DNA from: Streptomyces griseiscabiei
GTDB taxonomy: Bacteria > Actinomycetota > Actinomycetes > Streptomycetales > Streptomycetaceae
DNA: 64,000 nucleotides
Direction: 5' to 3'
NCBI RefSeq assembly: GCF_020010925.1
Contig: NZ_JAGJBZ010000002.1
Coordinates: 3,162,001-3,226,000 of the forward strand
In this document: positions 1 through 64,000 of the stretch, piece by piece
Numbering within the stretch: the first letter of the stretch is position 1
Layout of the letters: each line of letters opens with the position of its first letter
Notes under the pieces: model-generated
Database searches by the model: none
Told to the model about the DNA's origin: nothing
What the model saw: only the letters and a program-made list of their open reading frames with translations
Translations under genes and position numbers: made by a program

Positions 1-2258
1 AGCCGGACGGTGTGGTCGTAGCCGCCGGTGGCGAGGGTGCGGCCGTCCGGGCTCAGGGCCAGGGAGAAGACGATGCCGGTGTGACGGGTCGGGGTGGTGG
101 ACAGCACCCGCGGGCGTCCGGGGTCGGACACGTCCCAGAGCCGGATCTCGCCGTCCCGGCTGACCCCGGCCAGTGTCTCGCCGCCGGGACCGAAGGCCAG
201 GGCGTAGAAGCTGTCGGGGTGGCGGCGGTTCTCGCCCAGCGGGGCGGGGCGCCGGGGGTCGGTCGGGTTCCACAGCTTGAGGCTGCCGTCGTCGCAGGCG
301 GTGGCCAGCGTACGGCCGTCGGGGCTGACGGCGAGGGCGTGGACGTACCGGGTCAGTGTGCGCGGGGCGACGCTGAGCAGGGCGTCGCGCGTGACCGGGC
401 CGGGGTCCAGCCGGTGTGCGGCCAGGGCCAGTTGGGCGGCGAGGGAGCGGTCCCGGGTGCGCAGGGCCGTCGAGGCGTCGGCGGCCTTGAGGGCGAGGGC
501 GTGGTTGCGCTGCGCGGTGACGGTCCGCTCGGAGCGCACCGCGAAACCGACGGCCGTCGTGGCGCAGACGAGCAGGGCGACGAGGGCCGCGACGAGGCGG
601 CGCAGCCGGCGGATGTGGTGGCGGGCGCGCAGCGCCTCGGCCCGTTCCGCGGTCTCGCAGGCGTCGAGGAAGGCGCGTTCCCGGGCGGTGAGCACCTCGT
701 CGGGCAGCTCCTTCGCGGCGGCCAGACGCAGACCGCGGTAGAGGGTGTCGGGATCGCGGTCCAGGGATTCCCAGACGGCGGTGGCCTCGGTGAGCGCCCG
801 GTGCAGCCGCAGCCGGTCCCGGTCCTCGTTCAGCCAGCGGCCCAGCCTGGGCCAGCAGCGGATGAGCGCCTCGTGGGTGATCTCCACATGGTCGCGGTCG
901 ACGGTCAGCAGACGGGCCCGGGTGGCCTGTTCGAGGACGAACGCGGTATCACCGGTGCCGTCGGTGCCGTCGGTGCCGTCGGTGCCGTCGAGTTCACGGC
1001 GGGGCACGCGGCGCTTGGTGTCCTCGGTGCCGTCGCCCAGGGCGACGAGCCGCAGGAAGAGCCGGCGGGTGAGGGTCCGCTGGGTGTCGCTGAGCCCGGT
1101 GTGGAAGGCTTCCGCGGTCTGGGCGAGGGCACCTTCGAAGCCGCCCGCCGCCTGGAACCCGGCGAGGGTGAGGGCGTTGCCGCGCCGGCGGTGCCAGGTC
1201 TCCAGGAGCGCGTGCGACAGCAGGGGCAGTGCGCCGGGGCGGCCGTGGGCGTCGGCGACGAGGGTGGCGAGCAGCGCGCCCTCGACGGTCAGCCGGGCGC
1301 GGGCGGCGGGCCGCACGATCGCCGCCCGCAGCTCGTCCAGGGTCATCGGGCCGACCGGGAGATGGGCGTCCGCCAGGGCGTCGACCAGGGCGGGAAGCCG
1401 GGTGCAGTGCGTGTAGAAGTCCGACCGCACCGCCAGCGCCACCCGGCAGCGGCTGTCAGGGGTGCGCGCGGCGTGCAGGAGGGCGGCGACGAAGGCGTCA
1501 CGTTCCCCCGCGTCGGGGCAGAGCGTGAACACCTCCTCGAACTGGTCCACGACGATGATGAGTTCGGCCTCGGGGTCCGGTGCGGCGGCCAGGATCTGGC
1601 GCACCAGCCGGTGCAGGGCGCGCGGCTCCGACGCGAGTTCGGCACGCACCGATCCCGGCGTGAGACGGGCGCGGGCCGCCAACTGGATCGCGCATTCCTC
1701 CAAAGGGTGTGCGCCGGGCGTGAGAATCAGCGCGGGTGTTCCGGGAAAGCGCGGAAGCACTCCGGCGCGCAGCACGGAGGATTTCCCGGATCCCGAGGCC
1801 CCGAACAGAACAAGGAATCTTTTCCTCTTCAGGTGTTCGACCAGCCGGTCCGTGAGTCTCTCGCGACCGAAGAACGTGTCGGCGTCCGACTGCCGGAAAG
1901 AGGCCAGACCCGCATAGGGCGCGGAAGCCGTGCCGGCGTCCTCGACGCCACGGACCGTCCCGGCGCTCTCGACGCCACGGACCGTCCCGGCGGCGCATTC
2001 GGCGACCGTCGCGCGCCAGATCCGCTCCCATTCCCGCACGTCACCACCACAGGCGCGGACGTAGGCGAGGGTGACGGCGAGGGTGGGCAGCTGTCGTCCG
2101 GCCGCCGCCGCGGAGAGCGCGGCGATGGAATAGTGCGCCCGCCGCGCGAGGTCCCGATAAGTGGGGCTCCCGGCCTTTTCCCGCAACTTCCGTAAGCGCG
2201 CGGCGAAATCCAGCAGCGGGCCGCCTTCCGCTTCCAGCGGGCGTTCTCCACGTGGCAC
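1..2258 (-). CDS. XRE helix-turn-helix / nSTAND NTPase / WD40 regulator (3' end outside window)
   Basis: The gene runs off the left edge, so the C-terminus is missing and 752 codons are visible. Residues 10-75 look like an XRE-type helix-turn-helix. A Walker A (GASGSGKSS, about residue 153) and a Walker B (LIIVVDQFEEV, about 233) define an nSTAND1-type NTPase. One hydrophobic segment sits near 551-572 and WD40 blades begin near 640 (for example VFSLALSPDGRTLATGG). The GTG start at 2258 follows GGGGGAGG by nine bases. STAND proteins act as ATP-driven signal switches with the WD40 part as sensor; the signal here is unknown. Codon 22 is TTA (2193-2195), so translation should need the bldA tRNA, which links it to development. 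It is divergent from the prenyltransferase locus and could regulate it, but that is inference. Confidence 0.88.
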   Translation of the reverse strand, partial: MPRGERPLEAEGGPLLDFAARLRKLREKAGSPTYRDLARRAHYSIAALSAAAAGRQLPTLAVTLAYVRACGGDVREWERIWRATVAECAAGTVRGVESAGTVRGVEDAGTASAPYAGLASFRQSDADTFFGRERLTDRLVEHLKRKRFLVLFGASGSGKSSVLRAGVLPRFPGTPALILTPGAHPLEECAIQLAARARLTPGSVRAELASEPRALHRLVRQILAAAPDPEAELIIVVDQFEEVFTLCPDAGERDAFVAALLHAARTPDSRCRVALAVRSDFYTHCTRLPALVDALADAHLPVGPMTLDELRAAIVRPAARARLTVEGALLATLVADAHGRPGALPLLSHALLETWHRRRGNALTLAGFQAAGGFEGALAQTAEAFHTGLSDTQRTLTRRLFLRLVALGDGTEDTKRRVPRRELDGTDGTDGTDGTGDTAFVLEQATRARLLTVDRDHVEITHEALIRCWPRLGRWLNEDRDRLRLHRALTEATAVWESLDRDPDTLYRGLRLAAAKELPDEVLTARERAFLDACETAERAEALRARHHIRRLRRLVAALVALLVCATTAVGFAVRSERTVTAQRNHALALKAADASTALRTRDRSLAAQLALAAHRLDPGPVTRDALLSVAPRTLTRYVHALAVSPDGRTLATACDDGSLKLWNPTDPRRPAPLGENRRHPDSFYALAFGPGGETLAGVSRDGEIRLWDVSDPGRPRVLSTTPTRHTGIVFSLALSPDGRTLATGGYDHTVR
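954..989. repeat. Four 9-bp tandem units inside the STAND gene
   Basis: GGTGCCGTC is repeated four times without change. On the coding (minus) strand it gives an Asp-Gly-Thr run in the linker after the NTPase module. The unit is a multiple of three, so copy number can change without a frameshift. Confidence 0.9.
1941..1992. repeat. Two 27-bp tandem units inside the STAND gene
   Basis: A 25-base block is repeated identically with a 27-base period. It encodes the 9-residue repeats AGTVRGVES and AGTVRGVED, which lie between the helix-turn-helix and the NTPase domain. Confidence 0.85.
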
Positions 2259-2288
2259 CTGCACGCACCTCCCCCGAGCTCTTCGGGA

Positions 2289-2335
2289 TTGTTCACCATG
2301 CGTTTGTTCAGCGCCAGCCCACCGATCGTGAACAA
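2289..2335. promoter_or_regulatory. Divergent promoter region with three TTGTTCA heptamers
   Basis: The 134 bases between the STAND regulator and the prenyltransferase are less G+C-rich than their surroundings. TTGTTCA occurs at 2289-2295 and 2304-2310 (15 bases apart, same strand). Its complement TGAACAA lies at 2329-2335, so TTGTTCAC (2289-2296) and GTGAACAA (2328-2335) form an inverted pair. The arrangement looks like a regulator binding site serving both directions. Confidence 0.5.
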
Positions 2336-2392
2336 CGGACCGCGATTACAAAAGGTGCCAGGAACAACCCCACGACCGGTCCGGGAGGACGA

Positions 2393-3640
2393 ATGAACGC
2401 CCGCACACGACACCGAGCCGGACGGCCGGGCACCGCCGCGGACACCCCGCCCCCACGGACGGACCCGGACCGGCTGGGGGGATTCACCGCCGGGCAGTTG
2501 GACCGGCTGTGCGAGGTGGTGGGCATCGGCGCGCGGCAGCGCGTCGCCCCTCAACGGGTGCTGTCCGAGCTGCTGGGACCGGCCGCGGCACGGCCGTTGG
2601 CCGATCCGCCGCCCTCGCCGTCGTTCGTCTCCGACGACCACACGCCCGTGGAGTTCTCGCTGACCTTCCCCTCGGGCGCCGCCCCGGTGCTGCGTGTCCT
2701 GGCCGACCCGGGGTGTGCCGCGCGGACCCTGCCGGACAACGCCCGGCTGGCCTGGGCCGCCGTGGCACGGCTCGCGGCCCAATGGGGGGTCGGACTGGGG
2801 GAGTTGACGCGGGTGAGCGACCTCTTCCTGCCGCCGGTGCCGCAGGGCCCGCTGACCCTGTGGTGCGCCCTCGAACTGCGGCCGGGCGGCCCGCCGGGGC
2901 TCAAGCTGTATCTCAACCCCGGTGCGCGGGGCGCCGAACGGAGCATGGACACCGTGGGCGAGGCCATGGACAGGCTCGGCCACGCACACGCCTTCGAGCC
3001 CCTACGGCGCTGTCTGGAGCCGCGCTTCCCGGAGCGGGCCGGCCTGATGTTCTTCGCCCTCGACGTGGGTCCGTGGGCCGCGCCCCGGGCCAAGGTCTAT
3101 GTCGTCCACCGCCACGCCACGGCCGCCGACGCGGCGGACGCGGCGCGCCTCGTGCCCGGGGCGTGCCCCCGACGCGTGGCGGACCTGTGCCATCGCATCG
3201 GCGGCGAGGAGCCCTTCGCGGGCCTTCCGCTCATCTCCGGCTACTCGTTCACGGGGGCACGCGGTGGCGGTGGCGGAGGCGGGGGTGGAAGCACGGGTGG
3301 CGGCGTCGCCGCCGGCCCTGCTCATCCCACCGGTCACACCCTCTATCTCCCCGTCCGCGACCTTGTCCGTGACGACCGCGAGGCCCGCGACCACGCCGTG
3401 GCCCTGCTGCGTCAGTACGGCGTGGCCGACGCCCCGCTCGACCGCGCGCTGGCCGCGCTCACTCCCCGCCCGCTGAGCGCCGGGCGGGGCCTCATCTCCT
3501 ACCTGGGCCTCGTCCAGGCGGGCGGGCGGCCACCGCGTATCACCGTCTACCTCTCCTCCGAGGCGTACGGAGTCCTGCCGCCACGAGACGACACGGGACC
3601 CACGAACCCGGTCCCCGGCCACCGGGCCCCCACCACCTGA
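2393..3640 (+). CDS. DMATS-type aromatic (indole/tryptophan) prenyltransferase
   Basis: This 416-residue protein resembles bacterial ABBA-fold tryptophan dimethylallyltransferases, which attach a dimethylallyl group from DMAPP to the indole ring without a DDxxD motif. Family-like strands include VEFSLTFPSG, LKLYLNPGARG, FFALDVGP/AKVYVVH and PRITVYLSSEAYG. I chose the ATG at 2393 because GGGAGGACGA precedes it; an in-frame ATG at 2252 overlaps the divergent promoter. The tryptophanase gene follows after 65 bases, the same pair described for Streptomyces prenyl-indole loci of the IptA/IptB type. A run of nine glycines (residues 291-299) interrupts the fold in what must be a surface loop. Ring position (5, 6 or other) cannot be told by reading. 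Confidence 0.86.
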   Translation: MNARTRHRAGRPGTAADTPPPRTDPDRLGGFTAGQLDRLCEVVGIGARQRVAPQRVLSELLGPAAARPLADPPPSPSFVSDDHTPVEFSLTFPSGAAPVLRVLADPGCAARTLPDNARLAWAAVARLAAQWGVGLGELTRVSDLFLPPVPQGPLTLWCALELRPGGPPGLKLYLNPGARGAERSMDTVGEAMDRLGHAHAFEPLRRCLEPRFPERAGLMFFALDVGPWAAPRAKVYVVHRHATAADAADAARLVPGACPRRVADLCHRIGGEEPFAGLPLISGYSFTGARGGGGGGGGGSTGGGVAAGPAHPTGHTLYLPVRDLVRDDREARDHAVALLRQYGVADAPLDRALAALTPRPLSAGRGLISYLGLVQAGGRPPRITVYLSSEAYGVLPPRDDTGPTNPVPGHRAPTT

Positions 3641-3690
3641 CGGGCCCCACCCCTGACGGGCCCCACCCCCTGACGGCCCCCACCACCTGA
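3638..3690. repeat. Imperfect tandem repeat between prenyltransferase and tryptophanase
   Basis: CTGACGGGCCCCACCCC-like units occur about three times between the stop codon and the next ribosome site. They probably arose by local duplication. I see no stable terminator, so the two genes may be one transcript. Confidence 0.6.
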
Positions 3691-3705
3691 AAGGACACCG
3701 CCACC

Positions 3706-5073
3706 ATGGAGCCGTACCGCATCAAGGTCGTCGAGCCGATCCCCGTCACCACCCGTGAGCAGCGGCAGGCCGCTCTCGCCCGCGTCCACCACAACCTCTT
3801 CGACCTGCGCGCCGACGAGGTCACCGTCGACCTGCTCACCGACTCGGGAACCGGCGCGCTGTCCGCCGCGCAGCTGGCCGCCGCGATGGACGGCGACGAG
3901 TCGTACGCGGGGTCACGGTCCTTCCACCGCTTCCACGACACCGTCCGGGAGCTGACCGGTTTCCCGCACATCCTGCCGGTGCACCAGGGACGCGCGGCCG
4001 AGCGGCTTCTGACCGCCATGCTCCTCGGCCCCGGCAAGCTCTTCCTGAGCAACACCCACTTCGACACCCTGCGGGCCAACATCGCCCTGTGCGGCGGCGA
4101 GGCCCGGGACCTGCCCTGCCCGGAGGCCGCGGACCTGGACAGCGCCGAGCCCTTCAAGGGGAACATCGACACCGCCCGGCTCAAGGCCGTCCTGGACGGA
4201 CCGGAGGGCGCCCGCGTCGGCGCGGTGATCATGACGCTCACCAACAACGGCGGCGGGGGCCAGCCGGTGTCCATGGCCAACCTGACCCTCGCCTCGGCGC
4301 TCTGCCGGGAGCACGGCGTGCCGCTGATCCTGGACGCCGCGCGGTTCGCCGAGAACGCCTGGCTGGTCACCCGGCGGGAGCCCGCGTACCGCGACCGCAG
4401 CCCCCGGCAGGTCGCCGAGGAGGCGTTCCGGCTCGCCGACGGCTGTGTGATGAGCGCGAAGAAGGACGGCCTCGCCCATATCGGCGGCTTCCTGGGCCTG
4501 CGTGACACCGCGCTCGCCCGGCGCTGCGAACTGCTGCTCATCGCCACCGAGGGCTTCCCCACCTACGGCGGACTCGCGGGCCGCGACCTCGACATGGTCG
4601 CCCGGGGCCTGGCCGAGGTCACCGACCCGCGCTATCTGAACGCCCGGGCCGAGGACACCGCGTACCTGGCGGGCCTGGTGCGGTCGGCCGGCGTCGACAT
4701 CGTGGAGCCGCCGGGCCTGCACGCGCTCTACCTCAACGCGGGCCGTCTGCTGCCGCACATCCCGCCCCACCGCTTCCCCGGCCAGGCGCTGGCCTGTCAG
4801 CTGTATCTGGAGGGCGGCATCCGTTCCGTGGAACTCGGCTCCCTGTATCTCGGCACGGAGGACGAGCACGGAGCCCCGCTCACCAGCGCTCCGTACGAGC
4901 TGCTGCGTCTGGCGATTCCGCGCCGGACGTACACCCGCGGCCACTTCGACCACGTCGGGCGGGCGCTGGCCCGCGTGGCGCGCGACGCCTCTCTCGTCCC
5001 CGGCCTCAGGATCACCGAACAGCCCGCCACCCTGCGCCAGTTCCGCGCCAAGCTGGCACCCGTGGCCGGATAG
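3706..5073 (+). CDS. tnaA: Tryptophanase (tryptophan indole-lyase), PLP-dependent
   Basis: At 455 residues this is close to the usual size of tryptophanase. It keeps the PLP lysine motif MSAKKDG (about residue 249-255), the N-terminal segment EPIPVTTREQRQAAL, SYAGSRSFHRFHDTV and the HQGRAAE element. The family cleaves tryptophan to indole, pyruvate and ammonia; beside a DMATS enzyme it is expected to act on prenylated tryptophan and release a prenyl-indole. Tyrosine phenol-lyase is the main alternative, but the pairing favours a tryptophan substrate. The ATG at 3706 is preceded by AAAGGA. Expression is probably coupled to the prenyltransferase. Confidence 0.88.
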   Translation: MEPYRIKVVEPIPVTTREQRQAALARVHHNLFDLRADEVTVDLLTDSGTGALSAAQLAAAMDGDESYAGSRSFHRFHDTVRELTGFPHILPVHQGRAAERLLTAMLLGPGKLFLSNTHFDTLRANIALCGGEARDLPCPEAADLDSAEPFKGNIDTARLKAVLDGPEGARVGAVIMTLTNNGGGGQPVSMANLTLASALCREHGVPLILDAARFAENAWLVTRREPAYRDRSPRQVAEEAFRLADGCVMSAKKDGLAHIGGFLGLRDTALARRCELLLIATEGFPTYGGLAGRDLDMVARGLAEVTDPRYLNARAEDTAYLAGLVRSAGVDIVEPPGLHALYLNAGRLLPHIPPHRFPGQALACQLYLEGGIRSVELGSLYLGTEDEHGAPLTSAPYELLRLAIPRRTYTRGHFDHVGRALARVARDASLVPGLRITEQPATLRQFRAKLAPVAG

Positions 5074-5180
5074 GCCGGGGGGAGGGGAGGGGAGAGGGTG
5101 GCGCTCACAGCCTCGTCGCTTAGTCTCGTGCTTGGGCACGCCGGAACGGCGCCGGCGGGGGCCCGCGCGAGGAGGCGACG

Positions 5181-6017
5181 GTGTTGGCAAGGGGCACGCG
5201 GTGGCTCGCGGGAGCCGTCACCCTCGCCTGCGTGGCGCTGGTCGGCCCCAGCGCTCCGGGCGACGGCCTGTTCGCCGGGGCGCTCCCCGCCGACGCCGTC
5301 CGTGAGGTCGTACCGAACCGGGTCATGACGTGGAACATCTGCAATCCCTGCGAGGTGAGCAACGTCGACCGGGCGGCGGAGATCGCCGCGTACGCGCCCC
5401 AGGTCATCGGCATGCAGGAGGCGTGCGTACGGGACGTCGAGCAGATCCGGGAGTATCTGGAGAGCCTGCACGGGCTGGTCTACCACGTCGAGTACGGCTC
5501 GGTGCTGCGGCACTGGGGCCGCTGCGGGGGAGTGCCGTGGAGTCCGGGCGGCTTCGGTCAGGCGCTGCTCTCGGCCGCGCCGATGACGGACCGCGTCAAC
5601 GTGGAGTACCCCGACGGCGGTTCCGAGGACCGGGGCTATCAGGCCGTGACGATCACGGTGGGCGGCCGGTCCGTGCGGGTCTTCAACACCCACCTCGCCC
5701 AACGGCGCCAGGAGGAGGTCCGGGAGGGCCAGGTCCGTGTGCTCGCCTCGGCCGTCTCCCGGTACGACCGTGCCGTCGTCCTCGGTGACTTCAACGCCGT
5801 GCCGGACGCCCCCGAACTCGCCCCGATCTGGGAACTGGCCACGGACGCCGACCCCGCGTGCCGGCCGCCGGCCGACGGCGACTGCAAAGTGACCACGGAC
5901 TGGCGGAGCAAGTTCGACTACACCTTCCTGCGGGGCTTCACCCCGCTCGGGCAGGGGGTGCGGCAGTCCGCGTACTCGGACCACGACCTGGTGCGCGCCG
6001 ACCTGGACATGGGCTGA
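5181..6017 (+). CDS. Secreted endonuclease/exonuclease/phosphatase-fold protein
   Basis: The 278-residue product has a basic, hydrophobic N-terminus (about residues 1-38) that fits a signal peptide. The EEP fold is marked by MTWNICNP, IGMQEAC (metal-binding Glu), FNTHLAQRR, VLGDFNAVPD (catalytic Asp/Asn) and a final SDHDLV (catalytic His). Members hydrolyse phosphodiesters in DNA, RNA, phosphoinositides or sphingomyelin; the true substrate is not evident. The GTG at 5181 follows GAGGAGG. It is monocistronic and converges on the glycoside hydrolase gene with a strong hairpin between. Confidence 0.85.
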   Translation: MLARGTRWLAGAVTLACVALVGPSAPGDGLFAGALPADAVREVVPNRVMTWNICNPCEVSNVDRAAEIAAYAPQVIGMQEACVRDVEQIREYLESLHGLVYHVEYGSVLRHWGRCGGVPWSPGGFGQALLSAAPMTDRVNVEYPDGGSEDRGYQAVTITVGGRSVRVFNTHLAQRRQEEVREGQVRVLASAVSRYDRAVVLGDFNAVPDAPELAPIWELATDADPACRPPADGDCKVTTDWRSKFDYTFLRGFTPLGQGVRQSAYSDHDLVRADLDMG

Positions 6018-6058
6018 GACGTGCCCCGACCGCTGACGGGGATCGGCCGCTGACGGGG

Positions 6059-6093
6059 ATCGGCCGCGGCCCTCGGGGAGGGCCGCGGCCGAT
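6059..6093. terminator. Bidirectional hairpin between convergent genes
   Basis: Perfect 16-base arms (6059-6074 and 6078-6093) around a GGG loop lie between two convergent stop codons. The left arm is preceded by a tandem GCTGACGGGGATCGGCC duplication. Confidence 0.75.
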
Positions 6094-6099
6094 GTCCGG

Positions 6100-9000
6100 T
6101 CAGGAGGTGAACGGTGTGGAGCCGTCCTCCGCGGTGATCTTCCACAGGTGGTCGGCGGTGCCGGTGTCGTCCCACTGCAGGGTCTGGGCCCCGGACGCGG
6201 TGGACATGTCCTTGACGCCGAGCACCATGCCGCTGTTCTTGTTGACGAGCTTGGCGTAGCCGCCGCCGGCGTCGACGATCGACCACAGATGGTCGGCGGT
6301 CAGGGTGTCACCCCACTGCAGCGCGGTGGCCCCGGCAGTCTTGGAGGCGTCCTTGATGCCGAGCACCTGCCCGCTGTTGGTGTTGAAGATCTTGTAGTAG
6401 CCGTTCTCGGCGGGGACGATCTTCCACCAGTGGTTGGCCGTGCTGTTGGCGGTCTGCTGCTGTACGGCGCCTCCGGGGGCGATCGAGGAGCCGTCGACGC
6501 CCAGCTCCAGGGTGCTGTTCTTGTTGGTGATCTTCACCCGGGGTGTCTCGGGGTACCAGGACTCCAACTCGGTGACGCCGACGAACTTGCCCGTCTGCGG
6601 GGTGAGGACGACCCGGAACTGGGAGGTCGTGACCGTCGGGAAGGTCACCTCGTTGGGGTTGTTCGCGACCGGGGCGGCCGGGCTCTTCGTCTGCCCCGGC
6701 ACGGTCACCCAGGCCCCGTCCTTGAGGTACTGGACGGTGTAGCTCGCCGGGACACGGATGTCCGCGCCGTCGTCGTAGGTGTAGAACTTCACCTCGTTGA
6801 TCTTGCGCGGTGCCCCGAAGTCGACGCCGAGATGGTCGGTGGCGTTCGGTGAACCGGAGTTGGTCCAGCGGTCGTCGGGGATCTTGTCGTAGCGGATCCA
6901 GCCGTCGGTGGCCCGCAGCGGGGCGTCGAAGGTGGTCGGCTTGCAGGTCTGACCGCTGTGGCAGTGCGGGCCGTTGGAGACGGTGTTGGTGTAGGAGGCG
7001 AAGGCCTTCGGGTAGGGCTGGGTGACCGTGCGGCCCAGCCAGTCCTGCTCGGCGGTCAGCGGGTTGGCGGCCACGTTCATCAGCCGGGCGGGCTGCGCCG
7101 GGGTGACGGGCGCGGCCACGTTCACGGTCGTGCTGGTGCCGAGGGCCGCGGACTGGTGGATGCGGACGCCGTCCTGGAAGATCTGCAGGCCGCTGCCCTT
7201 GCCGTAGTGCGAGCCGTCCCGGTCCCAGCGGATCGAGTACGTGTGCCCGTGGTACGGCAGGCTCTCCACCGCGAACCAGTCCCAGCCGGACGGGACCAGC
7301 GGCTTCAGCACCAGCGTGTTGTCCGCCTGCGGCTTGATGCCCAGCAGCCCGGAGAGCACCAGGTCGTTGAAGCTGGAGTGGTTGTAGTGCTCGCTGAAGT
7401 TGAACCCGTCGTAGATCCACTCGCCGGTGTCGCCGTTGGCGGCCTCGGCGACGTAGGGCTTGCCGTCCTTGTGCTGGAGGTCGGCGAACTGGGCGAGCAT
7501 CGACTGGTAGTCGGCCTTGGTGACGAAGTTCTGCGCGGGGTAGTCCTGGAGCAGGTTCGCGAGGCCGGTGAGGATCTGGCTGGTCTGGTACGGCCAGCTC
7601 GGGCCGTTCCAGTGACAGCAGTTGGCGTCGTCGCGCTTCTGCTCGGCGGGGATCGCCTGGTAGTTGAAGTACGGGTTCGCGGTGATCCGGTCCAGCTCCG
7701 CGAAGCCGGTGCCCTTGGTGAACTTCAGCGTGTTCGCGCCGGTCTTCATCGGGACCTGCACGGTCACGGACTTCGATTCCGCGAACTGGCCCCAACCGCC
7801 GCCGGGGGCATAGCTCACGGTGACCGGGTTCGCGGTGTCGCCGTTCACGACGACCTTGTGCGTCGAGGTGGCGGAGGTGGCGTTGGCGTAGTGGACCGTC
7901 ACCGGGTACGTGCCGTTGCCGGGCGCGTCCACGGTGAAGGTGACCGCGCTGTCGTCGAAGTCGATCTGCCCGACGTACTTGCCGTTCGAGGCCGTCGAGG
8001 AGTTGTGGGTGTTGGCGTGGACGACGGCTGCCTGCTCGGCCTCGAAGTCGTGCACCCGCTCCAGGGTCGTCGGCCCGAACGGGGCCTTGAACCGCTTGGC
8101 GTCGGTCAGGTACTTCCACGCCGACGAGTACTGCGCGTCGGGGAGACTGAACGCCCAGGGGGCGAAGCCCATCGCCTCGCGCCAGGTCGTCCGGGTCTGC
8201 TTCAGCGTGCCGTTGGTGCTGTCCGTGTTGTAGACCTGCATGAAGAAGTTCCGCTGCGGGTCCCACAGCGAGTTCTGCACGGCGGACTTCAGCTGCGCGG
8301 CCTTCGCGTCGTAGTCGCTCGCGGTCGCCGTGTCCCCGTTCAGGGTGGAGATCTTGCTGATCGCCTGGGCCGCGGCGAACATGTACGCGTTGATCGTGGG
8401 CCGGTAACCCCGGCCGCCGCTGAACCAGTTGCTGCTGTGCATCGATGTCTCGGTGTACTCCGTGGCGTCGGACAGCGGCGTCTGGTGGAACAGGTCGCTG
8501 GAGGACTGGGCGCCGTTCACCGTGACGTCGGTGTCGAAGTTCGAGTCCCACCGCTTGTACAGCGCGATCAGATGCGGCAGCGCGGACTTGATCTGCGCGG
8601 CGTCACCGGTCACCAGATAGCGCTGGTACGCGGCGCTGGTGATCCACTCGCTGAAGTTCCGCGCGCCCGAGTTGCCCGCCCCGCGCAGCCAGAAGTCCAG
8701 ATAGTCACCGGCGTAGTCGCGGTTGTGCAGCCAGCGCCCGTCCAGCAGGTGGTAGCCGGTCGCGTCCGGCAGCGCGGTGTACGGGTTCCCCGCGTACCCG
8801 ATCGGCACGTCGTACTCGGTCGACACGTACCCGGTGCCCGGCACGGTGTAGCGCAGCGCGCGCTTGAACGTGCTCCACCGGTAGTAGTAGACCTCGTCGA
8901 TGTCGTTGTCGGGGGTGTCGAGGAACGGGATGTTGTCCTTGTACCACTGCCGCTCGTCGAGTTGGTTCGCGGCGAGGATCGCGTCCTTGTCCAGCGCGAC

Positions 9001-9126
9001 CGCGTTGGGATCGTCGGCGGCGTGCGCGGGACCCGCACCCGGCCCGGCGCTCAACAGGCTGACGGACAACACCGATCCGCACAGGGCGGCCAGTGCGCGG
9101 TTGCTACGTCTGAGGCGTCTACGCAT
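6100..9126 (-). CDS. Secreted multidomain glycoside hydrolase: (alpha/alpha)6 catalytic barrel, CBM35-like insert, F5/8C-like and ricin-type lectin domains
   Basis: The 1,008-residue product has a signal peptide (MRRRLRRSNRALAALCG to PAHA, residue 36). The catalytic part resembles MGH1/GH63-like six-hairpin enzymes (NCCHWNGPSWPYQTS, GEWIYDGFNFSEHYNHSSF). It is interrupted at about residues 362-480 by a CBM35/CBM6-like beta-sandwich (HDFEAEQAAVVHA to FAELDRI). A discoidin-like domain follows at about 722-855, and a ricin-B lectin at about 862-1008 with repeated DHLW motifs. The start is set at 9126, which has GGAGG eight bases upstream; an ATG five codons earlier has none. The exact sugar is unknown, and F5/8C plus ricin folds suggest galactose- or arabinose-containing polymers. 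An unusual cluster of GTTCGA motifs lies in its promoter. Confidence 0.8.
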   Translation of the reverse strand: MRRRLRRSNRALAALCGSVLSVSLLSAGPGAGPAHAADDPNAVALDKDAILAANQLDERQWYKDNIPFLDTPDNDIDEVYYYRWSTFKRALRYTVPGTGYVSTEYDVPIGYAGNPYTALPDATGYHLLDGRWLHNRDYAGDYLDFWLRGAGNSGARNFSEWITSAAYQRYLVTGDAAQIKSALPHLIALYKRWDSNFDTDVTVNGAQSSSDLFHQTPLSDATEYTETSMHSSNWFSGGRGYRPTINAYMFAAAQAISKISTLNGDTATASDYDAKAAQLKSAVQNSLWDPQRNFFMQVYNTDSTNGTLKQTRTTWREAMGFAPWAFSLPDAQYSSAWKYLTDAKRFKAPFGPTTLERVHDFEAEQAAVVHANTHNSSTASNGKYVGQIDFDDSAVTFTVDAPGNGTYPVTVHYANATSATSTHKVVVNGDTANPVTVSYAPGGGWGQFAESKSVTVQVPMKTGANTLKFTKGTGFAELDRITANPYFNYQAIPAEQKRDDANCCHWNGPSWPYQTSQILTGLANLLQDYPAQNFVTKADYQSMLAQFADLQHKDGKPYVAEAANGDTGEWIYDGFNFSEHYNHSSFNDLVLSGLLGIKPQADNTLVLKPLVPSGWDWFAVESLPYHGHTYSIRWDRDGSHYGKGSGLQIFQDGVRIHQSAALGTSTTVNVAAPVTPAQPARLMNVAANPLTAEQDWLGRTVTQPYPKAFASYTNTVSNGPHCHSGQTCKPTTFDAPLRATDGWIRYDKIPDDRWTNSGSPNATDHLGVDFGAPRKINEVKFYTYDDGADIRVPASYTVQYLKDGAWVTVPGQTKSPAAPVANNPNEVTFPTVTTSQFRVVLTPQTGKFVGVTELESWYPETPRVKITNKNSTLELGVDGSSIAPGGAVQQQTANSTANHWWKIVPAENGYYKIFNTNSGQVLGIKDASKTAGATALQWGDTLTADHLWSIVDAGGGYAKLVNKNSGMVLGVKDMSTASGAQTLQWDDTGTADHLWKITAEDGSTPFTS

Positions 9127-9158
9127 CGAGGTGTCCTCCATTGGGCACTCATGCGGTG

Positions 9159-9196
9159 GTTCGAAATGTTCGATATTGCGAACGATGTTCGAAATG
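9159..9196. promoter_or_regulatory. ATGTTCGA-type operator cluster upstream of the glycoside hydrolase
   Basis: GTTCGAAATG is directly repeated at 9159-9168 and 9187-9196. Between them GTTCG (9168-9172) and CGAAC (9179-9183) form an inverted repeat. The octamer ATGTTCGA occurs at 9166 and 9185. The same octamer recurs at the DeoR/MFS intergenic region near 24.6 kb. Confidence 0.6.
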
Positions 9197-9259
9197 CTGC
9201 GCGACGGTAGTAACAGGTGGGTTGGGAAGTCAAGAGGTCGAAGGTAGGGAGACGCACTG

Positions 9260-9291
9260 CCGCGGCCCGCCGGATGTCCGGCGGGCCGCGG
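9260..9291 (-). terminator. Hairpin downstream of the DHA2 exporter gene
   Basis: Perfect 15-base arms, 9260-9274 and 9277-9291, with a two-base loop, lie about 30 bases past the stop codon of the minus-strand transporter gene. Confidence 0.75.
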
Positions 9292-9322
9292 CGGCGGGGG
9301 TGTCCCCTGGGCGGAGCGGGTT

Positions 9323-10831
9323 CTACATGTGGACGACGGGCGCGGCGTCCGGGTTGTGGACGGGGGTGCCGCGCCGGTAGAGGAGGACGCTGACGACGAG
9401 GCCGGCGACGAAGAACGCGGCGGACCACCAGTAGGCGGTGGAGTAACCCTCCAGTCCGGCCTCGGCGAGGACCGTGGGGTCCTTGGGGTTCCTGCCGTCG
9501 AGGTAGCTGGTGACGGCGCTGGAGAACAGGGTGTTGAGGAGCGCGGTGCCCAGCGAACCGCCCACCTGCTGCATGGTGTTGACGGCGGCGGAGGCGACGC
9601 CGGAGTCCTCGGCGGCGACCCCCTCGGTGGCCAGGCTCATGGCGGGCGCCATGATCAGGCCCATGCCGAGTCCGGCCACGATCAGCGGGGGCAGGATGTC
9701 GCCGGCGTAGGAGCTGGTGAGGTCGAGACCCGTCAGCCAGACCATGCCGGCCGCCGCGACGCCCATGCCCAGCGGCACGACCGGCTTGGGGCCGAAGCGG
9801 GGGACGAGCGAGGTGGTGGCGAGGGTGGAGGTCACCATCAGCGCGGCGATCATCGGCAGGAACGCCAGGCCGGTCTTGATGGGCGTGTAGCCGAGGGTCT
9901 GCTGCAGGTAGTAGGTGAGGAAGAGGAAGACGCCGAACATGGCGGCGCCGATGATCAGTACGGAGACGAAGGAGGCGCCGCGGTTGCGGTCCAGCAGGAT
10001 CCGCAGCGGCAGCAGCGGGTGCGCGGCCCTGGTCTGCCACCAGGTGAACACGGCCAGCAAGGCGCCTCCGGCGAGCAGGAAGCCCCAGGTCCGCGGGGAG
10101 CCCCAGTCGTGGCTCTCGGCGTTGGAGAAGCCGTAGACCAGGCAGAACAGTCCACCGCCGACGAGGAGGGCGCCCGGTACGTCGATCTTGGCGTTCTTGT
10201 CGCGGGTGGTGCGCTGGAGGAGCAGCATTCCGCCGACGAAGGCGGCGGCGGCGAAGACGAGGTTGACGTAGAGGGTCCAGCGCCAGTCGAGGTACTCGGT
10301 CAGCACCCCGCCGAGCAGCAGACCGACCGCGCCGCCGGCCCCGGCGATCGCGCCGTACACGCCGAAGGCCTTGGCGCGTTCCCTGGCGTCGGTGAACGTG
10401 ACGGTCAGCAGGGACAGCGCGGCCGGTGCGAGGAGGGCGCCGAACACGCCCTGGCCGGCCCGGGCGACGATGAGCATCTCGAAGCTGGTGGCGGCACCGC
10501 CCAGGGCGGACATACCGGCGAAGCCGACCAGCCCGACGAGGAACGTCATCTTGCGGCCGAAGAGGTCCGCTATCCGGCCGCCGAGCAGCAGCAGACTGCC
10601 GAAGGCGAGTGCGTAGGCGGTGACGACCCACTGCCGGTCGCCGTCGGAGAAGCCCAGGTCCCGCTGGGCCGAGGGCAGTGCGATGTTCACGATCGTCGCG
10701 TCCAGCACCACCATCAGCTGGGCCAGACCGATGACGACCAGGATCCACCAGCGGTGGGGCGGGGGTGCGACGGCGGGGGGTGAGGCGGACACGGCGGGCT
10801 TGTCCGGTGTGTCGGTCGCGGTGTGGGGCAT
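9323..10831 (-). CDS. MFS drug exporter, DHA2 (EmrB/QacA-like) family
   Basis: This 502-residue integral membrane protein has about 14 hydrophobic segments. DHA2 hallmarks are LDATIVNIALPSAQRDLG in helix 1, GRIADLFGRK in the first loop and GAIAGAGGAVGLLLGGVL in helix 5. Such proteins export drugs or metabolites against protons. I moved the start to the ATG at 10831, preceded by GGAG; longer in-frame versions would run through the operator. The promoter contains a perfect 38-base palindrome that a TetR protein would bind. The adjacent TetR gene is deleted, so the exporter may have lost its repressor. Confidence 0.9.
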   Translation of the reverse strand: MPHTATDTPDKPAVSASPPAVAPPPHRWWILVVIGLAQLMVVLDATIVNIALPSAQRDLGFSDGDRQWVVTAYALAFGSLLLLGGRIADLFGRKMTFLVGLVGFAGMSALGGAATSFEMLIVARAGQGVFGALLAPAALSLLTVTFTDARERAKAFGVYGAIAGAGGAVGLLLGGVLTEYLDWRWTLYVNLVFAAAAFVGGMLLLQRTTRDKNAKIDVPGALLVGGGLFCLVYGFSNAESHDWGSPRTWGFLLAGGALLAVFTWWQTRAAHPLLPLRILLDRNRGASFVSVLIIGAAMFGVFLFLTYYLQQTLGYTPIKTGLAFLPMIAALMVTSTLATTSLVPRFGPKPVVPLGMGVAAAGMVWLTGLDLTSSYAGDILPPLIVAGLGMGLIMAPAMSLATEGVAAEDSGVASAAVNTMQQVGGSLGTALLNTLFSSAVTSYLDGRNPKDPTVLAEAGLEGYSTAYWWSAAFFVAGLVVSVLLYRRGTPVHNPDAAPVVHM

Positions 10832-10913
10832 GACGGAACTCCAGTAGGGGCGGGCGGGACGGGAGAGGTCGGCTGAAGCGCGGAGGGGGGCTGCTTCGAC
10901 GGAGCCCGTCGCC

Positions 10914-10951
10914 TGACACATGTCAGATTAGCTGTAATCTGACATGTGTCA
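10914..10951. promoter_or_regulatory. Perfect 38-bp palindrome, TetR-type operator
   Basis: Left arm TGACACATGTCAGATTA (10914-10930), spacer GCTG, and an exact complementary right arm (10935-10951) lie between the exporter and the broken tetR gene. Each arm also contains the near-palindrome TGACACATGTCA, so two repressor dimers could bind. Confidence 0.85.
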
Positions 10952-10965
10952 AGTAAGATCCGGGG

Positions 10966-11246
10966 GTGCCCGGACGCCCCGGCGCGGGCGCACCCGCGGT
11001 GCCGGACGAGCGGCAGGTCCTCCGGCGTGGGCTGGAGGCCTTCGCGGAGCTGGGATACGACCGGACGTGCTGTTCTTCGCCGTCATGGGCCCCGTGTCGG
11101 GCATGCTGGAGGTGCCCCTGGCCCGGCGCCCGGGCCGACCGGAGAACGCCTCGCCGCGACACCTCGCGGCGACCGCGGAATCACTGGCGGCGCTCGTCGT
11201 CGGCGGACTGCTCGCCACGGGTGCGAGCGGCACGGACCGGGCATGA
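10966..11246 (+). pseudogene. TetR-family regulator remnant (internal deletion plus frame change)
   Basis: The GTG at 10966 opens a TetR-like N-terminus (VLRRGLEAFAELGYDRT) that is cut off before the DNA-recognition helix. At about 11070 the coding sense passes to another frame that reads VLFFAVMGPVSGMLEVPLA and ends at 11246, as a TetR ligand-domain tail would. Only about 280 bases remain of a gene that is usually near 600, so most of the helix-turn-helix and the ligand-domain core are gone. It sits 15 bases from an intact operator and divergent from the exporter it presumably controlled. Confidence 0.72.
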
Positions 11247-11312
11247 TCCGGTCAGGGCGATGGCAGCGCTCCCGTCCCCGGTGGGCGGGGCCGACCGGAA
11301 GGCGTACGGAAC

Positions 11313-11939
11313 ATGGCTGGGCAACGCGACCGTTGGGCGGAACTGACCGGAGGGGAGGCCGGAGAGGCGTATGCCCTGCGCTTCGCCCGCCTCGCCGAAT
11401 CGGGCCAGGACGTCCACGGCGAGGCCACCTTCTGCGCCGCGCTGCTGGAGCCCGCCGCCCGGATCCTCGACGCCGGCTGCGGCACCGGCCGGATCGCGAT
11501 CCGGCTCGCCGAACTGGGCCACCGCTGCACCGGCGTGGACGTCGACCCCTCGATGCTCGCCGTCGCCCGCCGCGAGGCACCCGCGCAGGACTGGCTCCTC
11601 GGCGACCTCGCCCACCTGGACGCCCTCGACCTGACACCGGGCTTCGACCTGGTGCTCGCCGCCGGAAACGTCATCCCCCTGCTGGCCGCCGGCACCGAAC
11701 CGGCCGTCGTCCACCACCTGGCCGCCGCACTGCGCCCCGGCGGTCTGCTGGTCACCGGCATGGGACTCGACGCGGCACACCTGCCGCTGCCGGAACCGCC
11801 GGTGACCCTGACGCAGTTCGACCACTGGTGCGCCGAGGCCGGACTGACCCTGCGTCAGCGCCATGCCACCTGGAGCGGCGACCCGTACCGGCCCGGCGGC
11901 GGCTACGCCGTCAGCGTGCACACCCGGCCCACCACCTGA
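11313..11939 (+). CDS. Class I SAM-dependent methyltransferase
   Basis: The 208-residue protein has a Rossmann-type methyltransferase core: motif I ILDAGCGTGRIAIRLAELG (about residues 50-68), the acidic ribose-binding end of strand 2 (TGVDVDPSMLAVAR), and motif VLAAGNVIPLLAAG. It has no extra domain that would reveal the acceptor. The ATG at 11313 follows a GGAAGG element at moderate distance. It lies just after the broken tetR gene and converges on the FG-GAP lipoprotein gene with only seven bases between stops. The acceptor is unknown. Confidence 0.85.
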   Translation: MAGQRDRWAELTGGEAGEAYALRFARLAESGQDVHGEATFCAALLEPAARILDAGCGTGRIAIRLAELGHRCTGVDVDPSMLAVARREAPAQDWLLGDLAHLDALDLTPGFDLVLAAGNVIPLLAAGTEPAVVHHLAAALRPGGLLVTGMGLDAAHLPLPEPPVTLTQFDHWCAEAGLTLRQRHATWSGDPYRPGGGYAVSVHTRPTT

Positions 11940-11946
11940 ACTCCGC

Positions 11947-13353
11947 TCAGGACAGGTCCTCGGTGGTGAAGTGCTGTTGGTACGTCATCCCCGCCCCGGT
12001 GCCGCGCAGCACCCAGAACGCGTCCAGCTCCTGCTTCTTGGCGTTCAGGAAGCCGGGCGCGCCGACCACGACGTCCAGGTGCTCGTCACCGTCGGTGTCG
12101 AGGAGCGGGCCGACGACGGTGATGCCGTTACGGGTCGGGCCACGGCCGGCGGCGGGTGTGTCGCTGCCGGGGAGGCCGGGGCTGTCGAGGGTCACCGCCC
12201 GGACCGTCCCGGCGGTGGCCGCCCGCAGATCGGGGACCAGCCAGACCACGCCGTCGCTGTTGTTGGCCCCGGTCGCCGAGGTGACCAGATCGGCCCGGCC
12301 GTCACCGGTGACGTCGCCGAGGGCGGTGCCGCCCATACCGCCGTACTGCGTCTCGTTCCTGAGCCCCGGCGGAGCGTCGGTGCTCAGACCGCCGTGCTCG
12401 CCGCTCTCGGGCCCCGAACGGGTGCTGAGCCAGTAGCCGACGCTCAGCTGCTCACGGAAGGCGACGAAGCTCGCGGTGTACAGGTCGTCGACGCCGTCCC
12501 CGTCCACGTCCCCGGGCTGCCCCTCCAGACCGGTGACGGGCCGTTCGCGGTCCTCCTCCGGCCGCAGTCCCTGCGGGCCGCCGCGCAGATAGAGCAAGTC
12601 GGCGAGGGCGACCTCGCCGTCCCCCTCACTCTCCGGATCGCTCCAGTGGTACCGGACGGCCAGATCGGTGGCCCTGTCACCGTCGAAGTCGCCGGCCAGG
12701 AAGTGGTACGGAACCGAGTTCGGCCGGCCGTCTCCGGCCTGCTCCTGCACCCGGGCGGGTGCGCCGCCGCGCCGGACGGGGCCGAACCACACGGTGCCCA
12801 GCGGGCCTTCGGCGCCGCCCGGGAGGAACAGGTCGGCGTTGCCGTCCCCGTCGAAGTCGCCGGTCGCCACGGGGCTCGCCGGTGCTCCGGTGAGCGGCTG
12901 GGCGTCGCCCACGCCGCGCGCCCCGCCCCACAGCACGGCGGGCTCGCCACGCTGCGGCGCCGACACGAGATCGGTGAAGCCGTCATGGTCCAGATCGAGA
13001 CGGAACAACCGCGTCTGCTCGGGCCCCGCCGCCGGAGCCGACCACGGGACCACGGTGTGCCGACGTGGATCCAGCCCCGTCGCCGACCCGTAGACCACCA
13101 CGAGGCTTCCGCCCGCGACCACGGCGGCGAAGTCGTCGTAGCCGTCGCCGTTGACATCCCCGGGCCGGGGATGCGCGGAAGGTCTTCCGGCGCCCGGCCG
13201 CTCGCCCTGAAGACTGGCCGGGTACCGCTCTCCCGTGCCGCTCGCGCCGCTCCCGCCGGCGGCAGGACGCTCCCCGGCACCACTGCAGGCCGCCGCCGGC
13301 AGCACGACCGTGAGAGCCAGACACCACCGGGACACCCGCGTCAGCCGTCGCAT
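11947..13353 (-). CDS. FG-GAP (VCBS/integrin-like) repeat lipoprotein
   Basis: This 468-residue product starts with MRRLTRVSRWCLALTVVL and a lipobox ending AAAC, so it should be a lipid-anchored exported protein. Seven calcium-loop repeats of the FG-GAP type are visible, for example DVNGDGYDDFA, DLDHDGFTDLV, DFDGDGNADLF, DVDGDGVDDLY and DVTGDGRADLV; seven blades make a beta-propeller. Such proteins bind ligands or stabilise surface complexes and no catalytic residue is evident. I chose ATG 13353 for its signal peptide and the GGGAGA site before it. Its promoter must lie in the 155 bases before it, downstream of the kinase gene on the same strand. Confidence 0.85.
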   Translation of the reverse strand: MRRLTRVSRWCLALTVVLPAAACSGAGERPAAGGSGASGTGERYPASLQGERPGAGRPSAHPRPGDVNGDGYDDFAAVVAGGSLVVVYGSATGLDPRRHTVVPWSAPAAGPEQTRLFRLDLDHDGFTDLVSAPQRGEPAVLWGGARGVGDAQPLTGAPASPVATGDFDGDGNADLFLPGGAEGPLGTVWFGPVRRGGAPARVQEQAGDGRPNSVPYHFLAGDFDGDRATDLAVRYHWSDPESEGDGEVALADLLYLRGGPQGLRPEEDRERPVTGLEGQPGDVDGDGVDDLYTASFVAFREQLSVGYWLSTRSGPESGEHGGLSTDAPPGLRNETQYGGMGGTALGDVTGDGRADLVTSATGANNSDGVVWLVPDLRAATAGTVRAVTLDSPGLPGSDTPAAGRGPTRNGITVVGPLLDTDGDEHLDVVVGAPGFLNAKKQELDAFWVLRGTGAGMTYQQHFTTEDLS

Positions 13354-13508
13354 GAGATCTCCCGCCTCCACCCGCACCACGGACCGTGTCGACACACACG
13401 ACTGCCCACCGCCCCGAAAGGTTGCGGATCCGTCGGTGTGCCCGGCGCGGCCGTTCTCGCGCCCCGTGCGCGGCGGTGCCACGGCGGTGCTCGCGGCACG
13501 GCGGGGGA

Positions 13509-15350
13509 TCAGCCCTCGGCGGGCATCACCCGGGTCACCTTGCCGTCGGTGTCGGCCTCCAGATAGCCGGACTGGTTGTACTCGTCGCTCAGGTACACGG
13601 CCATGCCGGCCGGTGTGTCGAAGACGTCGTTGGGCTGTCTCACCAGCAGGTAACGGTTCTCGGGATCCTTGACGTTGAGCTTCTTGTCCGCCTCCTTCAA
13701 CAGGGCGGGAACCTTGTCCCAGTTGAAGTCGTCGAGGCTGACGGGCTGTTCGCCGCCGGCGAGCGTGCCCTTGATGATGCCCTTCTCCACGCCCTGCCCC
13801 GGCCGGTAGGTGTAGGTGTCGTACTTCGTGTCACTGCCCTCGACCATGAGCTGGGCCGACACGAAGTCCGGGTAGACCGAGAAGTCGCCGAACATGTCCC
13901 GGCCGGTCTCCTTCTCGAACGCCTTGATCGCGGTGCGGATGCCGTCCGGTGTCAGCATGTCGCCCGGCGCGACGTCCTTCGACTCCTCCGTCGCCCGGTC
14001 GTCATCGGCCGGTGAGGCCGTCGACTTCGGGGTCGAGGCGCTGGACTTCGAGGCCGAGGCGGTGGGCGCGACGGTGGACGAGCCGCTCGCCTGCGAGTCG
14101 CCGGCGTCCCCTCCCACGGGCAACAGCCACCACAGCAGGACCAGCGCACCGACGAGCGCGGCCCCCGACACGCTCAGCAGTGCGGCACGGCGCGGCGTGC
14201 GCGGGCGGACCGTGCCCACGGCCGCGGTCGTCGCCTGATACGGAACCTTTCCCGGCGGTGCCGGCACGGGCGGCGGCCCGAACCCGGTGGCCCCGAAGGG
14301 GCTCGTCGGGCCGGAGGCACCCGGGCCGCCCCCGGCCGTGTGGGCGGCGGGTGGCGGGACGGGGACGCCGGGCGGGCCGAACGTGTTCGGTGGCGTGAAG
14401 CCGCCCGAGTGCGACGGGGTGACCGGGTGGCCGGAGGACGACGGCGGAACCAGCGGATACGAGGTGGGCTCGTCCCACACCGCCGGAGCCTGAGGAACGG
14501 CCGGACCCGACTCGATCTCGGCGAGCCGCCGCTCCAGTTCGGCCGCCGGGGGCCGCGCCGACGGGTCCCGTACGAGCACGCTCATCAGGACGTCACCCAG
14601 TGCCCCGGCGCGCACCGGGGGCGCGACGTCGTCGTTGAGGACCGCGGCGAGGGTCGCCAGGGTGTTGCCCCGGCGCAGCGGATGGTGGCCCTCCACCGCC
14701 GTGTACAGCATCATCGCCAGCGACCACAGGTCGGAGGCGGAGCCGCCCTCGTGCCCCGAGATGCGCTCCGGTGCCATGAAGTCGGGCGTACCGATGACGG
14801 AACCGGTGGCGGTCAGACCGGTGGTCTCGCGGATCGCGGCGATCCCGAAGTCGGTGAGGACGGGCCGCCCGTCGGGGCGCATCAGCACATTGGCGGGCTT
14901 GACGTCCCGGTGCTGGATACCGGCCTCGTGCGCGGCGGCCAGCCCGGCCAGCACCTGCCGGCCGATCCGTGCCGCCTCGGCGGGCGGCATCGGTCCCTCG
15001 GCCAGCCGGTCGGCCAGCGAACCACCGCTGACCAGCTCCATCACGATCCACGGATACGTGCCGTCGCCGCCGTCGACGATGTGGTGGATGGTGACCACGT
15101 TCGGATGGTCGATGCGGGCCAGGGCCCTGGCCTCCCGCAGCACCCGCTCGCGCAGCGTCCGGGCGCCTTCCGGGTCGTACTCGGCGAGGTCCCGGTCGGG
15201 CGGCCGGACCTCCTTGACGGCCACGAGCCTGTGCAGCACCAGATCCCTGGCCCGCCACACCGTCCCCATCCCGCCACCGCCGAGACGGGTCTCCAACTCG
15301 AAGCGCCCGTCGACGACTCGTCTGCCGGGCCCTCTGTCGTCCTCGTTCAT
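13509..15350 (-). CDS. Transmembrane Ser/Thr protein kinase (PknB-like, no PASTA)
   Basis: The 613-residue protein has a complete N-terminal Hanks kinase domain: glycine loop LGGGGMGTVW, catalytic HRDVKPANVL, DFGIAA and GTPDFMAPE. A Pro/Gly-rich juxtamembrane linker follows, then one membrane helix near residues 390-413 (ALLSVSGAALVGALVLLWWLL) and an extracellular domain of about 200 residues without PASTA repeats. The outer domain is probably the sensor; its ligand is unknown. The ATG at 15350 begins right before the kinase fold and has no clear ribosome site, so leaderless translation is possible. It is divergent from the oxidoreductase-sigma operon. Confidence 0.92.
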   Translation of the reverse strand: MNEDDRGPGRRVVDGRFELETRLGGGGMGTVWRARDLVLHRLVAVKEVRPPDRDLAEYDPEGARTLRERVLREARALARIDHPNVVTIHHIVDGGDGTYPWIVMELVSGGSLADRLAEGPMPPAEAARIGRQVLAGLAAAHEAGIQHRDVKPANVLMRPDGRPVLTDFGIAAIRETTGLTATGSVIGTPDFMAPERISGHEGGSASDLWSLAMMLYTAVEGHHPLRRGNTLATLAAVLNDDVAPPVRAGALGDVLMSVLVRDPSARPPAAELERRLAEIESGPAVPQAPAVWDEPTSYPLVPPSSSGHPVTPSHSGGFTPPNTFGPPGVPVPPPAAHTAGGGPGASGPTSPFGATGFGPPPVPAPPGKVPYQATTAAVGTVRPRTPRRAALLSVSGAALVGALVLLWWLLPVGGDAGDSQASGSSTVAPTASASKSSASTPKSTASPADDDRATEESKDVAPGDMLTPDGIRTAIKAFEKETGRDMFGDFSVYPDFVSAQLMVEGSDTKYDTYTYRPGQGVEKGIIKGTLAGGEQPVSLDDFNWDKVPALLKEADKKLNVKDPENRYLLVRQPNDVFDTPAGMAVYLSDEYNQSGYLEADTDGKVTRVMPAEG

Positions 15351-15493
15351 GGCGGGAGCATAGTTCCCGCCACCGACAGCCTCCGAAGGAGGTCTTGTTG
15401 GCCGATTCCGGTCGCCGCCGCGGCGCGGTCCGCCGCCCCGGACGGCCGGAGGGAGAACGTGAGGCATGTGTGAGCCACGTCTCATCCGAGGGC

Positions 15494-15520
15494 TGTCACA
15501 GGCCCCGCGCGGCCGGTGTC
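15494..15520 (+). promoter_or_regulatory. ECF41-type promoter of the oxidoreductase-sigma operon
   Basis: TGTCACA at 15494-15500 is followed after exactly 16 bases by TGTC at 15517-15520, about 30 bases before the oxidoreductase start. The published ECF41 consensus, as I remember it, is TGTCACA-16-CGTC, so this is one base off in the -10. It fits autoregulation by the sigma factor encoded second in the operon. Confidence 0.65.
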
Positions 15521-15549
15521 TCCATGGCGAGTCCAGAACCGAGGGAGAC

Positions 15550-16734
15550 ATGATGAACGGCAGCGGCAGCAGTGGCGGGAGCGGCGACGGCGACGTGCGG
15601 GTGGTCGTCGTCGGCGGTGGCTACGGCGGCGTGACGGCGGCCAACGCCCTGGCGCGGCGCGCCGGTGTGTCGGTGACCGTGATCAATCCGCGTCCCGAGT
15701 TCGTCGAGCGGATCCGTCTGCACCAGCGCGTGACCGGCTCCGACGACGCCACCGAGAGCTACGGCCGGGTCATGGGCCGGAACGTCCGGCTGGTGGTCGA
15801 CACCGCGACCCGGATCGACGCCGCCGAACGCCGGGTGGCCCTGGAGAGCGGAGGCACGGTCCCCTACGACTACCTCGTCTACGCGGTGGGCAGCGGTGCC
15901 GCCGATCCCGGTGTGCCCGGAGCGGCGGAGTTCGCCCACCGGGTGTCGGACCTCGAAGGGGCGGAGCGTCTGCGGGCCGCGCTGGACGCGGCGCCCGCCT
16001 CGGCCCCGGTGACCGTGGTCGGCGCCGGCCCGACCGGGCTGGAGACCGCCGCCGAACTGGCGGAAGCGGGCCGCGAGGTCACCCTGGTCTGCGGCGCCGT
16101 ACTCGGCCCCTCCCTGCACCCCCGGGTCCGTCGCCCGGTCGCCCGCCGGCTCGCCGAGGTGGGGGTGACCGTCCTCGAAGGCCCCGGCGCTCAGGTGAAG
16201 GAGGTGACCCACGACGCCGTACGGCTCGGCGACGGCCGGGAGGTCCCCAGCGCGGTGACGATCTGGACCGCGGGATTCCGTGTCCCGGACCTGGCCGCGC
16301 ACAGCGGGCTGCGCACCGACGCCGACGGCCGTCTGGTCACCGACACCACCCTGACCAGCGTGGACGACGACCGAATCGTCGCCGCCGGGGACGCGGGCGT
16401 GATGCCGGACCACCCGTTCCGGATGAGCTGCCAGGCGGCCGTACAGCTCGGCCCGGCCGCCGCCGGCACGATCCTGCGCCGGATCGCGGGGAAGAGGCCC
16501 GCGTCCGTCCGGATGTTCTTCGCCGGGCAGTGCCTCAGTCTCGGCAGGGACGCGGGCGTCACCCAGTTCTCCTACCCGAACGACAAGGTGAACGCGCTCG
16601 GCATCGGCGGGCGCACGGGTGCCGTCGTCAAGGAGATCGCCTGCACGTTCACCCTCAACAAGCTGGTGTCCGGCGCGCGCAGGGCCGGCTCCCGGGCCGA
16701 CGGTGACAAGGCTGCCCAGCCCCAAGGTGTCTGA
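15550..16734 (+). CDS. FAD/NAD(P)-dependent oxidoreductase (NDH-2-like)
   Basis: The 394-residue flavoprotein has an FAD-binding GGGYGGVTAANALA near the N-terminus and a second NAD(P)-binding GAGPTGLETAAELAEAG in the middle, with TVAGD-like IVAAGDAG near the C-terminal third. It resembles type II NADH dehydrogenase-like or ferredoxin-reductase-like enzymes but has no clear membrane anchor. Two adjacent ATGs (15550, 15553) follow GAGGGAGAC. It is the first gene of an operon with an ECF41 sigma factor 21 bases downstream, a typical ECF41 partnership. Its electron acceptor is unknown; the sigma factor may be induced by the same stress. Confidence 0.87.
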   Translation: MMNGSGSSGGSGDGDVRVVVVGGGYGGVTAANALARRAGVSVTVINPRPEFVERIRLHQRVTGSDDATESYGRVMGRNVRLVVDTATRIDAAERRVALESGGTVPYDYLVYAVGSGAADPGVPGAAEFAHRVSDLEGAERLRAALDAAPASAPVTVVGAGPTGLETAAELAEAGREVTLVCGAVLGPSLHPRVRRPVARRLAEVGVTVLEGPGAQVKEVTHDAVRLGDGREVPSAVTIWTAGFRVPDLAAHSGLRTDADGRLVTDTTLTSVDDDRIVAAGDAGVMPDHPFRMSCQAAVQLGPAAAGTILRRIAGKRPASVRMFFAGQCLSLGRDAGVTQFSYPNDKVNALGIGGRTGAVVKEIACTFTLNKLVSGARRAGSRADGDKAAQPQGV

Positions 16735-16755
16735 TCGGCGAGAGACGACCGAACC

Positions 16756-17685
16756 ATGACCGGACCGGAGAGTGAAGCGCACGACATGAACGACGACGAC
16801 GTCACCGACCCCGCGACCGAGGCCTTCGTCGCCCACCGCGACCTGCTGTTCACCGTCGCCTACGAGATGCTCGGATCGGCCGCGGACGCCGAGGACGTCC
16901 TCCAGGAGGCCTGGCTGCGCTGGGTGCGGGCCGACCTGGAGCAGGTACGGGACCGGCGCGCCTACCTGGTCCGGATCACGACCCGGCAGGCACTCAACCG
17001 GCTGCGCACCCTCAAACGGCGCAAGGAGGCCTACGTGGGCCCCTGGCTGCCCGAGCCCCTGCTCACCGCGCCGGACGTCGCCGAGGACGTCGAACTCTCC
17101 GAGAACCTGTCGCTGGCCCTCATGTACATCCTCGAAACCCTCTCGCCGACCGAACGTGCCGTCTTCGTCCTGCGCGAGGTGTTCGACTTCGGCTACGACG
17201 ACATCGCCGCCGCGATCGACAAGACCCCCGCGGCCGTACGCCAGATCGCCCACCGCGCCCGCCGGCACGTGGAGGCCCGCCGGCCGCGTACGGCGGCCTC
17301 CCCGGAGGAGACCCGGGAGGCGCTGCACTCGTTCCGGCGGGCGCTGGTGACCGGGGACCTGCAGGGGCTGCTCGACGTACTCGCCCCGGACGTCGTCTTC
17401 GTCAGCGACGGCGGCGGCCTCAGGCTGGCCGCGCTGCACCCGGTCGTCGGCGCCGACAAGGTGCTGCGCTACATGGCCGGCAGTGTCGCCAAGGCCGGCG
17501 GCGTCCTCGTCGGCGAGCCCACGACGGTCAACGGCAACCCGGGACTCGTCCTGCGCCTGGACGGCGAGATCGACGGCGTCCTCGCCTTCCGCGTGGAGCA
17601 CGCCCGCGTCACCGGCCTCTACTACGTCCGCAACCCCGAGAAACTGACCCGCGTCGAGCAGGAGACGCCGCTCGCCTCGCGCTGA
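16756..17685 (+). CDS. sigJ: ECF41-family RNA polymerase sigma factor (SigJ-like)
   Basis: This 309-residue sigma factor has region 2 (DLLFTVAYEMLGSAADAEDVLQ) and region 4 (LSPTERAVFVLREVFDFGYD). A C-terminal SnoaL/NTF2-like domain of about 110 residues marks the ECF41 group, in which this extension modulates activity in place of a separate anti-sigma factor. Both diagnostic short motifs are present: WLPEP between regions 2 and 4 and NPEKL close to the C-terminus. The start at 16756 has only a weak ribosome site; a second in-frame ATG at 16786 is possible. It is co-transcribed with the oxidoreductase and probably controls the promoter at 15494. Confidence 0.9.
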   Translation: MTGPESEAHDMNDDDVTDPATEAFVAHRDLLFTVAYEMLGSAADAEDVLQEAWLRWVRADLEQVRDRRAYLVRITTRQALNRLRTLKRRKEAYVGPWLPEPLLTAPDVAEDVELSENLSLALMYILETLSPTERAVFVLREVFDFGYDDIAAAIDKTPAAVRQIAHRARRHVEARRPRTAASPEETREALHSFRRALVTGDLQGLLDVLAPDVVFVSDGGGLRLAALHPVVGADKVLRYMAGSVAKAGGVLVGEPTTVNGNPGLVLRLDGEIDGVLAFRVEHARVTGLYYVRNPEKLTRVEQETPLASR

Positions 17686-17736
17686 GCCGCCGGTGTCCCA
17701 TGTCCTCGCGACACGCGTGGGCCGACGGGGCGGGCG

Positions 17737-19266
17737 TCAGCCCTCGACGCCCGTCACCGTCTCGACCCCCGCCACGCCCGCCACGTCGAGCAGCCGGTGC
17801 ATGAGCGCGGTGGGCAGCGCCGGGTTGCCGGCCGCCGCGCGGGGCATGCCGTCCGCGCCGAGCAGACCGACGAGCCGTGCGCGGGGCAGCCGCGGGTCGG
17901 CCGCCGCGTGCCGGCGGACCATGCCGTCCCCGTCGTACGAGAGCCGGTCGACGAGTTCCGGCGAGGCGTCCGGATCGAAGAGGGCCGCATAGCGCAACCG
18001 GTGGTGGGGATGGTCCGCGAACCGGGCCAGACCGGGGCGCGCGAAGTTGCGGCGGTACGCCAGCAGGGCCCAGCTCAGCCCGGTCCAGCCGGCGAACATC
18101 TCCACGAGGAGGTCGTGCGGGGCGTGGTCGTTCTCGCAGAGCATCAGCCGGACGAAGTAGTCCTCGTCGGCCGCCAGCCGCTCGATCACATCGGGGGCCA
18201 GTTCCGGCGCGCAGGTGACGGCCCGGCGCAGCAGCACATGGCCGGAGGCCGCGAGCTCCCGCAGCGCGTCCTGATCACCGAAGCGCTCCGCCACCCAGCC
18301 CGGCACCGGATGGCGGCCCTCGGGGACGGTGTGGTCGAGCGCCGCCCGCTGCTCCTCGGTCAGGTCCGCGCGCAGGGACAGGGCGAGGCGGACCTCGGGC
18401 TCGGCATCGGCGGCCAGCGTGAGGGCGAGCGCCTGCGACACATGGGGGTTGCCGGCCGCACCGTGGCGTATCCACCTGTCCTCGTGCGCCACGAGGAGGA
18501 CGGCCAGCCCCGTGTCGACGGGCGCGGCGCGCGCGGAGTCACGGCGGCGGCGGTCGTCCGTCTCGGCGAGGAAGTCCTCGACCGTCGTCGGCAGGGGTAC
18601 GTCGACGAAGGTGGCGCGCCCGACCGCCTCGCGCACCCGAGGGTGCGGGTCGGCCTCGGCGGCGGTCCGTACGTCCGGGCGCAGCACCGGCCAGGTCCGG
18701 GGGTCGATCGCGGCGGCCCGGACCCGGGGGTCGGGATCCTCGGCCAGCGTGAGCAGCGTCGCCTCCGGCACCCCGGGCAGCCGGGCGGCGAAGTACCGCA
18801 CCATGGGCTCCGGGTCGGCCGTCAGCCGCGCCACCGCCTCTGCCGGCAGCTCGGCTTCGTGCTCCTCCGCCATCACCACCGCGATCCGCCGTACCTTCGG
18901 GTCGGGGTCCTGGGCCAGCACGGCGAGCGCGTCGCACGGCAGGTGAGGGTTCTCCGCGACGAGCTTGCGGATCGCCGGGTCGGGGTGTGCGACGGCGGCG
19001 TGCGCGACGGCGGGGGACAGGGCGCGCTGCACGAGCCAGTACTGCGGGTCGGGCAGCGGATCGACGGTGAGCACGCGCCGCAGCACCTCGTCCGGTGCGG
19101 CCGTGTTCATGGCGAGCCCCGCGACCCACTCCGCGTGCAGCGTGGTGTCGGCCGCGAGCAGCCGCAGGGCGTCGGCACGGTCCGGGTCCGCCGGTGTCTC
19201 CGGGTCCGCCGGTGTCTCCAGGTCCCCGAACGCGGCCCAGGTCAGCTGATCGTCCGTACGCGCCAT
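17737..19266 (-). CDS. Leucine-rich-repeat-variant / HEAT-like repeat protein
   Basis: The 509-residue product is almost entirely helical repeats of about 24 residues with the pattern hADPDPxVRxAAAxNPxLP, for example HPDPAIRKLVAENPHLPCDALAVLA and DPDPRVRAAAIDP. This is the LRV/HEAT-like type that forms a solenoid for protein contacts. It has no signal peptide, membrane segment or catalytic motif, so it is presumably a cytosolic scaffold. It begins with an ATG at 19266, 12 bases after the stop of the LysR gene on the same strand, so the two may be co-transcribed. The partner is unknown. Confidence 0.75.
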   Translation of the reverse strand: MARTDDQLTWAAFGDLETPADPETPADPDRADALRLLAADTTLHAEWVAGLAMNTAAPDEVLRRVLTVDPLPDPQYWLVQRALSPAVAHAAVAHPDPAIRKLVAENPHLPCDALAVLAQDPDPKVRRIAVVMAEEHEAELPAEAVARLTADPEPMVRYFAARLPGVPEATLLTLAEDPDPRVRAAAIDPRTWPVLRPDVRTAAEADPHPRVREAVGRATFVDVPLPTTVEDFLAETDDRRRRDSARAAPVDTGLAVLLVAHEDRWIRHGAAGNPHVSQALALTLAADAEPEVRLALSLRADLTEEQRAALDHTVPEGRHPVPGWVAERFGDQDALRELAASGHVLLRRAVTCAPELAPDVIERLAADEDYFVRLMLCENDHAPHDLLVEMFAGWTGLSWALLAYRRNFARPGLARFADHPHHRLRYAALFDPDASPELVDRLSYDGDGMVRRHAAADPRLPRARLVGLLGADGMPRAAAGNPALPTALMHRLLDVAGVAGVETVTGVEG

Positions 19267-19278
19267 GGCGTGATTTTC

Positions 19279-20307
19279 TCAGGGCCCTTGCCCGCCGGGC
19301 CGCCCGGGAGCGCCTCGCACACTCTCCACGGCGCGGGTCAGGAGCGTCACCAGCTCGTCGATGACCGGGGGGCGTGCGCCGGGGCGGCTGACGGCGAGGA
19401 TCTCGCGGTGCAGCGGGGTGATCCCGGGCGGCAGCACCACCCTGTCGACTCCGGCGTCGCGCCCCGGAGCGTGGCCGCGCCCGTGGCCGCCGTCGCTATC
19501 GCCGTCGCCGTCGCCGTCGCCGAGCAGCGTGGCCGGGATCAGGCCCACCGCGAGGCCGGCCCGGATCATGGCGAGCATGCTGTGCAGGTCCTCGGTCTCC
19601 AGCGTCACCCGGGGCGCGATCCCCAGCTCGCCCGCCCAGCGGTGCAGCAGCCGCCGGTCGGGGTTGTGCGGGTGACCGGAGACCCACTCCTGCTCCAGGC
19701 AGTCGGCCAGCCGCACCGGGCGCGGGCGCACCGGATCGCCGCCCGCGACCAGGACCAGCGGTTCCCGTCCGAGGGCGGTGATCGTCAGCGTCTCGGACGG
19801 GGCCGGCGGATCCTCGGGCAGATAGCGGTAGGCGACGAGCAGGTCGAGGTCGCCCGACCGCACCCTCGGTACGCCCTCGTCGGTCTCCATGACGACGAGA
19901 CGGATCCGGGGACCCGGGCGGCGGGCCCTGAGCGTGGCCAGGACCCGGGGCAGCAGATAGGTCATCGCGCTGGGATAGACCCCGACGCGCAGTTCGGCGA
20001 GCTCACGGCCGGCGATGGCGTGGGCGGCGTCCTGGAAGCGCGCGGTCGCGTCGAAGAGCGTTTCGGCCGCCTGTGCGAGGGAGCGTCCGGCCGCCGTGAG
20101 GATCAGCCGGCTCCCGGGGCGGCGGACGATCAGTTCGACGCCCAGCTCGCGTTCGAGCGCGGCGATGTGCTGGGACACCGCCGAGGGCACATAGCCGAGT
20201 TCCGTGGCGGCCTCGGCCATCGAGCCCCGGCGCACCACGGCCAGAAAGGTGGCCAGGAGCTTCAGATCCGGCTGGGACTTCGCGGAAGACCTCCCGGCAG
20301 ACTTCAC
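19279..20307 (-). CDS. LysR-family transcriptional regulator
   Basis: The 342-residue protein has a LysR winged helix-turn-helix (LLATFLAVVRRGSMAEAATELG then VPSAVSQHIAALERELG) and a periplasmic-binding-like effector domain (LRVGVYPSAMTYLLPRVLATL, SGDLDLLVAY). A Gly-Asp run from repeated CGTCGC units (19497-19525) inserts low-complexity sequence near residue 265, after the GLAVGLIP motif. The GTG start at 20307 lacks a strong ribosome site. LysR proteins usually regulate the divergent gene, here the class V aminotransferase 130 bases away, with a small co-inducer that cannot be predicted. Confidence 0.88.
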   Translation of the reverse strand: MKSAGRSSAKSQPDLKLLATFLAVVRRGSMAEAATELGYVPSAVSQHIAALERELGVELIVRRPGSRLILTAAGRSLAQAAETLFDATARFQDAAHAIAGRELAELRVGVYPSAMTYLLPRVLATLRARRPGPRIRLVVMETDEGVPRVRSGDLDLLVAYRYLPEDPPAPSETLTITALGREPLVLVAGGDPVRPRPVRLADCLEQEWVSGHPHNPDRRLLHRWAGELGIAPRVTLETEDLHSMLAMIRAGLAVGLIPATLLGDGDGDGDSDGGHGRGHAPGRDAGVDRVVLPPGITPLHREILAVSRPGARPPVIDELVTLLTRAVESVRGAPGRPGGQGP

Positions 20308-20437
20308 GGCTCGTGAACTTTCTCTTCGAGATCCATCGCTTTACGTGTCGCGCGGTCGACGACAGAGTAAAGGTGCCGCCGACCCCAGGCACGCTGCCCG
20401 ATCCAGCCGGGCGCCGTGCCCGAAAGAGAGCGAGACC

Positions 20438-21637
20438 ATGGCCATCGACCTCACCGCCCTGCGCGCCCACTTCCCCTCCCTGGACACGGGCCTCGCCTTC
20501 TTCGACGGCCCGGGCGGCACCCAGACTCCCCGCCCCGTCGCCGAGGCCGTCACCGCGACGCTGACCGGCCCCCTCTCCAACCGGGGGACCGTCAGCCCTT
20601 CCGAGGCCAACGCCGAACGCGCCGTCGCCGACTTCCGCGCCGCCTACGCCGACCTCCTCCATGTGCCCTCCGCCGGCGTCGTGCACGGCCGCAGCGCCAC
20701 CCAGCTGACGTACGACTTCTCCCGCCACCTCGCCAAGACCTGGCATCCGGGCGACGAGATCGTGCTCAGCCGTCTGGACCACGACGCCAACGTCCGCCCG
20801 TGGACCCAGGCCGCCGAACGCGCCGGGGTGACGGTCCGCTGGATCGAGATCGACCCGGAGACCACGGAACTGGACCTCGACTCGTACGAACGGGCCCTGA
20901 CCTCCCGCACCCGGCTGGTCGCGCTCACCGCCGCCTCGAACGTGCTCGGCACCGTGCCGCCCGTCCGCCGGATCGCCGACCGCGCGCACGAGGCCGGCGC
21001 CCTGGTGTACGTGGACGGCGTCCACTACGCCGCCCACCATCTCGTGGACGTACCCGCCCTCGGGGCCGACCTGTTCGTCTGCTCGCCGTACAAGTTCCTC
21101 GGGCCGCACTGCGGAGTCCTCGCGGCGGCTCCCGAGTTCCTCGAAGCCCTGCGCCCGGACAAGCTCCTGCCGTCCCCCGACACGGTCCCGGAGCGGTTCG
21201 AGTTCGGCACCCTGCCGTACGAGATCCTGGCGGGCGCCACCGCCGCCGTCGACTTCCTCGCCGACCTGGACCCCGGTACGGGGACTTCGCGCCGGGAGCG
21301 CCTCATCCGCTCCTTCGACGCCCTGCACGAGCACGAACTGACGCTGCGCGCACGGCTGCAGGAGGGGCTGGGGTCCCTGGGTGACGCCCTCACGCTGCAC
21401 TCGAAGGCCCCGGACCGCACACCGACCCTGCTGATGACCCTCGAAGGGCGCGACGCCCGCGAGGCCCAGACCCACCTGGCGGCGCGCGGCGTGGTGGCAC
21501 CGGCGGGCTCCTTCTACGCGTACGAGCCCTTCACCGCGCTCAAGCTCGACGCCCCCGCCCTGCGCGCGGGCCTGGCCCCCTACAACACCACGGACGACGT
21601 GGACCGGTTCCTCGACGGACTCGCCGACTTCCTCTGA
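20438..21637 (+). CDS. Class V aminotransferase, cysteine desulfurase-like (TIGR01976-like)
   Basis: This is a 399-residue PLP enzyme of fold type I. The internal aldimine lysine is in FVCSPYKFLGPHCG (about residue 220), with FDGPGGTQTP at the N-terminus and VDGVHYAAHH carrying the PLP-binding Asp. The loop that carries the catalytic cysteine of IscS/SufS reads GVVAPAGSFYAYEP and has no cysteine, so sulfur transfer from cysteine is doubtful. The match is to the desulfurase-like branch of unknown substrate. It is divergent from the LysR regulator and probably its target. Confidence 0.82.
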   Translation: MAIDLTALRAHFPSLDTGLAFFDGPGGTQTPRPVAEAVTATLTGPLSNRGTVSPSEANAERAVADFRAAYADLLHVPSAGVVHGRSATQLTYDFSRHLAKTWHPGDEIVLSRLDHDANVRPWTQAAERAGVTVRWIEIDPETTELDLDSYERALTSRTRLVALTAASNVLGTVPPVRRIADRAHEAGALVYVDGVHYAAHHLVDVPALGADLFVCSPYKFLGPHCGVLAAAPEFLEALRPDKLLPSPDTVPERFEFGTLPYEILAGATAAVDFLADLDPGTGTSRRERLIRSFDALHEHELTLRARLQEGLGSLGDALTLHSKAPDRTPTLLMTLEGRDAREAQTHLAARGVVAPAGSFYAYEPFTALKLDAPALRAGLAPYNTTDDVDRFLDGLADFL

Positions 21638-21710
21638 GGACGGAGGCCGGTCCGCAGGGGCGGGTGCCTGACATCCGGGGTGCCGGGCGCGGGTCGGTAT
21701 CGTCGCCCAG

Positions 21711-22499
21711 ATGATGAGCGAGCCCTTCTACCACCGGACCGGAACCGGCACGTTCGAGCCGACGCGGGCCACCGAGAGCCCCTGGGACCAGTCGCTGCAG
21801 CACGGCGGCCCGCCGTCCGCGCTCCTGCTCGGTGAGATCGAGAGAGCGGTGGCCGGCCACGGGCGGATCACGGCGGCCCAGATCGACTTCCTCGGCGCGA
21901 TCCCGCGCGAGCCCGGACAGGTCGAGGTCCGCACGCTGCGCCCCGGCCGCCGGGTCCGGCTCGACGCGGCCACGCTGACGATCCGCGACCGGGTGGTGGC
22001 CGAGGCCAGGTGCTGGACGATGGCCACGGGCACGGGCGCGGACCGTCAGGTGGAACACCGCAGGTCGCCGCTGCCCGCTCTCCCGGACACCACACCCGGC
22101 GATCACCCGTTCCCAGGATTCCCGGGAGCCTGGCACTACCCCGACGCGATCGAATGGCGGTTCGTCCACGGCGGCGGCGCGCAGCCGGGGCCCGCCGCGG
22201 TCTGGACCCGGGTCCGGGTCCCGGTGGTCGGGGGCGAGGCCGTCACGCCGCTGCAGCGCCTGGCCGTGGTCGCCGACTCCGCGAACGGCATCTCCGGTGA
22301 ACTCCCGCTGGACCGCTTCCTGTTCGTGCCCACGGCACTCCAGCTGAACCTGCACCGCCATCCGGCGGGGGAGTGGATCCTGCTGGACGCCCGGACCTCC
22401 CTGTCCGGCGACGGCATCGGGGCCACGGTGACCGACCTGTACGACCTCTCCGGGACACTCGGCACCGGAACCCAGCCGCTCCTCGTGCAACCGCGCTGA
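21711..22499 (+). CDS. Acyl-CoA thioesterase-like protein (double hotdog, TesB-related)
   Basis: The 262-residue protein has the double-hotdog pattern of TesB-like thioesterases. An N-terminal half has HGGPPSALLLGEIERAV then IDFLGAIPREPGQVEVRTLRPGR, and the C-terminal half LSLDARTS-like WILLDARTSLSGDGIGATVTDLYD. Members hydrolyse acyl-CoA esters in the cytoplasm; chain length is not predictable. ATGATG at 21711 offers two adjacent starts. The gene stands alone between the aminotransferase (same strand, 73 bases) and a convergent small gene. Confidence 0.75.
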   Translation: MMSEPFYHRTGTGTFEPTRATESPWDQSLQHGGPPSALLLGEIERAVAGHGRITAAQIDFLGAIPREPGQVEVRTLRPGRRVRLDAATLTIRDRVVAEARCWTMATGTGADRQVEHRRSPLPALPDTTPGDHPFPGFPGAWHYPDAIEWRFVHGGGAQPGPAAVWTRVRVPVVGGEAVTPLQRLAVVADSANGISGELPLDRFLFVPTALQLNLHRHPAGEWILLDARTSLSGDGIGATVTDLYDLSGTLGTGTQPLLVQPR

Positions 22500-22533
22500 T
22501 CCGGTGTCCGGTGAGAAGGCGGGTGGCGAGGAC

Positions 22534-22812
22534 TCACACGTAGACGCCTTCTTCGAAGCCGAGTCCCTCCCATCGCTCCGCGGTGAGGACGGAGCCTCCG
22601 TCCGGGGACACGATGCAGGTCACGTCGATGTCCCAGCGGTCGTCGTCGCCGACGAGCACGCTGTCGACGTTGACCACCTCATAGGTGTCCAGGCGAATGC
22701 CCAGCCCGGGAAAGGGCGGGACCGGCAGACGCAGTTCACGCAGCCAGGTGCCGTCGGGCGTATAGGCCACCAGCAGCGCTCGTATGGGGCCGTCGGCAAA
22801 CCGCTTGCTCAT
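22534..22812 (-). CDS. Small conserved-looking protein of unknown function
   Basis: I do not recognise this 92-residue protein. It is acidic and has no signal peptide or membrane helix. It contains PDGTWLRELRLPVPPFPGLG and alternating beta-like segments (EVVNVDSVLVGDDDRWDIDV) and ends FEEGVYV. The ATG at 22812 has AAGGA eight bases upstream and codon use matches the neighbours, so it is likely real. It is divergent from the NmrA-like gene across a region with a large inverted repeat. Confidence 0.6.
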   Translation of the reverse strand: MSKRFADGPIRALLVAYTPDGTWLRELRLPVPPFPGLGIRLDTYEVVNVDSVLVGDDDRWDIDVTCIVSPDGGSVLTAERWEGLGFEEGVYV

Positions 22813-22959
22813 GTCGCGTCCTTCGCACCGGTGATCGGCCCACAGCGGCGTGCGACGGGCCCGGCGCCACGCTATCAGCCGGTTCGTCCGCTCAACGGAG
22901 GGCTGTGGGCGCCGAGTTGAGGGTGCCGGCTGCGATTCCCCGCCCAGGACGGGTTGATG

Positions 22960-23013
22960 AAGCGGACAGCTGTCCGGTACGTTTTCCTCAACGTACCGGA
23001 CGGCTGTCCGCTT
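22960..23013. promoter_or_regulatory. Large near-perfect inverted repeat (24-bp arms), probable TetR-type operator
   Basis: Arms at 22960-22983 and 22990-23013 match at 23 of 24 positions around a TTCCTC centre. Each arm holds CGGACAGCTGTCCG or its one-base variant. The repeat lies about 90 bases before the NmrA-like gene and about 150 before the small divergent gene. There is no T tract, and the dyad-within-dyad pattern fits two repressor dimers rather than a terminator. No tetR gene is adjacent. Confidence 0.7.
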
Positions 23014-23105
23014 TTCGGTGCCGTGGCTCCACTGTGTCGCGGTGCCGTCGTGTCGCGCGGCGCTGTGCCGTTCTCCCCCATCCCCGCACGGAAGATCTCG
23101 CTGCC

Positions 23106-23732
23106 ATGAAACTGCTGGTCCTCGGCGCGACCGGCCCCACCGGTCGCCATGTCATCGACGCGGCCCTGCGATCCGGGGACACGGTCACCGCCCTGGTGCG
23201 CGACCCCGCGGCCCTGGGCGACCTGGCCGACCGGATCACCCTGGTCACCGGCGACGCCACGTCGCACCGTGACATCGCCGGAGCGGCGGCCGGACAGGAC
23301 GCCGTCATCTCGGCTCTGGGCAGGGGCAACTCGGTACGCGCCGACGGCCTCTTCACCCGCTCCTCGGCGGCCGTCGTCACGGCGGCCCGGGAGACCGACG
23401 TCGCCCGCCTGATATGGCTGTCGTCCTTCGGCGTCGGCCACACCTACGACTGGAGCAGCACCACGCAGAAGGCGATCTACAGCACCCTGCTCCGGGGGCT
23501 CTACGCCAACAAGGAGATCGCCGACGAGGCCGTACGCGGCAGCGGCCTCGACTGGACCGTCGTCTACCCGACCCGGCTGACCGACGGCGCCGCCAAGGGC
23601 GGCTACCAGGTGGCCGACCGCCTGCCGATGAAGGGCAATCCGACGATCAGCCGGGCAGATGTCGCGGCGTTCATGCACCAGGCCGCCCACGGCGTCGAAT
23701 GGATCCGTCGCAGCCCCGTGATCAGCGACTGA
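23106..23732 (+). CDS. NAD(P)H-binding atypical SDR (NmrA/BVR-B-like)
   Basis: The 208-residue Rossmann protein begins MKLLVLGATGPTGRHVIDAAL, which carries the GxxGxxG NAD(P) motif of atypical SDRs, and contains AVISALGRGN and VARLIWLSSFGVGHT. It lacks a clear YxxxK catalytic pair. Such proteins act as NAD(P)H-dependent reductases or as redox sensors; the substrate is unknown. The ATG at 23106 directly starts the Rossmann strand. A large inverted repeat upstream suggests regulation by a repressor encoded elsewhere. It converges on the DeoR gene. Confidence 0.83.
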   Translation: MKLLVLGATGPTGRHVIDAALRSGDTVTALVRDPAALGDLADRITLVTGDATSHRDIAGAAAGQDAVISALGRGNSVRADGLFTRSSAAVVTAARETDVARLIWLSSFGVGHTYDWSSTTQKAIYSTLLRGLYANKEIADEAVRGSGLDWTVVYPTRLTDGAAKGGYQVADRLPMKGNPTISRADVAAFMHQAAHGVEWIRRSPVISD

Positions 23733-23767
23733 GAAAGGGACGCGCCGGCACGGAGGCGGTCACCGGA

Positions 23768-24526
23768 TCACACCTTCCGAACGATCACACCCGCCGTGCC
23801 CAGCCGGTCGGTCTGGTCGGCGGGGGCGGACTCGTCCGTGACGACGGCGTGCAGGGCGGAGGCCGGGGCGACGAAGCCGAGGGCGGTACGGGAGAACTTG
23901 GTGCCCTCGGCGACGGCGATGACCCGGCGGGAGGAGGCGATCGCGGCGCGCTTGACGGTGGCGTCGTCCAGGTCGTAGGCGGTCAGGCCGTTGTCCGCGT
24001 CCAGTCCGCAGCAGCCGAGGACCGCGGTGTCGAACCGCAGGGCGGCCAGCGACGCCGTGGTCAGCGGGCCGGTCAGCGCCAACTCGCCCGGCCGCGGCCG
24101 GCCGCCGGGGACCAGCAGGGTCAGCTGAGGGGCATCCGTCAGCGCGTTCACGGCGTGCAGGGACAGCGGCAGTACGGTCAGTCGCCGCTGCTCCAGGGCG
24201 CGGGCCACCTCCAGACAGGTGGTGCCGCTGTCGAGGACGACGGACTCCCCGTCGGAGATCAGCCCGGCGACCTCGGCCGCGATACGCCGCTTGGCGTCCA
24301 TCCCCTCCTGGGCCCGCAACGCGAACGGCGGCTCCTCGCCGCGCAGCAGCAGGCTCCTGGCTCCGCCTCGATAGCGCTCCAGCACCCCCTGCGCGGCCAG
24401 GACTTCGAGGTCGCGGCGGACGGTCATCTCCGAGGCTCCGGTGAGCCCGGCCAGTTCCGCGACACCGATGCTGCCGGCTTCCCGTACGGCGTCGGTGATC
24501 TGCCTGTGTCGATCTGTGCCAGCCAT
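23768..24526 (-). CDS. DeoR-family transcriptional regulator
   Basis: At 252 residues this is the standard DeoR size. The N-terminal helix-turn-helix reads RHRQITDAVREAGSIGVAELAGLTGASEMTVRRDLEVL and is followed by the DeoRC sugar-phosphate-binding domain (SVVLDSGTTCLEVARAL, TAVLGCCGLDADNGLTAYDLDDATVKRA). The ATG at 24526 starts directly before the DNA-binding domain. These regulators usually respond to phosphorylated sugars. The gene is divergent from an MFS carrier with ATGTTCGA motifs between; the same motif lies before the secreted glycoside hydrolase at 9.1 kb, so it may govern both. Confidence 0.9.
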   Translation of the reverse strand: MAGTDRHRQITDAVREAGSIGVAELAGLTGASEMTVRRDLEVLAAQGVLERYRGGARSLLLRGEEPPFALRAQEGMDAKRRIAAEVAGLISDGESVVLDSGTTCLEVARALEQRRLTVLPLSLHAVNALTDAPQLTLLVPGGRPRPGELALTGPLTTASLAALRFDTAVLGCCGLDADNGLTAYDLDDATVKRAAIASSRRVIAVAEGTKFSRTALGFVAPASALHAVVTDESAPADQTDRLGTAGVIVRKV

Positions 24527-24565
24527 ACGATGGATTGAACACCATGAGAGTTTGAATGGCAATCT

Positions 24566-24598
24566 TTCGAACATGAAAACTGTTCGATATGTTCGATG
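24566..24598. promoter_or_regulatory. ATGTTCGA-type operator between DeoR and MFS genes
   Basis: TTCGAACAT (24566-24574) and ATGTTCGAT (24589-24597) are inverted copies of one motif, with TGTTCGATAT at 24581-24590 overlapping the second. They lie immediately before the MFS start, a place where a bound DeoR repressor would block transcription. The decamer TGTTCGATAT also occurs at 9167-9176. Confidence 0.6.
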
Positions 24599-24599
24599 C

Positions 24600-25817
24600 A
24601 TGCGACAAGATCTACGGGCCGGCCGGCTCGCCACCTTCGCCTACTTCACTCTCAACGGCTTCCTCATGGGCATGTGGGTCGTCCACATCCCGAGCATCGA
24701 GCACCGCGCGGGCATCAGCCATGCCGTGCTCGGCTGGCTTCTGCTGCTCCTCGGCGCGGGGGCCTTCGCCGGTATGCAGGCGGTCGGTCCGCTCACCGAC
24801 CGCTTCGGCGCCCGCACCGTCGTCCCGCTCGGTGCGGCGCTGTGCAGCGCGGCCCTGGTCCTGCCCGGTCTGGCGACCAGCGCGTGGACGCTCGGTGCCG
24901 CGCTCTTCGTCCTCGGCGTCGGCAACGGCTGTCTGGATGTCGGCATGAACGCCCACGCCGTCCAGGTCGAGCGCGGCTACGGGCGGCCCGTCATGTCCGC
25001 CTTCCACGCCGCCTTCTCCATCGGCGGGGTCGTCGCCGCCCTCGCGGGAGCCCTCACGCTCGGCCTGGGCTGGAGCCCCGCGCTGACACTGGGCGTCGTC
25101 GCCCTCACAGGCCTCGCCGCGGCGGCGTTCGCTGCGCCCGCGCTGCTGGGCCGCGACAGCGTGCGCCCCGCGCCCGGGGCGGCGCCCTCGGTCGACGACG
25201 CCGCCCCGGCCGCGAAGCCCCGCACACGAACACCCCGGCGTATCTGGATGCTGGCCACGCTGGCACTGATGATCATGCTGTGCGAGGGCGTGGCGAACGA
25301 CTGGAGCACCCTCCATCTGCGTCAGGTCCTCGACGCGCCCGCCTCCACCGCCGCCCTCGCCTACGGGGCCTTCGCCACCGCGATGACCGTGGGCCGTCTG
25401 CTCGCCGACCGGGCCTCCGCGCGCTTCGGACCCGTGGCCATCCTCCGCCACGGCGCGTCCGTCGCGGCGCTCGGCCTGACCGTGGCGGCCCTCTCGCCCT
25501 GGATTCCGCTCGCCCTGGCAGGCTGGGCCCTGTTCGGGGCGGGGCTCTCCGGCTGCGTGCCCCAACTCCTCAGCGCCGCCGGGCATTCCGACCAGGACGC
25601 AGCCGGGGTCCATGTCTCCCGCGTCGCCGGACTCGGCTACCTCGGTATGCTCGCCGGGCCCGCCGTCATCGGTCCGCTGACCCAGGTCATGCCGCTCAAC
25701 CTCACGTTCTTCCTCCCGGTGGCGTGCTGTGTCGTCGCCGCCTGCTCCGCCGGCATCCTGCGCCAACCCCACCCGGCCCCCGCGCCCTTGAAGGCCGAGA
25801 CGGCAGGATCGGTCTGA
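24600..25817 (+). CDS. MFS transporter (YbjJ/fucose-permease-like)
   Basis: The 405-residue protein has about 12 hydrophobic segments, starting FAYFTLNGFLMGMWVVHIPSI, with the MFS loop motif GPLTDRFGARTVVPLGA and the second-half copy RLLADRASARFGPVAILR. It resembles YbjJ/sugar-type major facilitator proteins. The start is set at ATG 24600; an in-frame ATG at 24573 would place the operator inside the coding region. It is divergent from the DeoR regulator, whose sugar-phosphate-type effector domain suggests import or export of a sugar. Substrate not known. Confidence 0.83.
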   Translation: MRQDLRAGRLATFAYFTLNGFLMGMWVVHIPSIEHRAGISHAVLGWLLLLLGAGAFAGMQAVGPLTDRFGARTVVPLGAALCSAALVLPGLATSAWTLGAALFVLGVGNGCLDVGMNAHAVQVERGYGRPVMSAFHAAFSIGGVVAALAGALTLGLGWSPALTLGVVALTGLAAAAFAAPALLGRDSVRPAPGAAPSVDDAAPAAKPRTRTPRRIWMLATLALMIMLCEGVANDWSTLHLRQVLDAPASTAALAYGAFATAMTVGRLLADRASARFGPVAILRHGASVAALGLTVAALSPWIPLALAGWALFGAGLSGCVPQLLSAAGHSDQDAAGVHVSRVAGLGYLGMLAGPAVIGPLTQVMPLNLTFFLPVACCVVAACSAGILRQPHPAPAPLKAETAGSV

Positions 25818-25882
25818 CGAGGTCTGACGAGGAACAACCGCCGTTCGCCTCGGCCTTCGGCGCGCGGGCGCGGAGGCGCGCC

Positions 25883-25914
25883 GATGCGCCGATGCGCTGA
25901 TGCGCTGATGCGCG
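25883..25914. repeat. Four 8-bp tandem units before the P450 gene
   Basis: GATGCGC plus one variable base is repeated four times. It lies between the MFS stop and the P450 start in a very G+C-rich, otherwise featureless gap of about 160 bases. Confidence 0.8.
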
Positions 25915-25978
25915 GGCGCGGAGGCCGGGCGTACGGCCCGGCAACCCTCACGACACCTGCCGGGCTAGGCTGCTGATC

Positions 25979-27163
25979 ATGTCTTCCGCATTACCTGACT
26001 CGTCCGAACTGCTGGCCGACCCTCATGGCGTGTACGCCCGGCTCCGGGAGGCGGGGCCGGCCCATCGGATCGTCGGGCCGGACCGGTTGCCCGTGTGGAT
26101 CGTCACCCGGTACGCCGACGTACGACGGCTGCTGGCCGACCCACGGCTGTCGCTGGACAAGACGCACCGGCTCCCCGGGCACTACCGAGGCTTCACGCTG
26201 CCCGCCGCGCTCGACGCCAACCTGCTCAACATGGACCCGCCGGACCACACCCGGATCAGACGGCTGGTCGCCCAGGCCTTCACCTCCGGCCGGGTCGAGC
26301 GCATGCGCCCCGGCATCCAACTCCTCGCCGACAGGCTGCTGGACGGCATCGCCGACCGGGGACGCGCCGACCTCGTGGCCGACTTCGCCGCACCGCTGCC
26401 CATCACCGTCATCTGCGATCTGCTCGGTGTGCCGGACGACTCGCGCCCGGACTTCCGTGCCTGGACCGACGCACTGGTCGCCCCGGACCCCGCACACCCC
26501 GAGGCGACGAAGCACGCGGTGGCCGCCATGCCGGCCTACTTCGCTCGGCTGATCGCCGACAAGCGCCGCACCCCCGGCAGCGACCTGCTGTCCGACCTGG
26601 TCGAGGTACGCGACGGCGGCGACAGGCTCACCGAGGACGAGCTGACCTCACTCGCCTTCCTCATCCTGTCCGCCGGTTACGAGAACACGGTGCAACTCAT
26701 CGGCACCGCGGTGCTGGCCCTGCTGGACCACCCGGAACAACGTGCCGCGCTGCGCGACGACCCGGCCAGGATCGCGGGCGCCGTCGAGGAGTTCGCGCGC
26801 CACGACGGGCCCGCGCTGCTCGCGATCCGCCGCTTCCCGGTCGAGGACGTGGAGTTGGACGGTGTGACGATCCCGGCGGGGGAGACGGTCCTGCTGTCGC
26901 TCGCCTCCGCCAACCGGGACCCGGCCCGCTTCCGCGACCCCGACCGGCTGGACGTGGACAGACAGGACGGCGGACATCTGGCACTCGGCCATGGCATCCA
27001 CTACTGCGTCGGCGCCCCGCTGGCCCGGCTGGAGACACAGATCGCCGTGAGTACGCTGCTGCGCCGCCTGCCCGCGCTCCAACTCGACGTGCCACGCGAC
27101 GAACTGCGATGGCGCCCGTCGATGCGGGCCCGCGGACTCGTCGCCCTGCCGGTGCGATTCTGA
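25979..27163 (+). CDS. Cytochrome P450
   Basis: The 394-residue product matches soluble bacterial class I P450s. The I-helix reads LSAGYENTVQ (usual AGxxT region), the K-helix position VEEFARHDGPA stands in place of ExxR-rich EELLR, and the heme loop is LALGHGIHYCVGAPLARLE with the axial cysteine. The usual Phe before the heme loop is Leu. These enzymes insert oxygen into small molecules using ferredoxin partners; none is encoded nearby. The ATG at 25979 begins a typical short N-terminus. It stands alone and the substrate is unknown. Confidence 0.93.
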   Translation: MSSALPDSSELLADPHGVYARLREAGPAHRIVGPDRLPVWIVTRYADVRRLLADPRLSLDKTHRLPGHYRGFTLPAALDANLLNMDPPDHTRIRRLVAQAFTSGRVERMRPGIQLLADRLLDGIADRGRADLVADFAAPLPITVICDLLGVPDDSRPDFRAWTDALVAPDPAHPEATKHAVAAMPAYFARLIADKRRTPGSDLLSDLVEVRDGGDRLTEDELTSLAFLILSAGYENTVQLIGTAVLALLDHPEQRAALRDDPARIAGAVEEFARHDGPALLAIRRFPVEDVELDGVTIPAGETVLLSLASANRDPARFRDPDRLDVDRQDGGHLALGHGIHYCVGAPLARLETQIAVSTLLRRLPALQLDVPRDELRWRPSMRARGLVALPVRF

Positions 27164-27179
27164 GGCCCAAGTCCGATCC

Positions 27180-27241
27180 GAGTCCGCCCCGAGTCCGCCC
27201 CGAGTCCGTTTCCGAGTCCGACCGGGGTCTCCCCGAGTCCG
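27180..27241. repeat. GAGTCCG tandem repeats after the P450 gene
   Basis: GAGTCCG starts at 27180, 27191, 27202, 27214 and 27235. The first units have an exact 11-base period (GAGTCCGCCCC). They fill the gap just downstream of the P450 stop and show no strong dyad, so they look like replication-slippage sequence. Confidence 0.8.
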
Positions 27242-27323
27242 CCCCGAACCCCGCCCGTGCCACTGGTCCCTGAACGCCTTGCCCGGCGCCGCGTTGTCAG
27301 TGCTCCGCCTTAGGGTTCTCGGT

Positions 27324-27533
27324 ATGAGAGCAGAAACATCCATGTCCCTGGACACCCCGATCTACAGCCGTCTCGTCGCCGAACGCGGTGACATTCCCGC
27401 GCGGGTGCGCGACGAGGCCGACCGTGTGCGCCGTCAACTGGAAGGGGTCATCCCTGGTTCGGGGAGCGCCGACGCGTCGCCGGGCGCCGCACAGAGGGGC
27501 TCGTTCTTCGGTACCGGGCCGCTCTCCCCATGA
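27324..27533 (+). CDS. Small protein translationally coupled to the DenD-like dehydrogenase
   Basis: This 69-residue protein (from ATG 27324; an internal ATG at 27342 is also possible) starts MRAETSMSLDTPIYSRLVAE, followed by a helical, charged middle and a Gly/Ser/Ala-rich tail ending FFGTGPLSP. I do not recognise a family. Its stop overlaps the ATG of the next gene as ATGA (27530-27533), a strong sign of translational coupling, so it probably works with the dehydrogenase. It has no signal peptide or membrane segment. Confidence 0.62.
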   Translation: MRAETSMSLDTPIYSRLVAERGDIPARVRDEADRVRRQLEGVIPGSGSADASPGAAQRGSFFGTGPLSP

Positions 27534-28573
27534 GGATCGTCGTCACGGGTGGCTTCGGCTTCGTCGGGCGGCTGGTCGCGAGCGCACTGCTCCGGACACG
27601 GACGTTCCGAGGTGTCCCGATCCGGAGCCTGGTGCTCGTCGACAGGATCGTGCCATCCGGAACGCCCTTCGCGTCGCCGTCCGTGTCCGACCCGCTCGTC
27701 CCGCTCGTGGAGACGGTGCACGGCGACCTCCGCGACCGCCTCGACGCGGTGTTCGCGGAGCCGGTGGACCTGGTGTTCCATCTCGCCGCAGCCGTCTCCG
27801 CCGAGTGCGAGGCCGACTTCGACCTCGGCATGACCGCCAACGTGGACACCACCCGAGCCCTCCTGGAAGCCGCCCGGGCCCAGTCGGCCGCCGGCGGACC
27901 GACGCCGCGCCTGGTGTTCTCCAGCAGCGTGGCGGTCTACGGCCCCGACCCCGCGCTCCCGCTCCCGCCCGTCGCCACCGAGGCGACCCTGCCCACGCCC
28001 CGGACCAGCTACGGCATCCAGAAACTCGTCTGCGAGCAACTGATCGCGGACTACACCCGGCGGGGGTTCGTCGACGGGCGCGTCGCCCGCCTGATGACCG
28101 TGGCCGTACGACCCGGCCGGCCGAACGGTGCGGCCTCCGGCTTCCTGTCCGGGATCATCCGCGAGCCCCTCGCCGGACTCCCCGCCCTCTGCCCCGTACG
28201 CCCCGGCCTGCGGGTGGCCCTGGCCTCCCCGCGACGCACCGTCGAGGCGCTCCTGCGCATCGCGGAAGCGGAGCGCGGGCAGGGGCCGGGCCGGTTCGAC
28301 GGCGGGCTGCCGGTCAACCTCCCGGCGCTCACCGTCTCGGTCGCCGAGATGCTGGCCACGCTCCGGCAGGTGGCCGGGGACGCCGTCGCCGACCTGGTGA
28401 CGGTCGCGCCCGACCCCGCTGTCGAGGCCGTCGTGGGCTCGTGGCCCTCCGCCTTCGACCACACCCGTGCCACCGCGCTCGGCCTGGCTCCCGACCCGGG
28501 CTTCGCGTCCGTGGTCCGGGACTACCTCGCCGACCACCCCGGCGCGGTCCGCGCCGTACCCGAGAGGGGATGA
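27530..28573 (+). CDS. NAD-dependent epimerase/dehydratase, D-erythronate dehydrogenase (DenD)-like
   Basis: This 347-residue extended SDR has the NAD motif TGGFGFVGR at residues 6-14, VFHLAAAVSAECEADFDLG in the middle, SSVAVYG for the catalytic Ser region and YGIQK as the YxxxK pair. The overall pattern matches DenD-like oxidoreductases that oxidise four-carbon acid sugars; other four-carbon or sugar acids are possible. Start and upstream stop overlap by four bases with the 69-residue gene. No kinase or isomerase of the erythronate route is next to it, so the role is uncertain. Confidence 0.8.
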   Translation: MRIVVTGGFGFVGRLVASALLRTRTFRGVPIRSLVLVDRIVPSGTPFASPSVSDPLVPLVETVHGDLRDRLDAVFAEPVDLVFHLAAAVSAECEADFDLGMTANVDTTRALLEAARAQSAAGGPTPRLVFSSSVAVYGPDPALPLPPVATEATLPTPRTSYGIQKLVCEQLIADYTRRGFVDGRVARLMTVAVRPGRPNGAASGFLSGIIREPLAGLPALCPVRPGLRVALASPRRTVEALLRIAEAERGQGPGRFDGGLPVNLPALTVSVAEMLATLRQVAGDAVADLVTVAPDPAVEAVVGSWPSAFDHTRATALGLAPDPGFASVVRDYLADHPGAVRAVPERG

Positions 28574-28703
28574 ACACCCGCCGGGGCGAAGCGAGTTGAC
28601 TCCGACCGGGATCGGCGGAAGAGATGGTAATGTCACCGATCGCACGTATTCGGTATCAGGCAGTGAAGTCCGCCGCCTCGGCGCGTCAACCGTAGGAGTC
28701 GAC

Positions 28704-29258
28704 TTGGCACCTCGTAAGGCAACCGGCCGGTGCGCCTCCGCCCTGTTGACGGCCGTGCTGGCGACCGGCGTTCTCACCGGATGCGAGCTCGCGGACGCCG
28801 CCTCCGGCTCGGGTTGCGACGGGACCGGGAGCCGGGTGGGCGAGCTGAAGGCGTACGGCGTTCTCGACGCCCGGCCCCAGGGGACTGTCGTACCGAAGGG
28901 CTTCGAGAGCCTCGACGCCGGCTGCTGGGCGGACAGCGGCGAGGCGTGGCTGTATGCCGAGCGCACCTATGTCTTCCCCGGTGACAAGGCCGAGGTGACC
29001 CGGTTCTACAAGGCCGCGGCGGAGCGCGAAGGATGGCGGCTGTCCCGCGCCGGCGAGAAGTCCTCGAAGAAGGACCCGGCCGCGAACCTGTGCTTCACCC
29101 TCGGCGAGAAGGACGACTCGACGATCCTGGACGTCTATTTCCTGACCAAGACGATCCTCGAGGACGAAGAGAGCGAGCCCGGGCCCGAGTTCGACACCGG
29201 AGTCGGCTACCGCGTGTCCGTCACGTCCACGGCCGACGGTTCCGCGACCAGCTGCTAG
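28704..29258 (+). CDS. Putative lipoprotein of unknown function
   Basis: A TTG start at 28704 with GGAG close upstream gives a 184-residue protein with a signal peptide ending in the lipobox LTGC (about residue 27). The mature part holds a second cysteine pair and a compact alpha/beta region (YAERTYVFPGDKAEVTRFY, LCFTLGEKDDSTILDVYFL). It has no recognisable domain. It is likely anchored on the outer face of the membrane. The stop codon lies inside the left arm of a 10-base inverted repeat. It precedes the RHS gene on the same strand but 225 bases away. Confidence 0.72.
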   Translation: MAPRKATGRCASALLTAVLATGVLTGCELADAASGSGCDGTGSRVGELKAYGVLDARPQGTVVPKGFESLDAGCWADSGEAWLYAERTYVFPGDKAEVTRFYKAAAEREGWRLSRAGEKSSKKDPAANLCFTLGEKDDSTILDVYFLTKTILEDEESEPGPEFDTGVGYRVSVTSTADGSATSC

Positions 29259-29299
29259 GTCGTGTCCGCGAAGTCCCGCCTGCCCCGCGCACGACCTAG
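29255..29299. terminator. Inverted repeat at the lipoprotein stop codon
   Basis: CTAGGTCGTG (29255-29264) and CACGACCTAG (29290-29299) are perfect 10-base arms with a 25-base loop. The stop TAG is in the left arm. It may be a weak terminator or a scar of a small insertion; the long loop makes the first uncertain. Confidence 0.45.
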
Positions 29300-29365
29300 G
29301 ACTGAGGCGGGCCCGGTCGCGCCTCGCGCGCGGCCCGGTGGCGCGGTGGGCAAGTCATCTGCTAT

Positions 29366-29394
29366 CGGCCAACGTTGGCCGGAAGTGATCACTT
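29366..29394. promoter_or_regulatory. Two adjacent perfect palindromes upstream of the RHS gene
   Basis: CGGCCAACGTTGGCCG (29366-29381) is followed after one base by AAGTGATCACTT (29383-29394). Both are perfect. They lie about 90 bases before the RHS start in a relatively A+T-rich promoter stretch that also contains TTGACT at 29408-29413. They are good candidates for operators. Confidence 0.6.
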
Positions 29395-29482
29395 GTCATG
29401 CAACGGATTGACTTCTGTAAGCACGCTGTGAAGATCGTCAGGTGCTTGCGGGAAGAACCCGCGACCGTTGCAAGGAGTGAGC

Positions 29483-32400
29483 TTGATAGCCACGTTCCTC
29501 AGAGCGGGCCGGAGGGCGGGCAGACCGTCCGTCCGGCCCTTCCTTCCTCCGGCCCGGCGAAGACGCCTCCGCTCGGTGGCGGCGACCGTCGTCCTGGCGA
29601 TGGCGTTCGAAACCGCCCTGATCGCCGGAACCTCCACCGTCGCGGTCGGCCTGGGCCGTGAAGCCCCGGCCGCCGACCGGGAGAAGAAGGCGAAGGACCT
29701 CGGCGCCGCGACCGCCGGATCGGTGGCCGCAGCCCGACTGAAGGCGAAGATCCAGAACCGTCGGATCGAGGCGCTGGACGCCCGTACCGAGACCTCCACG
29801 GTGTACGTCGAGCCGAACGGCTCCGTGACCGAGGAGGCGTACGCCGGACCGATCCGGTTCCAGGACGACCAGGACCGATGGCAGGACATCGATGTCTCGC
29901 TGCGGAAGCTGTCGGACGGCGCGGTGGGCGCCCGAAAGCATCCGCACGGACTGCGCCTGGCCGGGAGGACCACGGCCCCCAAGGGGCTGAAGAGTGTCGG
30001 CGAGAGCACGGGTTCGGCCGGTGTGCCCCTGGTGACGCTGGAGGGCCGGACCGGGCAGCGGATGCGGCTCGGCTGGTACGGGGCCCTTCCCGCGCCGGTG
30101 ATCGAGGGCGCGGAGGAGAACATCGCCCGCTACCGGAGCGCCCTCCCCTCGACCGACCTGCTGATCGAGTCGACGCGTACCGGATACGAGCAGTTCCTGG
30201 AACTGAAGGACCGTTCCGCCGTCGACGCGAGCGGCGCGATCACCTACAGCCTGACGGCCAAGGGCCTGACCGCGAAGGAGAACAAGGACGGCTCGGTCTC
30301 CTTCACCGATGGCAAGGGCAAGTCCGTCGGAGTCCTGCCGACCCCCGTGATGTGGGACGCCCAGGTGGACGCGAAGTCCGGTGAGCACAAGCGCACCGCC
30401 CCGGTCGGCGTGAAGGTGGCCCAGGACGGCGACACCGTCACCCTGACCCTGACCCCGGACGCGAAGTTCCTGGCCGACAGCGCCACACGGTTCCCGGTGA
30501 CGATCGACCCCGCGATCAACGTGGGGTCCAGCTTCGACACCTTCGTCCAGGACGGCACCACCACCGACCAGTCCGCCTCCACGGACCTCAAGCTCGGCAA
30601 CAACGGCTCCTCGCAGGTGGCGCGGTCGTTCCTGTCGTTCCCGATGAAGAACATCACGGGCAAGCAGGTCTCGGCGGCGAAACTGAACCTGTACGCGTAC
30701 CACTCGTGGTCCTGCACCGCGAAGGCCTGGGAGGTGTGGTCCACCGGGGCCGCGAGCACCTCCTCGCGCTGGTCGGCCCAGCCGTCCTGGGGGACGAAAC
30801 ACGCCACCAGCACCCAGACCAAGGGCTTCTCCAGCGCCTGCGCCGACGGCTGGGTCAACGCCGACGTGACCTCCCTGGCCAAGGCGTGGGCGGCGGGCGG
30901 CAGCGCCACCAACCACCTCGGGCTGCGGGCCACGGACGAGACCGACCCGTACGGCTGGAAGCGGTTCTACTCCGGCAACGCCGCCTCGAACACGCCCTAT
31001 CTGTCGGTGACCTACAACTCGGTTCCCGAACTGCCCACCCTGATCGCCCCGTTGAGCGCGGCGGCCACCAACGACACCACCCCGACGCTGGCGGCGAAGG
31101 CGCTGGACGGCGACGGCTCGCAGGTCACCCTCGACTACGAGGTGTGGACCTCCACCGGAACCGCCGCCCTGCGCACCGGCTCCAGCGCCGCGGTCGCCTC
31201 CGGCGCCCAGGCCAACTGGACCCCCGCAGCCCTCGCGGCCGGCTCCTACAAGTGGCGGGTCCGCGCCGGTGACGGTTCCGCCACCAGCGCCTGGTCGGCG
31301 TTCCGCACCCTGACCGTGGACACCGCCTCCCCGGCCGCGACCTCGGTCTCGTCGAGCGACTTCCCCGCCGGGCAGTGGTCCGGCACGCCCAACGGCAGCG
31401 GCGACTTCACCGGAAGCTTCACGCTCGCTCCGCCGTCGACGGACGTCAAGGAGGTCCAGTGGCAACTGGACGGCGGAGTCTGGCAGACGATCGCCACGAC
31501 CGGCGCGACCGTGACGGCGAAGCCGGTGTTCCGCGCGGGCAGGCACACCCTGTCCGCCCGCACCAAGGACGCCGCGGGCAACGCCTCCGCCACCACCCCC
31601 TTCGTCTACTACGCCGGCTCGGGCGCGGCCCTGCTGACCCCGGCGCAGGGGGACCGGCCGGCACGGCGGACCGTGCTGTCCGGCCAGGGCAAGACCGCCG
31701 ACACGGGGGTCCGCTACCAGTACCGGCGCGGTGAGACCGACAGCTGGAAGGACGTCCCCGTCGCCGATGTGCGCCGCAAGGCGGACAACGCGGCCGTCAC
31801 CGCGTGGCCGGTGAAGGTGACCGGCGGGCTGCCGGAGGAGCTGGTGTGGAACATCACCGACACCCTCGCCGAGGACGGTCCGGTGGACATCCGCGCGGTC
31901 TTCACCGACGGCTCCAGCACCGACGCCTCCCCGGCCACCTCCGTCACCGTCGACCGTGACGCGGGCGCCGCACCGACCCAGGCCGCAGGCCCGGGCGACG
32001 TCAACATGCTCACCGGTGACCACACGCTCGCCGCGAGCGACGCCTCGGCGTTCGGCCTGACCGCCAACCGCACCGCCTCCTCACGCCGTCCGGCGGCCGG
32101 CGGGCAGCAGGAGGGGCAGGTCGCCGTCTTCGGTCCGCAGTGGACCGCGGGCGCCGCCGCCGAACTCACCGACTCCGAGTCGCTGTATCTGCGCAAGACG
32201 TCGGACACCTCGGTCGCGCTGGTGGACGTCGAAGGCGACGAGACCGGGTTCACCGCGACGAGCGGCGGCGGATGGAAGCCCGAGGAAGGGGCCGAGGCCC
32301 TGACCCTCACCGGCAGCCTCACGGGCTCCTTCACCCTGAAGGACACCGAGGGAACCACCTCGCAGTTCACCAAGATCGACGCGGCGGCGACGACCTGGCA

Positions 32401-35400
32401 GCTCTCCAAGAGCTCCCTCTCCACGGAGAACTCCACCACCTCGCTGTACTCGGAGAAGGTCACGGTGGGCGGCAAGATCCTGGCCCGCCCCAAGTACGTG
32501 ATCGCGCCCTCGTCGGCGGTGAGCAACGAGACCTGCGCCAACGCCCCGTCCACCAAGGGCTGCCGCATCCTGGAGTACCAGTACGCCACCACGACCACGG
32601 CGAGCGGCGGCACGCTCGGCGACTACGCCGGACAGGTCCACCGCCTCCGCCTGTGGTCCACCGACCCGGGCGCGTCCACCGCGACCGCCACGGTCGTCTC
32701 CAGCTACGCGTACGACGCCTCGGGCCGGCTGCGTGAGCAGTGGGACCCCCGGATCTCCCCGGCGCTGAAGACGGCCTACACCTACGACAGCGCGGGCCGC
32801 GTGGTCACCCAGACCCCGCCGGGCGAGCTGCCGTGGACGTTCGAGTACGGCAAGGCGGGCGCCAGTTCGGTCGCGGGCGACGGCATGCTGCTGTCCGTGT
32901 CCCGGCCCACGCTGAAGCCGGGCAGCAAGGACGAGCCCGACGGCGGCAGGGCGGCCGTCTCCCTCGTCTACGACGTACCGCTCTCCGGCACCAAGGCGCC
33001 CAACCAGGTCTCCCCGGCCGATGCCAGGACCTGGGCCCAGACCGACACCCCCACGGACGCCACCGCCGTCTTCCCCGCCGACCAGGTGCCCGCCTCGCAC
33101 AACGGCAACGACCTCGCCGCCGGCGACTACGACAAGGCGACCACCACCTACACCAACGCCTCCGGGCTCCAGGTCAACACCGGCCTGCCCGGACGGCATC
33201 TGACCACCACCCAGTACGACGCGTTCGGCAACGTCGTTTTCGAGTTGGGGGCCACCAACCGCGAACTCGCTCTCGGCAGCGAGGAGTACCAGGTCAACAC
33301 CCAGAGCGAACTCGGCATCCTCTCCGATTCACCGGCCGAGCGCGCCCAGAAACTGGCCACCGTCGCGAAGTACTCCTCCGACGGCAGACGGCCGGTGGAC
33401 CAGCTCGGGCCGCTGCACCTGGTCACCCTGACCAAGCAGCTCCAGGGCGACACCGACAGCCCCGACATCCCGGCCGGCACCCAGGTGCCCGCACGGGAGC
33501 ACACCGTCACCCGGTACGACGAGGGCCGCCCCACCGACGGGTCCGCCCAGGTCATGGACCAGCCGACCACGACGGCCACCGGCGCCTTCGTCGAGGACTA
33601 CCCGGCCGACGGCGACATCCGGACCAGCACCACCGGCTACGACTGGGCGAAGGGCCTGCCCACCAGCACGGTGACGGACCCCGGCGGGCTCAAGCTGACC
33701 CGCTCCTCCGCCTTCGACGCCCAGGGCCGCATCACCAGGAACAGCCAGCCCAAGTCCAACGGCACCGACGCCGCAACCGTGGTCTCCCGGTACTGGACCG
33801 CCGACGGCAGCGGAGCCTGCTCCGGCCGCCCCGAGTGGGCGGACCTGCTCTGCTCCAGCGGCCCGGCCGGAAAGATCACCGGCGGCGGCTCCAACCCCGA
33901 TGAACTGCCCACCAAAACCCTCGAATACGACCGCTGGGGCAATGTCACCAAGGTCACCGAGACCGCCAACGGCGTGACCCGCACCACCGTCACCACCTAC
34001 GACGCGGCCGGCCGCGGAAAGCAGATCCAGATCAGCGGCGGCGTCGGCACAGCCGTACCGACGCAGACCCTCACCTTCGACTCCGCCAACGGCCAGGTCG
34101 CCACCATGTCGGACGGCACCGGCACGGTCCGCCATGTCGCCGACAGGCTCGGCCGGGAGATCTCCTACGACGACGGCGCGGGCAATGTCACCCGCACCGA
34201 GTACGACGCCCGCGACCGCGTCACCAGGCGATCCGACTCGGCTCCCTCGGAGACGACGTACGACTACGACAGCCTGACCGGGCAGCCGACCCGGATGCAC
34301 GACTCCGTCATGGGAGGCGTCGGTGACGTCACCGGCTCCTACGACTCCGACGGGCGCCTGTACAAGCAGAAGCTGCCCTGGAACATGGACGTGGAGTTCA
34401 ACCTGGACCCCACCGGGGCCGAGACCTCGCGCTACTGGCACTGGGAGTCCGGCTGGACCGTCCAGGGCGAGTCGCTCAGCGAGAACATCCACGGCCAGGT
34501 CGTCTCCCGCACCACGTACACCGGCGGCGGCGCCTACCAGGAGTACACCTATGACGCGGCCGGCCGGCTGACCAAGGCCGACGACACCCAGACCGGTGTC
34601 ACGACCCACCGCGGCTACGGCTTCGACGACAACACCAACCGCACGTCCCTGGTGACCACGGTCGACGACGTGGACGGAGGAGCGCCCACCAGCACGACGG
34701 TCGACTCCACCTACGACAGCGCCGACCGGCTGATCGCCACCGGCACCTCCTACGACGCCTTCGGCCGCACGACCACCCAGTCGAGCGGGGCCGAGAACGC
34801 GTACTACGCCAACGATCTGGTGCGCCGGATCACGGCGCGCGGCGAACGCACCACCTGGGGCCTCGACGCGGCCGGCCGCCTCGCCTCGTCCACGACGGAG
34901 AGCCAGGACGACAACGGCGCCTGGTCCACCACCGCGACCACACGCAACCACTACGGTGCGGACGGGGACAACCCCACCTGGATCGGCGAGGGCGACGACA
35001 AGATCACCCGGAACCTGTCCGACCTGACCGGTGGCCTCATCGCCACCACCGGCGCCACCTCCGCCGAGGTGGTCCTCCAGCTCGCCAACATCCACGGCGA
35101 CATCGCCACCCGGATTCCCCTGGTGGACGCCACCACACCCGTCGTCAACAGCTACGACGAGTACGGCAACCTCCTCCCCGGGACGGACACGGCACGGTAC
35201 GGCTGGCTCGGCTCGGAGCAGCGCTCGTCGGAGACCCCGAGCACGGTCACCCTCATGGGCGTCCGCCTCTACGACTCCGACTCCGGGCGCTTCCTCTCCG
35301 TCGACCGCATCGTCGGAGGCAACGCCAGCTCCTACGACTACTGCTTCGCCGACCCGGTCAACTGCTACGACATCAGCGGCAACTACAGCATCAACGGCCT

Positions 35401-35800
35401 CGTGCCCGAGGCCGCGATCTGCGCCCTGTTCCTGCTGTGGTGCGCGGACATGGCCTACATCACCTACTGGGCGCTCGGGGAGGCCAAGAAGAGGTACTCG
35501 AACGGGGCGAAGCAGAACGCCTACCGCCACTGCATCTGGCAGGCGATGCTGACCTGGGCGGTCGGCTCCACCCTCGCCAAGGCGCTCGGCAACGCCCATG
35601 AGAAGAACGCGGGCAGCTCCAAGGCCGCCAAGCGCGACTCCAAGGCCGACCAGTACAACAACAAGATCGGCAGAAGCATGGGAGGCAAGATCACGGCCTG
35701 GACGTACGGCAAGGCGAAGGAGACCGCCTGCCGCTTCTGCAAGGACAAGGTCAAGAAGCACAAGCTGAAGTCCAACGCCGCGGGCAAGACCTGGGTCTGA
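29483..35800 (+). CDS. Large secreted RHS/YD-repeat protein with variable C-terminal domain
   Basis: The TTG at 29483 has AAGGAG five bases upstream and gives 2,105 residues. The order is: export signal (about 1-60), DNRLRE-type beta domain (about 345-510), Fn3/Ig-like domains (about 515-800), many YD repeats (YAYDASGRLREQWD, YTYDAAGRLTKADD) that form the RHS shell, and the core end motif GVRLYDSDSGRFLSVDRI. After DPVNCYDISG (about residue 1966) the last 137 residues change character to a Lys-rich domain with NAYRHCIWQAMLTW, GNAHEKN and YNNKIGRSMGG. Such His/Asn/Arg patterns resemble DUF6973-like C-terminal modules of polymorphic toxins. That it is a toxin is inference. A GntR gene, not a small immunity gene, follows. 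Confidence 0.85.
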   Translation: MIATFLRAGRRAGRPSVRPFLPPARRRRLRSVAATVVLAMAFETALIAGTSTVAVGLGREAPAADREKKAKDLGAATAGSVAAARLKAKIQNRRIEALDARTETSTVYVEPNGSVTEEAYAGPIRFQDDQDRWQDIDVSLRKLSDGAVGARKHPHGLRLAGRTTAPKGLKSVGESTGSAGVPLVTLEGRTGQRMRLGWYGALPAPVIEGAEENIARYRSALPSTDLLIESTRTGYEQFLELKDRSAVDASGAITYSLTAKGLTAKENKDGSVSFTDGKGKSVGVLPTPVMWDAQVDAKSGEHKRTAPVGVKVAQDGDTVTLTLTPDAKFLADSATRFPVTIDPAINVGSSFDTFVQDGTTTDQSASTDLKLGNNGSSQVARSFLSFPMKNITGKQVSAAKLNLYAYHSWSCTAKAWEVWSTGAASTSSRWSAQPSWGTKHATSTQTKGFSSACADGWVNADVTSLAKAWAAGGSATNHLGLRATDETDPYGWKRFYSGNAASNTPYLSVTYNSVPELPTLIAPLSAAATNDTTPTLAAKALDGDGSQVTLDYEVWTSTGTAALRTGSSAAVASGAQANWTPAALAAGSYKWRVRAGDGSATSAWSAFRTLTVDTASPAATSVSSSDFPAGQWSGTPNGSGDFTGSFTLAPPSTDVKEVQWQLDGGVWQTIATTGATVTAKPVFRAGRHTLSARTKDAAGNASATTPFVYYAGSGAALLTPAQGDRPARRTVLSGQGKTADTGVRYQYRRGETDSWKDVPVADVRRKADNAAVTAWPVKVTGGLPEELVWNITDTLAEDGPVDIRAVFTDGSSTDASPATSVTVDRDAGAAPTQAAGPGDVNMLTGDHTLAASDASAFGLTANRTASSRRPAAGGQQEGQVAVFGPQWTAGAAAELTDSESLYLRKTSDTSVALVDVEGDETGFTATSGGGWKPEEGAEALTLTGSLTGSFTLKDTEGTTSQFTKIDAAATTWQLSKSSLSTENSTTSLYSEKVTVGGKILARPKYVIAPSSAVSNETCANAPSTKGCRILEYQYATTTTASGGTLGDYAGQVHRLRLWSTDPGASTATATVVSSYAYDASGRLREQWDPRISPALKTAYTYDSAGRVVTQTPPGELPWTFEYGKAGASSVAGDGMLLSVSRPTLKPGSKDEPDGGRAAVSLVYDVPLSGTKAPNQVSPADARTWAQTDTPTDATAVFPADQVPASHNGNDLAAGDYDKATTTYTNASGLQVNTGLPGRHLTTTQYDAFGNVVFELGATNRELALGSEEYQVNTQSELGILSDSPAERAQKLATVAKYSSDGRRPVDQLGPLHLVTLTKQLQGDTDSPDIPAGTQVPAREHTVTRYDEGRPTDGSAQVMDQPTTTATGAFVEDYPADGDIRTSTTGYDWAKGLPTSTVTDPGGLKLTRSSAFDAQGRITRNSQPKSNGTDAATVVSRYWTADGSGACSGRPEWADLLCSSGPAGKITGGGSNPDELPTKTLEYDRWGNVTKVTETANGVTRTTVTTYDAAGRGKQIQISGGVGTAVPTQTLTFDSANGQVATMSDGTGTVRHVADRLGREISYDDGAGNVTRTEYDARDRVTRRSDSAPSETTYDYDSLTGQPTRMHDSVMGGVGDVTGSYDSDGRLYKQKLPWNMDVEFNLDPTGAETSRYWHWESGWTVQGESLSENIHGQVVSRTTYTGGGAYQEYTYDAAGRLTKADDTQTGVTTHRGYGFDDNTNRTSLVTTVDDVDGGAPTSTTVDSTYDSADRLIATGTSYDAFGRTTTQSSGAENAYYANDLVRRITARGERTTWGLDAAGRLASSTTESQDDNGAWSTTATTRNHYGADGDNPTWIGEGDDKITRNLSDLTGGLIATTGATSAEVVLQLANIHGDIATRIPLVDATTPVVNSYDEYGNLLPGTDTARYGWLGSEQRSSETPSTVTLMGVRLYDSDSGRFLSVDRIVGGNASSYDYCFADPVNCYDISGNYSINGLVPEAAICALFLLWCADMAYITYWALGEAKKRYSNGAKQNAYRHCIWQAMLTWAVGSTLAKALGNAHEKNAGSSKAAKRDSKADQYNNKIGRSMGGKITAWTYGKAKETACRFCKDKVKKHKLKSNAAGKTWV

Positions 35801-35849
35801 CCGCGTCCGGCGGTCCTTGGGACCCGCCCGCGTGCGGGCATGCGCAGGA

Positions 35850-35890
35850 CAGGGCGGGGTGGCGCGGAGGTCGCGCGCCACCCCGCCCTG
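35850..35890 (+). terminator. Strong hairpin after the RHS gene
   Basis: Perfect 17-base arms, CAGGGCGGGGTGGCGCG at 35850-35866 and its complement at 35874-35890, surround a 7-base loop. It lies 50 bases past the RHS stop and about 60 before the GntR start. Confidence 0.85.
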
Positions 35891-35950
35891 CTGTATCGAT
35901 CGCTGCGTTAACGTGGGCGGTGTCGGAGCCACCGTGAGGAGGGCGTGCCC

Positions 35951-36601
35951 ATGTCGGTCGCCGTGTCGCAGGGACAGCCCTCCCTCGCGGAGCGGGCCTA
36001 TCAGGTGCTGTGCGACCGCCTGGTGACGCTGAGGATCGCCCCCGGTACGCCCATCAACGACGAACAGGTCGCCGCCGAGCTGGGCGTGGGACGCACCCCG
36101 GTGCGCGAGGCCCTCAAACGCCTGGAGGCGGACCGACTCGTGGTGGCCTTTCCCCGGCGCGGCACCTTCGCCTCCGAGGTGCAGATCACGGACCTGGGCC
36201 ATCTCACCGAGGTACGCCTCCAGTTGGAGCCTCTGGCCGCCGACTGCGCCGCACGCCGGGCCGGCCCGCGGGACCGCGCCGTACTGACCGGCCTGCTGGC
36301 CGAGTTGGACGCGGACCCCGGGCGGGAGGTCGGTGAACTCATCGAACTGGACCTGCGGTTGCACCGGGCGCTCTACGCCGCCACGGCCAACCCCTTCCTC
36401 TGTGACACGCTCGTGCGCTACGACAACCTGGCCACCCGCATCTGGTGCCTCTTCCTGGGCCGGCTGCCGGGGCTGGGCGGCCATGTGGTCGAGCACGGCC
36501 CGCTCCTGCGCGCCGTGCTGGCGGGCGACGGCGATCGCGCGGCGGGTCTGGCCGCCGACCATGTGAAGAGGTTCGAGACGGCGATCCGTTCCCTGCTCTG
36601 A
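35951..36601 (+). CDS. GntR-family regulator, FadR/FCD subfamily
   Basis: The 216-residue protein has a GntR winged helix (LAERAYQVLCDRLVTLRIAPG, LGVGRTPVREALKRLEADRLV) and an all-helical FCD effector domain with metal-ligand-type residues (ELIELDLRLHRALY, GPLLRAVLAGDGDRA, DHVKRFE). The ATG at 35951 follows AGGAGG by eight bases; a GTG two codons earlier is too close to that site. FCD members sense organic acids and similar small ligands. It is convergent with the ABC importer genes (13-base gap), so whether it controls them is unclear. Confidence 0.88.
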   Translation: MSVAVSQGQPSLAERAYQVLCDRLVTLRIAPGTPINDEQVAAELGVGRTPVREALKRLEADRLVVAFPRRGTFASEVQITDLGHLTEVRLQLEPLAADCAARRAGPRDRAVLTGLLAELDADPGREVGELIELDLRLHRALYAATANPFLCDTLVRYDNLATRIWCLFLGRLPGLGGHVVEHGPLLRAVLAGDGDRAAGLAADHVKRFETAIRSLL

Positions 36602-36614
36602 CCCCCGGTTCATG

Positions 36615-37451
36615 TCATGAGCGCGCTTCCACGCTCGGCCGCCGTTCGCGGCGGTGACGCTGGCCGATCGGGTCGGGGACGGGCGCGGCGGCCACCAGGC
36701 GTCGCGTGTACGGGTGTTGCGGCCGGTCGCACACATCGACGCTCGGCCCCTCCTCCACGATGCGTCCGTGCTGCAGGACCAGCGTGCGGTCCGCGAACTC
36801 CTTGACCACGGCGAGGTCGTGCGTGATGAACAGATACGCGCACCCGAGGGTGTCCTGGAGTTCGGTGAGGAGGCTCAGCGCGGCGGCCTGGGTGGTGACG
36901 TCGAGGGCGCTGGTCGGTTCGTCGCAGACGATGAGCCGGGGCTCGCGGGCGACCGCCCGGGCGATGGCGATGCGCTGGCGCTGACCTCCGCTGAACTGGG
37001 CCGGGTAGCGGTCGGCCGCGTCCTCGGGCAGCCCGACGCGGTGCAGCAGCCGGCCGATGCGCTCGCGGACCTCCCGGGGCGAGCTGTTCGAACCGGCGAG
37101 GAGGGGCTCCGCCAGGGTCCGGCCCACGGGCAGCGCGGGGTTGAGCGACCCGTAGGGGTTCTGGAAGATCGCCTGGAGGTCGGAGGCGAGCAGCCGGCGG
37201 GCCCGGCCGGTGAGGTGGGTGATGTCCCGCCCGTCGAGCAGGACACGCCCGCCGCCGACCGGGGTCAGGCCGAGCACCGCCCTGCCGATGGTGGTCTTGC
37301 CCGAGCCGGACTCGCCGACGAGGGCGACCGTCTCGGCCCGGCCGACCTCGAACGACACGTCCTCGATGACGGTGGTCGGCGGCTTGCGGAAGCCACGGCC
37401 GGGATAGCGGACGGCGAGGCCGTCGATCTGGAGTACGGGTGTTCCGGTCAC
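36615..37451 (-). CDS. ABC importer ATPase (OppF/DppF-like)
   Basis: The 278-residue ATPase has Walker A GESGSGKTTIGRA, signature FSGGQRQRIAIARAVAREP, Walker B LIVCDEPTSALD and a switch histidine (LFITHDLAVV). The C-terminal tail HPYTRRLVAAAPVPDP is the usual oligopeptide-type ending. Its ATG overlaps the stop of the fused permease-ATPase as ATGA (37448-37451), so the two ATPases are made together. It is the last gene of a four-gene importer operon that starts with the binding protein at 41.7 kb. Confidence 0.92.
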   Translation of the reverse strand: MTGTPVLQIDGLAVRYPGRGFRKPPTTVIEDVSFEVGRAETVALVGESGSGKTTIGRAVLGLTPVGGGRVLLDGRDITHLTGRARRLLASDLQAIFQNPYGSLNPALPVGRTLAEPLLAGSNSSPREVRERIGRLLHRVGLPEDAADRYPAQFSGGQRQRIAIARAVAREPRLIVCDEPTSALDVTTQAAALSLLTELQDTLGCAYLFITHDLAVVKEFADRTLVLQHGRIVEEGPSVDVCDRPQHPYTRRLVAAAPVPDPIGQRHRRERRPSVEARS

Positions 37452-39235
37452 GCGGTCCTGCCCTGGGTCTCGGTCTCGGTCGCGTCCTCGGCCCGCCCCT
37501 CGGCGCGGGCGATGCTGGGCGTGCTCGCGATGAGCTTCTTGGTGTACGGATGCCGGGGCCGGTAGAAGATGTCCTCGACCGTGCCCTCCTCCACGATCCG
37601 GCCGCGCTCCATCACGATCGCGCGGTCGCAGCTGTCGGCCACCACACCCAGGTCGTGGGTGATCAGCACGATCGCCATGCCGTGCTCGTCGCGCAGCGAC
37701 CGCAGCAGATCCAGGATTCCCGCCTGCACGGTCACGTCCAGCGCGGTGGTGGGTTCGTCGGCGATCAGCACCTTCGGCGACCCGGCGAGCGCCATGGCGA
37801 TGACCACGCGCTGGAGCATGCCGCCGGACAGCTCGTGCGGATGGCGGCGCGCCACGTCGTCCGGATCACGCAGCTGGACGCTGGTCAGCAGCTCGCGGAT
37901 CCGCTGCCGGACGGCGTCCTTGCCGCCGTCCGCCTCGTCGCCGGTGCGCCGGATGACCTCGGCGAGCTGGGAGCCGATGGTGAAGTACGGGTCGAGCGCC
38001 ACCATGGGTTCCTGGGAGACCAGGGCGATCTCACGGCCCCGGATCCGCCGCAGCTCCCGTTCCGGGAGGTCGCTGATACGGGTGCCGGACAGCCAGGCCG
38101 CGCCGCTCGTCACCGCTCCGCCCGGCGGGAGCAGCCCGAGCAGGGACAGCCCCGTGACCGTCTTTCCGCTGCCGGACTCGCCGACGAGACCGAAGATCTC
38201 ACCGGGGCGGACCGTGAAGCCGATGTCGTCGACGACGGTGCGTGGCCCCCGCGCGGCGCCGAAGGCGATCGAGTAGTCCCGGACGGTCAGTACGGCCCCT
38301 TCCGGCGGAGTGGCGGTGACGGGGGGAGCCGCCGCGGGGACGGGCCGCCGTACCGTGCCGTTCGTGGCCTGCCGCCGGTCCTGTTCGAGGTCGCGCAGGC
38401 CGTCGCCGACGAGCCCGAAGGACAGTGACATCAGACCGATGACACCACCGGAGACGAACAGCAGATAGGGGTCCTGCTGCATGATCTGCGCGGCCTCGCC
38501 GACCATGCCGCCCCAGCTCGGGGCGGGTGCCGGGGTGGCCAGCCCGAGGAAGCCGAGGCCGGTCTGGATGGCGAGGGCGTTGCCGGAGAAGAGGAAGACC
38601 GGGACCAGCAACTGCCCGGTCAGCCGGGGGAGGATGTGCCGGGCCATGATCCGCGCCGGGCCGAGCCCGGAGACCCGGGCGGCGTCCACGAACAGTTCCT
38701 CGCGCAGCGCCAGACACGAGCTGCGGATGATCCGGGCGAGGCCGGCCGAGGCGAAGAACCCCAGGGTGAGCATGGCGGCGACATTGCTCTGGTAGAAGAT
38801 CGCGAGCACGGCGAGCGTGATGATGACCGCGGGAACCGAGAGCATCACGTCCAGCACGGCGACGATGATCCGGTCGGTCCAGCCGCGCAGATAGCCGGCC
38901 AGCACCCCCAGCGTCATCCCGACGAAGGCGTAGACGAGTACGGCGGCCGCCACACCGAGCAGGGTCGGCCGCCCGCCGTACAGCAGCCGGCTGAGCACAT
39001 CGCGGCCGAGGACGTCGGTGCCCAGCGGATGGGCCGCCGACGGCCCGGACAGGATGTGCTGCAGGTCCTGCGCCAGCGGTGGGCGCGGCGCCAGGAGCGG
39101 GGCGAGGATCACGGCGACCGTGATGCCGACGACCACGAGGAGCGCCGTGGCGGTGACGGGGCGGCGGCGTATTCCGGCGAAGGGGTTGTTCCTCGCCCGT
39201 GATCGCGGCTTCACAGATGCCTCGACAGTGGTCAT
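37448..39235 (-). CDS. ABC importer permease fused to ATPase (DppC-DppD fusion)
   Basis: One uninterrupted 595-residue frame holds a DppC/OppC-like permease (about residues 1-290, six membrane segments, motif EELFVDAARVSGLGPARIM and GTDVLGRDVLSRLLYG) followed by a DppD-like ATPase (Walker A GESGSGKTVTG, signature LSGGMLQRVVIAMAL, Walker B VLIADEPTTALD). A short Pro/Ala linker joins them near residue 310. The ATG at 39235 overlaps the stop of the upstream permease by four bases. Fusion fixes one permease to one ATPase and leaves OppF as the second ATPase. Such fusions occur in some actinobacteria. Confidence 0.9.
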   Translation of the reverse strand: MTTVEASVKPRSRARNNPFAGIRRRPVTATALLVVVGITVAVILAPLLAPRPPLAQDLQHILSGPSAAHPLGTDVLGRDVLSRLLYGGRPTLLGVAAAVLVYAFVGMTLGVLAGYLRGWTDRIIVAVLDVMLSVPAVIITLAVLAIFYQSNVAAMLTLGFFASAGLARIIRSSCLALREELFVDAARVSGLGPARIMARHILPRLTGQLLVPVFLFSGNALAIQTGLGFLGLATPAPAPSWGGMVGEAAQIMQQDPYLLFVSGGVIGLMSLSFGLVGDGLRDLEQDRRQATNGTVRRPVPAAAPPVTATPPEGAVLTVRDYSIAFGAARGPRTVVDDIGFTVRPGEIFGLVGESGSGKTVTGLSLLGLLPPGGAVTSGAAWLSGTRISDLPERELRRIRGREIALVSQEPMVALDPYFTIGSQLAEVIRRTGDEADGGKDAVRQRIRELLTSVQLRDPDDVARRHPHELSGGMLQRVVIAMALAGSPKVLIADEPTTALDVTVQAGILDLLRSLRDEHGMAIVLITHDLGVVADSCDRAIVMERGRIVEEGTVEDIFYRPRHPYTKKLIASTPSIARAEGRAEDATETETQGRTA

Positions 39236-40173
39236 TCCGTCCGTACCTTCGGGTTGAGGAGGCTGTAGAGGACGTCCACGAGGAGGTTCACCACGATCAC
39301 CATGGCCGTGAACGTGAGGGCGAGGCCCTGCACGACCGGCAGATCGTGCTGGTTGGTCGCCTCCACGACCGTGGTGCCCAGACCGGGCAGGGTGAAGACG
39401 TTCTCGACGAGGATCGTGCCGGGGATGAAGGTGATCATCATCAGGCCGATGGTGGTCACCACCGGCAGTCCGCAGCCCCGCAGGGCGTGCTTCCAGATGA
39501 TCGACGCGGGTCCGATGCCGGAGGCCCTCAGCGTTCTGATGTGGTCGAGGCCGAGGGTGGTCAGCATCGCGTCGCGGGTGACCTTGGAGATGAACGCGAC
39601 CCCGCCGATCGCGAGCGAGATCACCGGCAGTACGAGGCCGTTCGCCCAACTCCCCGGCGATTCGGCGAAGGGCGTGTACCCGGTCGCGGGGAAGAACGCG
39701 AACTTCACGGCGAACACGGCTACCAGCAGCAGCGCGATCCAGAAGTTCGGCACCGCGCTGCCCAGCAGCGACACGACGTCGAACACCCGCCGGCTGACCC
39801 GGCCCCGGGTCGCGCTGAACACCCCGAGCACCACGCCGACCACGGTCGCGAGGACGGTCCCGCCGATCACCAGCGCCAGGGTGACCGGCAGGCGTTGCCC
39901 GATCAGCCCCAGCACCGACTCACCGGAGAACAACGAACTGCCGAGATCACCGCGCACGGCGTCCTGGAGGTACAGCCAGTACTGCACGACGACCGGCTGG
40001 TCGAGATGCATCGCGGCCCGCAGCGCGTCGTACTGCTCCGGCGTCGCGTTGATGCCGAGGAGGGTGCGTGCCGGGTCTCCCGGCACGAACGACTCCAGGA
40101 GGAAGGTGATCGCCGAGACGATCACCAGCAGCGGCACGGACAGCGCCAGCCTGCGGAGAATGATGGGAAGCAT
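39232..40173 (-). CDS. ABC importer permease (DppB/OppB-like)
   Basis: The 313-residue protein begins with MLPIILRRLALSVPLLVIVS and has six membrane segments. A long extracellular segment follows helix 1 (FVPGDPARTLLGINATPEQYDALR) and the permease loop is DHIRTLRASGIGPASIIWKHALR, the usual EAA-like contact with the ATPase. The first codon follows the binding-protein stop by about nine bases and its stop overlaps the fused gene by four. It is part of the same operon as the binding protein and the two ATPases. Confidence 0.92.
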   Translation of the reverse strand: MLPIILRRLALSVPLLVIVSAITFLLESFVPGDPARTLLGINATPEQYDALRAAMHLDQPVVVQYWLYLQDAVRGDLGSSLFSGESVLGLIGQRLPVTLALVIGGTVLATVVGVVLGVFSATRGRVSRRVFDVVSLLGSAVPNFWIALLLVAVFAVKFAFFPATGYTPFAESPGSWANGLVLPVISLAIGGVAFISKVTRDAMLTTLGLDHIRTLRASGIGPASIIWKHALRGCGLPVVTTIGLMMITFIPGTILVENVFTLPGLGTTVVEATNQHDLPVVQGLALTFTAMVIVVNLLVDVLYSLLNPKVRTE

Positions 40174-40182
40174 CGGCCCTCG

Positions 40183-41736
40183 TCAGCGGGTGGTCCACAG
40201 GGTGTTGGAGGTCAGCTGAGCGCCGCCCTCCGGGAACTTCACCCCGTCGAGCTTGCTGTTGAACAGGGCGATCGTGTCGGTGCCGGACACCGGCAGCGCG
40301 AGCGCCTTGCGCGCGATCACGTCGGTGAGGTCCACCGACGCCGCCGCGCTGGACTTCGGGTCCGCCGCGGCGAGCCGGGCGTACGCGGCGTCGACGTCCG
40401 GGTCGGCCACACCGAAGACGTTCATGATGCCCGTCTTGGTGAACGGCGGCTGCTGGGCGTAGAAGTTGGCCTCGCCGCCGGTGCCGGGGGACAGGACGGT
40501 GGCCGCGTACTTCTTCGTCAGCAGGTCGTTGATCCAGCCGCCGAAGTTGGTCGCCGCCCGCAGCTTCAGCCTGACGCCCACCTGGGCGAGCTGGTCCTGC
40601 ACGGCCTGGACCAGCTTGGTCGTCGAGGGGTCGAACGACCCGTAGTTCACCGGGATGGTGAGCCCCTTCTCGTACCCCGCCGCCTTCAGCAGGCTCTTGG
40701 CCTTGGCGGGGTCGTAGGGGTACATCTTCGCGGCCACGGTGCTGTAGCCGTCGTACCCGGGCATCTGCGGCTGCGAGACGGGGGTTCCGTAGTCCCCGTA
40801 GACCGCCTTGGTGATCGCGGCGCGGTCGACGGCGAAGTTCAGTGCCTGGCGCACCCGTTCGTCGCCCAGGCCCTTGACGACGGTGCCGTCGCGGTCGAGG
40901 AGGAACAGGCCGGCCCAGGTGGTGGGCTTCTGCAGCGTGGTGATCGCCTTGTCGCCCTTGACGGTCGGCGCCACGTCCGGGGTGCCGTACATGAGGTCGA
41001 TCTGCCCGGACCTCAGGGCCTGGACCTGGGAGTTGACGTTCGGCATCACCCGGACGGTGATCTTCTTGAAGTGGATCGCGGACTTGTCGTAGAAGTTCTT
41101 GTTCGGGACGTAGACGTAGTGGTCGCCGGAGACGGACTGCTTGGCGTCGTACACGTACGGTCCGGCGCCGAAGGTGGTGGAGGCGAGCTTCTTCGGGGAC
41201 CTGAGCCCGGCCGGGCTGATGACGGCACCGCCCATGTACGCCGGGGTGAACAGGGTGCCCATGTCGGGGTTGGGCGTCGGGCTGGTGACCAGCACGGTCG
41301 AACTGTCCGGTGCGGAGAAGGTCAGCGGGCGGAACCAGGCGACGGTGGGTCCGCTGCCCTTCTGGAAGTACTTGAAGGAGTCGATGACGGCGGCGGCGGT
41401 GACCGGGGTGCCGTCGGCGAACTTCACGCCCTTGCGCAGGCGGAGTTCGAACGTGGTGTTCTTCTTCCCCACGTAGCCCCACTTGTCGGCCAGGCCTGCC
41501 CCGAGGTCGCCGTTCGCCTCGCGGGTCAGCAGCGTCGCGTAGGCGGGATCCATGTAGTTGAGGAACGGCCCGACGGCGACCTGGGCAGGGTCCAGGCTGT
41601 TGGGCGCGGAGGACAGGGCGATGGTCAGGTCCACCGGGCCGGCGCTGCCACCGCCGGTCTGTCCGCCTCCGCAGGCGGCGAGCGTGAGCGTGGCCACCGC
41701 GCAGATCGAGGCCTGGAGTGCGGTTCTTCTCTTCAT
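40183..41736 (-). CDS. Family 5 extracellular solute-binding lipoprotein
   Basis: The 517-residue protein has a lipoprotein signal (MKRRTALQASICAVATLTLAAC) and the family 5 fold. Typical elements are SSAPNSLDPAQ, LRLRKGVKFADGTPVTAAAVIDSFKYF and VRQALNFAVDR. Family 5 binds peptides, nickel or oligosaccharides; beside LacI regulators and rhamnosidases, a saccharide ligand is a reasonable guess. ATG 41736 has GGAG seven bases upstream. It is the first gene of the importer operon and divergent from the first LacI gene, with a LacI-type palindrome between. Confidence 0.9.
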   Translation of the reverse strand: MKRRTALQASICAVATLTLAACGGGQTGGGSAGPVDLTIALSSAPNSLDPAQVAVGPFLNYMDPAYATLLTREANGDLGAGLADKWGYVGKKNTTFELRLRKGVKFADGTPVTAAAVIDSFKYFQKGSGPTVAWFRPLTFSAPDSSTVLVTSPTPNPDMGTLFTPAYMGGAVISPAGLRSPKKLASTTFGAGPYVYDAKQSVSGDHYVYVPNKNFYDKSAIHFKKITVRVMPNVNSQVQALRSGQIDLMYGTPDVAPTVKGDKAITTLQKPTTWAGLFLLDRDGTVVKGLGDERVRQALNFAVDRAAITKAVYGDYGTPVSQPQMPGYDGYSTVAAKMYPYDPAKAKSLLKAAGYEKGLTIPVNYGSFDPSTTKLVQAVQDQLAQVGVRLKLRAATNFGGWINDLLTKKYAATVLSPGTGGEANFYAQQPPFTKTGIMNVFGVADPDVDAAYARLAAADPKSSAAASVDLTDVIARKALALPVSGTDTIALFNSKLDGVKFPEGGAQLTSNTLWTTR

Positions 41737-42130
41737 CGAGGGTCTCCGGAAGAAAGGGCGAGCCGAGAGCTAGAGGTCGCGAAGGAGGGTCACCGGGGCG
41801 GGCTGCCCGGTGCGGGGATTTGCGAGTGTTCAGGTGACGGTCCGGCGTGCGGGGCCGGCGGACGCGGAGGGCGCCGCGCGGGCCGATGCCGCGTGGTGCG
41901 GGGGCCGCGGGCGCCACGAGGGGCCCGGAGGATCACTCCGTCTCGTGGGCGCCGTGGGCCGTCTGCTTCAATGTCGGCGATCGGAAGGGCCGGTGGGGCG
42001 TCCCCTCGCACAACCTCAGGACGTGACTACTTTGAGTAGCTTTAACGTGTCGCTAACACGTTAAAGTGGATGCCCGTAAACTAACTGTGTCTCCTGCGTC
42101 GCGCAAGAGGTTCGTGGAAGGTGGTTGTCG
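41737..42130. other. 394-bp divergent intergenic region
   Basis: Between the binding-protein start and the LacI start I see no gene I can support. The half nearest the binding protein is very G+C-rich; the half nearest lacI is A+T-richer and carries the 42040 palindrome. Confidence 0.6.
42040..42066. promoter_or_regulatory. LacI-type operator: 10-bp arms, 7-bp spacer
   Basis: CTTTAACGTG (42040-42049) and CACGTTAAAG (42057-42066) are perfect inverted arms around TCGCTAA. The region is A+T-rich against its surroundings and lies 65-90 bases upstream of lacI. A matching half site is found upstream of the second, paralogous lacI gene. Confidence 0.75.
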
Positions 42131-43138
42131 ATGGCACCGCGAAGCGGGAGAGTGACGAGCGCGGATGTGGCCCGCGAGGCGGGTGTGTCACGGGCGACGG
42201 TCAGCTTCGTCCTCAACAACACCGCCCATCAGAAGATCACCGACGCCACCCGTCAGCGGGTGCTGGAAGCGGCCGACCGGCTCGGCTACGCCCCGTCGGC
42301 CGCGGCGCGGACCCTTCGGTACGGGCGATCGGACGTGGTGCTCGGCCTGCTGCCGGACTGGCCGCTCGGCCATGCCACCGGTCGGCTCATCCAGGAGCTG
42401 ACGCTTGCGTTCGCGAAGCGCAATCTCACCTTCGTGGTGCACTCCGGGATCCGCGGCGCCCGCTCGCTCGGTGAGATCTGGAAGGCCCTCACACCGGCCG
42501 CCGTGCTGGCCTTCGCGCCGTTCTCCGACTCCGACGCCCAGGCGATGCGCGCCGCCGGCGTCGAGGTGATCGCCGCCCTGTACGACGACAAGGGGTTCGG
42601 CGGCGACGAGGGCATCACCAGCGCGAACGCGATCGGCGCAGTCCAGGCCCGTCATCTGGCCGTCTCCCACCGGCGCCTCGGGTACGCCTACCCCGACGAC
42701 GAACGGGTCGCCGTCTTCGCCAGGCCCCGGCTGGAGGGTGTCCGCAAGGTCTGTGCCGAACTGGGACTGCCCGAACCCGACGTCCGCACAATCCCGTTGA
42801 CCCCCGGCGCCGCCGCCGACGCCGTACGGTCCTGGCTCGCGGCCGAGCCCCGGGTGACCGGCATCTGCGCGTTCAACGACGACGTGGCCATGAGCGTGCT
42901 CGCCGGTCTGCGGCACCTCGGACTCGAAGCCCCCCGCGACATGGCGGTCGTCGGCGTCGACGACAGCCCCGCCGCCGCGGTGTCGCACCCGCCGCTGACC
43001 AGCGTCGTCCAGGACCTCCCCGGCATCGCCGAGCTGTACGCGGACTCGGTGCGCGCCGCACTCGACGGCGCCCGGTTCCCGGGCGACGGGGGCCTGTCGG
43101 AGCCGCGCGTCCGCCTGGAGGTCCGCGCGTCGGCGTGA
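42131..43138 (+). CDS. LacI-family regulator 1 (paralogue of the one at 48.4 kb)
   Basis: The 335-residue LacI protein has the DNA-binding motif VTSADVAREAGVSRATVSFVLNN with the hinge APSAAARTLR and a periplasmic-binding-like core (GICAFNDDVAMSVLAGLRHLG, VVGVDDSP). ATG 42131 was chosen over TTG 42125 because ATG is the standard codon and spacing to GAAGG is good. It shares long runs with the regulator at 48428, including PSAAAR, LTPAAVLA and GYAYPD. It is divergent from the ABC importer and likely binds the palindrome between. Ligand unknown. Confidence 0.9.
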   Translation: MAPRSGRVTSADVAREAGVSRATVSFVLNNTAHQKITDATRQRVLEAADRLGYAPSAAARTLRYGRSDVVLGLLPDWPLGHATGRLIQELTLAFAKRNLTFVVHSGIRGARSLGEIWKALTPAAVLAFAPFSDSDAQAMRAAGVEVIAALYDDKGFGGDEGITSANAIGAVQARHLAVSHRRLGYAYPDDERVAVFARPRLEGVRKVCAELGLPEPDVRTIPLTPGAAADAVRSWLAAEPRVTGICAFNDDVAMSVLAGLRHLGLEAPRDMAVVGVDDSPAAAVSHPPLTSVVQDLPGIAELYADSVRAALDGARFPGDGGLSEPRVRLEVRASA

Positions 43139-43188
43139 CCCCGTGCGGACGGACCCGTACGCACGGGGAGGCCCCGCGCACGAGGAAA

Positions 43189-43224
43189 GGCGGCCCGCCG
43201 CGTGTCAGGGAGCGGCGGGCCGCC
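43189..43224. terminator. Hairpin between convergent lacI and rhamnosidase genes
   Basis: GGCGGCCCGCCGC (43189-43201) and its exact complement (43212-43224) form 13-base arms with a 10-base loop between the two stop codons. Confidence 0.75.
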
Positions 43225-43292
43225 GACTGTGGGCCCCCGGGTCTCGGGACCGGGAGCGCGGGAGCCTGCTCCGACAGGCTCCGGTGGTGGCC

Positions 43293-46016
43293 TCAGGGGC
43301 GGGTGACCGGACGCAGGGACAGCACATGGCTGCCGGACGCGAGGCCGTCGACGGGCTCGGCGGGGTGCCAGCCCTCGGGCGCGCTGAACCGTCCGCCGGT
43401 GCCGGGCGGGAGCACGGCCTTCACGGTCAGGGTGTCCCCGTCGAGCGACCAGGCCACGGACGCGATGCCGTACGGGGTGACGACCGAGGCCTCGGCGGAG
43501 GTGAGCGTGGCACCGGGGCGCGGGGCGATCTCCAGCGTGCGGTAGCCGGGCGAGAGGGGCCGCAGACCGGCCACGGAACGGTAGAGCCAGCCGGCGACCG
43601 CCCCGTAGGCGTAGTGGTTGAACGACAGCATCGTGCCGGCCTTCTCCACGTCCACGGTCCCGTCCGGGCGGACGGCGTCCCACCGCTCCCACATGGTCGT
43701 GGCGCCACGGTCGACCTGGTAGAGCCAGCCCGGACACTCGGGGTTGAGCAACAGCGCGTACGCCTCGGCCACATGGCCCGCGTCGCCGAGGGCCGGCAGC
43801 ACGAACGGCGTCCCCAGGAAACCCGTGGCGACACGGCCGCCGCCCGCGCGCACCAGTCCCGCCAGGGCCCTGCCCACGTCGGCGCGTTCGGCGGCGGGCA
43901 CGAGGCCGAAGACCAGCGCGAGCGCACAGCCCGTCTGGGTGGTCCGGGCGTGGTCGCCCCACTTGCGCCAGGCGGCCCCGGCGGTACGCCGGTGCAGGGA
44001 CGCGTACCGCTCGGCGTCGTCGGCGTGGCCCAGTTCGCGGGCCGCGTCGGCGAGCAGCCGGGCGCTGTGCGCGACGAACGCGGTGGCCACATAGCCGGAG
44101 TCGGTGGTGGCGCGTGCCGGGTCCTCCGGCGGCGCGGAGGGGTCCAGCCAGTCACCGAGCTGCGCGTTGCCGCTCCAGGTCCCGTCCTCGTCCAGACGGC
44201 CGACGGTGAACTCGACCCAGGCCCGCATCGCCGCGTAGTGGCGCTCCAGCATGCCGGGCCGGCCGTACGCCTCGAAGAGCGCGGTGGGCACGACCGTGGC
44301 GGCGTCGCCCCAGCCGGCCGCCGAACCGGCGTACGGCAGCTCGGTGGGCGGGAGTTCGCCGAGCGGCACATCGGGGATCACCAGCGGGACCGCGCCGTCC
44401 GGCCGTTGCCGGCCGCGGAGGTCGGTGAGCCAGCTGTCGAGGAAGGAGCCGCTGTCGAACGTGGCGCACGCGGTGGGGGCGAAGGCCATGATGTCGCCGG
44501 TCCAGCCGAGCCGTTCGTCGCGCTGCGGACAGTCCGTGGGCACCGCGAGGAAGTTGCCGCGCTGGGAGCGTACGACGTTGGCGTACAGGGTGTTCACCCG
44601 CTCGTCGGAGCAGCTGAACGAGCCGATACGACGGAGGTCGCTGGCGACGACCTCGGCCTCGACGGTCTCCACGGTCACACCGGGGGAGGTGACGATCTCG
44701 GCGTACCGGAAGCCGTGGAAGGTGAACTCCGGGATCAGGTCGGCCGGTCCGCCGGCCAGGGTGTACCGGTCGGTGGCGCGGGCGCCGCGCAGGATGCTGG
44801 TCAGCAGCCGCCCGTCGCCGTCGAGGATCTCGGCGTGCCGGACGGTGACGGTGCCGCCCGGCGGCCCGTCGACGCGCAGGCGCAGCCATCCGGTGAGGTT
44901 CTCTCCCGCGTCGACGGCGATGGTGCCGTCGGGCAGAGCGCTCCGCCGGGGCCGGAGGACCTGGACGACCCGCACGGGCGGGTGGGCCCGCTGTGCCAGC
45001 CCCTGGGGCAGGGGCAGGACGGAGACCGGTTCCCAGGCGTGGTCGGCGAAGCCCGGCAGCTGCCAGCCGTCGGGTTCGAGGCGCAGATCGCGTTCGCAGC
45101 CGTCGTACAGGTCGGCCGCCAGCAGTTCGCCGTATCCGCCCTTCCAGTGCCGGTCGGTGGTGACCGTGAGCCTGGTGCCGTCGGCCAGGTCGACTTCGAG
45201 CTGGGCGAGCAGGGCCGTGGTGTCGCCGTAGACGTCGCGGTTCTTGTGCCAGGTGAGGTGGCCGCGGTACCAGCCGTCGCCGACCGCGGCCGACAGGGCG
45301 TTCGCGCCGGGGCGGAGCAGGGCGGTGACGTCGTAGGTGGCGTAGAGCAGCCGGTCGGGGTAGTGGGTCCAGCCCGGTTCCAGCAGATCGGCGGAGACGG
45401 GACGGCCGTTGACCGCCGTGCGGTGCACCCCGAGCGAGGTGACGTACAGGCGCGCGGACACCGGCTCCGCCGGGAGGTGGAACTCCCGGCGGAGCAACGG
45501 CACGGGGCCGGGGGAGGTACGGCCCCGGTCCTCGGGGAGATGGACGGGGCGGGCCGCCCAGTCCACGTCGTCGAGCAGGGCGGCCTCCACCCGGGCGGGC
45601 TCGCTCCACGGCGTCCGGCCGAGGTCGGTGCGGACACGGACCCGCCAGTACCGGGTCTCGCGACTGGCCAGCGGCTGGGCCGGCCACGGGTGGTCGGTGA
45701 CCGTGTCGGCCGCGGTCTCGCCGCTGGACGTGGCGGCGGCGAAGGACGGATCGGCCGCCACCTCGATCTCGTAGGCGTGCTGGAGGACGCCGGGACGCTC
45801 GCCGGTCAGCGACCAGGAGAGGCGCGGCATGGCGTGCGGGGTGGCGACGAGACCGGAGTCGTCCGCGGTGCGCAGGCCGGTGACGGAGGTCGTGGTGTCC
45901 GTCGGGTCCGGTGCCGTCGGGGCCGGAGAGTTCATCGGGTTCACGGGGGTCCCGGGATTCACGCGGTTCCCGGAATTCACGCGGTGCACGGGGTTCACGG
46001 GGCTCGTCGGGTTCAT
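43293..46016 (-). CDS. Cytoplasmic alpha-L-rhamnosidase, GH78
   Basis: The 907-residue product has the GH78 layout: N-terminal beta domains, a Trp/Asn-rich lectin-like domain (WYRGHLTWHKNRDVYGDTTAL), a six-hairpin catalytic barrel and a beta C-terminal domain. The catalytic-site motif DCPQRDERLGWTGD and the late SFNHYAYGAVAGWLYR segment are intact. There is no signal peptide; the first 34 residues are repeats of the pattern VNPxxxVN, encoded by GGTTCACGG-like DNA repeats, and may be a dispensable extension. Its ATG (46016) overlaps the hydrolase stop by four bases. It hydrolyses terminal rhamnose from imported glycosides. Confidence 0.9.
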   Translation of the reverse strand: MNPTSPVNPVHRVNSGNRVNPGTPVNPMNSPAPTAPDPTDTTTSVTGLRTADDSGLVATPHAMPRLSWSLTGERPGVLQHAYEIEVAADPSFAAATSSGETAADTVTDHPWPAQPLASRETRYWRVRVRTDLGRTPWSEPARVEAALLDDVDWAARPVHLPEDRGRTSPGPVPLLRREFHLPAEPVSARLYVTSLGVHRTAVNGRPVSADLLEPGWTHYPDRLLYATYDVTALLRPGANALSAAVGDGWYRGHLTWHKNRDVYGDTTALLAQLEVDLADGTRLTVTTDRHWKGGYGELLAADLYDGCERDLRLEPDGWQLPGFADHAWEPVSVLPLPQGLAQRAHPPVRVVQVLRPRRSALPDGTIAVDAGENLTGWLRLRVDGPPGGTVTVRHAEILDGDGRLLTSILRGARATDRYTLAGGPADLIPEFTFHGFRYAEIVTSPGVTVETVEAEVVASDLRRIGSFSCSDERVNTLYANVVRSQRGNFLAVPTDCPQRDERLGWTGDIMAFAPTACATFDSGSFLDSWLTDLRGRQRPDGAVPLVIPDVPLGELPPTELPYAGSAAGWGDAATVVPTALFEAYGRPGMLERHYAAMRAWVEFTVGRLDEDGTWSGNAQLGDWLDPSAPPEDPARATTDSGYVATAFVAHSARLLADAARELGHADDAERYASLHRRTAGAAWRKWGDHARTTQTGCALALVFGLVPAAERADVGRALAGLVRAGGGRVATGFLGTPFVLPALGDAGHVAEAYALLLNPECPGWLYQVDRGATTMWERWDAVRPDGTVDVEKAGTMLSFNHYAYGAVAGWLYRSVAGLRPLSPGYRTLEIAPRPGATLTSAEASVVTPYGIASVAWSLDGDTLTVKAVLPPGTGGRFSAPEGWHPAEPVDGLASGSHVLSLRPVTRP

Positions 46017-46789
46017 CGCTGGAGGTGCTCACGGAAGAAGCGCAGCGTGGACTCGTGCAGCGTGGTGCGGTGGGGGACGGATCCCCAGGCGTGGTCCGCG
46101 CCCGCCACGACCTCCAGCTCCGCGTTCCCGTCGTAGTGGTCGAGATAGCGGCGTACGTACTCCAGGGGCGCGATGTCGTCCATGTCTCCGTGCAGGATGT
46201 GGACCGGCCCGGTGTACGCGCCGGACCGTCCGTAGACGTCCAGGCCGGCGATGTCCTCGACGAGGGCGGCACTCATCCGGTGGCCGCCGGTGTCGACGTA
46301 GCCCTTCTCCGCGATCTCCGGAGCGAGCGGGCGGCCCTTGAGGTGGCCGCCGCCGATCTCGAAGGGGGCCACGGCGGCCGGGGACCACAGACACAGCGCG
46401 CCGATCCCGGTCTCCTCGGCGGCCGTGATCCCGGCGACCACACCGCCCATGCTCATACCGACCAGGCCGATGCGGTCGGGATCCACGAAGTCGAGGGTGC
46501 GGACCGTCCGCAGGACCGCGCGGGTCTCGGCGATCTCACCGGTGATGGTGACGTCGAAGAAGTCGCCGTCGCTCTCCCCGTGGCCGGAGAGGTCGAAGCG
46601 GACGGAGGCGATCCCCTCGGCCGCGAGCAGGCGGGACATGGCGACGAAGTTCGGCAGTTCGAGCCGGTTGGAGGTGAAGCCGTGGACGAACACCACGGTC
46701 GGACGGCGGGTCCCCGCCGGTGCTTCGGGGATGTGCAGCGTGGAGCGCAGCGTCAGCCCGTTGTGCTGGAAGTCGTGATGCCGGATCAA
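46013..46789 (-). CDS. Alpha/beta hydrolase (esterase-like)
   Basis: The 258-residue hydrolase has the oxyanion HGFTSN, nucleophile elbow GMSMGG (Ser about residue 114), a late Asp (LHGDMDD) and a His (GADHAWG) as catalytic triad. It starts with TTG at 46789, overlapping the MFS stop (TTGA), and its own stop overlaps the rhamnosidase start, so three genes are coupled. The family removes acyl or feruloyl-type esters; with the rhamnosidase it may deacylate imported rhamnosides. There is no signal peptide, so it is intracellular. The exact ester is unknown. Confidence 0.87.
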   Translation of the reverse strand: MIRHHDFQHNGLTLRSTLHIPEAPAGTRRPTVVFVHGFTSNRLELPNFVAMSRLLAAEGIASVRFDLSGHGESDGDFFDVTITGEIAETRAVLRTVRTLDFVDPDRIGLVGMSMGGVVAGITAAEETGIGALCLWSPAAVAPFEIGGGHLKGRPLAPEIAEKGYVDTGGHRMSAALVEDIAGLDVYGRSGAYTGPVHILHGDMDDIAPLEYVRRYLDHYDGNAELEVVAGADHAWGSVPHRTTLHESTLRFFREHLQR

Positions 46790-48135
46790 GGGACAGCCTT
46801 TTCGGTCGTTGCGGGAGTGGGAGTGCCGCTCTGGCCGGCGGGCCGGGGCCGGTCGGCGGGCCCGGGCCGGGCGGTGTCGGCGGGCGCCTCGGACCGGGCG
46901 GCCCCGGGCAGGCGTGGCACCCAGAGGAGGCCGATGACCGCCGAGACCACGGTGACGCCGAGGAGCAGGCCGAAGAACAGCTCGGTGTGGCCGAGGGCGA
47001 AGGCGGGGGTGGCCAGCGCGGCGAGTCCGGCGACGGCCCGGGTGAAGGCCATGGTCACGCCGGTCGCGGTGGCCCGCAGCAGGGTGGGGAAGAATTCCTG
47101 GGACCAGATCTTGTAGATGGCCTCGCCGGCGAAGGAGTTGCCGAGGCCGGAGACCAGCATGACGGCGACCAGGGTGACTTCGCCGGGTCCGAACAGCGCG
47201 GGCAGGGACCAGGCGACGACGAGCAGGGCGGTGCCCGCGGCGAACCAGGCGTGCCGGGCGGGCCGGTCCACCGCGCGCATGAACACCAGGCCCGCGGCGA
47301 AGCCCACCGGGAGTCCGAGGAGCGTCAGTTGTGAGTACCGGGCGACCTCCCCGTGGGCCAGCGCGGTCCACAGGAAGGTGCCGAACTGGCCGAGGGTGTT
47401 CGCGCCGAGGTTCCAGGTGGCGTAGTAGAGGCCCGTCGCGAGCAGCGCGTGGACGGTGGGTGCGCGGAACAGGTCCCGGACCCGGCCGAACTCGATGCTC
47501 CCGGCAGCGGAGTCCGGACGCGTGTCGGCGGCCCGGCGGGCGGCGGTCCACTCGGCCGACTCGCGCAGTGTCAGGCGCAGCAGCAGCACGACGACGGCGA
47601 CGGCCAGCAGATGGGCGAAGAGGATACGGCCGCCGAGCATGCCCCGCGCTCCCATGAAGGAGCTGAGCAGCAGTACGGCCACGATGCCGGCGAGCCAGAG
47701 CATGCCGGAGAACACCACCATCGTGCCCTTCCTGCCGGGCGGCGCCTCCTCGTTGACGAGCGCCAGCGACACGGGCAGATCCGCGCCGATGGCCAGGCCG
47801 GTGGCCACGACCCCCGCGAACAGCAGGACGGGGCTCGCCGCCACCAGGAGCAGCAGGACACCGGCCGCGTACAGGACGAGCGAGCAGGTGAAGACCGTCC
47901 GGCGGCCGAACCGGTCCCCGAGCCGTCCGCCGAACAGAGCGCCGACGGCGAACGCCAGGGTCTGCAGCCCCAGCAGGAGTCCGATGGTCCCGGGGTCGAG
48001 TCGCAGGGGTGCGGCGTAGTAGCCGCCGATGGCGATGCCCGACGTCACCAGAGCGGCGGCATCGAGGTAGGAGGCCATGCCGGCGAGCGTCGCGGTCTTC
48101 CAGGGATTGCTCGTGGTGTCGGTCGTGCCGGGCAT
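46786..48135 (-). CDS. MFS sugar-porter-like transporter
   Basis: The 449-residue membrane protein has 12 predicted segments and the MFS signatures GGRLGDRFGRRTVFTCSLVL and FMRAVDRPARHAWFAAG. A central cytoplasmic loop (TLRESAEWTAARRAADTR) resembles the PESPxW-type element of sugar porters. It is the first gene of the coupled three-gene operon with hydrolase and GH78, so a rhamnose-containing glycoside is a likely substrate. The start at 48135 is divergent from the second LacI gene across 292 bases. Confidence 0.86.
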   Translation of the reverse strand: MPGTTDTTSNPWKTATLAGMASYLDAAALVTSGIAIGGYYAAPLRLDPGTIGLLLGLQTLAFAVGALFGGRLGDRFGRRTVFTCSLVLYAAGVLLLLVAASPVLLFAGVVATGLAIGADLPVSLALVNEEAPPGRKGTMVVFSGMLWLAGIVAVLLLSSFMGARGMLGGRILFAHLLAVAVVVLLLRLTLRESAEWTAARRAADTRPDSAAGSIEFGRVRDLFRAPTVHALLATGLYYATWNLGANTLGQFGTFLWTALAHGEVARYSQLTLLGLPVGFAAGLVFMRAVDRPARHAWFAAGTALLVVAWSLPALFGPGEVTLVAVMLVSGLGNSFAGEAIYKIWSQEFFPTLLRATATGVTMAFTRAVAGLAALATPAFALGHTELFFGLLLGVTVVSAVIGLLWVPRLPGAARSEAPADTARPGPADRPRPAGQSGTPTPATTEKAVP

Positions 48136-48427
48136 GGGTCCTCTTCGCTGAGTACCGGGGACGGGACGGGGACGGGGCGGGGGTAGGGATGGGGATGGGG
48201 TCGTGGTCGGGGACGGGGACGGTGGGGACGTACGGACCTGATGAGGCGCGAGGCCGGGAGCGAGGGCCGCGTACGGCTGCCGAATTCGACTACCGACCGT
48301 TACTTAATCGCGCCACTTAAACGTGTAGGTTGACTGAGCGGGTAAGCTAGCCCGCGATCGTCGGGTTTGGCAAGAGGTCTGTCGGAGCCCGTGGATCCGT
48401 CGGATGCCGTCGGAGGGGTGGGGGCGC
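48136..48427. promoter_or_regulatory. Divergent promoter region with LacI half site and G-rich repeats
   Basis: CTTAAACGTGT at 48317-48327 matches the first LacI operator arm (CTTTAACGTGT) at 10 of 11 positions. I find only one clear arm here. A nearby ACTTAA direct repeat (48302, 48316) and GCGGG/CCCGC hairpin add dyad. Between 48160 and 48240 the strand is a run of GGGGACGG-like units that could fold as a G-quadruplex. Confidence 0.5.
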
Positions 48428-49492
48428 ATGGCCGGGACGTCCAGAGGCGGACGGGTGACGAGCGGGGACGTCGCGAAGGAAGCCGGAGTCTCGCGGGCGA
48501 CGGTCAGCTACGTCCTCAACGACACCCCGCACCAGAAGATCGCCGAGGCCACCCGCCGCCGGGTCTGGGAGGCCGCCGCCCGGCTCGGCTACGCGCCCTC
48601 GGCCGCCGCGCGCGCCCTGCGCACGGGCCGTTCCGACATCGTGCTCGGCGTACTGCCGGACTGGCCGATCCAGCATGTGCTCGGCCGGCTCATCCAGCAG
48701 CTGACCAACGCCTTCGCCGAACACGAACTCACCTTCCTCGTGCACTCGTCGGCGCGGCCGGCCCGGCCGCTGCGGGAGGTCTGGAAGGCCCTGACACCCG
48801 CCGCGGTCCTCGCCCTGAACGAGTTCCCCGAGGCGGAGGCCGAGGCGATGCGCGCGGTCGGCATCCAGGTCGTCATGACGATGCACGGCGCGGCCCCCGG
48901 AGGCGCCCGGTCCCCGCTGGCCGCACCCCTGGTGGCCGAGGAGCCGATCGGCGCGCTGCAGGCCCGCCATCTCGTCGACACGCACCACCACCGGCTCGGC
49001 TACGCCTACCCGGACCTGCCCCGCCTCGACGTCCTGGCCCAGCCCCGGGTGGACGGCGTCCGGCGGGTCTGCGCGGAACGCGGCCTTCCGGAGCCCGACG
49101 TCCGCACCGTCCCGCTGGAGCTGAACGGCGCCATGGAGACGGTGAAGGCCTGGCTCGCCGCCGATCCGCCGGTGACCGGGATCTGCGCCTTCAACGACGA
49201 CATCGCCATGGCGGTGCTGCTGGCCCTCCAGGCCCTCGGGCTGCGCGCCCCGCAGGACCTCGCCGTGATCGGGGTCGACGACATCCCTGGCTCGGCCCTG
49301 CTGCGACCGGCACTGACGACGGTCGTCCGGGACACCGAGACCCTCGCGCGCGGGCTGGCCCGCCGGGTCGTGGACGCGCTCGACCAGGGCCTCGGCCATC
49401 ACCACGACCCCGACCGCGGCCTCGACGAGCCGTCGGCCCGCCCCCGCCCTGTCGAGGATCCGCTGAGGATCGAGGTGCGGGACTCGACCTGA
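48428..49492 (+). CDS. LacI-family regulator 2 (paralogue of the one at 42.1 kb)
   Basis: The 354-residue LacI protein has DNA-binding segment VTSGDVAKEAGVSRATVSYVLND, near identical to regulator 1 in the recognition helix (ATVSFVLNN against ATVSYVLND). The effector domain is similar throughout (LGYAPSAAARALRTGRSD, LTPAAVLAL, GICAFNDDIAMAVLLALQALG). ATG 48428 follows GGAGGGG. It is divergent from the MFS-hydrolase-GH78 operon and probably represses it. The gene pair likely arose by duplication; similar recognition helices mean the two regulators may share operators. Confidence 0.9.
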   Translation: MAGTSRGGRVTSGDVAKEAGVSRATVSYVLNDTPHQKIAEATRRRVWEAAARLGYAPSAAARALRTGRSDIVLGVLPDWPIQHVLGRLIQQLTNAFAEHELTFLVHSSARPARPLREVWKALTPAAVLALNEFPEAEAEAMRAVGIQVVMTMHGAAPGGARSPLAAPLVAEEPIGALQARHLVDTHHHRLGYAYPDLPRLDVLAQPRVDGVRRVCAERGLPEPDVRTVPLELNGAMETVKAWLAADPPVTGICAFNDDIAMAVLLALQALGLRAPQDLAVIGVDDIPGSALLRPALTTVVRDTETLARGLARRVVDALDQGLGHHHDPDRGLDEPSARPRPVEDPLRIEVRDST

Positions 49493-49638
49493 GGCGAGGC
49501 TCGGGGGCGCGGGGAGCTGTGCGACCGGCCCTCGCCGGTCCCGAGCCGAAGCCGGGGGCTGTGGCGTCGTGCCCCCGGCGGCTCACTGCCGACACCGGTC
49601 GTGCTCGGTCGGGCTGTGTTGGACTGGGTCGGGCTCGG

Positions 49639-50049
49639 TCAGGTGGTCATGGCCTCCCGGACGAGGGCGGTGTCCACGAACTGTTCGAAGCGGACGATGA
49701 GGCCGCCGCGTACGACGAAGTGGTGGGCGACACGGACGGCGACGGGGCGGCCGGTGGCCTTGTTGGTGGCCGTGTAGCGGGCGAGGACGACGACGTTCTC
49801 GCCGTCGACGACATAGGTGTCGTCGTGGGCGGTCCAGCCGTCCCAGTCCTGGCCGAGTCGCTCCATGACGCCCGCGGTGACCCCGTCGGGCGTGCGATAG
49901 GTGCCGGCGAGGGGGAAGCCGGCCATCTCCGTCCACTCCACGTCGGGGGCGAGGGTGGCGCGCAGGGCGTCCAGGTCACCGGCGGCGGAGGCGAGGTACT
50001 GGCGGCGTACGACGTCGGCGGGCGCGGGGGAGAGGGCGAACTCGCTCAT
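49639..50049 (-). CDS. SnoaL/NTF2-like protein
   Basis: The 136-residue protein has the NTF2-like cone fold: DVVRRQYLASAAGDLDALRATLAPDVEWTE at the N-terminus, a central beta segment (NVVVLARYTATNK) and VRFEQFVDTALVREAM at the end. Members are ketosteroid-isomerase-like enzymes or binders. The ATG at 50049 lies three bases past the MBL-fold stop; a GTG four codons earlier would overlap it. The two genes are co-directional, so they are likely co-transcribed. Function unknown. Confidence 0.8.
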   Translation of the reverse strand: MSEFALSPAPADVVRRQYLASAAGDLDALRATLAPDVEWTEMAGFPLAGTYRTPDGVTAGVMERLGQDWDGWTAHDDTYVVDGENVVVLARYTATNKATGRPVAVRVAHHFVVRGGLIVRFEQFVDTALVREAMTT

Positions 50050-50051
50050 GT

Positions 50052-50858
50052 TCAGCCCCACTTCATCTCGCCCTTGGCGACCTTCGCACCGATCTGGGCG
50101 GCGATCTGCATCCCGTTGTCCGGGTGACGCGCGACGAGGGCGGCCGTGAGAGAGGCGCCGTCCGCGGCCTTGTCCAGTTCCTCCTCGAAGGCGAGCAGAT
50201 AGTCACGGGTGGCGGTGATGGCGGAGGCGTCGGCGGGGGTGCCGGGCAGCCGGTGGCCGGGGACGACGAGGTCCGGCCGGAGCGCGGCCATCTCGTCCAG
50301 CAGGTCGATCCAGGCGGCGCGGTCGCCCGGGGTGGGGGTGTCGGCGACCCAGACGTGCTCCTGCTGGAAGAGCAGGACGCCGCCGAGGATTGCGCGCCGC
50401 TCGGCCTGCCAGAGGTAGTGGCGGTCGGGGAGAGCGGCCGGGCCGCCCCGCAGTTCGAAGCGGTGGCCTTCGAGGGTGAGGTCGCCGGTCAGCGGGGTCA
50501 GCTCGACCAGGCGGGTGGGGAGGTTCGCGCCGAGCGCCGCCCACGCCTTGAGCTTGCCCTCGTACGAGTGCCGGATGTGGTCGATGACGAGGGGAGTCGC
50601 CACGAAGACCGCGTCGGGGAAGGCGTCGGCGATCACTTCGGCGCCGAAGTAGAAGTCGGGGTCGCCGTGGCTGACGAAGACGGTCGTCAGCGTCTTGCCG
50701 GAGTCGAGGATCTCGGCGGCCACCCGGTGACCGTCCGCCCGGGTGAAGGCGGCGTCGACCAGCAGCGCATCCGTCTCACCGGTGACGAGGGTGGCCGTCT
50801 TGTTCTTGACGCCGGCGGGGAAGTCGAGGTCGAGGACCTTGAAGGAGAGGGTGCTCAC
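50052..50858 (-). CDS. MBL-fold metallo-hydrolase-like protein
   Basis: The 268-residue protein has the metallo-beta-lactamase fold: KTATLVTGETDALLVDAAF, then VFVSHGDPDFYFGAEV in the place of the metal-binding HxHxDH motif, and VWVADTPTPGDRAAW with a late PGH (VVPGHRLPG). Only one of the first-motif histidines is kept, and Asp residues replace the others, so metal use may be altered. This variant motif also exists in other family members as I recall. It is between the NTF2-like and DsbA-like genes on the same strand. Substrate unknown. Confidence 0.82.
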   Translation of the reverse strand: MSTLSFKVLDLDFPAGVKNKTATLVTGETDALLVDAAFTRADGHRVAAEILDSGKTLTTVFVSHGDPDFYFGAEVIADAFPDAVFVATPLVIDHIRHSYEGKLKAWAALGANLPTRLVELTPLTGDLTLEGHRFELRGGPAALPDRHYLWQAERRAILGGVLLFQQEHVWVADTPTPGDRAAWIDLLDEMAALRPDLVVPGHRLPGTPADASAITATRDYLLAFEEELDKAADGASLTAALVARHPDNGMQIAAQIGAKVAKGEMKWG

Positions 50859-50929
50859 GGGGAACTCCTTGAGGGGTGTGGGAGGTGGGGTGTGGGGCGT
50901 GGGAGGTGGGACGGTCAGGAGGTTCGTGG

Positions 50930-51553
50930 TCAGGTTCGGGTGGCCGGGTGGGACGCGAGCCGCTGGTCGATCTCGTCCGCGGTGGCGCGACCGTAGGCCA
51001 GGGGGGTGAGGGACGTGCCCTCGACGGCGAGCAGGGTGGGGAAGCCGGTGACACCCAGTGCGGCCGAGCGGCGGAAGTCGGCCTCGGCCGCGGTCTTCGC
51101 CTCGGCCGACGCGAAGGCGGCCACGACGGCGTCCGCGTCCAGACCGGCCGCCTCGGCGACCGCGCGGTACGTGGCCGGGTCCGAGAGGCTGTGGCCGCCG
51201 GCGTAGAACGCGTGCTGCAGGTCCGCCGCGAGGAGCGCCGCCCGGTCGGGGGCCGCCTGCCGCAGGGCGGCCGTGCCGCGGGCGGCGGCCTCGGAGTCCA
51301 TGACGAACGAGCCGTCGGCGACCAGCCGTTCGTAGCCCGCGCCGAACACGGCGCCGGTCAGCTCCGCGATCTGGGCGTTCGCGCCCCGGACATGGCCGAA
51401 CTCACGGATCGGCACCCGGCGCGCCCCGGTGAACAGACCGCCGGAGACCACCTCCACCGGCAGCCCGGGGTGGCGGGCGACCACCTCCCGGAGCGTTCCG
51501 GAGAAACCGTGGGACCAGCCGCAGTAGGCGTCGAAAACGTAGACCAGCTTCAT
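50930..51553 (-). CDS. DsbA-family (FrnE-like) thioredoxin-fold protein
   Basis: The 207-residue protein begins MKLVYVFDAYCGWSHGFSG, where YCGWS stands where FrnE/DsbA have a CxxC, so only a single cysteine remains. The helical insertion (DADAVVAAFASAEAKTAAEADFRR) and the cis-Pro loop GVTGFPTLLAV are typical. It is likely cytoplasmic and acts as an oxidoreductase or glutathione-S-transferase-like enzyme. The ATG at 51553 begins a possible three-gene operon with MBL and NTF2-like genes. A CTGACGTGTCAG dyad sits 60 bases upstream. Confidence 0.83.
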   Translation of the reverse strand: MKLVYVFDAYCGWSHGFSGTLREVVARHPGLPVEVVSGGLFTGARRVPIREFGHVRGANAQIAELTGAVFGAGYERLVADGSFVMDSEAAARGTAALRQAAPDRAALLAADLQHAFYAGGHSLSDPATYRAVAEAAGLDADAVVAAFASAEAKTAAEADFRRSAALGVTGFPTLLAVEGTSLTPLAYGRATADEIDQRLASHPATRT

Positions 51554-51615
51554 GGTGACCTCGACAGGCGCGGGATCGTCCACCCGGTGCGGGCGATCGC
51601 CTGACAGAACAGTAA

Positions 51616-51627
51616 CTGACGTGTCAG
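51616..51627. promoter_or_regulatory. CTGACGTGTCAG dyad upstream of the DsbA-like operon
   Basis: CTGAC and GTCAG arms around GT make a 10-of-12 dyad, 60 bases upstream of the DsbA-like start. Similar TGACA elements flank it (51602-51606). It may be bound by a MarR, HxlR or TetR protein; none is directly adjacent. Confidence 0.45.
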
Positions 51628-51785
51628 ATATTTCGGCAGTCTGGTGTGAGGTGGGTGACGCGGCCAAGCAGTCCTGACTCGGACACCAGGGAATAGCTGA
51701 TCGTCTCAGAATGCCGTCCTGCGGAGACGCTGGCGGCCCCATGGAACAATCCCTTCGGCCACGGGCTCAGGGGGAATGACGCCGT

Positions 51786-52187
51786 ATGGAACGGGTTGGG
51801 GCTGCGCGAGACCTCGTGCTCGGTTACGTCCGCGCTCTGAACGCGATTGATGAAGCCATGAGGGTGGCGATCCCCTCGCCGGAGCGATCGGCGGACGTCG
51901 TCGGCCTGGTCCGTGCGTGCCGGATCAACCGGAGTGATCACATCGGCACCTACTCCTACGAGGTTCATGGGGCAGGGTGCCGCTTCGTGAGCGACGACGG
52001 CACTGAGGTCGACGTGGACTTCGCAGCCGACGGGAGTGAAGTCTTCGACCTCTGGCGGCTGCGCGGGTATGGGCTGAGCCTGCCGGAGCCTCTTGACGTC
52101 ACGGATCAGGACCTGCGGTCCGCAGTGCGGTCGCTGGGACCACTTCTGCACGAGGTGCGGTCGGGGTGGTTCGGCGTAGCCAACTGA
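51786..52187 (+). CDS. DUF6896-like small protein, 3' end in an IS inverted repeat
   Basis: The 133-residue protein matches my recollection of the DUF6896 pattern: a helical N-terminus (LVLGYVRALNAIDEAM), the sequence YSYEVHGAGCRFVSDDGTEVDVDF and FDLWRLRGYG. Function unknown; such small proteins can occur as immunity-like or toxin-related partners. The stop TGA (52185-52187) lies inside the left terminal repeat of the IS remnant, which starts at 52180, so the native C-terminus may be cut short. Codon use is less extreme than the neighbours. The ATG at 51786 is followed by a plausible frame but has no strong ribosome site. Confidence 0.65.
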   Translation: MERVGAARDLVLGYVRALNAIDEAMRVAIPSPERSADVVGLVRACRINRSDHIGTYSYEVHGAGCRFVSDDGTEVDVDFAADGSEVFDLWRLRGYGLSLPEPLDVTDQDLRSAVRSLGPLLHEVRSGWFGVAN

Positions 52188-52878
52188 TCGCTTCAGGAGG
52201 AGGTTCGCAGGCGGCGGAGGCATGTGAGGCTGCAGGCCAGTGCGAGCAGAGCCTGATGGAGATCGGCGCGTCGTTCGTATCGGATGCGGAGCCGTTCGAA
52301 CCGGTGCAGCCAGGCGAAGGGGCGCTCGGCCACCCAGCGCACCTTGCCCAGTCCGGAACCGTGGGCGACGCCGCGTCGTGCGATCAGCGGCTCGACGCCG
52401 CGCTTCCGCAGCTGGCGGCGGTACTTGTCGAAGTCGTAGCCGCGGTCCGCGTACAGCCGCCGGGGCTTGCGGCGAGGGCGTCCCCGCAGACCTCGAAACG
52501 ATGGGACGGCGTCCGGCAGGGGCAGGAGCAGGAGTTGGGTGAGCCGGAACGGGACCGGTCGACGGGCGAGGGAGCGGCGTGATCCCCCCGTTGAGAGCCC
52601 GGACGTGTGACCCGTCCACTGGGCATTCGTCCAAGTCCAGCGGGCCGGTGCGGCGCAGCTCGGTCGGCAGGGCCGCGTGCAGGCGTGGCCAGACGCCGGC
52701 CGCGGTCCAGCCCCGCAGCCGACGCCAGGCCGTCACCCCGGAGCGGCCCACGGTCTCCGCCGGGGCATCGCGCCACGCGACACCGGTCCGCAGTACGTAC
52801 ATGACCCCGGACACCCTGCCGACCAAGATCGCCGAGCACGGGACCCGCGACTCAACTCATTCTGAAACGATCAGTTGG
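52180..52878. mobile_element. Decayed IS5-family insertion sequence with 17-bp terminal inverted repeats
   Basis: CCAACTGATCGCTTCAG (52180-52196) and the complement of CCAACTGATCGTTTCAG (52862-52878) match at 16 of 17 positions and enclose a minus-strand IS5-type transposase that is internally deleted. The remaining length of 699 bp is shorter than a typical intact member. I cannot define a clear target-site duplication. The left end overlaps the stop of the DUF6896-like gene. Confidence 0.85.
52193..52826 (-). pseudogene. IS5-family transposase remnant
   Basis: The transposase is broken in at least two places. The upstream part reads LRTGVAWRDAPAETVG, LDLDECPVDGSHVRALNGG; then the frame changes and about 60 bases seem missing; the C-terminal part reads YADRGYDFDKYRRQLRKRG, FAWLHRFERLRIRYERRADL and ends at 52193. 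The N-terminal 50 or so residues normally before LRTG are also lost. These DG/H and Y-x2-R-x3-E-type elements are those of IS5 DDE transposases. It cannot be active on its own. Confidence 0.85.
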
Positions 52879-52984
52879 AAGAGTCGGCATGGGGCCGCGT
52901 CATGGAGCAGCCGCGCATCGCATACTTGGGCCGTACTCTCGCCTTACGGCAAGGCATACTTTCGCTCCGGCCGACGCCGGCGCA

Positions 52985-54133
52985 TCACTTCACGGGAACT
53001 TTGATTCCGAACAGTTTCTCCGCATTTCGGAATGCAATCTTTTCCTTGTCTTCGCGTGGCAAATCGACTCCGCGGAACCAGTCGGTCTGCTCCTTGATGT
53101 CCGCGAACGGATAGTCGGTTGCGAACATCACTCGATCCACGCTTATGTACTTCAGCAGGAGATCGAGCAGTTCGGTCTGGGGGAATGCGCTGGTTGTGAC
53201 CCAGAAGTTGTCCTGGAAGTATTGCCCGATGGGTTTCTTGAGAGATTCTTTGGTCGGCTCGCCCATGTCGTTGACGATCCGCTCGTAGTAGAAAGGAAGG
53301 CCTTCGCCCATGTGGCCGATGATGATTTTCAGTTTGGGGAATCTGTCGAAAACCCCGTACGTGATCATCCGAACGCATTGGGTCAGCACCTCCTGGTGCC
53401 AGCCATATCCAGACCCACTGAAAATGTAGTCCTGGTAATCTTCCGTGTATTCAGACCGTGTGGTGCTGTAGTAGATCTTGAAGACCTCGTCAGCTGGATA
53501 GCCGGGATGCAGATAGATCGGCACGTCGAGAGCAACGGCACGTGCCAGTACGGGCTCGAAATCGGGATGATCGAGATACTTCTTCGCGATGTGACCGTTG
53601 GTCAGTGCGCCCAAGAAGCCATCTTCCCGAACCGAGCGTTCCAGTTCGTCCGCCGCCGCCTCCGGGCTCTGCAAGGGCAGGGTGGCGAAAGCCTTGAAGC
53701 GGTCCTGATATTTGGCGATCGGCCCGTCTACAAGTTGCCGGTTGAGGCGATAGGCAAGGTCGATGCCCCTCTGGCCAGGGACATTTTGTACGGAGGGTGT
53801 ATGAGCAGAGAGGATTTGAACGTTGAGTCCACCCGCATCCATGTCGCCGATGCGGCGCTGGCCTAGATCCGCAAGGCCGATTTCCTCGAGGAATGCTATG
53901 TGATCCTGATTGATGGAGTTCAACTTCAACAACGTGGGAGTCGAAAAGGTCTCCTCCGTGCCGATGAAGGGCAGGTCCTGGTCCCGCCGTAAAATGTCCG
54001 ACGTCTTGTCCGAAGCCTTGTCCGATGTCTCGCTCTCGCTCGCTTCCGAGAGAATGGCGTGCGTGGACAAGCCGGCACCAATGCCAAGTGCCGTGCTGGC
54101 GGCGAGAAAGCCGCGACGTCCCATGGGCTTCAT
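52985..54133 (-). CDS. Tat-exported amidohydrolase (ACMSD / gamma-resorcylate-decarboxylase-like)
   Basis: The 382-residue protein starts MKPMGRRGFLAASTALGIGAG, a twin-arginine signal with hydrophobic core. The body is an amidohydrolase-related TIM barrel: YLHPGYPADE carries a metal-type His, KLKIIIGHMGEGLPFYYERI the IGHxGE motif and VMFATDYPF the catalytic DYP. That set matches ACMSD and hydroxybenzoate decarboxylases, normally cytoplasmic. Codon 48 is TTA (53990-53992), a bldA codon. G+C is near half, far below the roughly 70% neighbours, so this gene is foreign. It lies between two IS5 remnants. The HxH near the N-terminus of some members is not evident, so metal and activity are uncertain. 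Confidence 0.82.
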   Translation of the reverse strand: MKPMGRRGFLAASTALGIGAGLSTHAILSEASESETSDKASDKTSDILRRDQDLPFIGTEETFSTPTLLKLNSINQDHIAFLEEIGLADLGQRRIGDMDAGGLNVQILSAHTPSVQNVPGQRGIDLAYRLNRQLVDGPIAKYQDRFKAFATLPLQSPEAAADELERSVREDGFLGALTNGHIAKKYLDHPDFEPVLARAVALDVPIYLHPGYPADEVFKIYYSTTRSEYTEDYQDYIFSGSGYGWHQEVLTQCVRMITYGVFDRFPKLKIIIGHMGEGLPFYYERIVNDMGEPTKESLKKPIGQYFQDNFWVTTSAFPQTELLDLLLKYISVDRVMFATDYPFADIKEQTDWFRGVDLPREDKEKIAFRNAEKLFGIKVPVK

Positions 54134-54783
54134 GTCAGTCCCTCTCTTCGGGCGTTTGTGTGGTGAGGTATCCGTTCGGCATCCGTCTGCGAGAGATGCT
54201 TTAGGGGTCTTCGCGTCCTGCTCGCGCACCCCGGCAGCGCTCAGGCCGAGGAACCGCTCGTCGGTGTGCAGCGGCTGTGGTGGAGCAGGCGACCGCCCGC
54301 GTGCGCGCTGTGCGGACCCGCACTGTGTCGGCGTGTGACCCCGCATACGGCGACAGGGAACGCTGTCACCAGCGCCCTGGTGGCCACCCCGAACTTCCGC
54401 AGTGGACTATCAAGTTCCGGCATAGCCCCAACGCTAGGCCCGATTCCGTTCTGTTTCGTCATGCTGCGGTCGTCATCCCTCGGGAGACAGGCGGCACGAC
54501 GTTACTCCGACGGGAGTACTCTCCGGAGCGCCGTTCGACACCCGCACGAGAATCAAGGCCCGTCGCAACTGGGCCCGAAGTGCAGAGATGGGCCGGGCTG
54601 GGCTTTCCCCGATGGCGCTGCGTCGACTGCCATCACCAGCCTTCTCCATACGGATTGCATCGCTTATCCGCATGCCTACTTCCTACCGAGCGAACCTGCG
54701 ACAAACATCAAAGAGCTGCTCACACACTCTGCTGAATGATCAGTCGTGAGAGCTTCTCGAGCCGTTGCTTCCACCATGGCCCG
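54134..54783. other. Intermediate-G+C region without a supportable gene
   Basis: Between the amidohydrolase start and the IS fragment I see short frames on both strands, none with a good ribosome site, known motif or coding bias. One minus-strand frame (54241-54462) could encode 73 residues but looks random. It probably includes the amidohydrolase promoter and more IS or phage-era debris. Confidence 0.5.
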
Positions 54784-54935
54784 ATGAAGGCGCCCGGTCC
54801 GCGGCCGGTACCGGATCGGCAGTGCCTGCAGGGCATTCCTGCTTGCCCAGCTGAACGCGGCAGACGAGATCGACTGGTCCCGGGCGGTGATCGACGGCAG
54901 CCACATCGACATGAAAAAGGGGGTCCAGGACCTTG
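54784..54935 (+). pseudogene. IS5-family transposase fragment, plus orientation
   Basis: KAPGPRPVPDRQCLQGI (54787-54837) is the conserved N-terminal part of IS5-type transposases; it then jumps frame to LLAQLNAADEIDWSRAVIDG (to about 54905), which belongs further downstream, followed by SHIDMKKG. Deletion and frame change make it a dead fragment. It lies opposite in orientation to the IS at 52.2-52.9 kb. Confidence 0.75.
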
Positions 54936-54977
54936 AGTTCGCCCCCATTTCCAGCCCTCACGTGAGCCGCGCCCGCG

Positions 54978-55472
54978 TCAGGGCAGGCGGGGCAGTACGT
55001 CGCGTGCCGTGTGGCTGAGGATGCGCAGATCCTCGGCGAACCGCTCACGGTCGGCCTCGGGGAGGGGGCCGACGAAGTACTCCTTGATGTTCTCCACGTG
55101 GACGCGGGCGGCGCGCACGGCTGTCTCCTCGCCGAGCGGCGTCAGCCGTACCAGCTTCCCGCGGCGGTCGGTGGGGGACTCCTCCCGGGTCACGAGGCCC
55201 GCTGTCTCCATGCGGTCCACCAGGCGGGTCACGCCACCGGTGGTGAGCACCTGCTCCTGGGCGATGGCCCGCATCGGCAGTCCCGGCTCGCCCGCCCGCC
55301 CGAGGATCAGCAGCACCTCGAACATCAGATGGCTGATGCCGCACTCGACCTCCAGGGCGCGCCCGAGGATGTACTCCAGCCGGTTGGCCGCGCCCTGGAG
55401 CCGTCCGAACGCGAGGACGAGTTCGTGGTCGGCGGCCTCCTTGGCCGTACTGATGCCTGTCTGCTCGCTCAT
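54978..55472 (-). CDS. MarR-family transcriptional regulator
   Basis: The 164-residue protein has a MarR winged helix: NRLEYILGRALEVECGISHLMFEVLLILG, MRAIAQEQVLTTGGVTRLVDRMETAGLV and the wing RREESPTDRRGKLVRLTPLG. Start ATG 55472 follows GAGAGGGGCGGCG. MarR proteins sense phenolic or oxidant ligands. Next to the ring-decarboxylase-like amidohydrolase a phenolic ligand is an attractive but unproven idea. It is outside the low-G+C patch and shows normal codon use. Confidence 0.9.
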   Translation of the reverse strand: MSEQTGISTAKEAADHELVLAFGRLQGAANRLEYILGRALEVECGISHLMFEVLLILGRAGEPGLPMRAIAQEQVLTTGGVTRLVDRMETAGLVTREESPTDRRGKLVRLTPLGEETAVRAARVHVENIKEYFVGPLPEADRERFAEDLRILSHTARDVLPRLP

Positions 55473-55621
55473 GGCCGCGCCGCCCCTCTCCCGGTCCCGA
55501 CTGCCACCGTACCGATCATGCCTCGGTGGTACGGGCCGGTCGACGGGCCAGGGCCGCCGCATGGGTCCCGGGGCGCCGGGGAGCGCCGGGGCGGCCCCGA
55601 GGCCGACCGGACCCTGTGCCG

Positions 55622-55969
55622 TCAGACCTCGAGTCCGTAGGACGTGAACGCGTAGACCCCGGGGGCCTGCTGCTCGACCTTGTGCGACACCCTCGCGCCG
55701 TACCGCGTCCAGTCCGCCGCCTCGTCGGTCTTGAGTTCCTCGGGCATGTCGGCCCACGCGTAGGAGTAGTACACCAGGATGCCCAGCGCCTTCTCCTCGT
55801 CCTGGTGGTAGCCCCGGTTCGACGGTCGTACCGGATCGCCGTGATCATCTGTCATCTTCAGGCTGAGGCAGGCGTCTTGGACGAGCCGGAAGACCGTCGC
55901 CTGCTCCTCCTCCGAGAGGTCCGCGCCGTCCTTCCTGGACACGAAGACCACGGGGCCGTACGCCGACAT
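55622..55969 (-). CDS. Conserved-looking small protein of unknown function
   Basis: I do not recognise the 115-residue protein. The start is well supported by AGGAGG five bases before the ATG at 55969. The N-terminus MSAYGPVVFVSRKDG and the segment KALGILVYYSYAWADMPEELK suggest an alpha/beta fold with alternating charged and aromatic residues. It has no signal peptide and no membrane helix. The gene is alone between the MarR gene and a LacI-type palindrome at 56094. Confidence 0.65.
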   Translation of the reverse strand: MSAYGPVVFVSRKDGADLSEEEQATVFRLVQDACLSLKMTDDHGDPVRPSNRGYHQDEEKALGILVYYSYAWADMPEELKTDEAADWTRYGARVSHKVEQQAPGVYAFTSYGLEV

Positions 55970-56093
55970 GGATTCCTCCTGATCATCGGGATCTTGATGG
56001 AGCGGGCCGGACGCCCGTGGCGGTTCAACGCTTCCTCGGGCCTGGTCGAAGCAACCTGGTGCGCCCGGCTGTCGTCAGCCATGGATCGATGGA

Positions 56094-56109
56094 TGGGTAA
56101 CGTTACCCA
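56094..56109. promoter_or_regulatory. Perfect 16-bp LacI-type palindrome TGGGTAACGTTACCCA
   Basis: A perfect palindrome with the CpG centre typical of LacI operators (AACGTT). It lies 30 bases after the stop of the LacI gene and 125 bases before the 115-residue gene. It matches the half site GGGAAACGTTACCC at 57353. Confidence 0.8.
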
Positions 56110-56139
56110 GCGGCGGCGTTCTCGCCGCCGGCGGCGGTG

Positions 56140-57183
56140 TCACTCCGGTGCCCGTGCCGTGGACCGGCGCGGTACGAGTGAGGGGGTCAGGGTGACCCTG
56201 GCCGTGGGGCGGTCGCGGTCGTCGATGCGGGCCAGGAGGAGGCGTACGGCGTTGTGGCCCATCTCCTGGCCGGCCTGGTCGACGCTGGTGAGCGAGATCG
56301 GGCCGAACGCGGCGAACGTGGTGTTGTCGTATCCGGCCACCGAGAGGTCACCGGGGACGGACAGACCGGCCTCGGCGACCGCTTCGAGCACACCCATGGC
56401 GACGATGTCCGCCCCGGCGAAGAGCGCCGTGGGCCGGGCGGAGGCGGGCCGGGCCAGCAGTTCCCGTACCGCCTCGTGGCCGCCCTCCTGGGTGTAGCTG
56501 GTGGAGAGCACGTCGATGGACTCCTCCAGGCCGTGCGCCCGCATGGCCTGCCGGTATCCGTCGGCACGGCGGGCGTTGGGCATCTCCGCGAGGCGTGTCG
56601 GGTCGGTCTCGTGGTGCTCGACGTGGGAGATCCGGCGGTGTCCGAGGCCGGCCAGGTGGCGGACCACCAGCGCGGCGCCCTCGATGTCGTCGTCGGCCAC
56701 GGTGTCGTAGACGGGCGAGGAGCCGTGGCGGCCGACGACGACGGTGGGGACCGCGGCGGCGACATGCTCCAGATGGGCGCGGGAGGAGACCGGCGCGACC
56801 AGGACGAGCCCGTCCATGCCGCGGTCGATCATCGCCTCGGTGACCCGGGCCTCCGCCTTCTCCCCGTTGCAGCCGGGGCCGAGGAACACCTGGTAGTCGG
56901 TGTCCTCCAGCGAGTCGGTGATCCCGTCGAGGATCTCGGGGAAGAACGGGTTGCGGATGTCGGGCAGCATCACGCCGATGGTGTAGGTCCGCCCCCGCAG
57001 CGCACGGGCGCCGGCGTGCGGCCGGTAGCCCAACTCGTCGATGGCGCGGCGCACTTTGGCCTGCATCTCGGGGCTCGCCCCGTACGCGTTGCGCAGCACC
57101 TTGGACACGGAGGTGACGGACACCCGGGCGTGTCGCGCGACGTCGACGATGGTGATCCTGCGACGTGATGCGGTCGGCTCCAT
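56140..57183 (-). CDS. LacI-family regulator 3
   Basis: The 347-residue LacI protein has the DNA-binding helix ITIVDVARHARVSVTSVSKVLRN and a full sugar-binding core with NPFFPEILDGITDSLEDTDYQ, AMIDRGMDGLVLVAP and VAGYDNTTFAAFGPISLTSVDQ. It is divergent from a CUT1 importer and GH78 operon and probably represses them in the absence of a rhamnose-type sugar. ATG 57183 has AAGGA seven bases upstream. Palindromes of its type occur at 56094, 57351 and near 60614. Confidence 0.9.
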   Translation of the reverse strand: MEPTASRRRITIVDVARHARVSVTSVSKVLRNAYGASPEMQAKVRRAIDELGYRPHAGARALRGRTYTIGVMLPDIRNPFFPEILDGITDSLEDTDYQVFLGPGCNGEKAEARVTEAMIDRGMDGLVLVAPVSSRAHLEHVAAAVPTVVVGRHGSSPVYDTVADDDIEGAALVVRHLAGLGHRRISHVEHHETDPTRLAEMPNARRADGYRQAMRAHGLEESIDVLSTSYTQEGGHEAVRELLARPASARPTALFAGADIVAMGVLEAVAEAGLSVPGDLSVAGYDNTTFAAFGPISLTSVDQAGQEMGHNAVRLLLARIDDRDRPTARVTLTPSLVPRRSTARAPE

Positions 57184-57350
57184 CCGGTCCTTGCCTCTCG
57201 GGGTGCGTCGGGGCGGCCGAGTCTAAGCCTGATTCCCCAGCTCAGGGGACGGCTCGAAGGCGGAGGGCGGCGGCCCCCGTAATGCCGTCGTCTTGTCTGC
57301 GCAACATCTTGACGTCGCGCGGGAGGCTCCTTAAGGTCTGGCCACACCCC

Positions 57351-57424
57351 TTGGGAAACGTTACCCAAAAATCCATGCCCGGTCTTCGGAGGGCTGATCC
57401 GCCCGATGCGTTGAATCGATTCAA
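57351..57424. promoter_or_regulatory. Two LacI-type operators before the CUT1 operon
   Basis: TTGGGAAACGTTACCCAA (57351-57368) is palindromic except at one pair. TTGAATCGATTCAA (57411-57424) is perfect and sits just before the ribosome site. Both have a CpG centre. Together with the palindrome at 56094 they suggest two LacI-type specificities or one flexible one. Confidence 0.7.
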
Positions 57425-57440
57425 GAGAGGAGGTTCGCCG

Positions 57441-58388
57441 GTGACCGTCATCCCGCACAAGCGCCCGCCGGACGTCGACCGGTCCCCGGGCGCGGAGCCG
57501 GCTCCACGGGGCCGACGCCCCCGAACCGCCCCGCCGTGGTGGTTCGCCCTTCCCGCGATGGCGCTGTTCGCCTTCGTCGTCCTGGTGCCGAGTGCGCGCG
57601 GGGTCTACTACGCCTTCACCGACTGGGACGGGCTGTCTCCCGACTTCTCCTTCGTCGGCCTCGACAACTTCACCGAGATGCTCGGCGACGAGGACGCGAC
57701 CCGGGCCGTCCGCCACACCCTGCTGATCGCCGTGGCCATCACGGTCGTGCAGAACGCGGTGGGACTGCTGCTGGCCCTCGGCGTCAACTCGGCCATCAAG
57801 TCCCGGACCCTGCTCCGGGTGTTCCTCTTCGCCCCGGCCGTGATCACCCCGATCGTCACCGCCTACCTCTGGCGCAACCTCCTCGGTCCGGACGGCGCGG
57901 TCAACAGCCTGCTCGCCGCCGTGGGCCTCGGCGGATGGCGGCAGGACTGGCTCGGCGACCCGGATCTGGCGCTGTGGTCGGTCGTCGGGGTGATCGTCTG
58001 GCAGTTCGCGGGCTATTCCATGGTCATCTTCCTCGCCGGACTCCAGTCGGTGCCCAAGGAGGTCCACGAGGCGGCCTCCATGGACGGGGCCGGTCCGGTG
58101 CGCCGCTTCTGGTCGGTGACCAGGCCGCTCCTGGCCCCGGCCCTCACCATCAACCTGATGCTGTCGATCATCGGCGGGATCAAACTCTTCGACCAGGTCT
58201 GGGCGCTGACGGGCGGCGGACCGGGGCACGCCACCGACACCATCTCGACGCTCATCTACAAGGACGCCTTCACCCTCGGCGAGTTCGGCTACAGCATCGC
58301 GCTCGCCGTCGTCCTCACGATCATCGTGGCGGTCGTCTCGACCGGACAGTTCCTCGCGCTGTCCCGCTACGAGAGGTCCGCGTCATGA
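57441..58388 (+). CDS. Sugar ABC importer permease 1 (CUT1, MalF-like)
   Basis: The 315-residue permease has six membrane segments after a Pro/Arg-rich N-terminal tail; the EAA-type loop is VPKEVHEAASMDGAGPVRRFWSVTRPLL. The GTG at 57441 has AGGAGG eight bases upstream. Its stop overlaps the next gene's ATG (58385-58388). It is the first gene of the operon. No ATPase gene is here; such importers in Streptomyces usually share the MsiK ATPase encoded elsewhere. Confidence 0.92.
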   Translation: MTVIPHKRPPDVDRSPGAEPAPRGRRPRTAPPWWFALPAMALFAFVVLVPSARGVYYAFTDWDGLSPDFSFVGLDNFTEMLGDEDATRAVRHTLLIAVAITVVQNAVGLLLALGVNSAIKSRTLLRVFLFAPAVITPIVTAYLWRNLLGPDGAVNSLLAAVGLGGWRQDWLGDPDLALWSVVGVIVWQFAGYSMVIFLAGLQSVPKEVHEAASMDGAGPVRRFWSVTRPLLAPALTINLMLSIIGGIKLFDQVWALTGGGPGHATDTISTLIYKDAFTLGEFGYSIALAVVLTIIVAVVSTGQFLALSRYERSAS

Positions 58389-59206
58389 ACCGCTACCGCC
58401 GCCGCACCTTCGCCCTGGAACTGGCGATGATCGCGGCCGCCCTGTTCGTCGCCTTCCCGGTGTACGTCCTGGTCAATCTGGCGGTGCGGCCCTCCTCGGA
58501 CACCTCCTCGCCGATCAGCCCGACCGGTTCACCGACCCTGGACAACTTCTCCCAGGCCTGGCAACAGGGGGCGCTGGGCGGGGCGTTGGCCAACAGCCTG
58601 CTGGTGACGGTGTGCAGTGTCGCCGTCGTCCTCGCGGTGTCCGCGCTCGCGGCGTACCCGCTGGCCCGCGCCACGGCCCGCTGGTCCCGGGGGACGTATC
58701 TGACCTTCCTGCTCGGCCTCGCCCTCCCCTTCCAGCTCGCGTCCCTCCCGCTGTACCAGACCCTGCGCGACCTGGGACTGCTCGGCTCCCCCTGGGCGCT
58801 GGTCCTCTTCTACTCGGGGCTGCAGGTGCCGTTCACCGTCTTCCTCTACGTCGGGTTCCTGCGCGCTCTGCCGCGTGACTTCGAGGACGCCGCGCTGATC
58901 GACGGCTGCACCCCGCTGCAGGGCTTCCGGTTGGTGGTCCTGCCCATGCTCAAGCCGATCACCGTGACCGCGCTGGTGCTCAACACGGTCGCGGTCTGGA
59001 ACGACTTCTTCACCCCGCTGCTGTACCTCAGCGGCAGCGACCGGCAGACCCTGCCGGTGGCGATCTCCGGTTTCGTCGGTCAGTACGTCACCGACTGGAA
59101 CCTCATCTTCGCGGCGCTGGTGATCAGCGTCCTACCCGTCCTGCTCGTCTACCTCCTGCTGCAGCGCAGCATCATCAACGGCTTCGCGGGCGGGCTGCGG
59201 GGATGA
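58385..59206 (+). CDS. Sugar ABC importer permease 2 (CUT1, MalG-like)
   Basis: The 273-residue membrane protein has six segments and the EAA loop ALPRDFEDAALIDGCTPLQGFR, and ends with LLQRSIINGFAGGLRG, a typical MalG-family end. It pairs with the upstream permease through a four-base overlap and forms the translocation pore for the sugar. The next gene is the binding protein 55 bases away. Confidence 0.92.
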   Translation: MNRYRRRTFALELAMIAAALFVAFPVYVLVNLAVRPSSDTSSPISPTGSPTLDNFSQAWQQGALGGALANSLLVTVCSVAVVLAVSALAAYPLARATARWSRGTYLTFLLGLALPFQLASLPLYQTLRDLGLLGSPWALVLFYSGLQVPFTVFLYVGFLRALPRDFEDAALIDGCTPLQGFRLVVLPMLKPITVTALVLNTVAVWNDFFTPLLYLSGSDRQTLPVAISGFVGQYVTDWNLIFAALVISVLPVLLVYLLLQRSIINGFAGGLRG

Positions 59207-59261
59207 CCCCGACTCCCGGCCGACCCTCACGCACGGCGGCACTCTCCCCGAGGGGGGCATC

Positions 59262-60554
59262 ATGAAGGCACGTTCACTTCCGATGAGGAACCGCGCACTG
59301 CCGGTCCTGATCGCGGCGGTCACATCCATGTCCGTGCTCGCCGCGTGCAGCGGCGGCACCAAGGCGGGCTCCGAAGGCGGTTCGGGGGGCTCGAAGACGC
59401 TGACGCTCGCGTCCATCGACCAGGGTTCGGTCGAAGACGTCGTCAAGGCGTTCGAGAAGGCCAACCCGGGCGTCAAGGTCCGGTACACGACCAGCGGCGC
59501 CGACCAGTACCAGCAGCAGATCCGCACCCAGCTGTCCTCCGGCACCGCGCCCGACGTGATGTCGGTCTGGCCCGGCAACGGCAACCCGGGCGCCACCTTC
59601 GTCCTGGCGAAGCCGGGCTATCTGCGGGACCTGTCGGACCGGCCGTGGGCCGCCGAACTGCCGGACGCCATGAAGTCGGTCGCCCAGTACGAGGGCAGGA
59701 CGTACAACGCGGTGTTCGGACAGAACGGCATCGGCGCGGTCTACAACGACTAGGCCATGGAGAAGGCGGGGCTCACCCCGCCCGAGACCTGGAAGGACCT
59801 GCTGGCCTTCTGCAAGGCCGCGAAGGCGAAGGGGACCCCGGCCTTCGCGCTCGGCAACCAGGACAACTGGGTGACCCAGCTCGTGCTGTACGCGCTGGTC
59901 GCCACGACCGTCTACGGCGAGGACCGGGACTTCGACAAGAAGCTGCAGGCCGGCGAGACCTCCTTCGCGAAGTCTCCCTGGGCCGCCGCCGTCGACAAGT
60001 ACATGACCATGGAGAAGACGGGCTGCTTCCAGAAGAACCCCCTGGGCACCAACTACGAGGCCAGCCAGCAGCTCGCCGCCACCGGCAAGACCCTCGGCAT
60101 CGTCCAGGGCAACTGGGTGATCGCCCTGCTCAAGCAGAAGAACCCGAAGGGCACGTTCACGCTCAAGGCGCTGCCCGCCACCGACGACCCGGCCCGGACC
60201 CTCATTCCGGCGGCGGCCGGCGCCGGGTACGGCGTCAACGCCAAGGCGAAGAACGAGGAACTGGCCCTGAAGTTCGTGGACTTCGTGATGTCGCCCAAGG
60301 GCATGACCACGTTCGTGGAGAAGCAGGGCAGTCTGCCCACCCTGCCGGACACGGGCTACAGGACCGATCCGTCGCTGGCCGAACTCACCGAGTTCATCGA
60401 GTCGGACCGCACCGTGCCGTTCATGGACCAGCTCTGGCCCAACCCCAAGGTCCAGCAGACCATGCTCAGCGGCCTCCAGGAGATCTTCAGCGGCCAGTCC
60501 ACCCCCGAGAAGCTCCTCGACGAGATGGACGCCGACTACACGTCCGGGAACTGA
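59262..60554 (+). pseudogene. Sugar-binding lipoprotein gene interrupted by an in-frame TAG
   Basis: The frame that starts at ATG 59262 (GAGGGGGGC before it) is a family 1 sugar-binding protein: lipoprotein signal ending LAAC, then SIDQGSVEDVVKAFEKANPGVKV, GTAPDVMSVWPGNGNPGA. It meets TAG at 59751-59753 (codon 164) after VYND. Exactly in the same frame the gene continues MEKAGLTPPETWKDLLAFCKAAK and ends normally at 60554, giving 430 codons in all if the TAG were a sense codon. The ATG at 59757 comes four bases after the TAG. A single base change (likely from AAG, GAG or CAG) explains it; sequencing error or amber readthrough are alternatives. Confidence 0.85.
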
Positions 60555-60564
60555 CCCGGCCGTC

Positions 60565-60597
60565 GGGCCGCCGGCCGCCCTCCGTGGCCGGCGGCCC
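60565..60597 (+). terminator. Hairpin plus TTT after the binding-protein gene
   Basis: GGGCCGCCGGCC (60565-60576) and its complement (60586-60597) enclose a 9-base loop, followed by TTT. It may separate the importer genes from the rhamnosidase. Confidence 0.7.
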
Positions 60598-60613
60598 TTT
60601 CCGGGCGCCCGAC

Positions 60614-60705
60614 TGAAACGTTCAAATCGCCAGGGTCAAGTCGCCAGGTTCGCATCACCAGGCATCACGAGGCATCACCTGGCATCGCCAGGTTCAAATC
60701 CCCCC
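60614..60705. promoter_or_regulatory. LacI-like motif and CATCRCCAGG repeats before the exported rhamnosidase
   Basis: TGAAACGTTCAA (60614-60625) is a partial match to a LacI-type dyad with AACGTT centre. After it, CGCCAGG or CATCACCAGG-like units recur at about 9-10 base intervals to 60705, with TTCAAATC near both ends. Confidence 0.5.
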
Positions 60706-60724
60706 GAGTGACCGGAGGTTCGGT

Positions 60725-63700
60725 ATGCCAGACGTCCCCGATGAGCCGTTGAGCCGGAGGAAGGTGGTCGGCACCATGGCCGTCTCGGCGGCGGGACTGG
60801 CCGCGCCCGTCGTCCCCGGGCTGCCCCTGACGGCGGCAGCCCACGCCGCCGAGCGGGACGGCGGACAGGGGGCCCGGGTGACGGGCCTGGCGGTCGACGG
60901 CCGTGAGGACGGCCCGCTCGGTGTCGACGACCCCGCCCCACGGCTGAGCTGGCGGGTGGCGGGAGCCGGGGCCGGCTGGACCCAGGCCGCCTACCGGATC
61001 CGCGCGGCGCGCACCGAGGAGGACCTGGACCGGGGCCGCCCGCTGTGGGACAGCGGCAAGGTCCGCTCCCCGGCCCAGACCGACATCCCCTGGCACGGCC
61101 CCGCACCGGCCTCGCGCGACCGTGTGGTGTGGCAGGTGCGGGCCTGGGGCGCGGACGGGCGGGCCATACCGTGGAGCCGTCCCGGCACCTGGGAGACGGG
61201 GCTCCTCAGGCGCACCGACTGGGGCGAGGCCCGCTGGATCGAGTACCCGGGCCGCACCGTCGACCAGCCCCTGCCCCTGTTCGCCCGCGCCTTCCGCGTG
61301 GGCGGACGCGGGGGCAGGGTCGTCAGGGCGAGGCTGTACCTGTCCGGCGTCGGACTGCACGAGGCCCGGCTCAACGGCGAACCCGTCACCGACGAGGTGC
61401 TCGCGCCCGGCAACTCCAACTACCAGCTCTCCCTCGAATACCGGGTGTACGACGTCACCCGGCTGATCCGCTCCGGCGCGAACACCCTCGGCGTCGAACT
61501 GGGCCACGGCACAGCCCTGGTGACCCGCTCCGTCACCGACCCCGCCACCGGCCGCACCGCCCCGTACAGCTGGTGGCAGAGCCAGTTCAAGGGCAGCGGC
61601 AGCCTCGTCGCGCCCGCCGCCCGGGGCGCCACCACCGTCAGGGTGAGCAGTGTCGCGGGCTTCCATGTCGGCGGCACCGTGAACATCGACACCGGCGACG
61701 GCGGCGAGCGTCTGGAATCCCGGACCGTCACCGCGATCGGCACCGCCGGGGCCGACGGCACCGGCATCACCTTCGAGCCCGGTCTCACCGCCGCGCACGA
61801 CGGCAATGCCGCCGTCACCGGCTCCGGCAACTCCCTCGCCGCCACCGACCCGAGCGCGGGCGCCGCCGTCTCCCCGCGGCTGATCGCCCGGCTGGAACTC
61901 ACCCGGGCCGACGGCACGGTCCGGACCGTCGTCAGCGACCGTTCCTGGAGAGCCGCCCTCGGTCCGACCGTCACGGCCAACTGGTACTCCGGCTCCGACC
62001 ACGACGCCCGCCGCGAGCAGCCCGGCTGGACCGCCCCCGGCGCGGACCTCACGGCCACGGCGAAACGCCGCGACGGCACGGCCATGGGCTGGACCGCCGC
62101 CGGAATCGCCCCACCACCCAATCTCACCACCGAACTGGTGTGGCGGGCGGCCGAGCCGCTCAGGGTCGTCGACCGGCTCCGCCCGGTCGAGGTCACCCAG
62201 CCGCAACCCGGCGTCTGGGTCTTCGACTTCGGGCAGAACTTCGCCGGCTGGCCGCTGCTGAAGCTCGACGGCCCGCTGCCCGCCGGGACCACGGTCAAGC
62301 TGCTGCCCGCCGAGTCGCTGAACGCCGACGGCACCGTCCACCAGGCGTCCCTCATGGGCGGCGGCCCCGCCCGCGGCACCGACCTCTTCGCCGCCTACAC
62401 CACGTACGGCGACCAGCGGGGCGAGAGCTGGCACCCGCGGTTCCACTACTTCGGCATGCAGTGGCTCCAGGTGACCGGCCTGCCCGAGGGATACGTACCT
62501 ACCCGGGACACGGTGACCGGCCTCCAGATCCACGCGGACCTGCCCGCCGCCGGGTCCCTGCACACCTCCGACGACCGGATCAACCGCGTCCACCGCATGG
62601 CCCGTTACTCGATCATGAGCAATGTCATGTCGACCTTCACGGACTGCCCCGGCCGGGAGAAGCTCGCCTACCCCGCCGACTACGTCCAGCCCTTCGGCTC
62701 CCTGCACCGCGCCTTCGGCTACGCCGCCTATCTGCGCACCATGCAACGCCACCTGGTCGAGGGCCAGTCCAGGGCCGGCGACGACATCGGCAACGTGGCG
62801 CTCAAGGCCCCCGTGTACGACTGGGGGTACACCGGCCGGTTCGGCGACGAGATCAACTGGGGCAACGGCATCGTCCTGGTGCCCTGGCTGCTGTACGAGA
62901 CATACGGCGACACACAGACGATGAGCCGCGCCTACCCCCGGATGCAGGCCTTCCTGCACTACATCAGGACCCGGAAGGCGGGCACCGGCGCGGACGCCCA
63001 CCTCGTGGACGCGGCCCTCGCCGACTGGATCGCCGGTGAGAACACCTCGGGCCGTATCACCGGTACCTGGGGCTACCACCAGGTCGCCGACCGGATGGCC
63101 CGCATGGCGGCACTCATCGGGCGGGACACCGACGCCGCCGAGTACCGCAACCTCGCGGCCAACATCAAGGACGCGTTCAACGACGCCTTCTACCACACCT
63201 CCCTCGGCCGGTACACCGCCGAGGGCGACCGGGGAACCGCCGGAGCCACCCAGGCCGCGCAGGCGCTCGCGCTCGACGAGGGCCTCGTACCGGACGGCGA
63301 ACGCGCAAGGGTCCTCGACGCGCTGGTGGAACTGGTCCACGCCCACCGCCCGTTCGGGGGCGGTCCGCACTTCAGCGGTGGCACCATCGGCCTCGCCCCC
63401 ATCGTGCGCGCCCTGCACGAGGGCGGCCACGACGACCTCCTGTGGGACGTCCTCCAGGAGGACACCCGCCCCGGATACGGTCACTTCATGGCACCCACCA
63501 CCGCCAACCCCCGGGGTCTGACGACCGTTCCGGAGGACTGGGAGATCGGCAGCTCCAAGAACCACATGATCCTGCTGCAGATCGAGGAGTGGTTCCACGG
63601 CGGTGTCGTCGGCATCCGCCAGGCGCGCGGCAAGGCCGGCTACCGCGAACTGGTCGTCGACCCCCGCCCGGTCGGCGACCTCACCCACGCCGAAGGCGGC

Positions 63701-63874
63701 TACCGCACCCCGTACGGAGTGGTGTCCGCCCGGTGGACCCGCCGCGACGGCAGGTTCCGGCTCGACGTGGAACTCCCGCCCAACACCACGGCGGAGATCC
63801 GGCTGCCCTCCGGCGACGGTGCCCGCCGGGTCGTCGGCTCGGGGCGCCACACGTTCACCTGCCGTGTCGCGTGA
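60725..63874 (+). CDS. Tat-exported alpha-L-rhamnosidase, GH78
   Basis: The 1,049-residue enzyme starts with a Tat signal (SRRKVVGTMAVSAAGLA) and has the GH78 arrangement: beta domains, a carbohydrate-binding insertion near residues 295-395 (AGFHVGGTVNIDTGDGG), a six-hairpin catalytic domain with the motif DCPGREKLAYPADY and a C-terminal beta domain. The motif has Asp at 1, Glu at 6 and Asp at 13, matching the general pattern of characterised GH78 catalytic residues. WEIGSSKNHM is the later catalytic segment. The ATG at 60725 follows GGAGG. It removes rhamnose from polymers or flavonoid glycosides outside the cell, and the importer genes before it would take up the products. Confidence 0.92.
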   Translation: MPDVPDEPLSRRKVVGTMAVSAAGLAAPVVPGLPLTAAAHAAERDGGQGARVTGLAVDGREDGPLGVDDPAPRLSWRVAGAGAGWTQAAYRIRAARTEEDLDRGRPLWDSGKVRSPAQTDIPWHGPAPASRDRVVWQVRAWGADGRAIPWSRPGTWETGLLRRTDWGEARWIEYPGRTVDQPLPLFARAFRVGGRGGRVVRARLYLSGVGLHEARLNGEPVTDEVLAPGNSNYQLSLEYRVYDVTRLIRSGANTLGVELGHGTALVTRSVTDPATGRTAPYSWWQSQFKGSGSLVAPAARGATTVRVSSVAGFHVGGTVNIDTGDGGERLESRTVTAIGTAGADGTGITFEPGLTAAHDGNAAVTGSGNSLAATDPSAGAAVSPRLIARLELTRADGTVRTVVSDRSWRAALGPTVTANWYSGSDHDARREQPGWTAPGADLTATAKRRDGTAMGWTAAGIAPPPNLTTELVWRAAEPLRVVDRLRPVEVTQPQPGVWVFDFGQNFAGWPLLKLDGPLPAGTTVKLLPAESLNADGTVHQASLMGGGPARGTDLFAAYTTYGDQRGESWHPRFHYFGMQWLQVTGLPEGYVPTRDTVTGLQIHADLPAAGSLHTSDDRINRVHRMARYSIMSNVMSTFTDCPGREKLAYPADYVQPFGSLHRAFGYAAYLRTMQRHLVEGQSRAGDDIGNVALKAPVYDWGYTGRFGDEINWGNGIVLVPWLLYETYGDTQTMSRAYPRMQAFLHYIRTRKAGTGADAHLVDAALADWIAGENTSGRITGTWGYHQVADRMARMAALIGRDTDAAEYRNLAANIKDAFNDAFYHTSLGRYTAEGDRGTAGATQAAQALALDEGLVPDGERARVLDALVELVHAHRPFGGGPHFSGGTIGLAPIVRALHEGGHDDLLWDVLQEDTRPGYGHFMAPTTANPRGLTTVPEDWEIGSSKNHMILLQIEEWFHGGVVGIRQARGKAGYRELVVDPRPVGDLTHAEGGYRTPYGVVSARWTRRDGRFRLDVELPPNTTAEIRLPSGDGARRVVGSGRHTFTCRVA

Positions 63875-63949
63875 CCTGACCCGACCTGACCTGACCCGAC
63901 CTCCCGACCGGCAAGAGATCCCAAGGGCCCCTCGAAAGGAGCCAGCGCC

Positions 63950-64000
63950 ATGGCAAGCGGAACGAGTGCGGCGGCGGAACCGTCCCGCCGCCCGCACGGC
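63950..64000 (+). CDS. Start of an unidentified gene (3' end outside window)
   Basis: ATG 63950 has AAGGAG upstream and opens a frame of 17 codons, MASGTSAAAEPSRRPHG, before the window ends. It lies 75 bases after the rhamnosidase in the same direction and probably belongs to its operon. Too short to identify. Confidence 0.55.
   Translation, partial: MASGTSAAAEPSRRPHG

What the first reader, a model, noticed from the sequence alone, without database searches (positions are those of the whole stretch)
59751..59753. In-frame amber codon in the CUT1 sugar-binding protein gene
TAG at codon 164 splits an otherwise intact 430-codon gene with continuous frame on both sides, and ATG restarts four bases later. 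The importer would lack a working binding protein unless the codon is read through, translation restarts to make two interacting pieces, or the call is a sequencing error. Since the adjacent rhamnosidase and permeases are intact, the damage looks recent.
Basis: seen in the sequence. Interest (0 to 1): 0.75.

Follow-up and report, generated by a model that had tools for sequence, protein, structure and literature searches.

The report
Strain-specific broken sugar-binding protein gene
In this genome a single stop codon interrupts an otherwise normal gene for a sugar-uptake protein that is intact in close relatives, which points to an ordinary recent mutation (or one wrong base in the assembly) and not to any special decoding.

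Summary
In detail: TAG at 59751-59753 is codon 164 of a 430-codon frame (59262-60554), and the two sides match consecutive parts of the same binding-protein profiles. All 79 distinct orthologue sequences aligned across the site carry a sense codon there. So do three protein clusters 99-100% identical to this one, one of which differs at no other aligned residue. The stop is thus seen only in this assembly. The rest of the gene shows no extra decay. Readthrough is unlikely: 0 of 71 tRNA places show a CUA anticodon, RF1 is present, and TAG ends 121 of 543 coding-scored frames in a 904-kb sample. A two-piece protein is unlikely: the second piece lacks a signal peptide (by eye), its ATG has a weaker-than-median ribosome-binding site, and that ATG is an ordinary codon, Met in 38 of 79 relatives. 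Most likely a very recent nonsense allele that disables one binding protein among 57 family matches; a single-base assembly error is the main rival and cannot be excluded without reads. Ordinary; low interest.

The parts
56140..57183 (-). LacI-family regulator gene, divergent from the operon
   Evidence: Pfam LacI plus Peripla_BP_3; a match of at least 55% identity in 76 of 80 relatives' loci
57165..58388 (+). ABC permease 1 (longest ORF; the true start is further in, not determined)
   Evidence: BPD_transp_1; no stop inside the match; match of at least 55% in 77 of 80 relatives' loci
58385..59206 (+). ABC permease 2, ATG overlapping the stop of permease 1
   Evidence: BPD_transp_1; no stop inside the match; match of at least 55% in 78 of 80 relatives' loci; start read from the sequence
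59262..60554 (+). CUT1-type sugar-binding lipoprotein gene, interrupted (430 codons; relatives start at 59283)
   Evidence: SBP_bac_1 and SBP_bac_8 on both sides; 79 distinct orthologue sequences aligned across the site
59262..59753 (+). N-terminal piece: signal peptide with lipobox-like LAAC, then the start of the binding fold, 163 aa
   Evidence: signal peptide and lipobox are read by eye
59751..59753 (+). in-frame amber codon (codon 164)
   Evidence: sense codon in 79 of 79 distinct orthologue sequences aligned across the site
59757..60554 (+). remainder of the frame from the next ATG, 265 aa; no signal peptide seen by eye
   Evidence: weak ribosome-binding site at the ATG
60725..63874 (+). 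GH78-type alpha-L-rhamnosidase, open frame
   Evidence: Five rhamnosidase-related Pfam families; the number GH78 is recalled

Best explanation
A very recent nonsense substitution, private to this strain, in the binding-protein gene of a rhamnosidase-linked CUT1 sugar importer. Translation ends at codon 164 and yields a secreted 163-residue stump that lacks most of the fold; the rest is not made in useful form or is not exported. The importer is therefore expected to be non-functional or badly impaired, while permeases, regulator and rhamnosidase remain intact. Shown: the stop, one gene, intact close relatives, lack of further decay, no visible suppressor. Inferred: that the base call is right, and the loss of function.
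For: The stop lies between consecutive parts of the same Pfam profiles. Sense codon in 79 of 79 distinct orthologue sequences aligned across the site (45 Gln, 23 Glu, 10 Asp, 1 Gly) and in 10 of 10 aligned full-length proteins, three of them clusters 99-100% identical to this one. One of those (P0004) is identical at every other aligned residue. Among 22 matches in 20 of 199 genomes of the genus (own included; only 8 candidates per genome were scored), a stop occurs only here. dN/dS against three relatives is 0.15-0.26 on both sides of the stop, the neighbours' 0.15-0.27. Few other interruptions were seen in 904 kb, so a generally error-ridden assembly is unlikely.
Against: No reads were available. 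A single wrong base would look the same, and the near-identical intact P0004 could even come from another assembly of the same strain (its source is hidden). The test for an excess of the surrounding CTAG tetramer is mixed and weak: per 10 kb 1.25 in the window, 1.00 in the flanks, 3.47 in overlapping tRNA-rich loci of the same genome, 1.50 in 33 named relatives' loci, 0.34 in 7 short unnamed ones.
Confidence: 0.58

Rival explanations
1. A single-base error in the assembly; the isolate has an intact gene.
For: The stop is seen only in this assembly and an otherwise identical protein exists. The damage is one codon in a gene with no other sign of decay.
Against: The genome is in 8 contigs at 99.94% completeness. 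In 904 kb it is the only in-frame stop that I found convincing (by eye), with 2 possible frameshifts in a screen of limited sensitivity.
Confidence: 0.36
2. The TAG is read through (suppressor tRNA or programmed recoding), giving full-length binding protein.
For: Frame open and under normal constraint on both sides.
Against: 0 of 71 tRNA places show a CUA anticodon: 69 typed by ARAGORN, 2 inspected and without CTA anywhere. RF1 present above its cut-off. TAG ends 121 of 543 coding-scored frames. TAG stands at the site in 0 of 79 distinct relatives.
Confidence: 0.03
3. Translation restarts at ATG 59757 and two pieces assemble into a working binding protein.
For: ATG one codon behind the stop, so coupled re-initiation is physically possible.
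Against: Pairing with the 16S tail is -2.4 kcal/mol, weaker than the median plus-strand ATG in the window (-3.1) and than the gene's own start (-11.3). The ATG is an ordinary residue, Met in 38, Leu in 39 and Val in 2 of 79 distinct relatives. The second piece has no signal peptide by eye, so the pieces would be on opposite sides of the membrane (inference).
Confidence: 0.02

Closest known systems
Strain-specific nonsense pseudogenes (disrupted alleles) of ABC importer binding proteins (known kind, recalled)
   Same: One stop in an otherwise intact, constrained frame; intact copies in close relatives; neighbours open.
   Different: Nothing seen that differs. Orthologues in L102, L103 and L104 also have frame breaks, of other kinds.
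CUT1 sugar-binding proteins (SBP_bac_1/SBP_bac_8) of actinobacterial importers
   Same: Lipoprotein-like N-terminus, two permeases beside it, LacI regulator, glycosidase. Solved relatives such as 4zs9 and 2heu match the intact P0003.
   Different: Interrupted here; substrate not known (rhamnoside suggested only by the neighbouring rhamnosidase).
Recoded or read-through genes (UAG decoding)
   Same: In-frame UAG with coding signal on both sides.
   Different: No cognate tRNA seen, not UAG in relatives, RF1 present.

Membership tests
Strain-specific nonsense allele (pseudogene) | Premature stop within one gene, both sides matching the same family in order | tested here: met
Strain-specific nonsense allele (pseudogene) | Close relatives have a sense codon at the site | tested here: met
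   87 loci given, 85 aligned across the site, 79 distinct, all 79 with a sense codon; L103 and L104 not alignable there because their frames are broken; 10 of 10 aligned proteins
Strain-specific nonsense allele (pseudogene) | The stop is present in the organism's DNA, not only in the assembly | not testable with these tools
   no reads
UAG recoding / suppression | tRNA with CUA anticodon | tested here: not met
   0 of 71 tRNA places; a pattern search of the genome gave 12 hits against 89 for its control; two of the 12 lie in the tRNA-Glu(ttc) gene at C4:189427-189499 and one over a tRNA-Cys(gca) place on the other strand, the other 9 at no tRNA place
UAG recoding / suppression | UAG conserved at the site in relatives | tested here: not met
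   0 of 79 distinct
Split gene with re-initiation | Ribosome-binding site or conserved start for the second piece | tested here: not met
Split gene with re-initiation | Both pieces exported and associated | not testable with these tools
CUT1 sugar-binding protein | SBP_bac_1/8 domain next to two BPD_transp_1 permeases | tested here: met

The most novel reading that the evidence does not exclude
The amber allele is maintained as low-level readthrough or as a secreted N-terminal stump with a sensing role, so that the strain down-tunes uptake of a plant-derived rhamnoside while keeping the enzyme that releases it.
Probability: 0.02. Interest if true: 0.5.

Novelty: new member of a known kind. Interest (0 to 1): 0.08.

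Why it matters
If the stop is real, it predicts that this strain cannot use one sugar that its relatives can, and it warns against reading metabolic ability from the presence of permeases and a glycosidase alone. If it is a base error, it is a curation note. It says nothing new about decoding.

Tried and rejected
Genome-wide amber suppression was rejected. Conserved recoding was rejected. Re-initiation as a designed split gene was rejected. A systematic base-calling artefact visible as an excess of the CTAG tetramer: mixed and weak, no excess in the window or its flanks against named relatives, but a higher rate in overlapping tRNA-rich loci of the same genome and a lower one in 7 short unnamed loci; an isolated error is not excluded either way. 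A stop flagged inside one permease match elsewhere (G000:C4:263613-264224) lies at the second-last codon of the match and I read it as that gene's natural end. Recurrent selective loss of this binding protein: in a look over the table of 80 loci, breaks or partial matches occur in the binding-protein gene of L102, L103, L104 and L105, but also in LacI or GH78 of L060, L088 and L103 and in permease 1 of L057; I saw no selective pattern, and this was not a statistical test. Literature: searches for Streptomyces with stop codon readthrough and amber (8 papers listed), Streptomyces with rhamnose, ABC transporter, solute-binding protein and rhamnosidase, Streptomyces with pseudogenes, nonsense and frameshift and MsiK with sugar-binding. 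By titles and starts of abstracts none is about this gene; I read no paper. Several papers concern another Streptomyces sugar-binding protein, CebE, linked there to plant disease; I did not compare this gene with it.

Corrected on checking: 6 of the 7 unnamed loci repeat named ones, so its 85 rows are 79 distinct sequences and the counts here are the distinct ones; an estimate of how many loci carry the rhamnosidase was replaced by a count.

Full report
What is there. The window lies in contig C2 of a 10.6-Mb genome in 8 contigs, 99.94% complete. A LacI-type regulator (56140-57183, minus) faces an operon of two BPD_transp_1 permeases (to 58388, and 58385-59206), the binding-protein gene (59262-60554) and a rhamnosidase (60725-63874). 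TAG at 59751-59753 is codon 164 of the binding-protein frame, which has no other stop before its natural end. The stretch before it matches SBP_bac_8 positions 2-100 and the stretch behind it 104-264.

More than chance. A codon-usage screen over 904 kb of this genome (window 64 kb, flanks 40 kb, 40 stretches of 20 kb) counted 543 stops that end at least 60 coding-scored codons: TGA 404, TAG 121, TAA 18. It found 13 stops with coding signal in the same frame on both sides. In 12 of these an ATG or GTG follows (within 5 codons in 11, at 13 codons in one) and by eye they are gene ends followed by the next gene; I did not test them by homology. The window's TAG has the highest downstream 60-codon score of the 13, and both its sides match one Pfam family. 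Of 57 SBP_bac_1 matches in the genome it alone has an internal stop. Of 150 permease matches (181 candidates, 150 scored) one is flagged, at the second-last codon of the match, which I read as a natural end.

Relatives. One search found 117 loci that encode a relative and kept the best 80. Of 87 loci given to (these 80 and 7 unnamed ones of the genus), 85 align across the site; 6 of the unnamed ones repeat named ones, leaving 79 distinct sequences. All 79 have a sense codon: 45 Gln, 23 Glu, 10 Asp, 1 Gly. The two that do not align (L103, L104) have frame breaks of their own near the site; L102 has one further down. A protein search gave 933 proteins at E <= 1e-60 among 8000 scored candidates, 120 listed; I aligned the window's protein with 10 of these, and all 10 have a sense residue at the site. 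Three of the ten are clusters at 99-100% identity, one of them (P0004) identical at every other aligned residue. The sources of those three are not shown, so I cannot say whether they are other strains or another assembly of this one. In the genus sample, 20 of 199 genomes (own included) gave 22 matches at E <= 1e-60, from below 40% to 85% identity apart from the own one, and only the own match has a stop (8 candidates per genome were scored).

Recent. Against three relatives (L027, L031, L036) dN/dS is 0.16-0.25 before and 0.15-0.26 behind the stop, and 0.15-0.27 for the four neighbouring genes. There is no second lesion in the gene. The change is therefore young or not real.

Decoding. A family search gave 71 tRNA places. 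ARAGORN typed 69 of them, none with anticodon CTA, TTA or TCA, and the remaining two hold no CTA in any register. A pattern search for CTA-anticodon-like arms gave 12 hits against 89 for its control; two of them lie in a tRNA-Glu(ttc) gene, one lies over a tRNA-Cys(gca) place on the other strand, and the other nine are at none of the 71 places. Release factor 1 is present above its cut-off. With TAG ending 22% of coding-scored frames, general suppression would be harmful (inference).

Restart. The ATG one codon behind the stop pairs with the 16S tail at -2.4 kcal/mol; the median of 479 plus-strand ATGs in the window is -3.1, and the gene's two candidate starts have -11.3 (59262) and -4.0 (59283). 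That position is Met in 38, Leu in 39 and Val in 2 of 79 distinct relatives, so the ATG is an ordinary residue. The second piece has no signal peptide by eye, so it could not reach the first outside the membrane (inference).

Mutation or error. No reads are held. For a real mutation: few other interruptions in 904 kb (one search found 28 frame switches, 26 of them with a start near the junction and 2 without, in a screen of limited sensitivity). The tetramer test is mixed: CTAG per 10 kb is 1.25 in the window, 1.00 in the flanks, 3.47 in 92 kb of overlapping tRNA-rich loci of the same genome, 1.50 in 33 named relatives' loci and 0.34 in 7 short unnamed loci; I give it little weight. For an error: the stop is seen only here and the gene is otherwise perfect. 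I put 0.58 on mutation and 0.36 on error.

Function. Without a binding protein a CUT1 importer is expected not to work (established for the family; recalled). The own genome gave no other match to this protein at E <= 1e-60, but only 8 of 74 candidates were scored, and it has 56 other SBP_bac_1 matches, so a partial stand-in cannot be excluded. That the sugar is a rhamnoside rests only on the neighbouring rhamnosidase. Its best match within the 80 relatives' loci is at least 70% identical in 19, 55-69% in 30, lower in 28 and absent in 3; some loci are cut short by contig ends. The tie between importer and this enzyme is therefore common but not fixed.

Noticed in passing
L103 6240-6400, L104 6420-6500, L102 6840-6960: Orthologues of the same binding-protein gene in three other genomes have frame breaks, two of them close to the place of the window's stop; coincidence, errors or real damage not decided.
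   Followed up: partly
G000:C5:334245-334768 and 350738-350910 (L161, L155): Two small groups of extra tRNA genes (Glu, Arg, Asp and a weak one of 34 bits) on a 355-kb contig, most with lower scores than the main set; perhaps a mobile element.
   Followed up: no
L180 14645 (minus) and L207 11720 (plus): Coding signal changes frame without a start codon near the junction; possible frameshifts in the genome.
   Followed up: no
window 59241-59283: Two candidate starts for the binding protein: ATG 59262 with a strong G-rich site in front, and ATG 59283 where relatives' proteins begin.
   Followed up: partly
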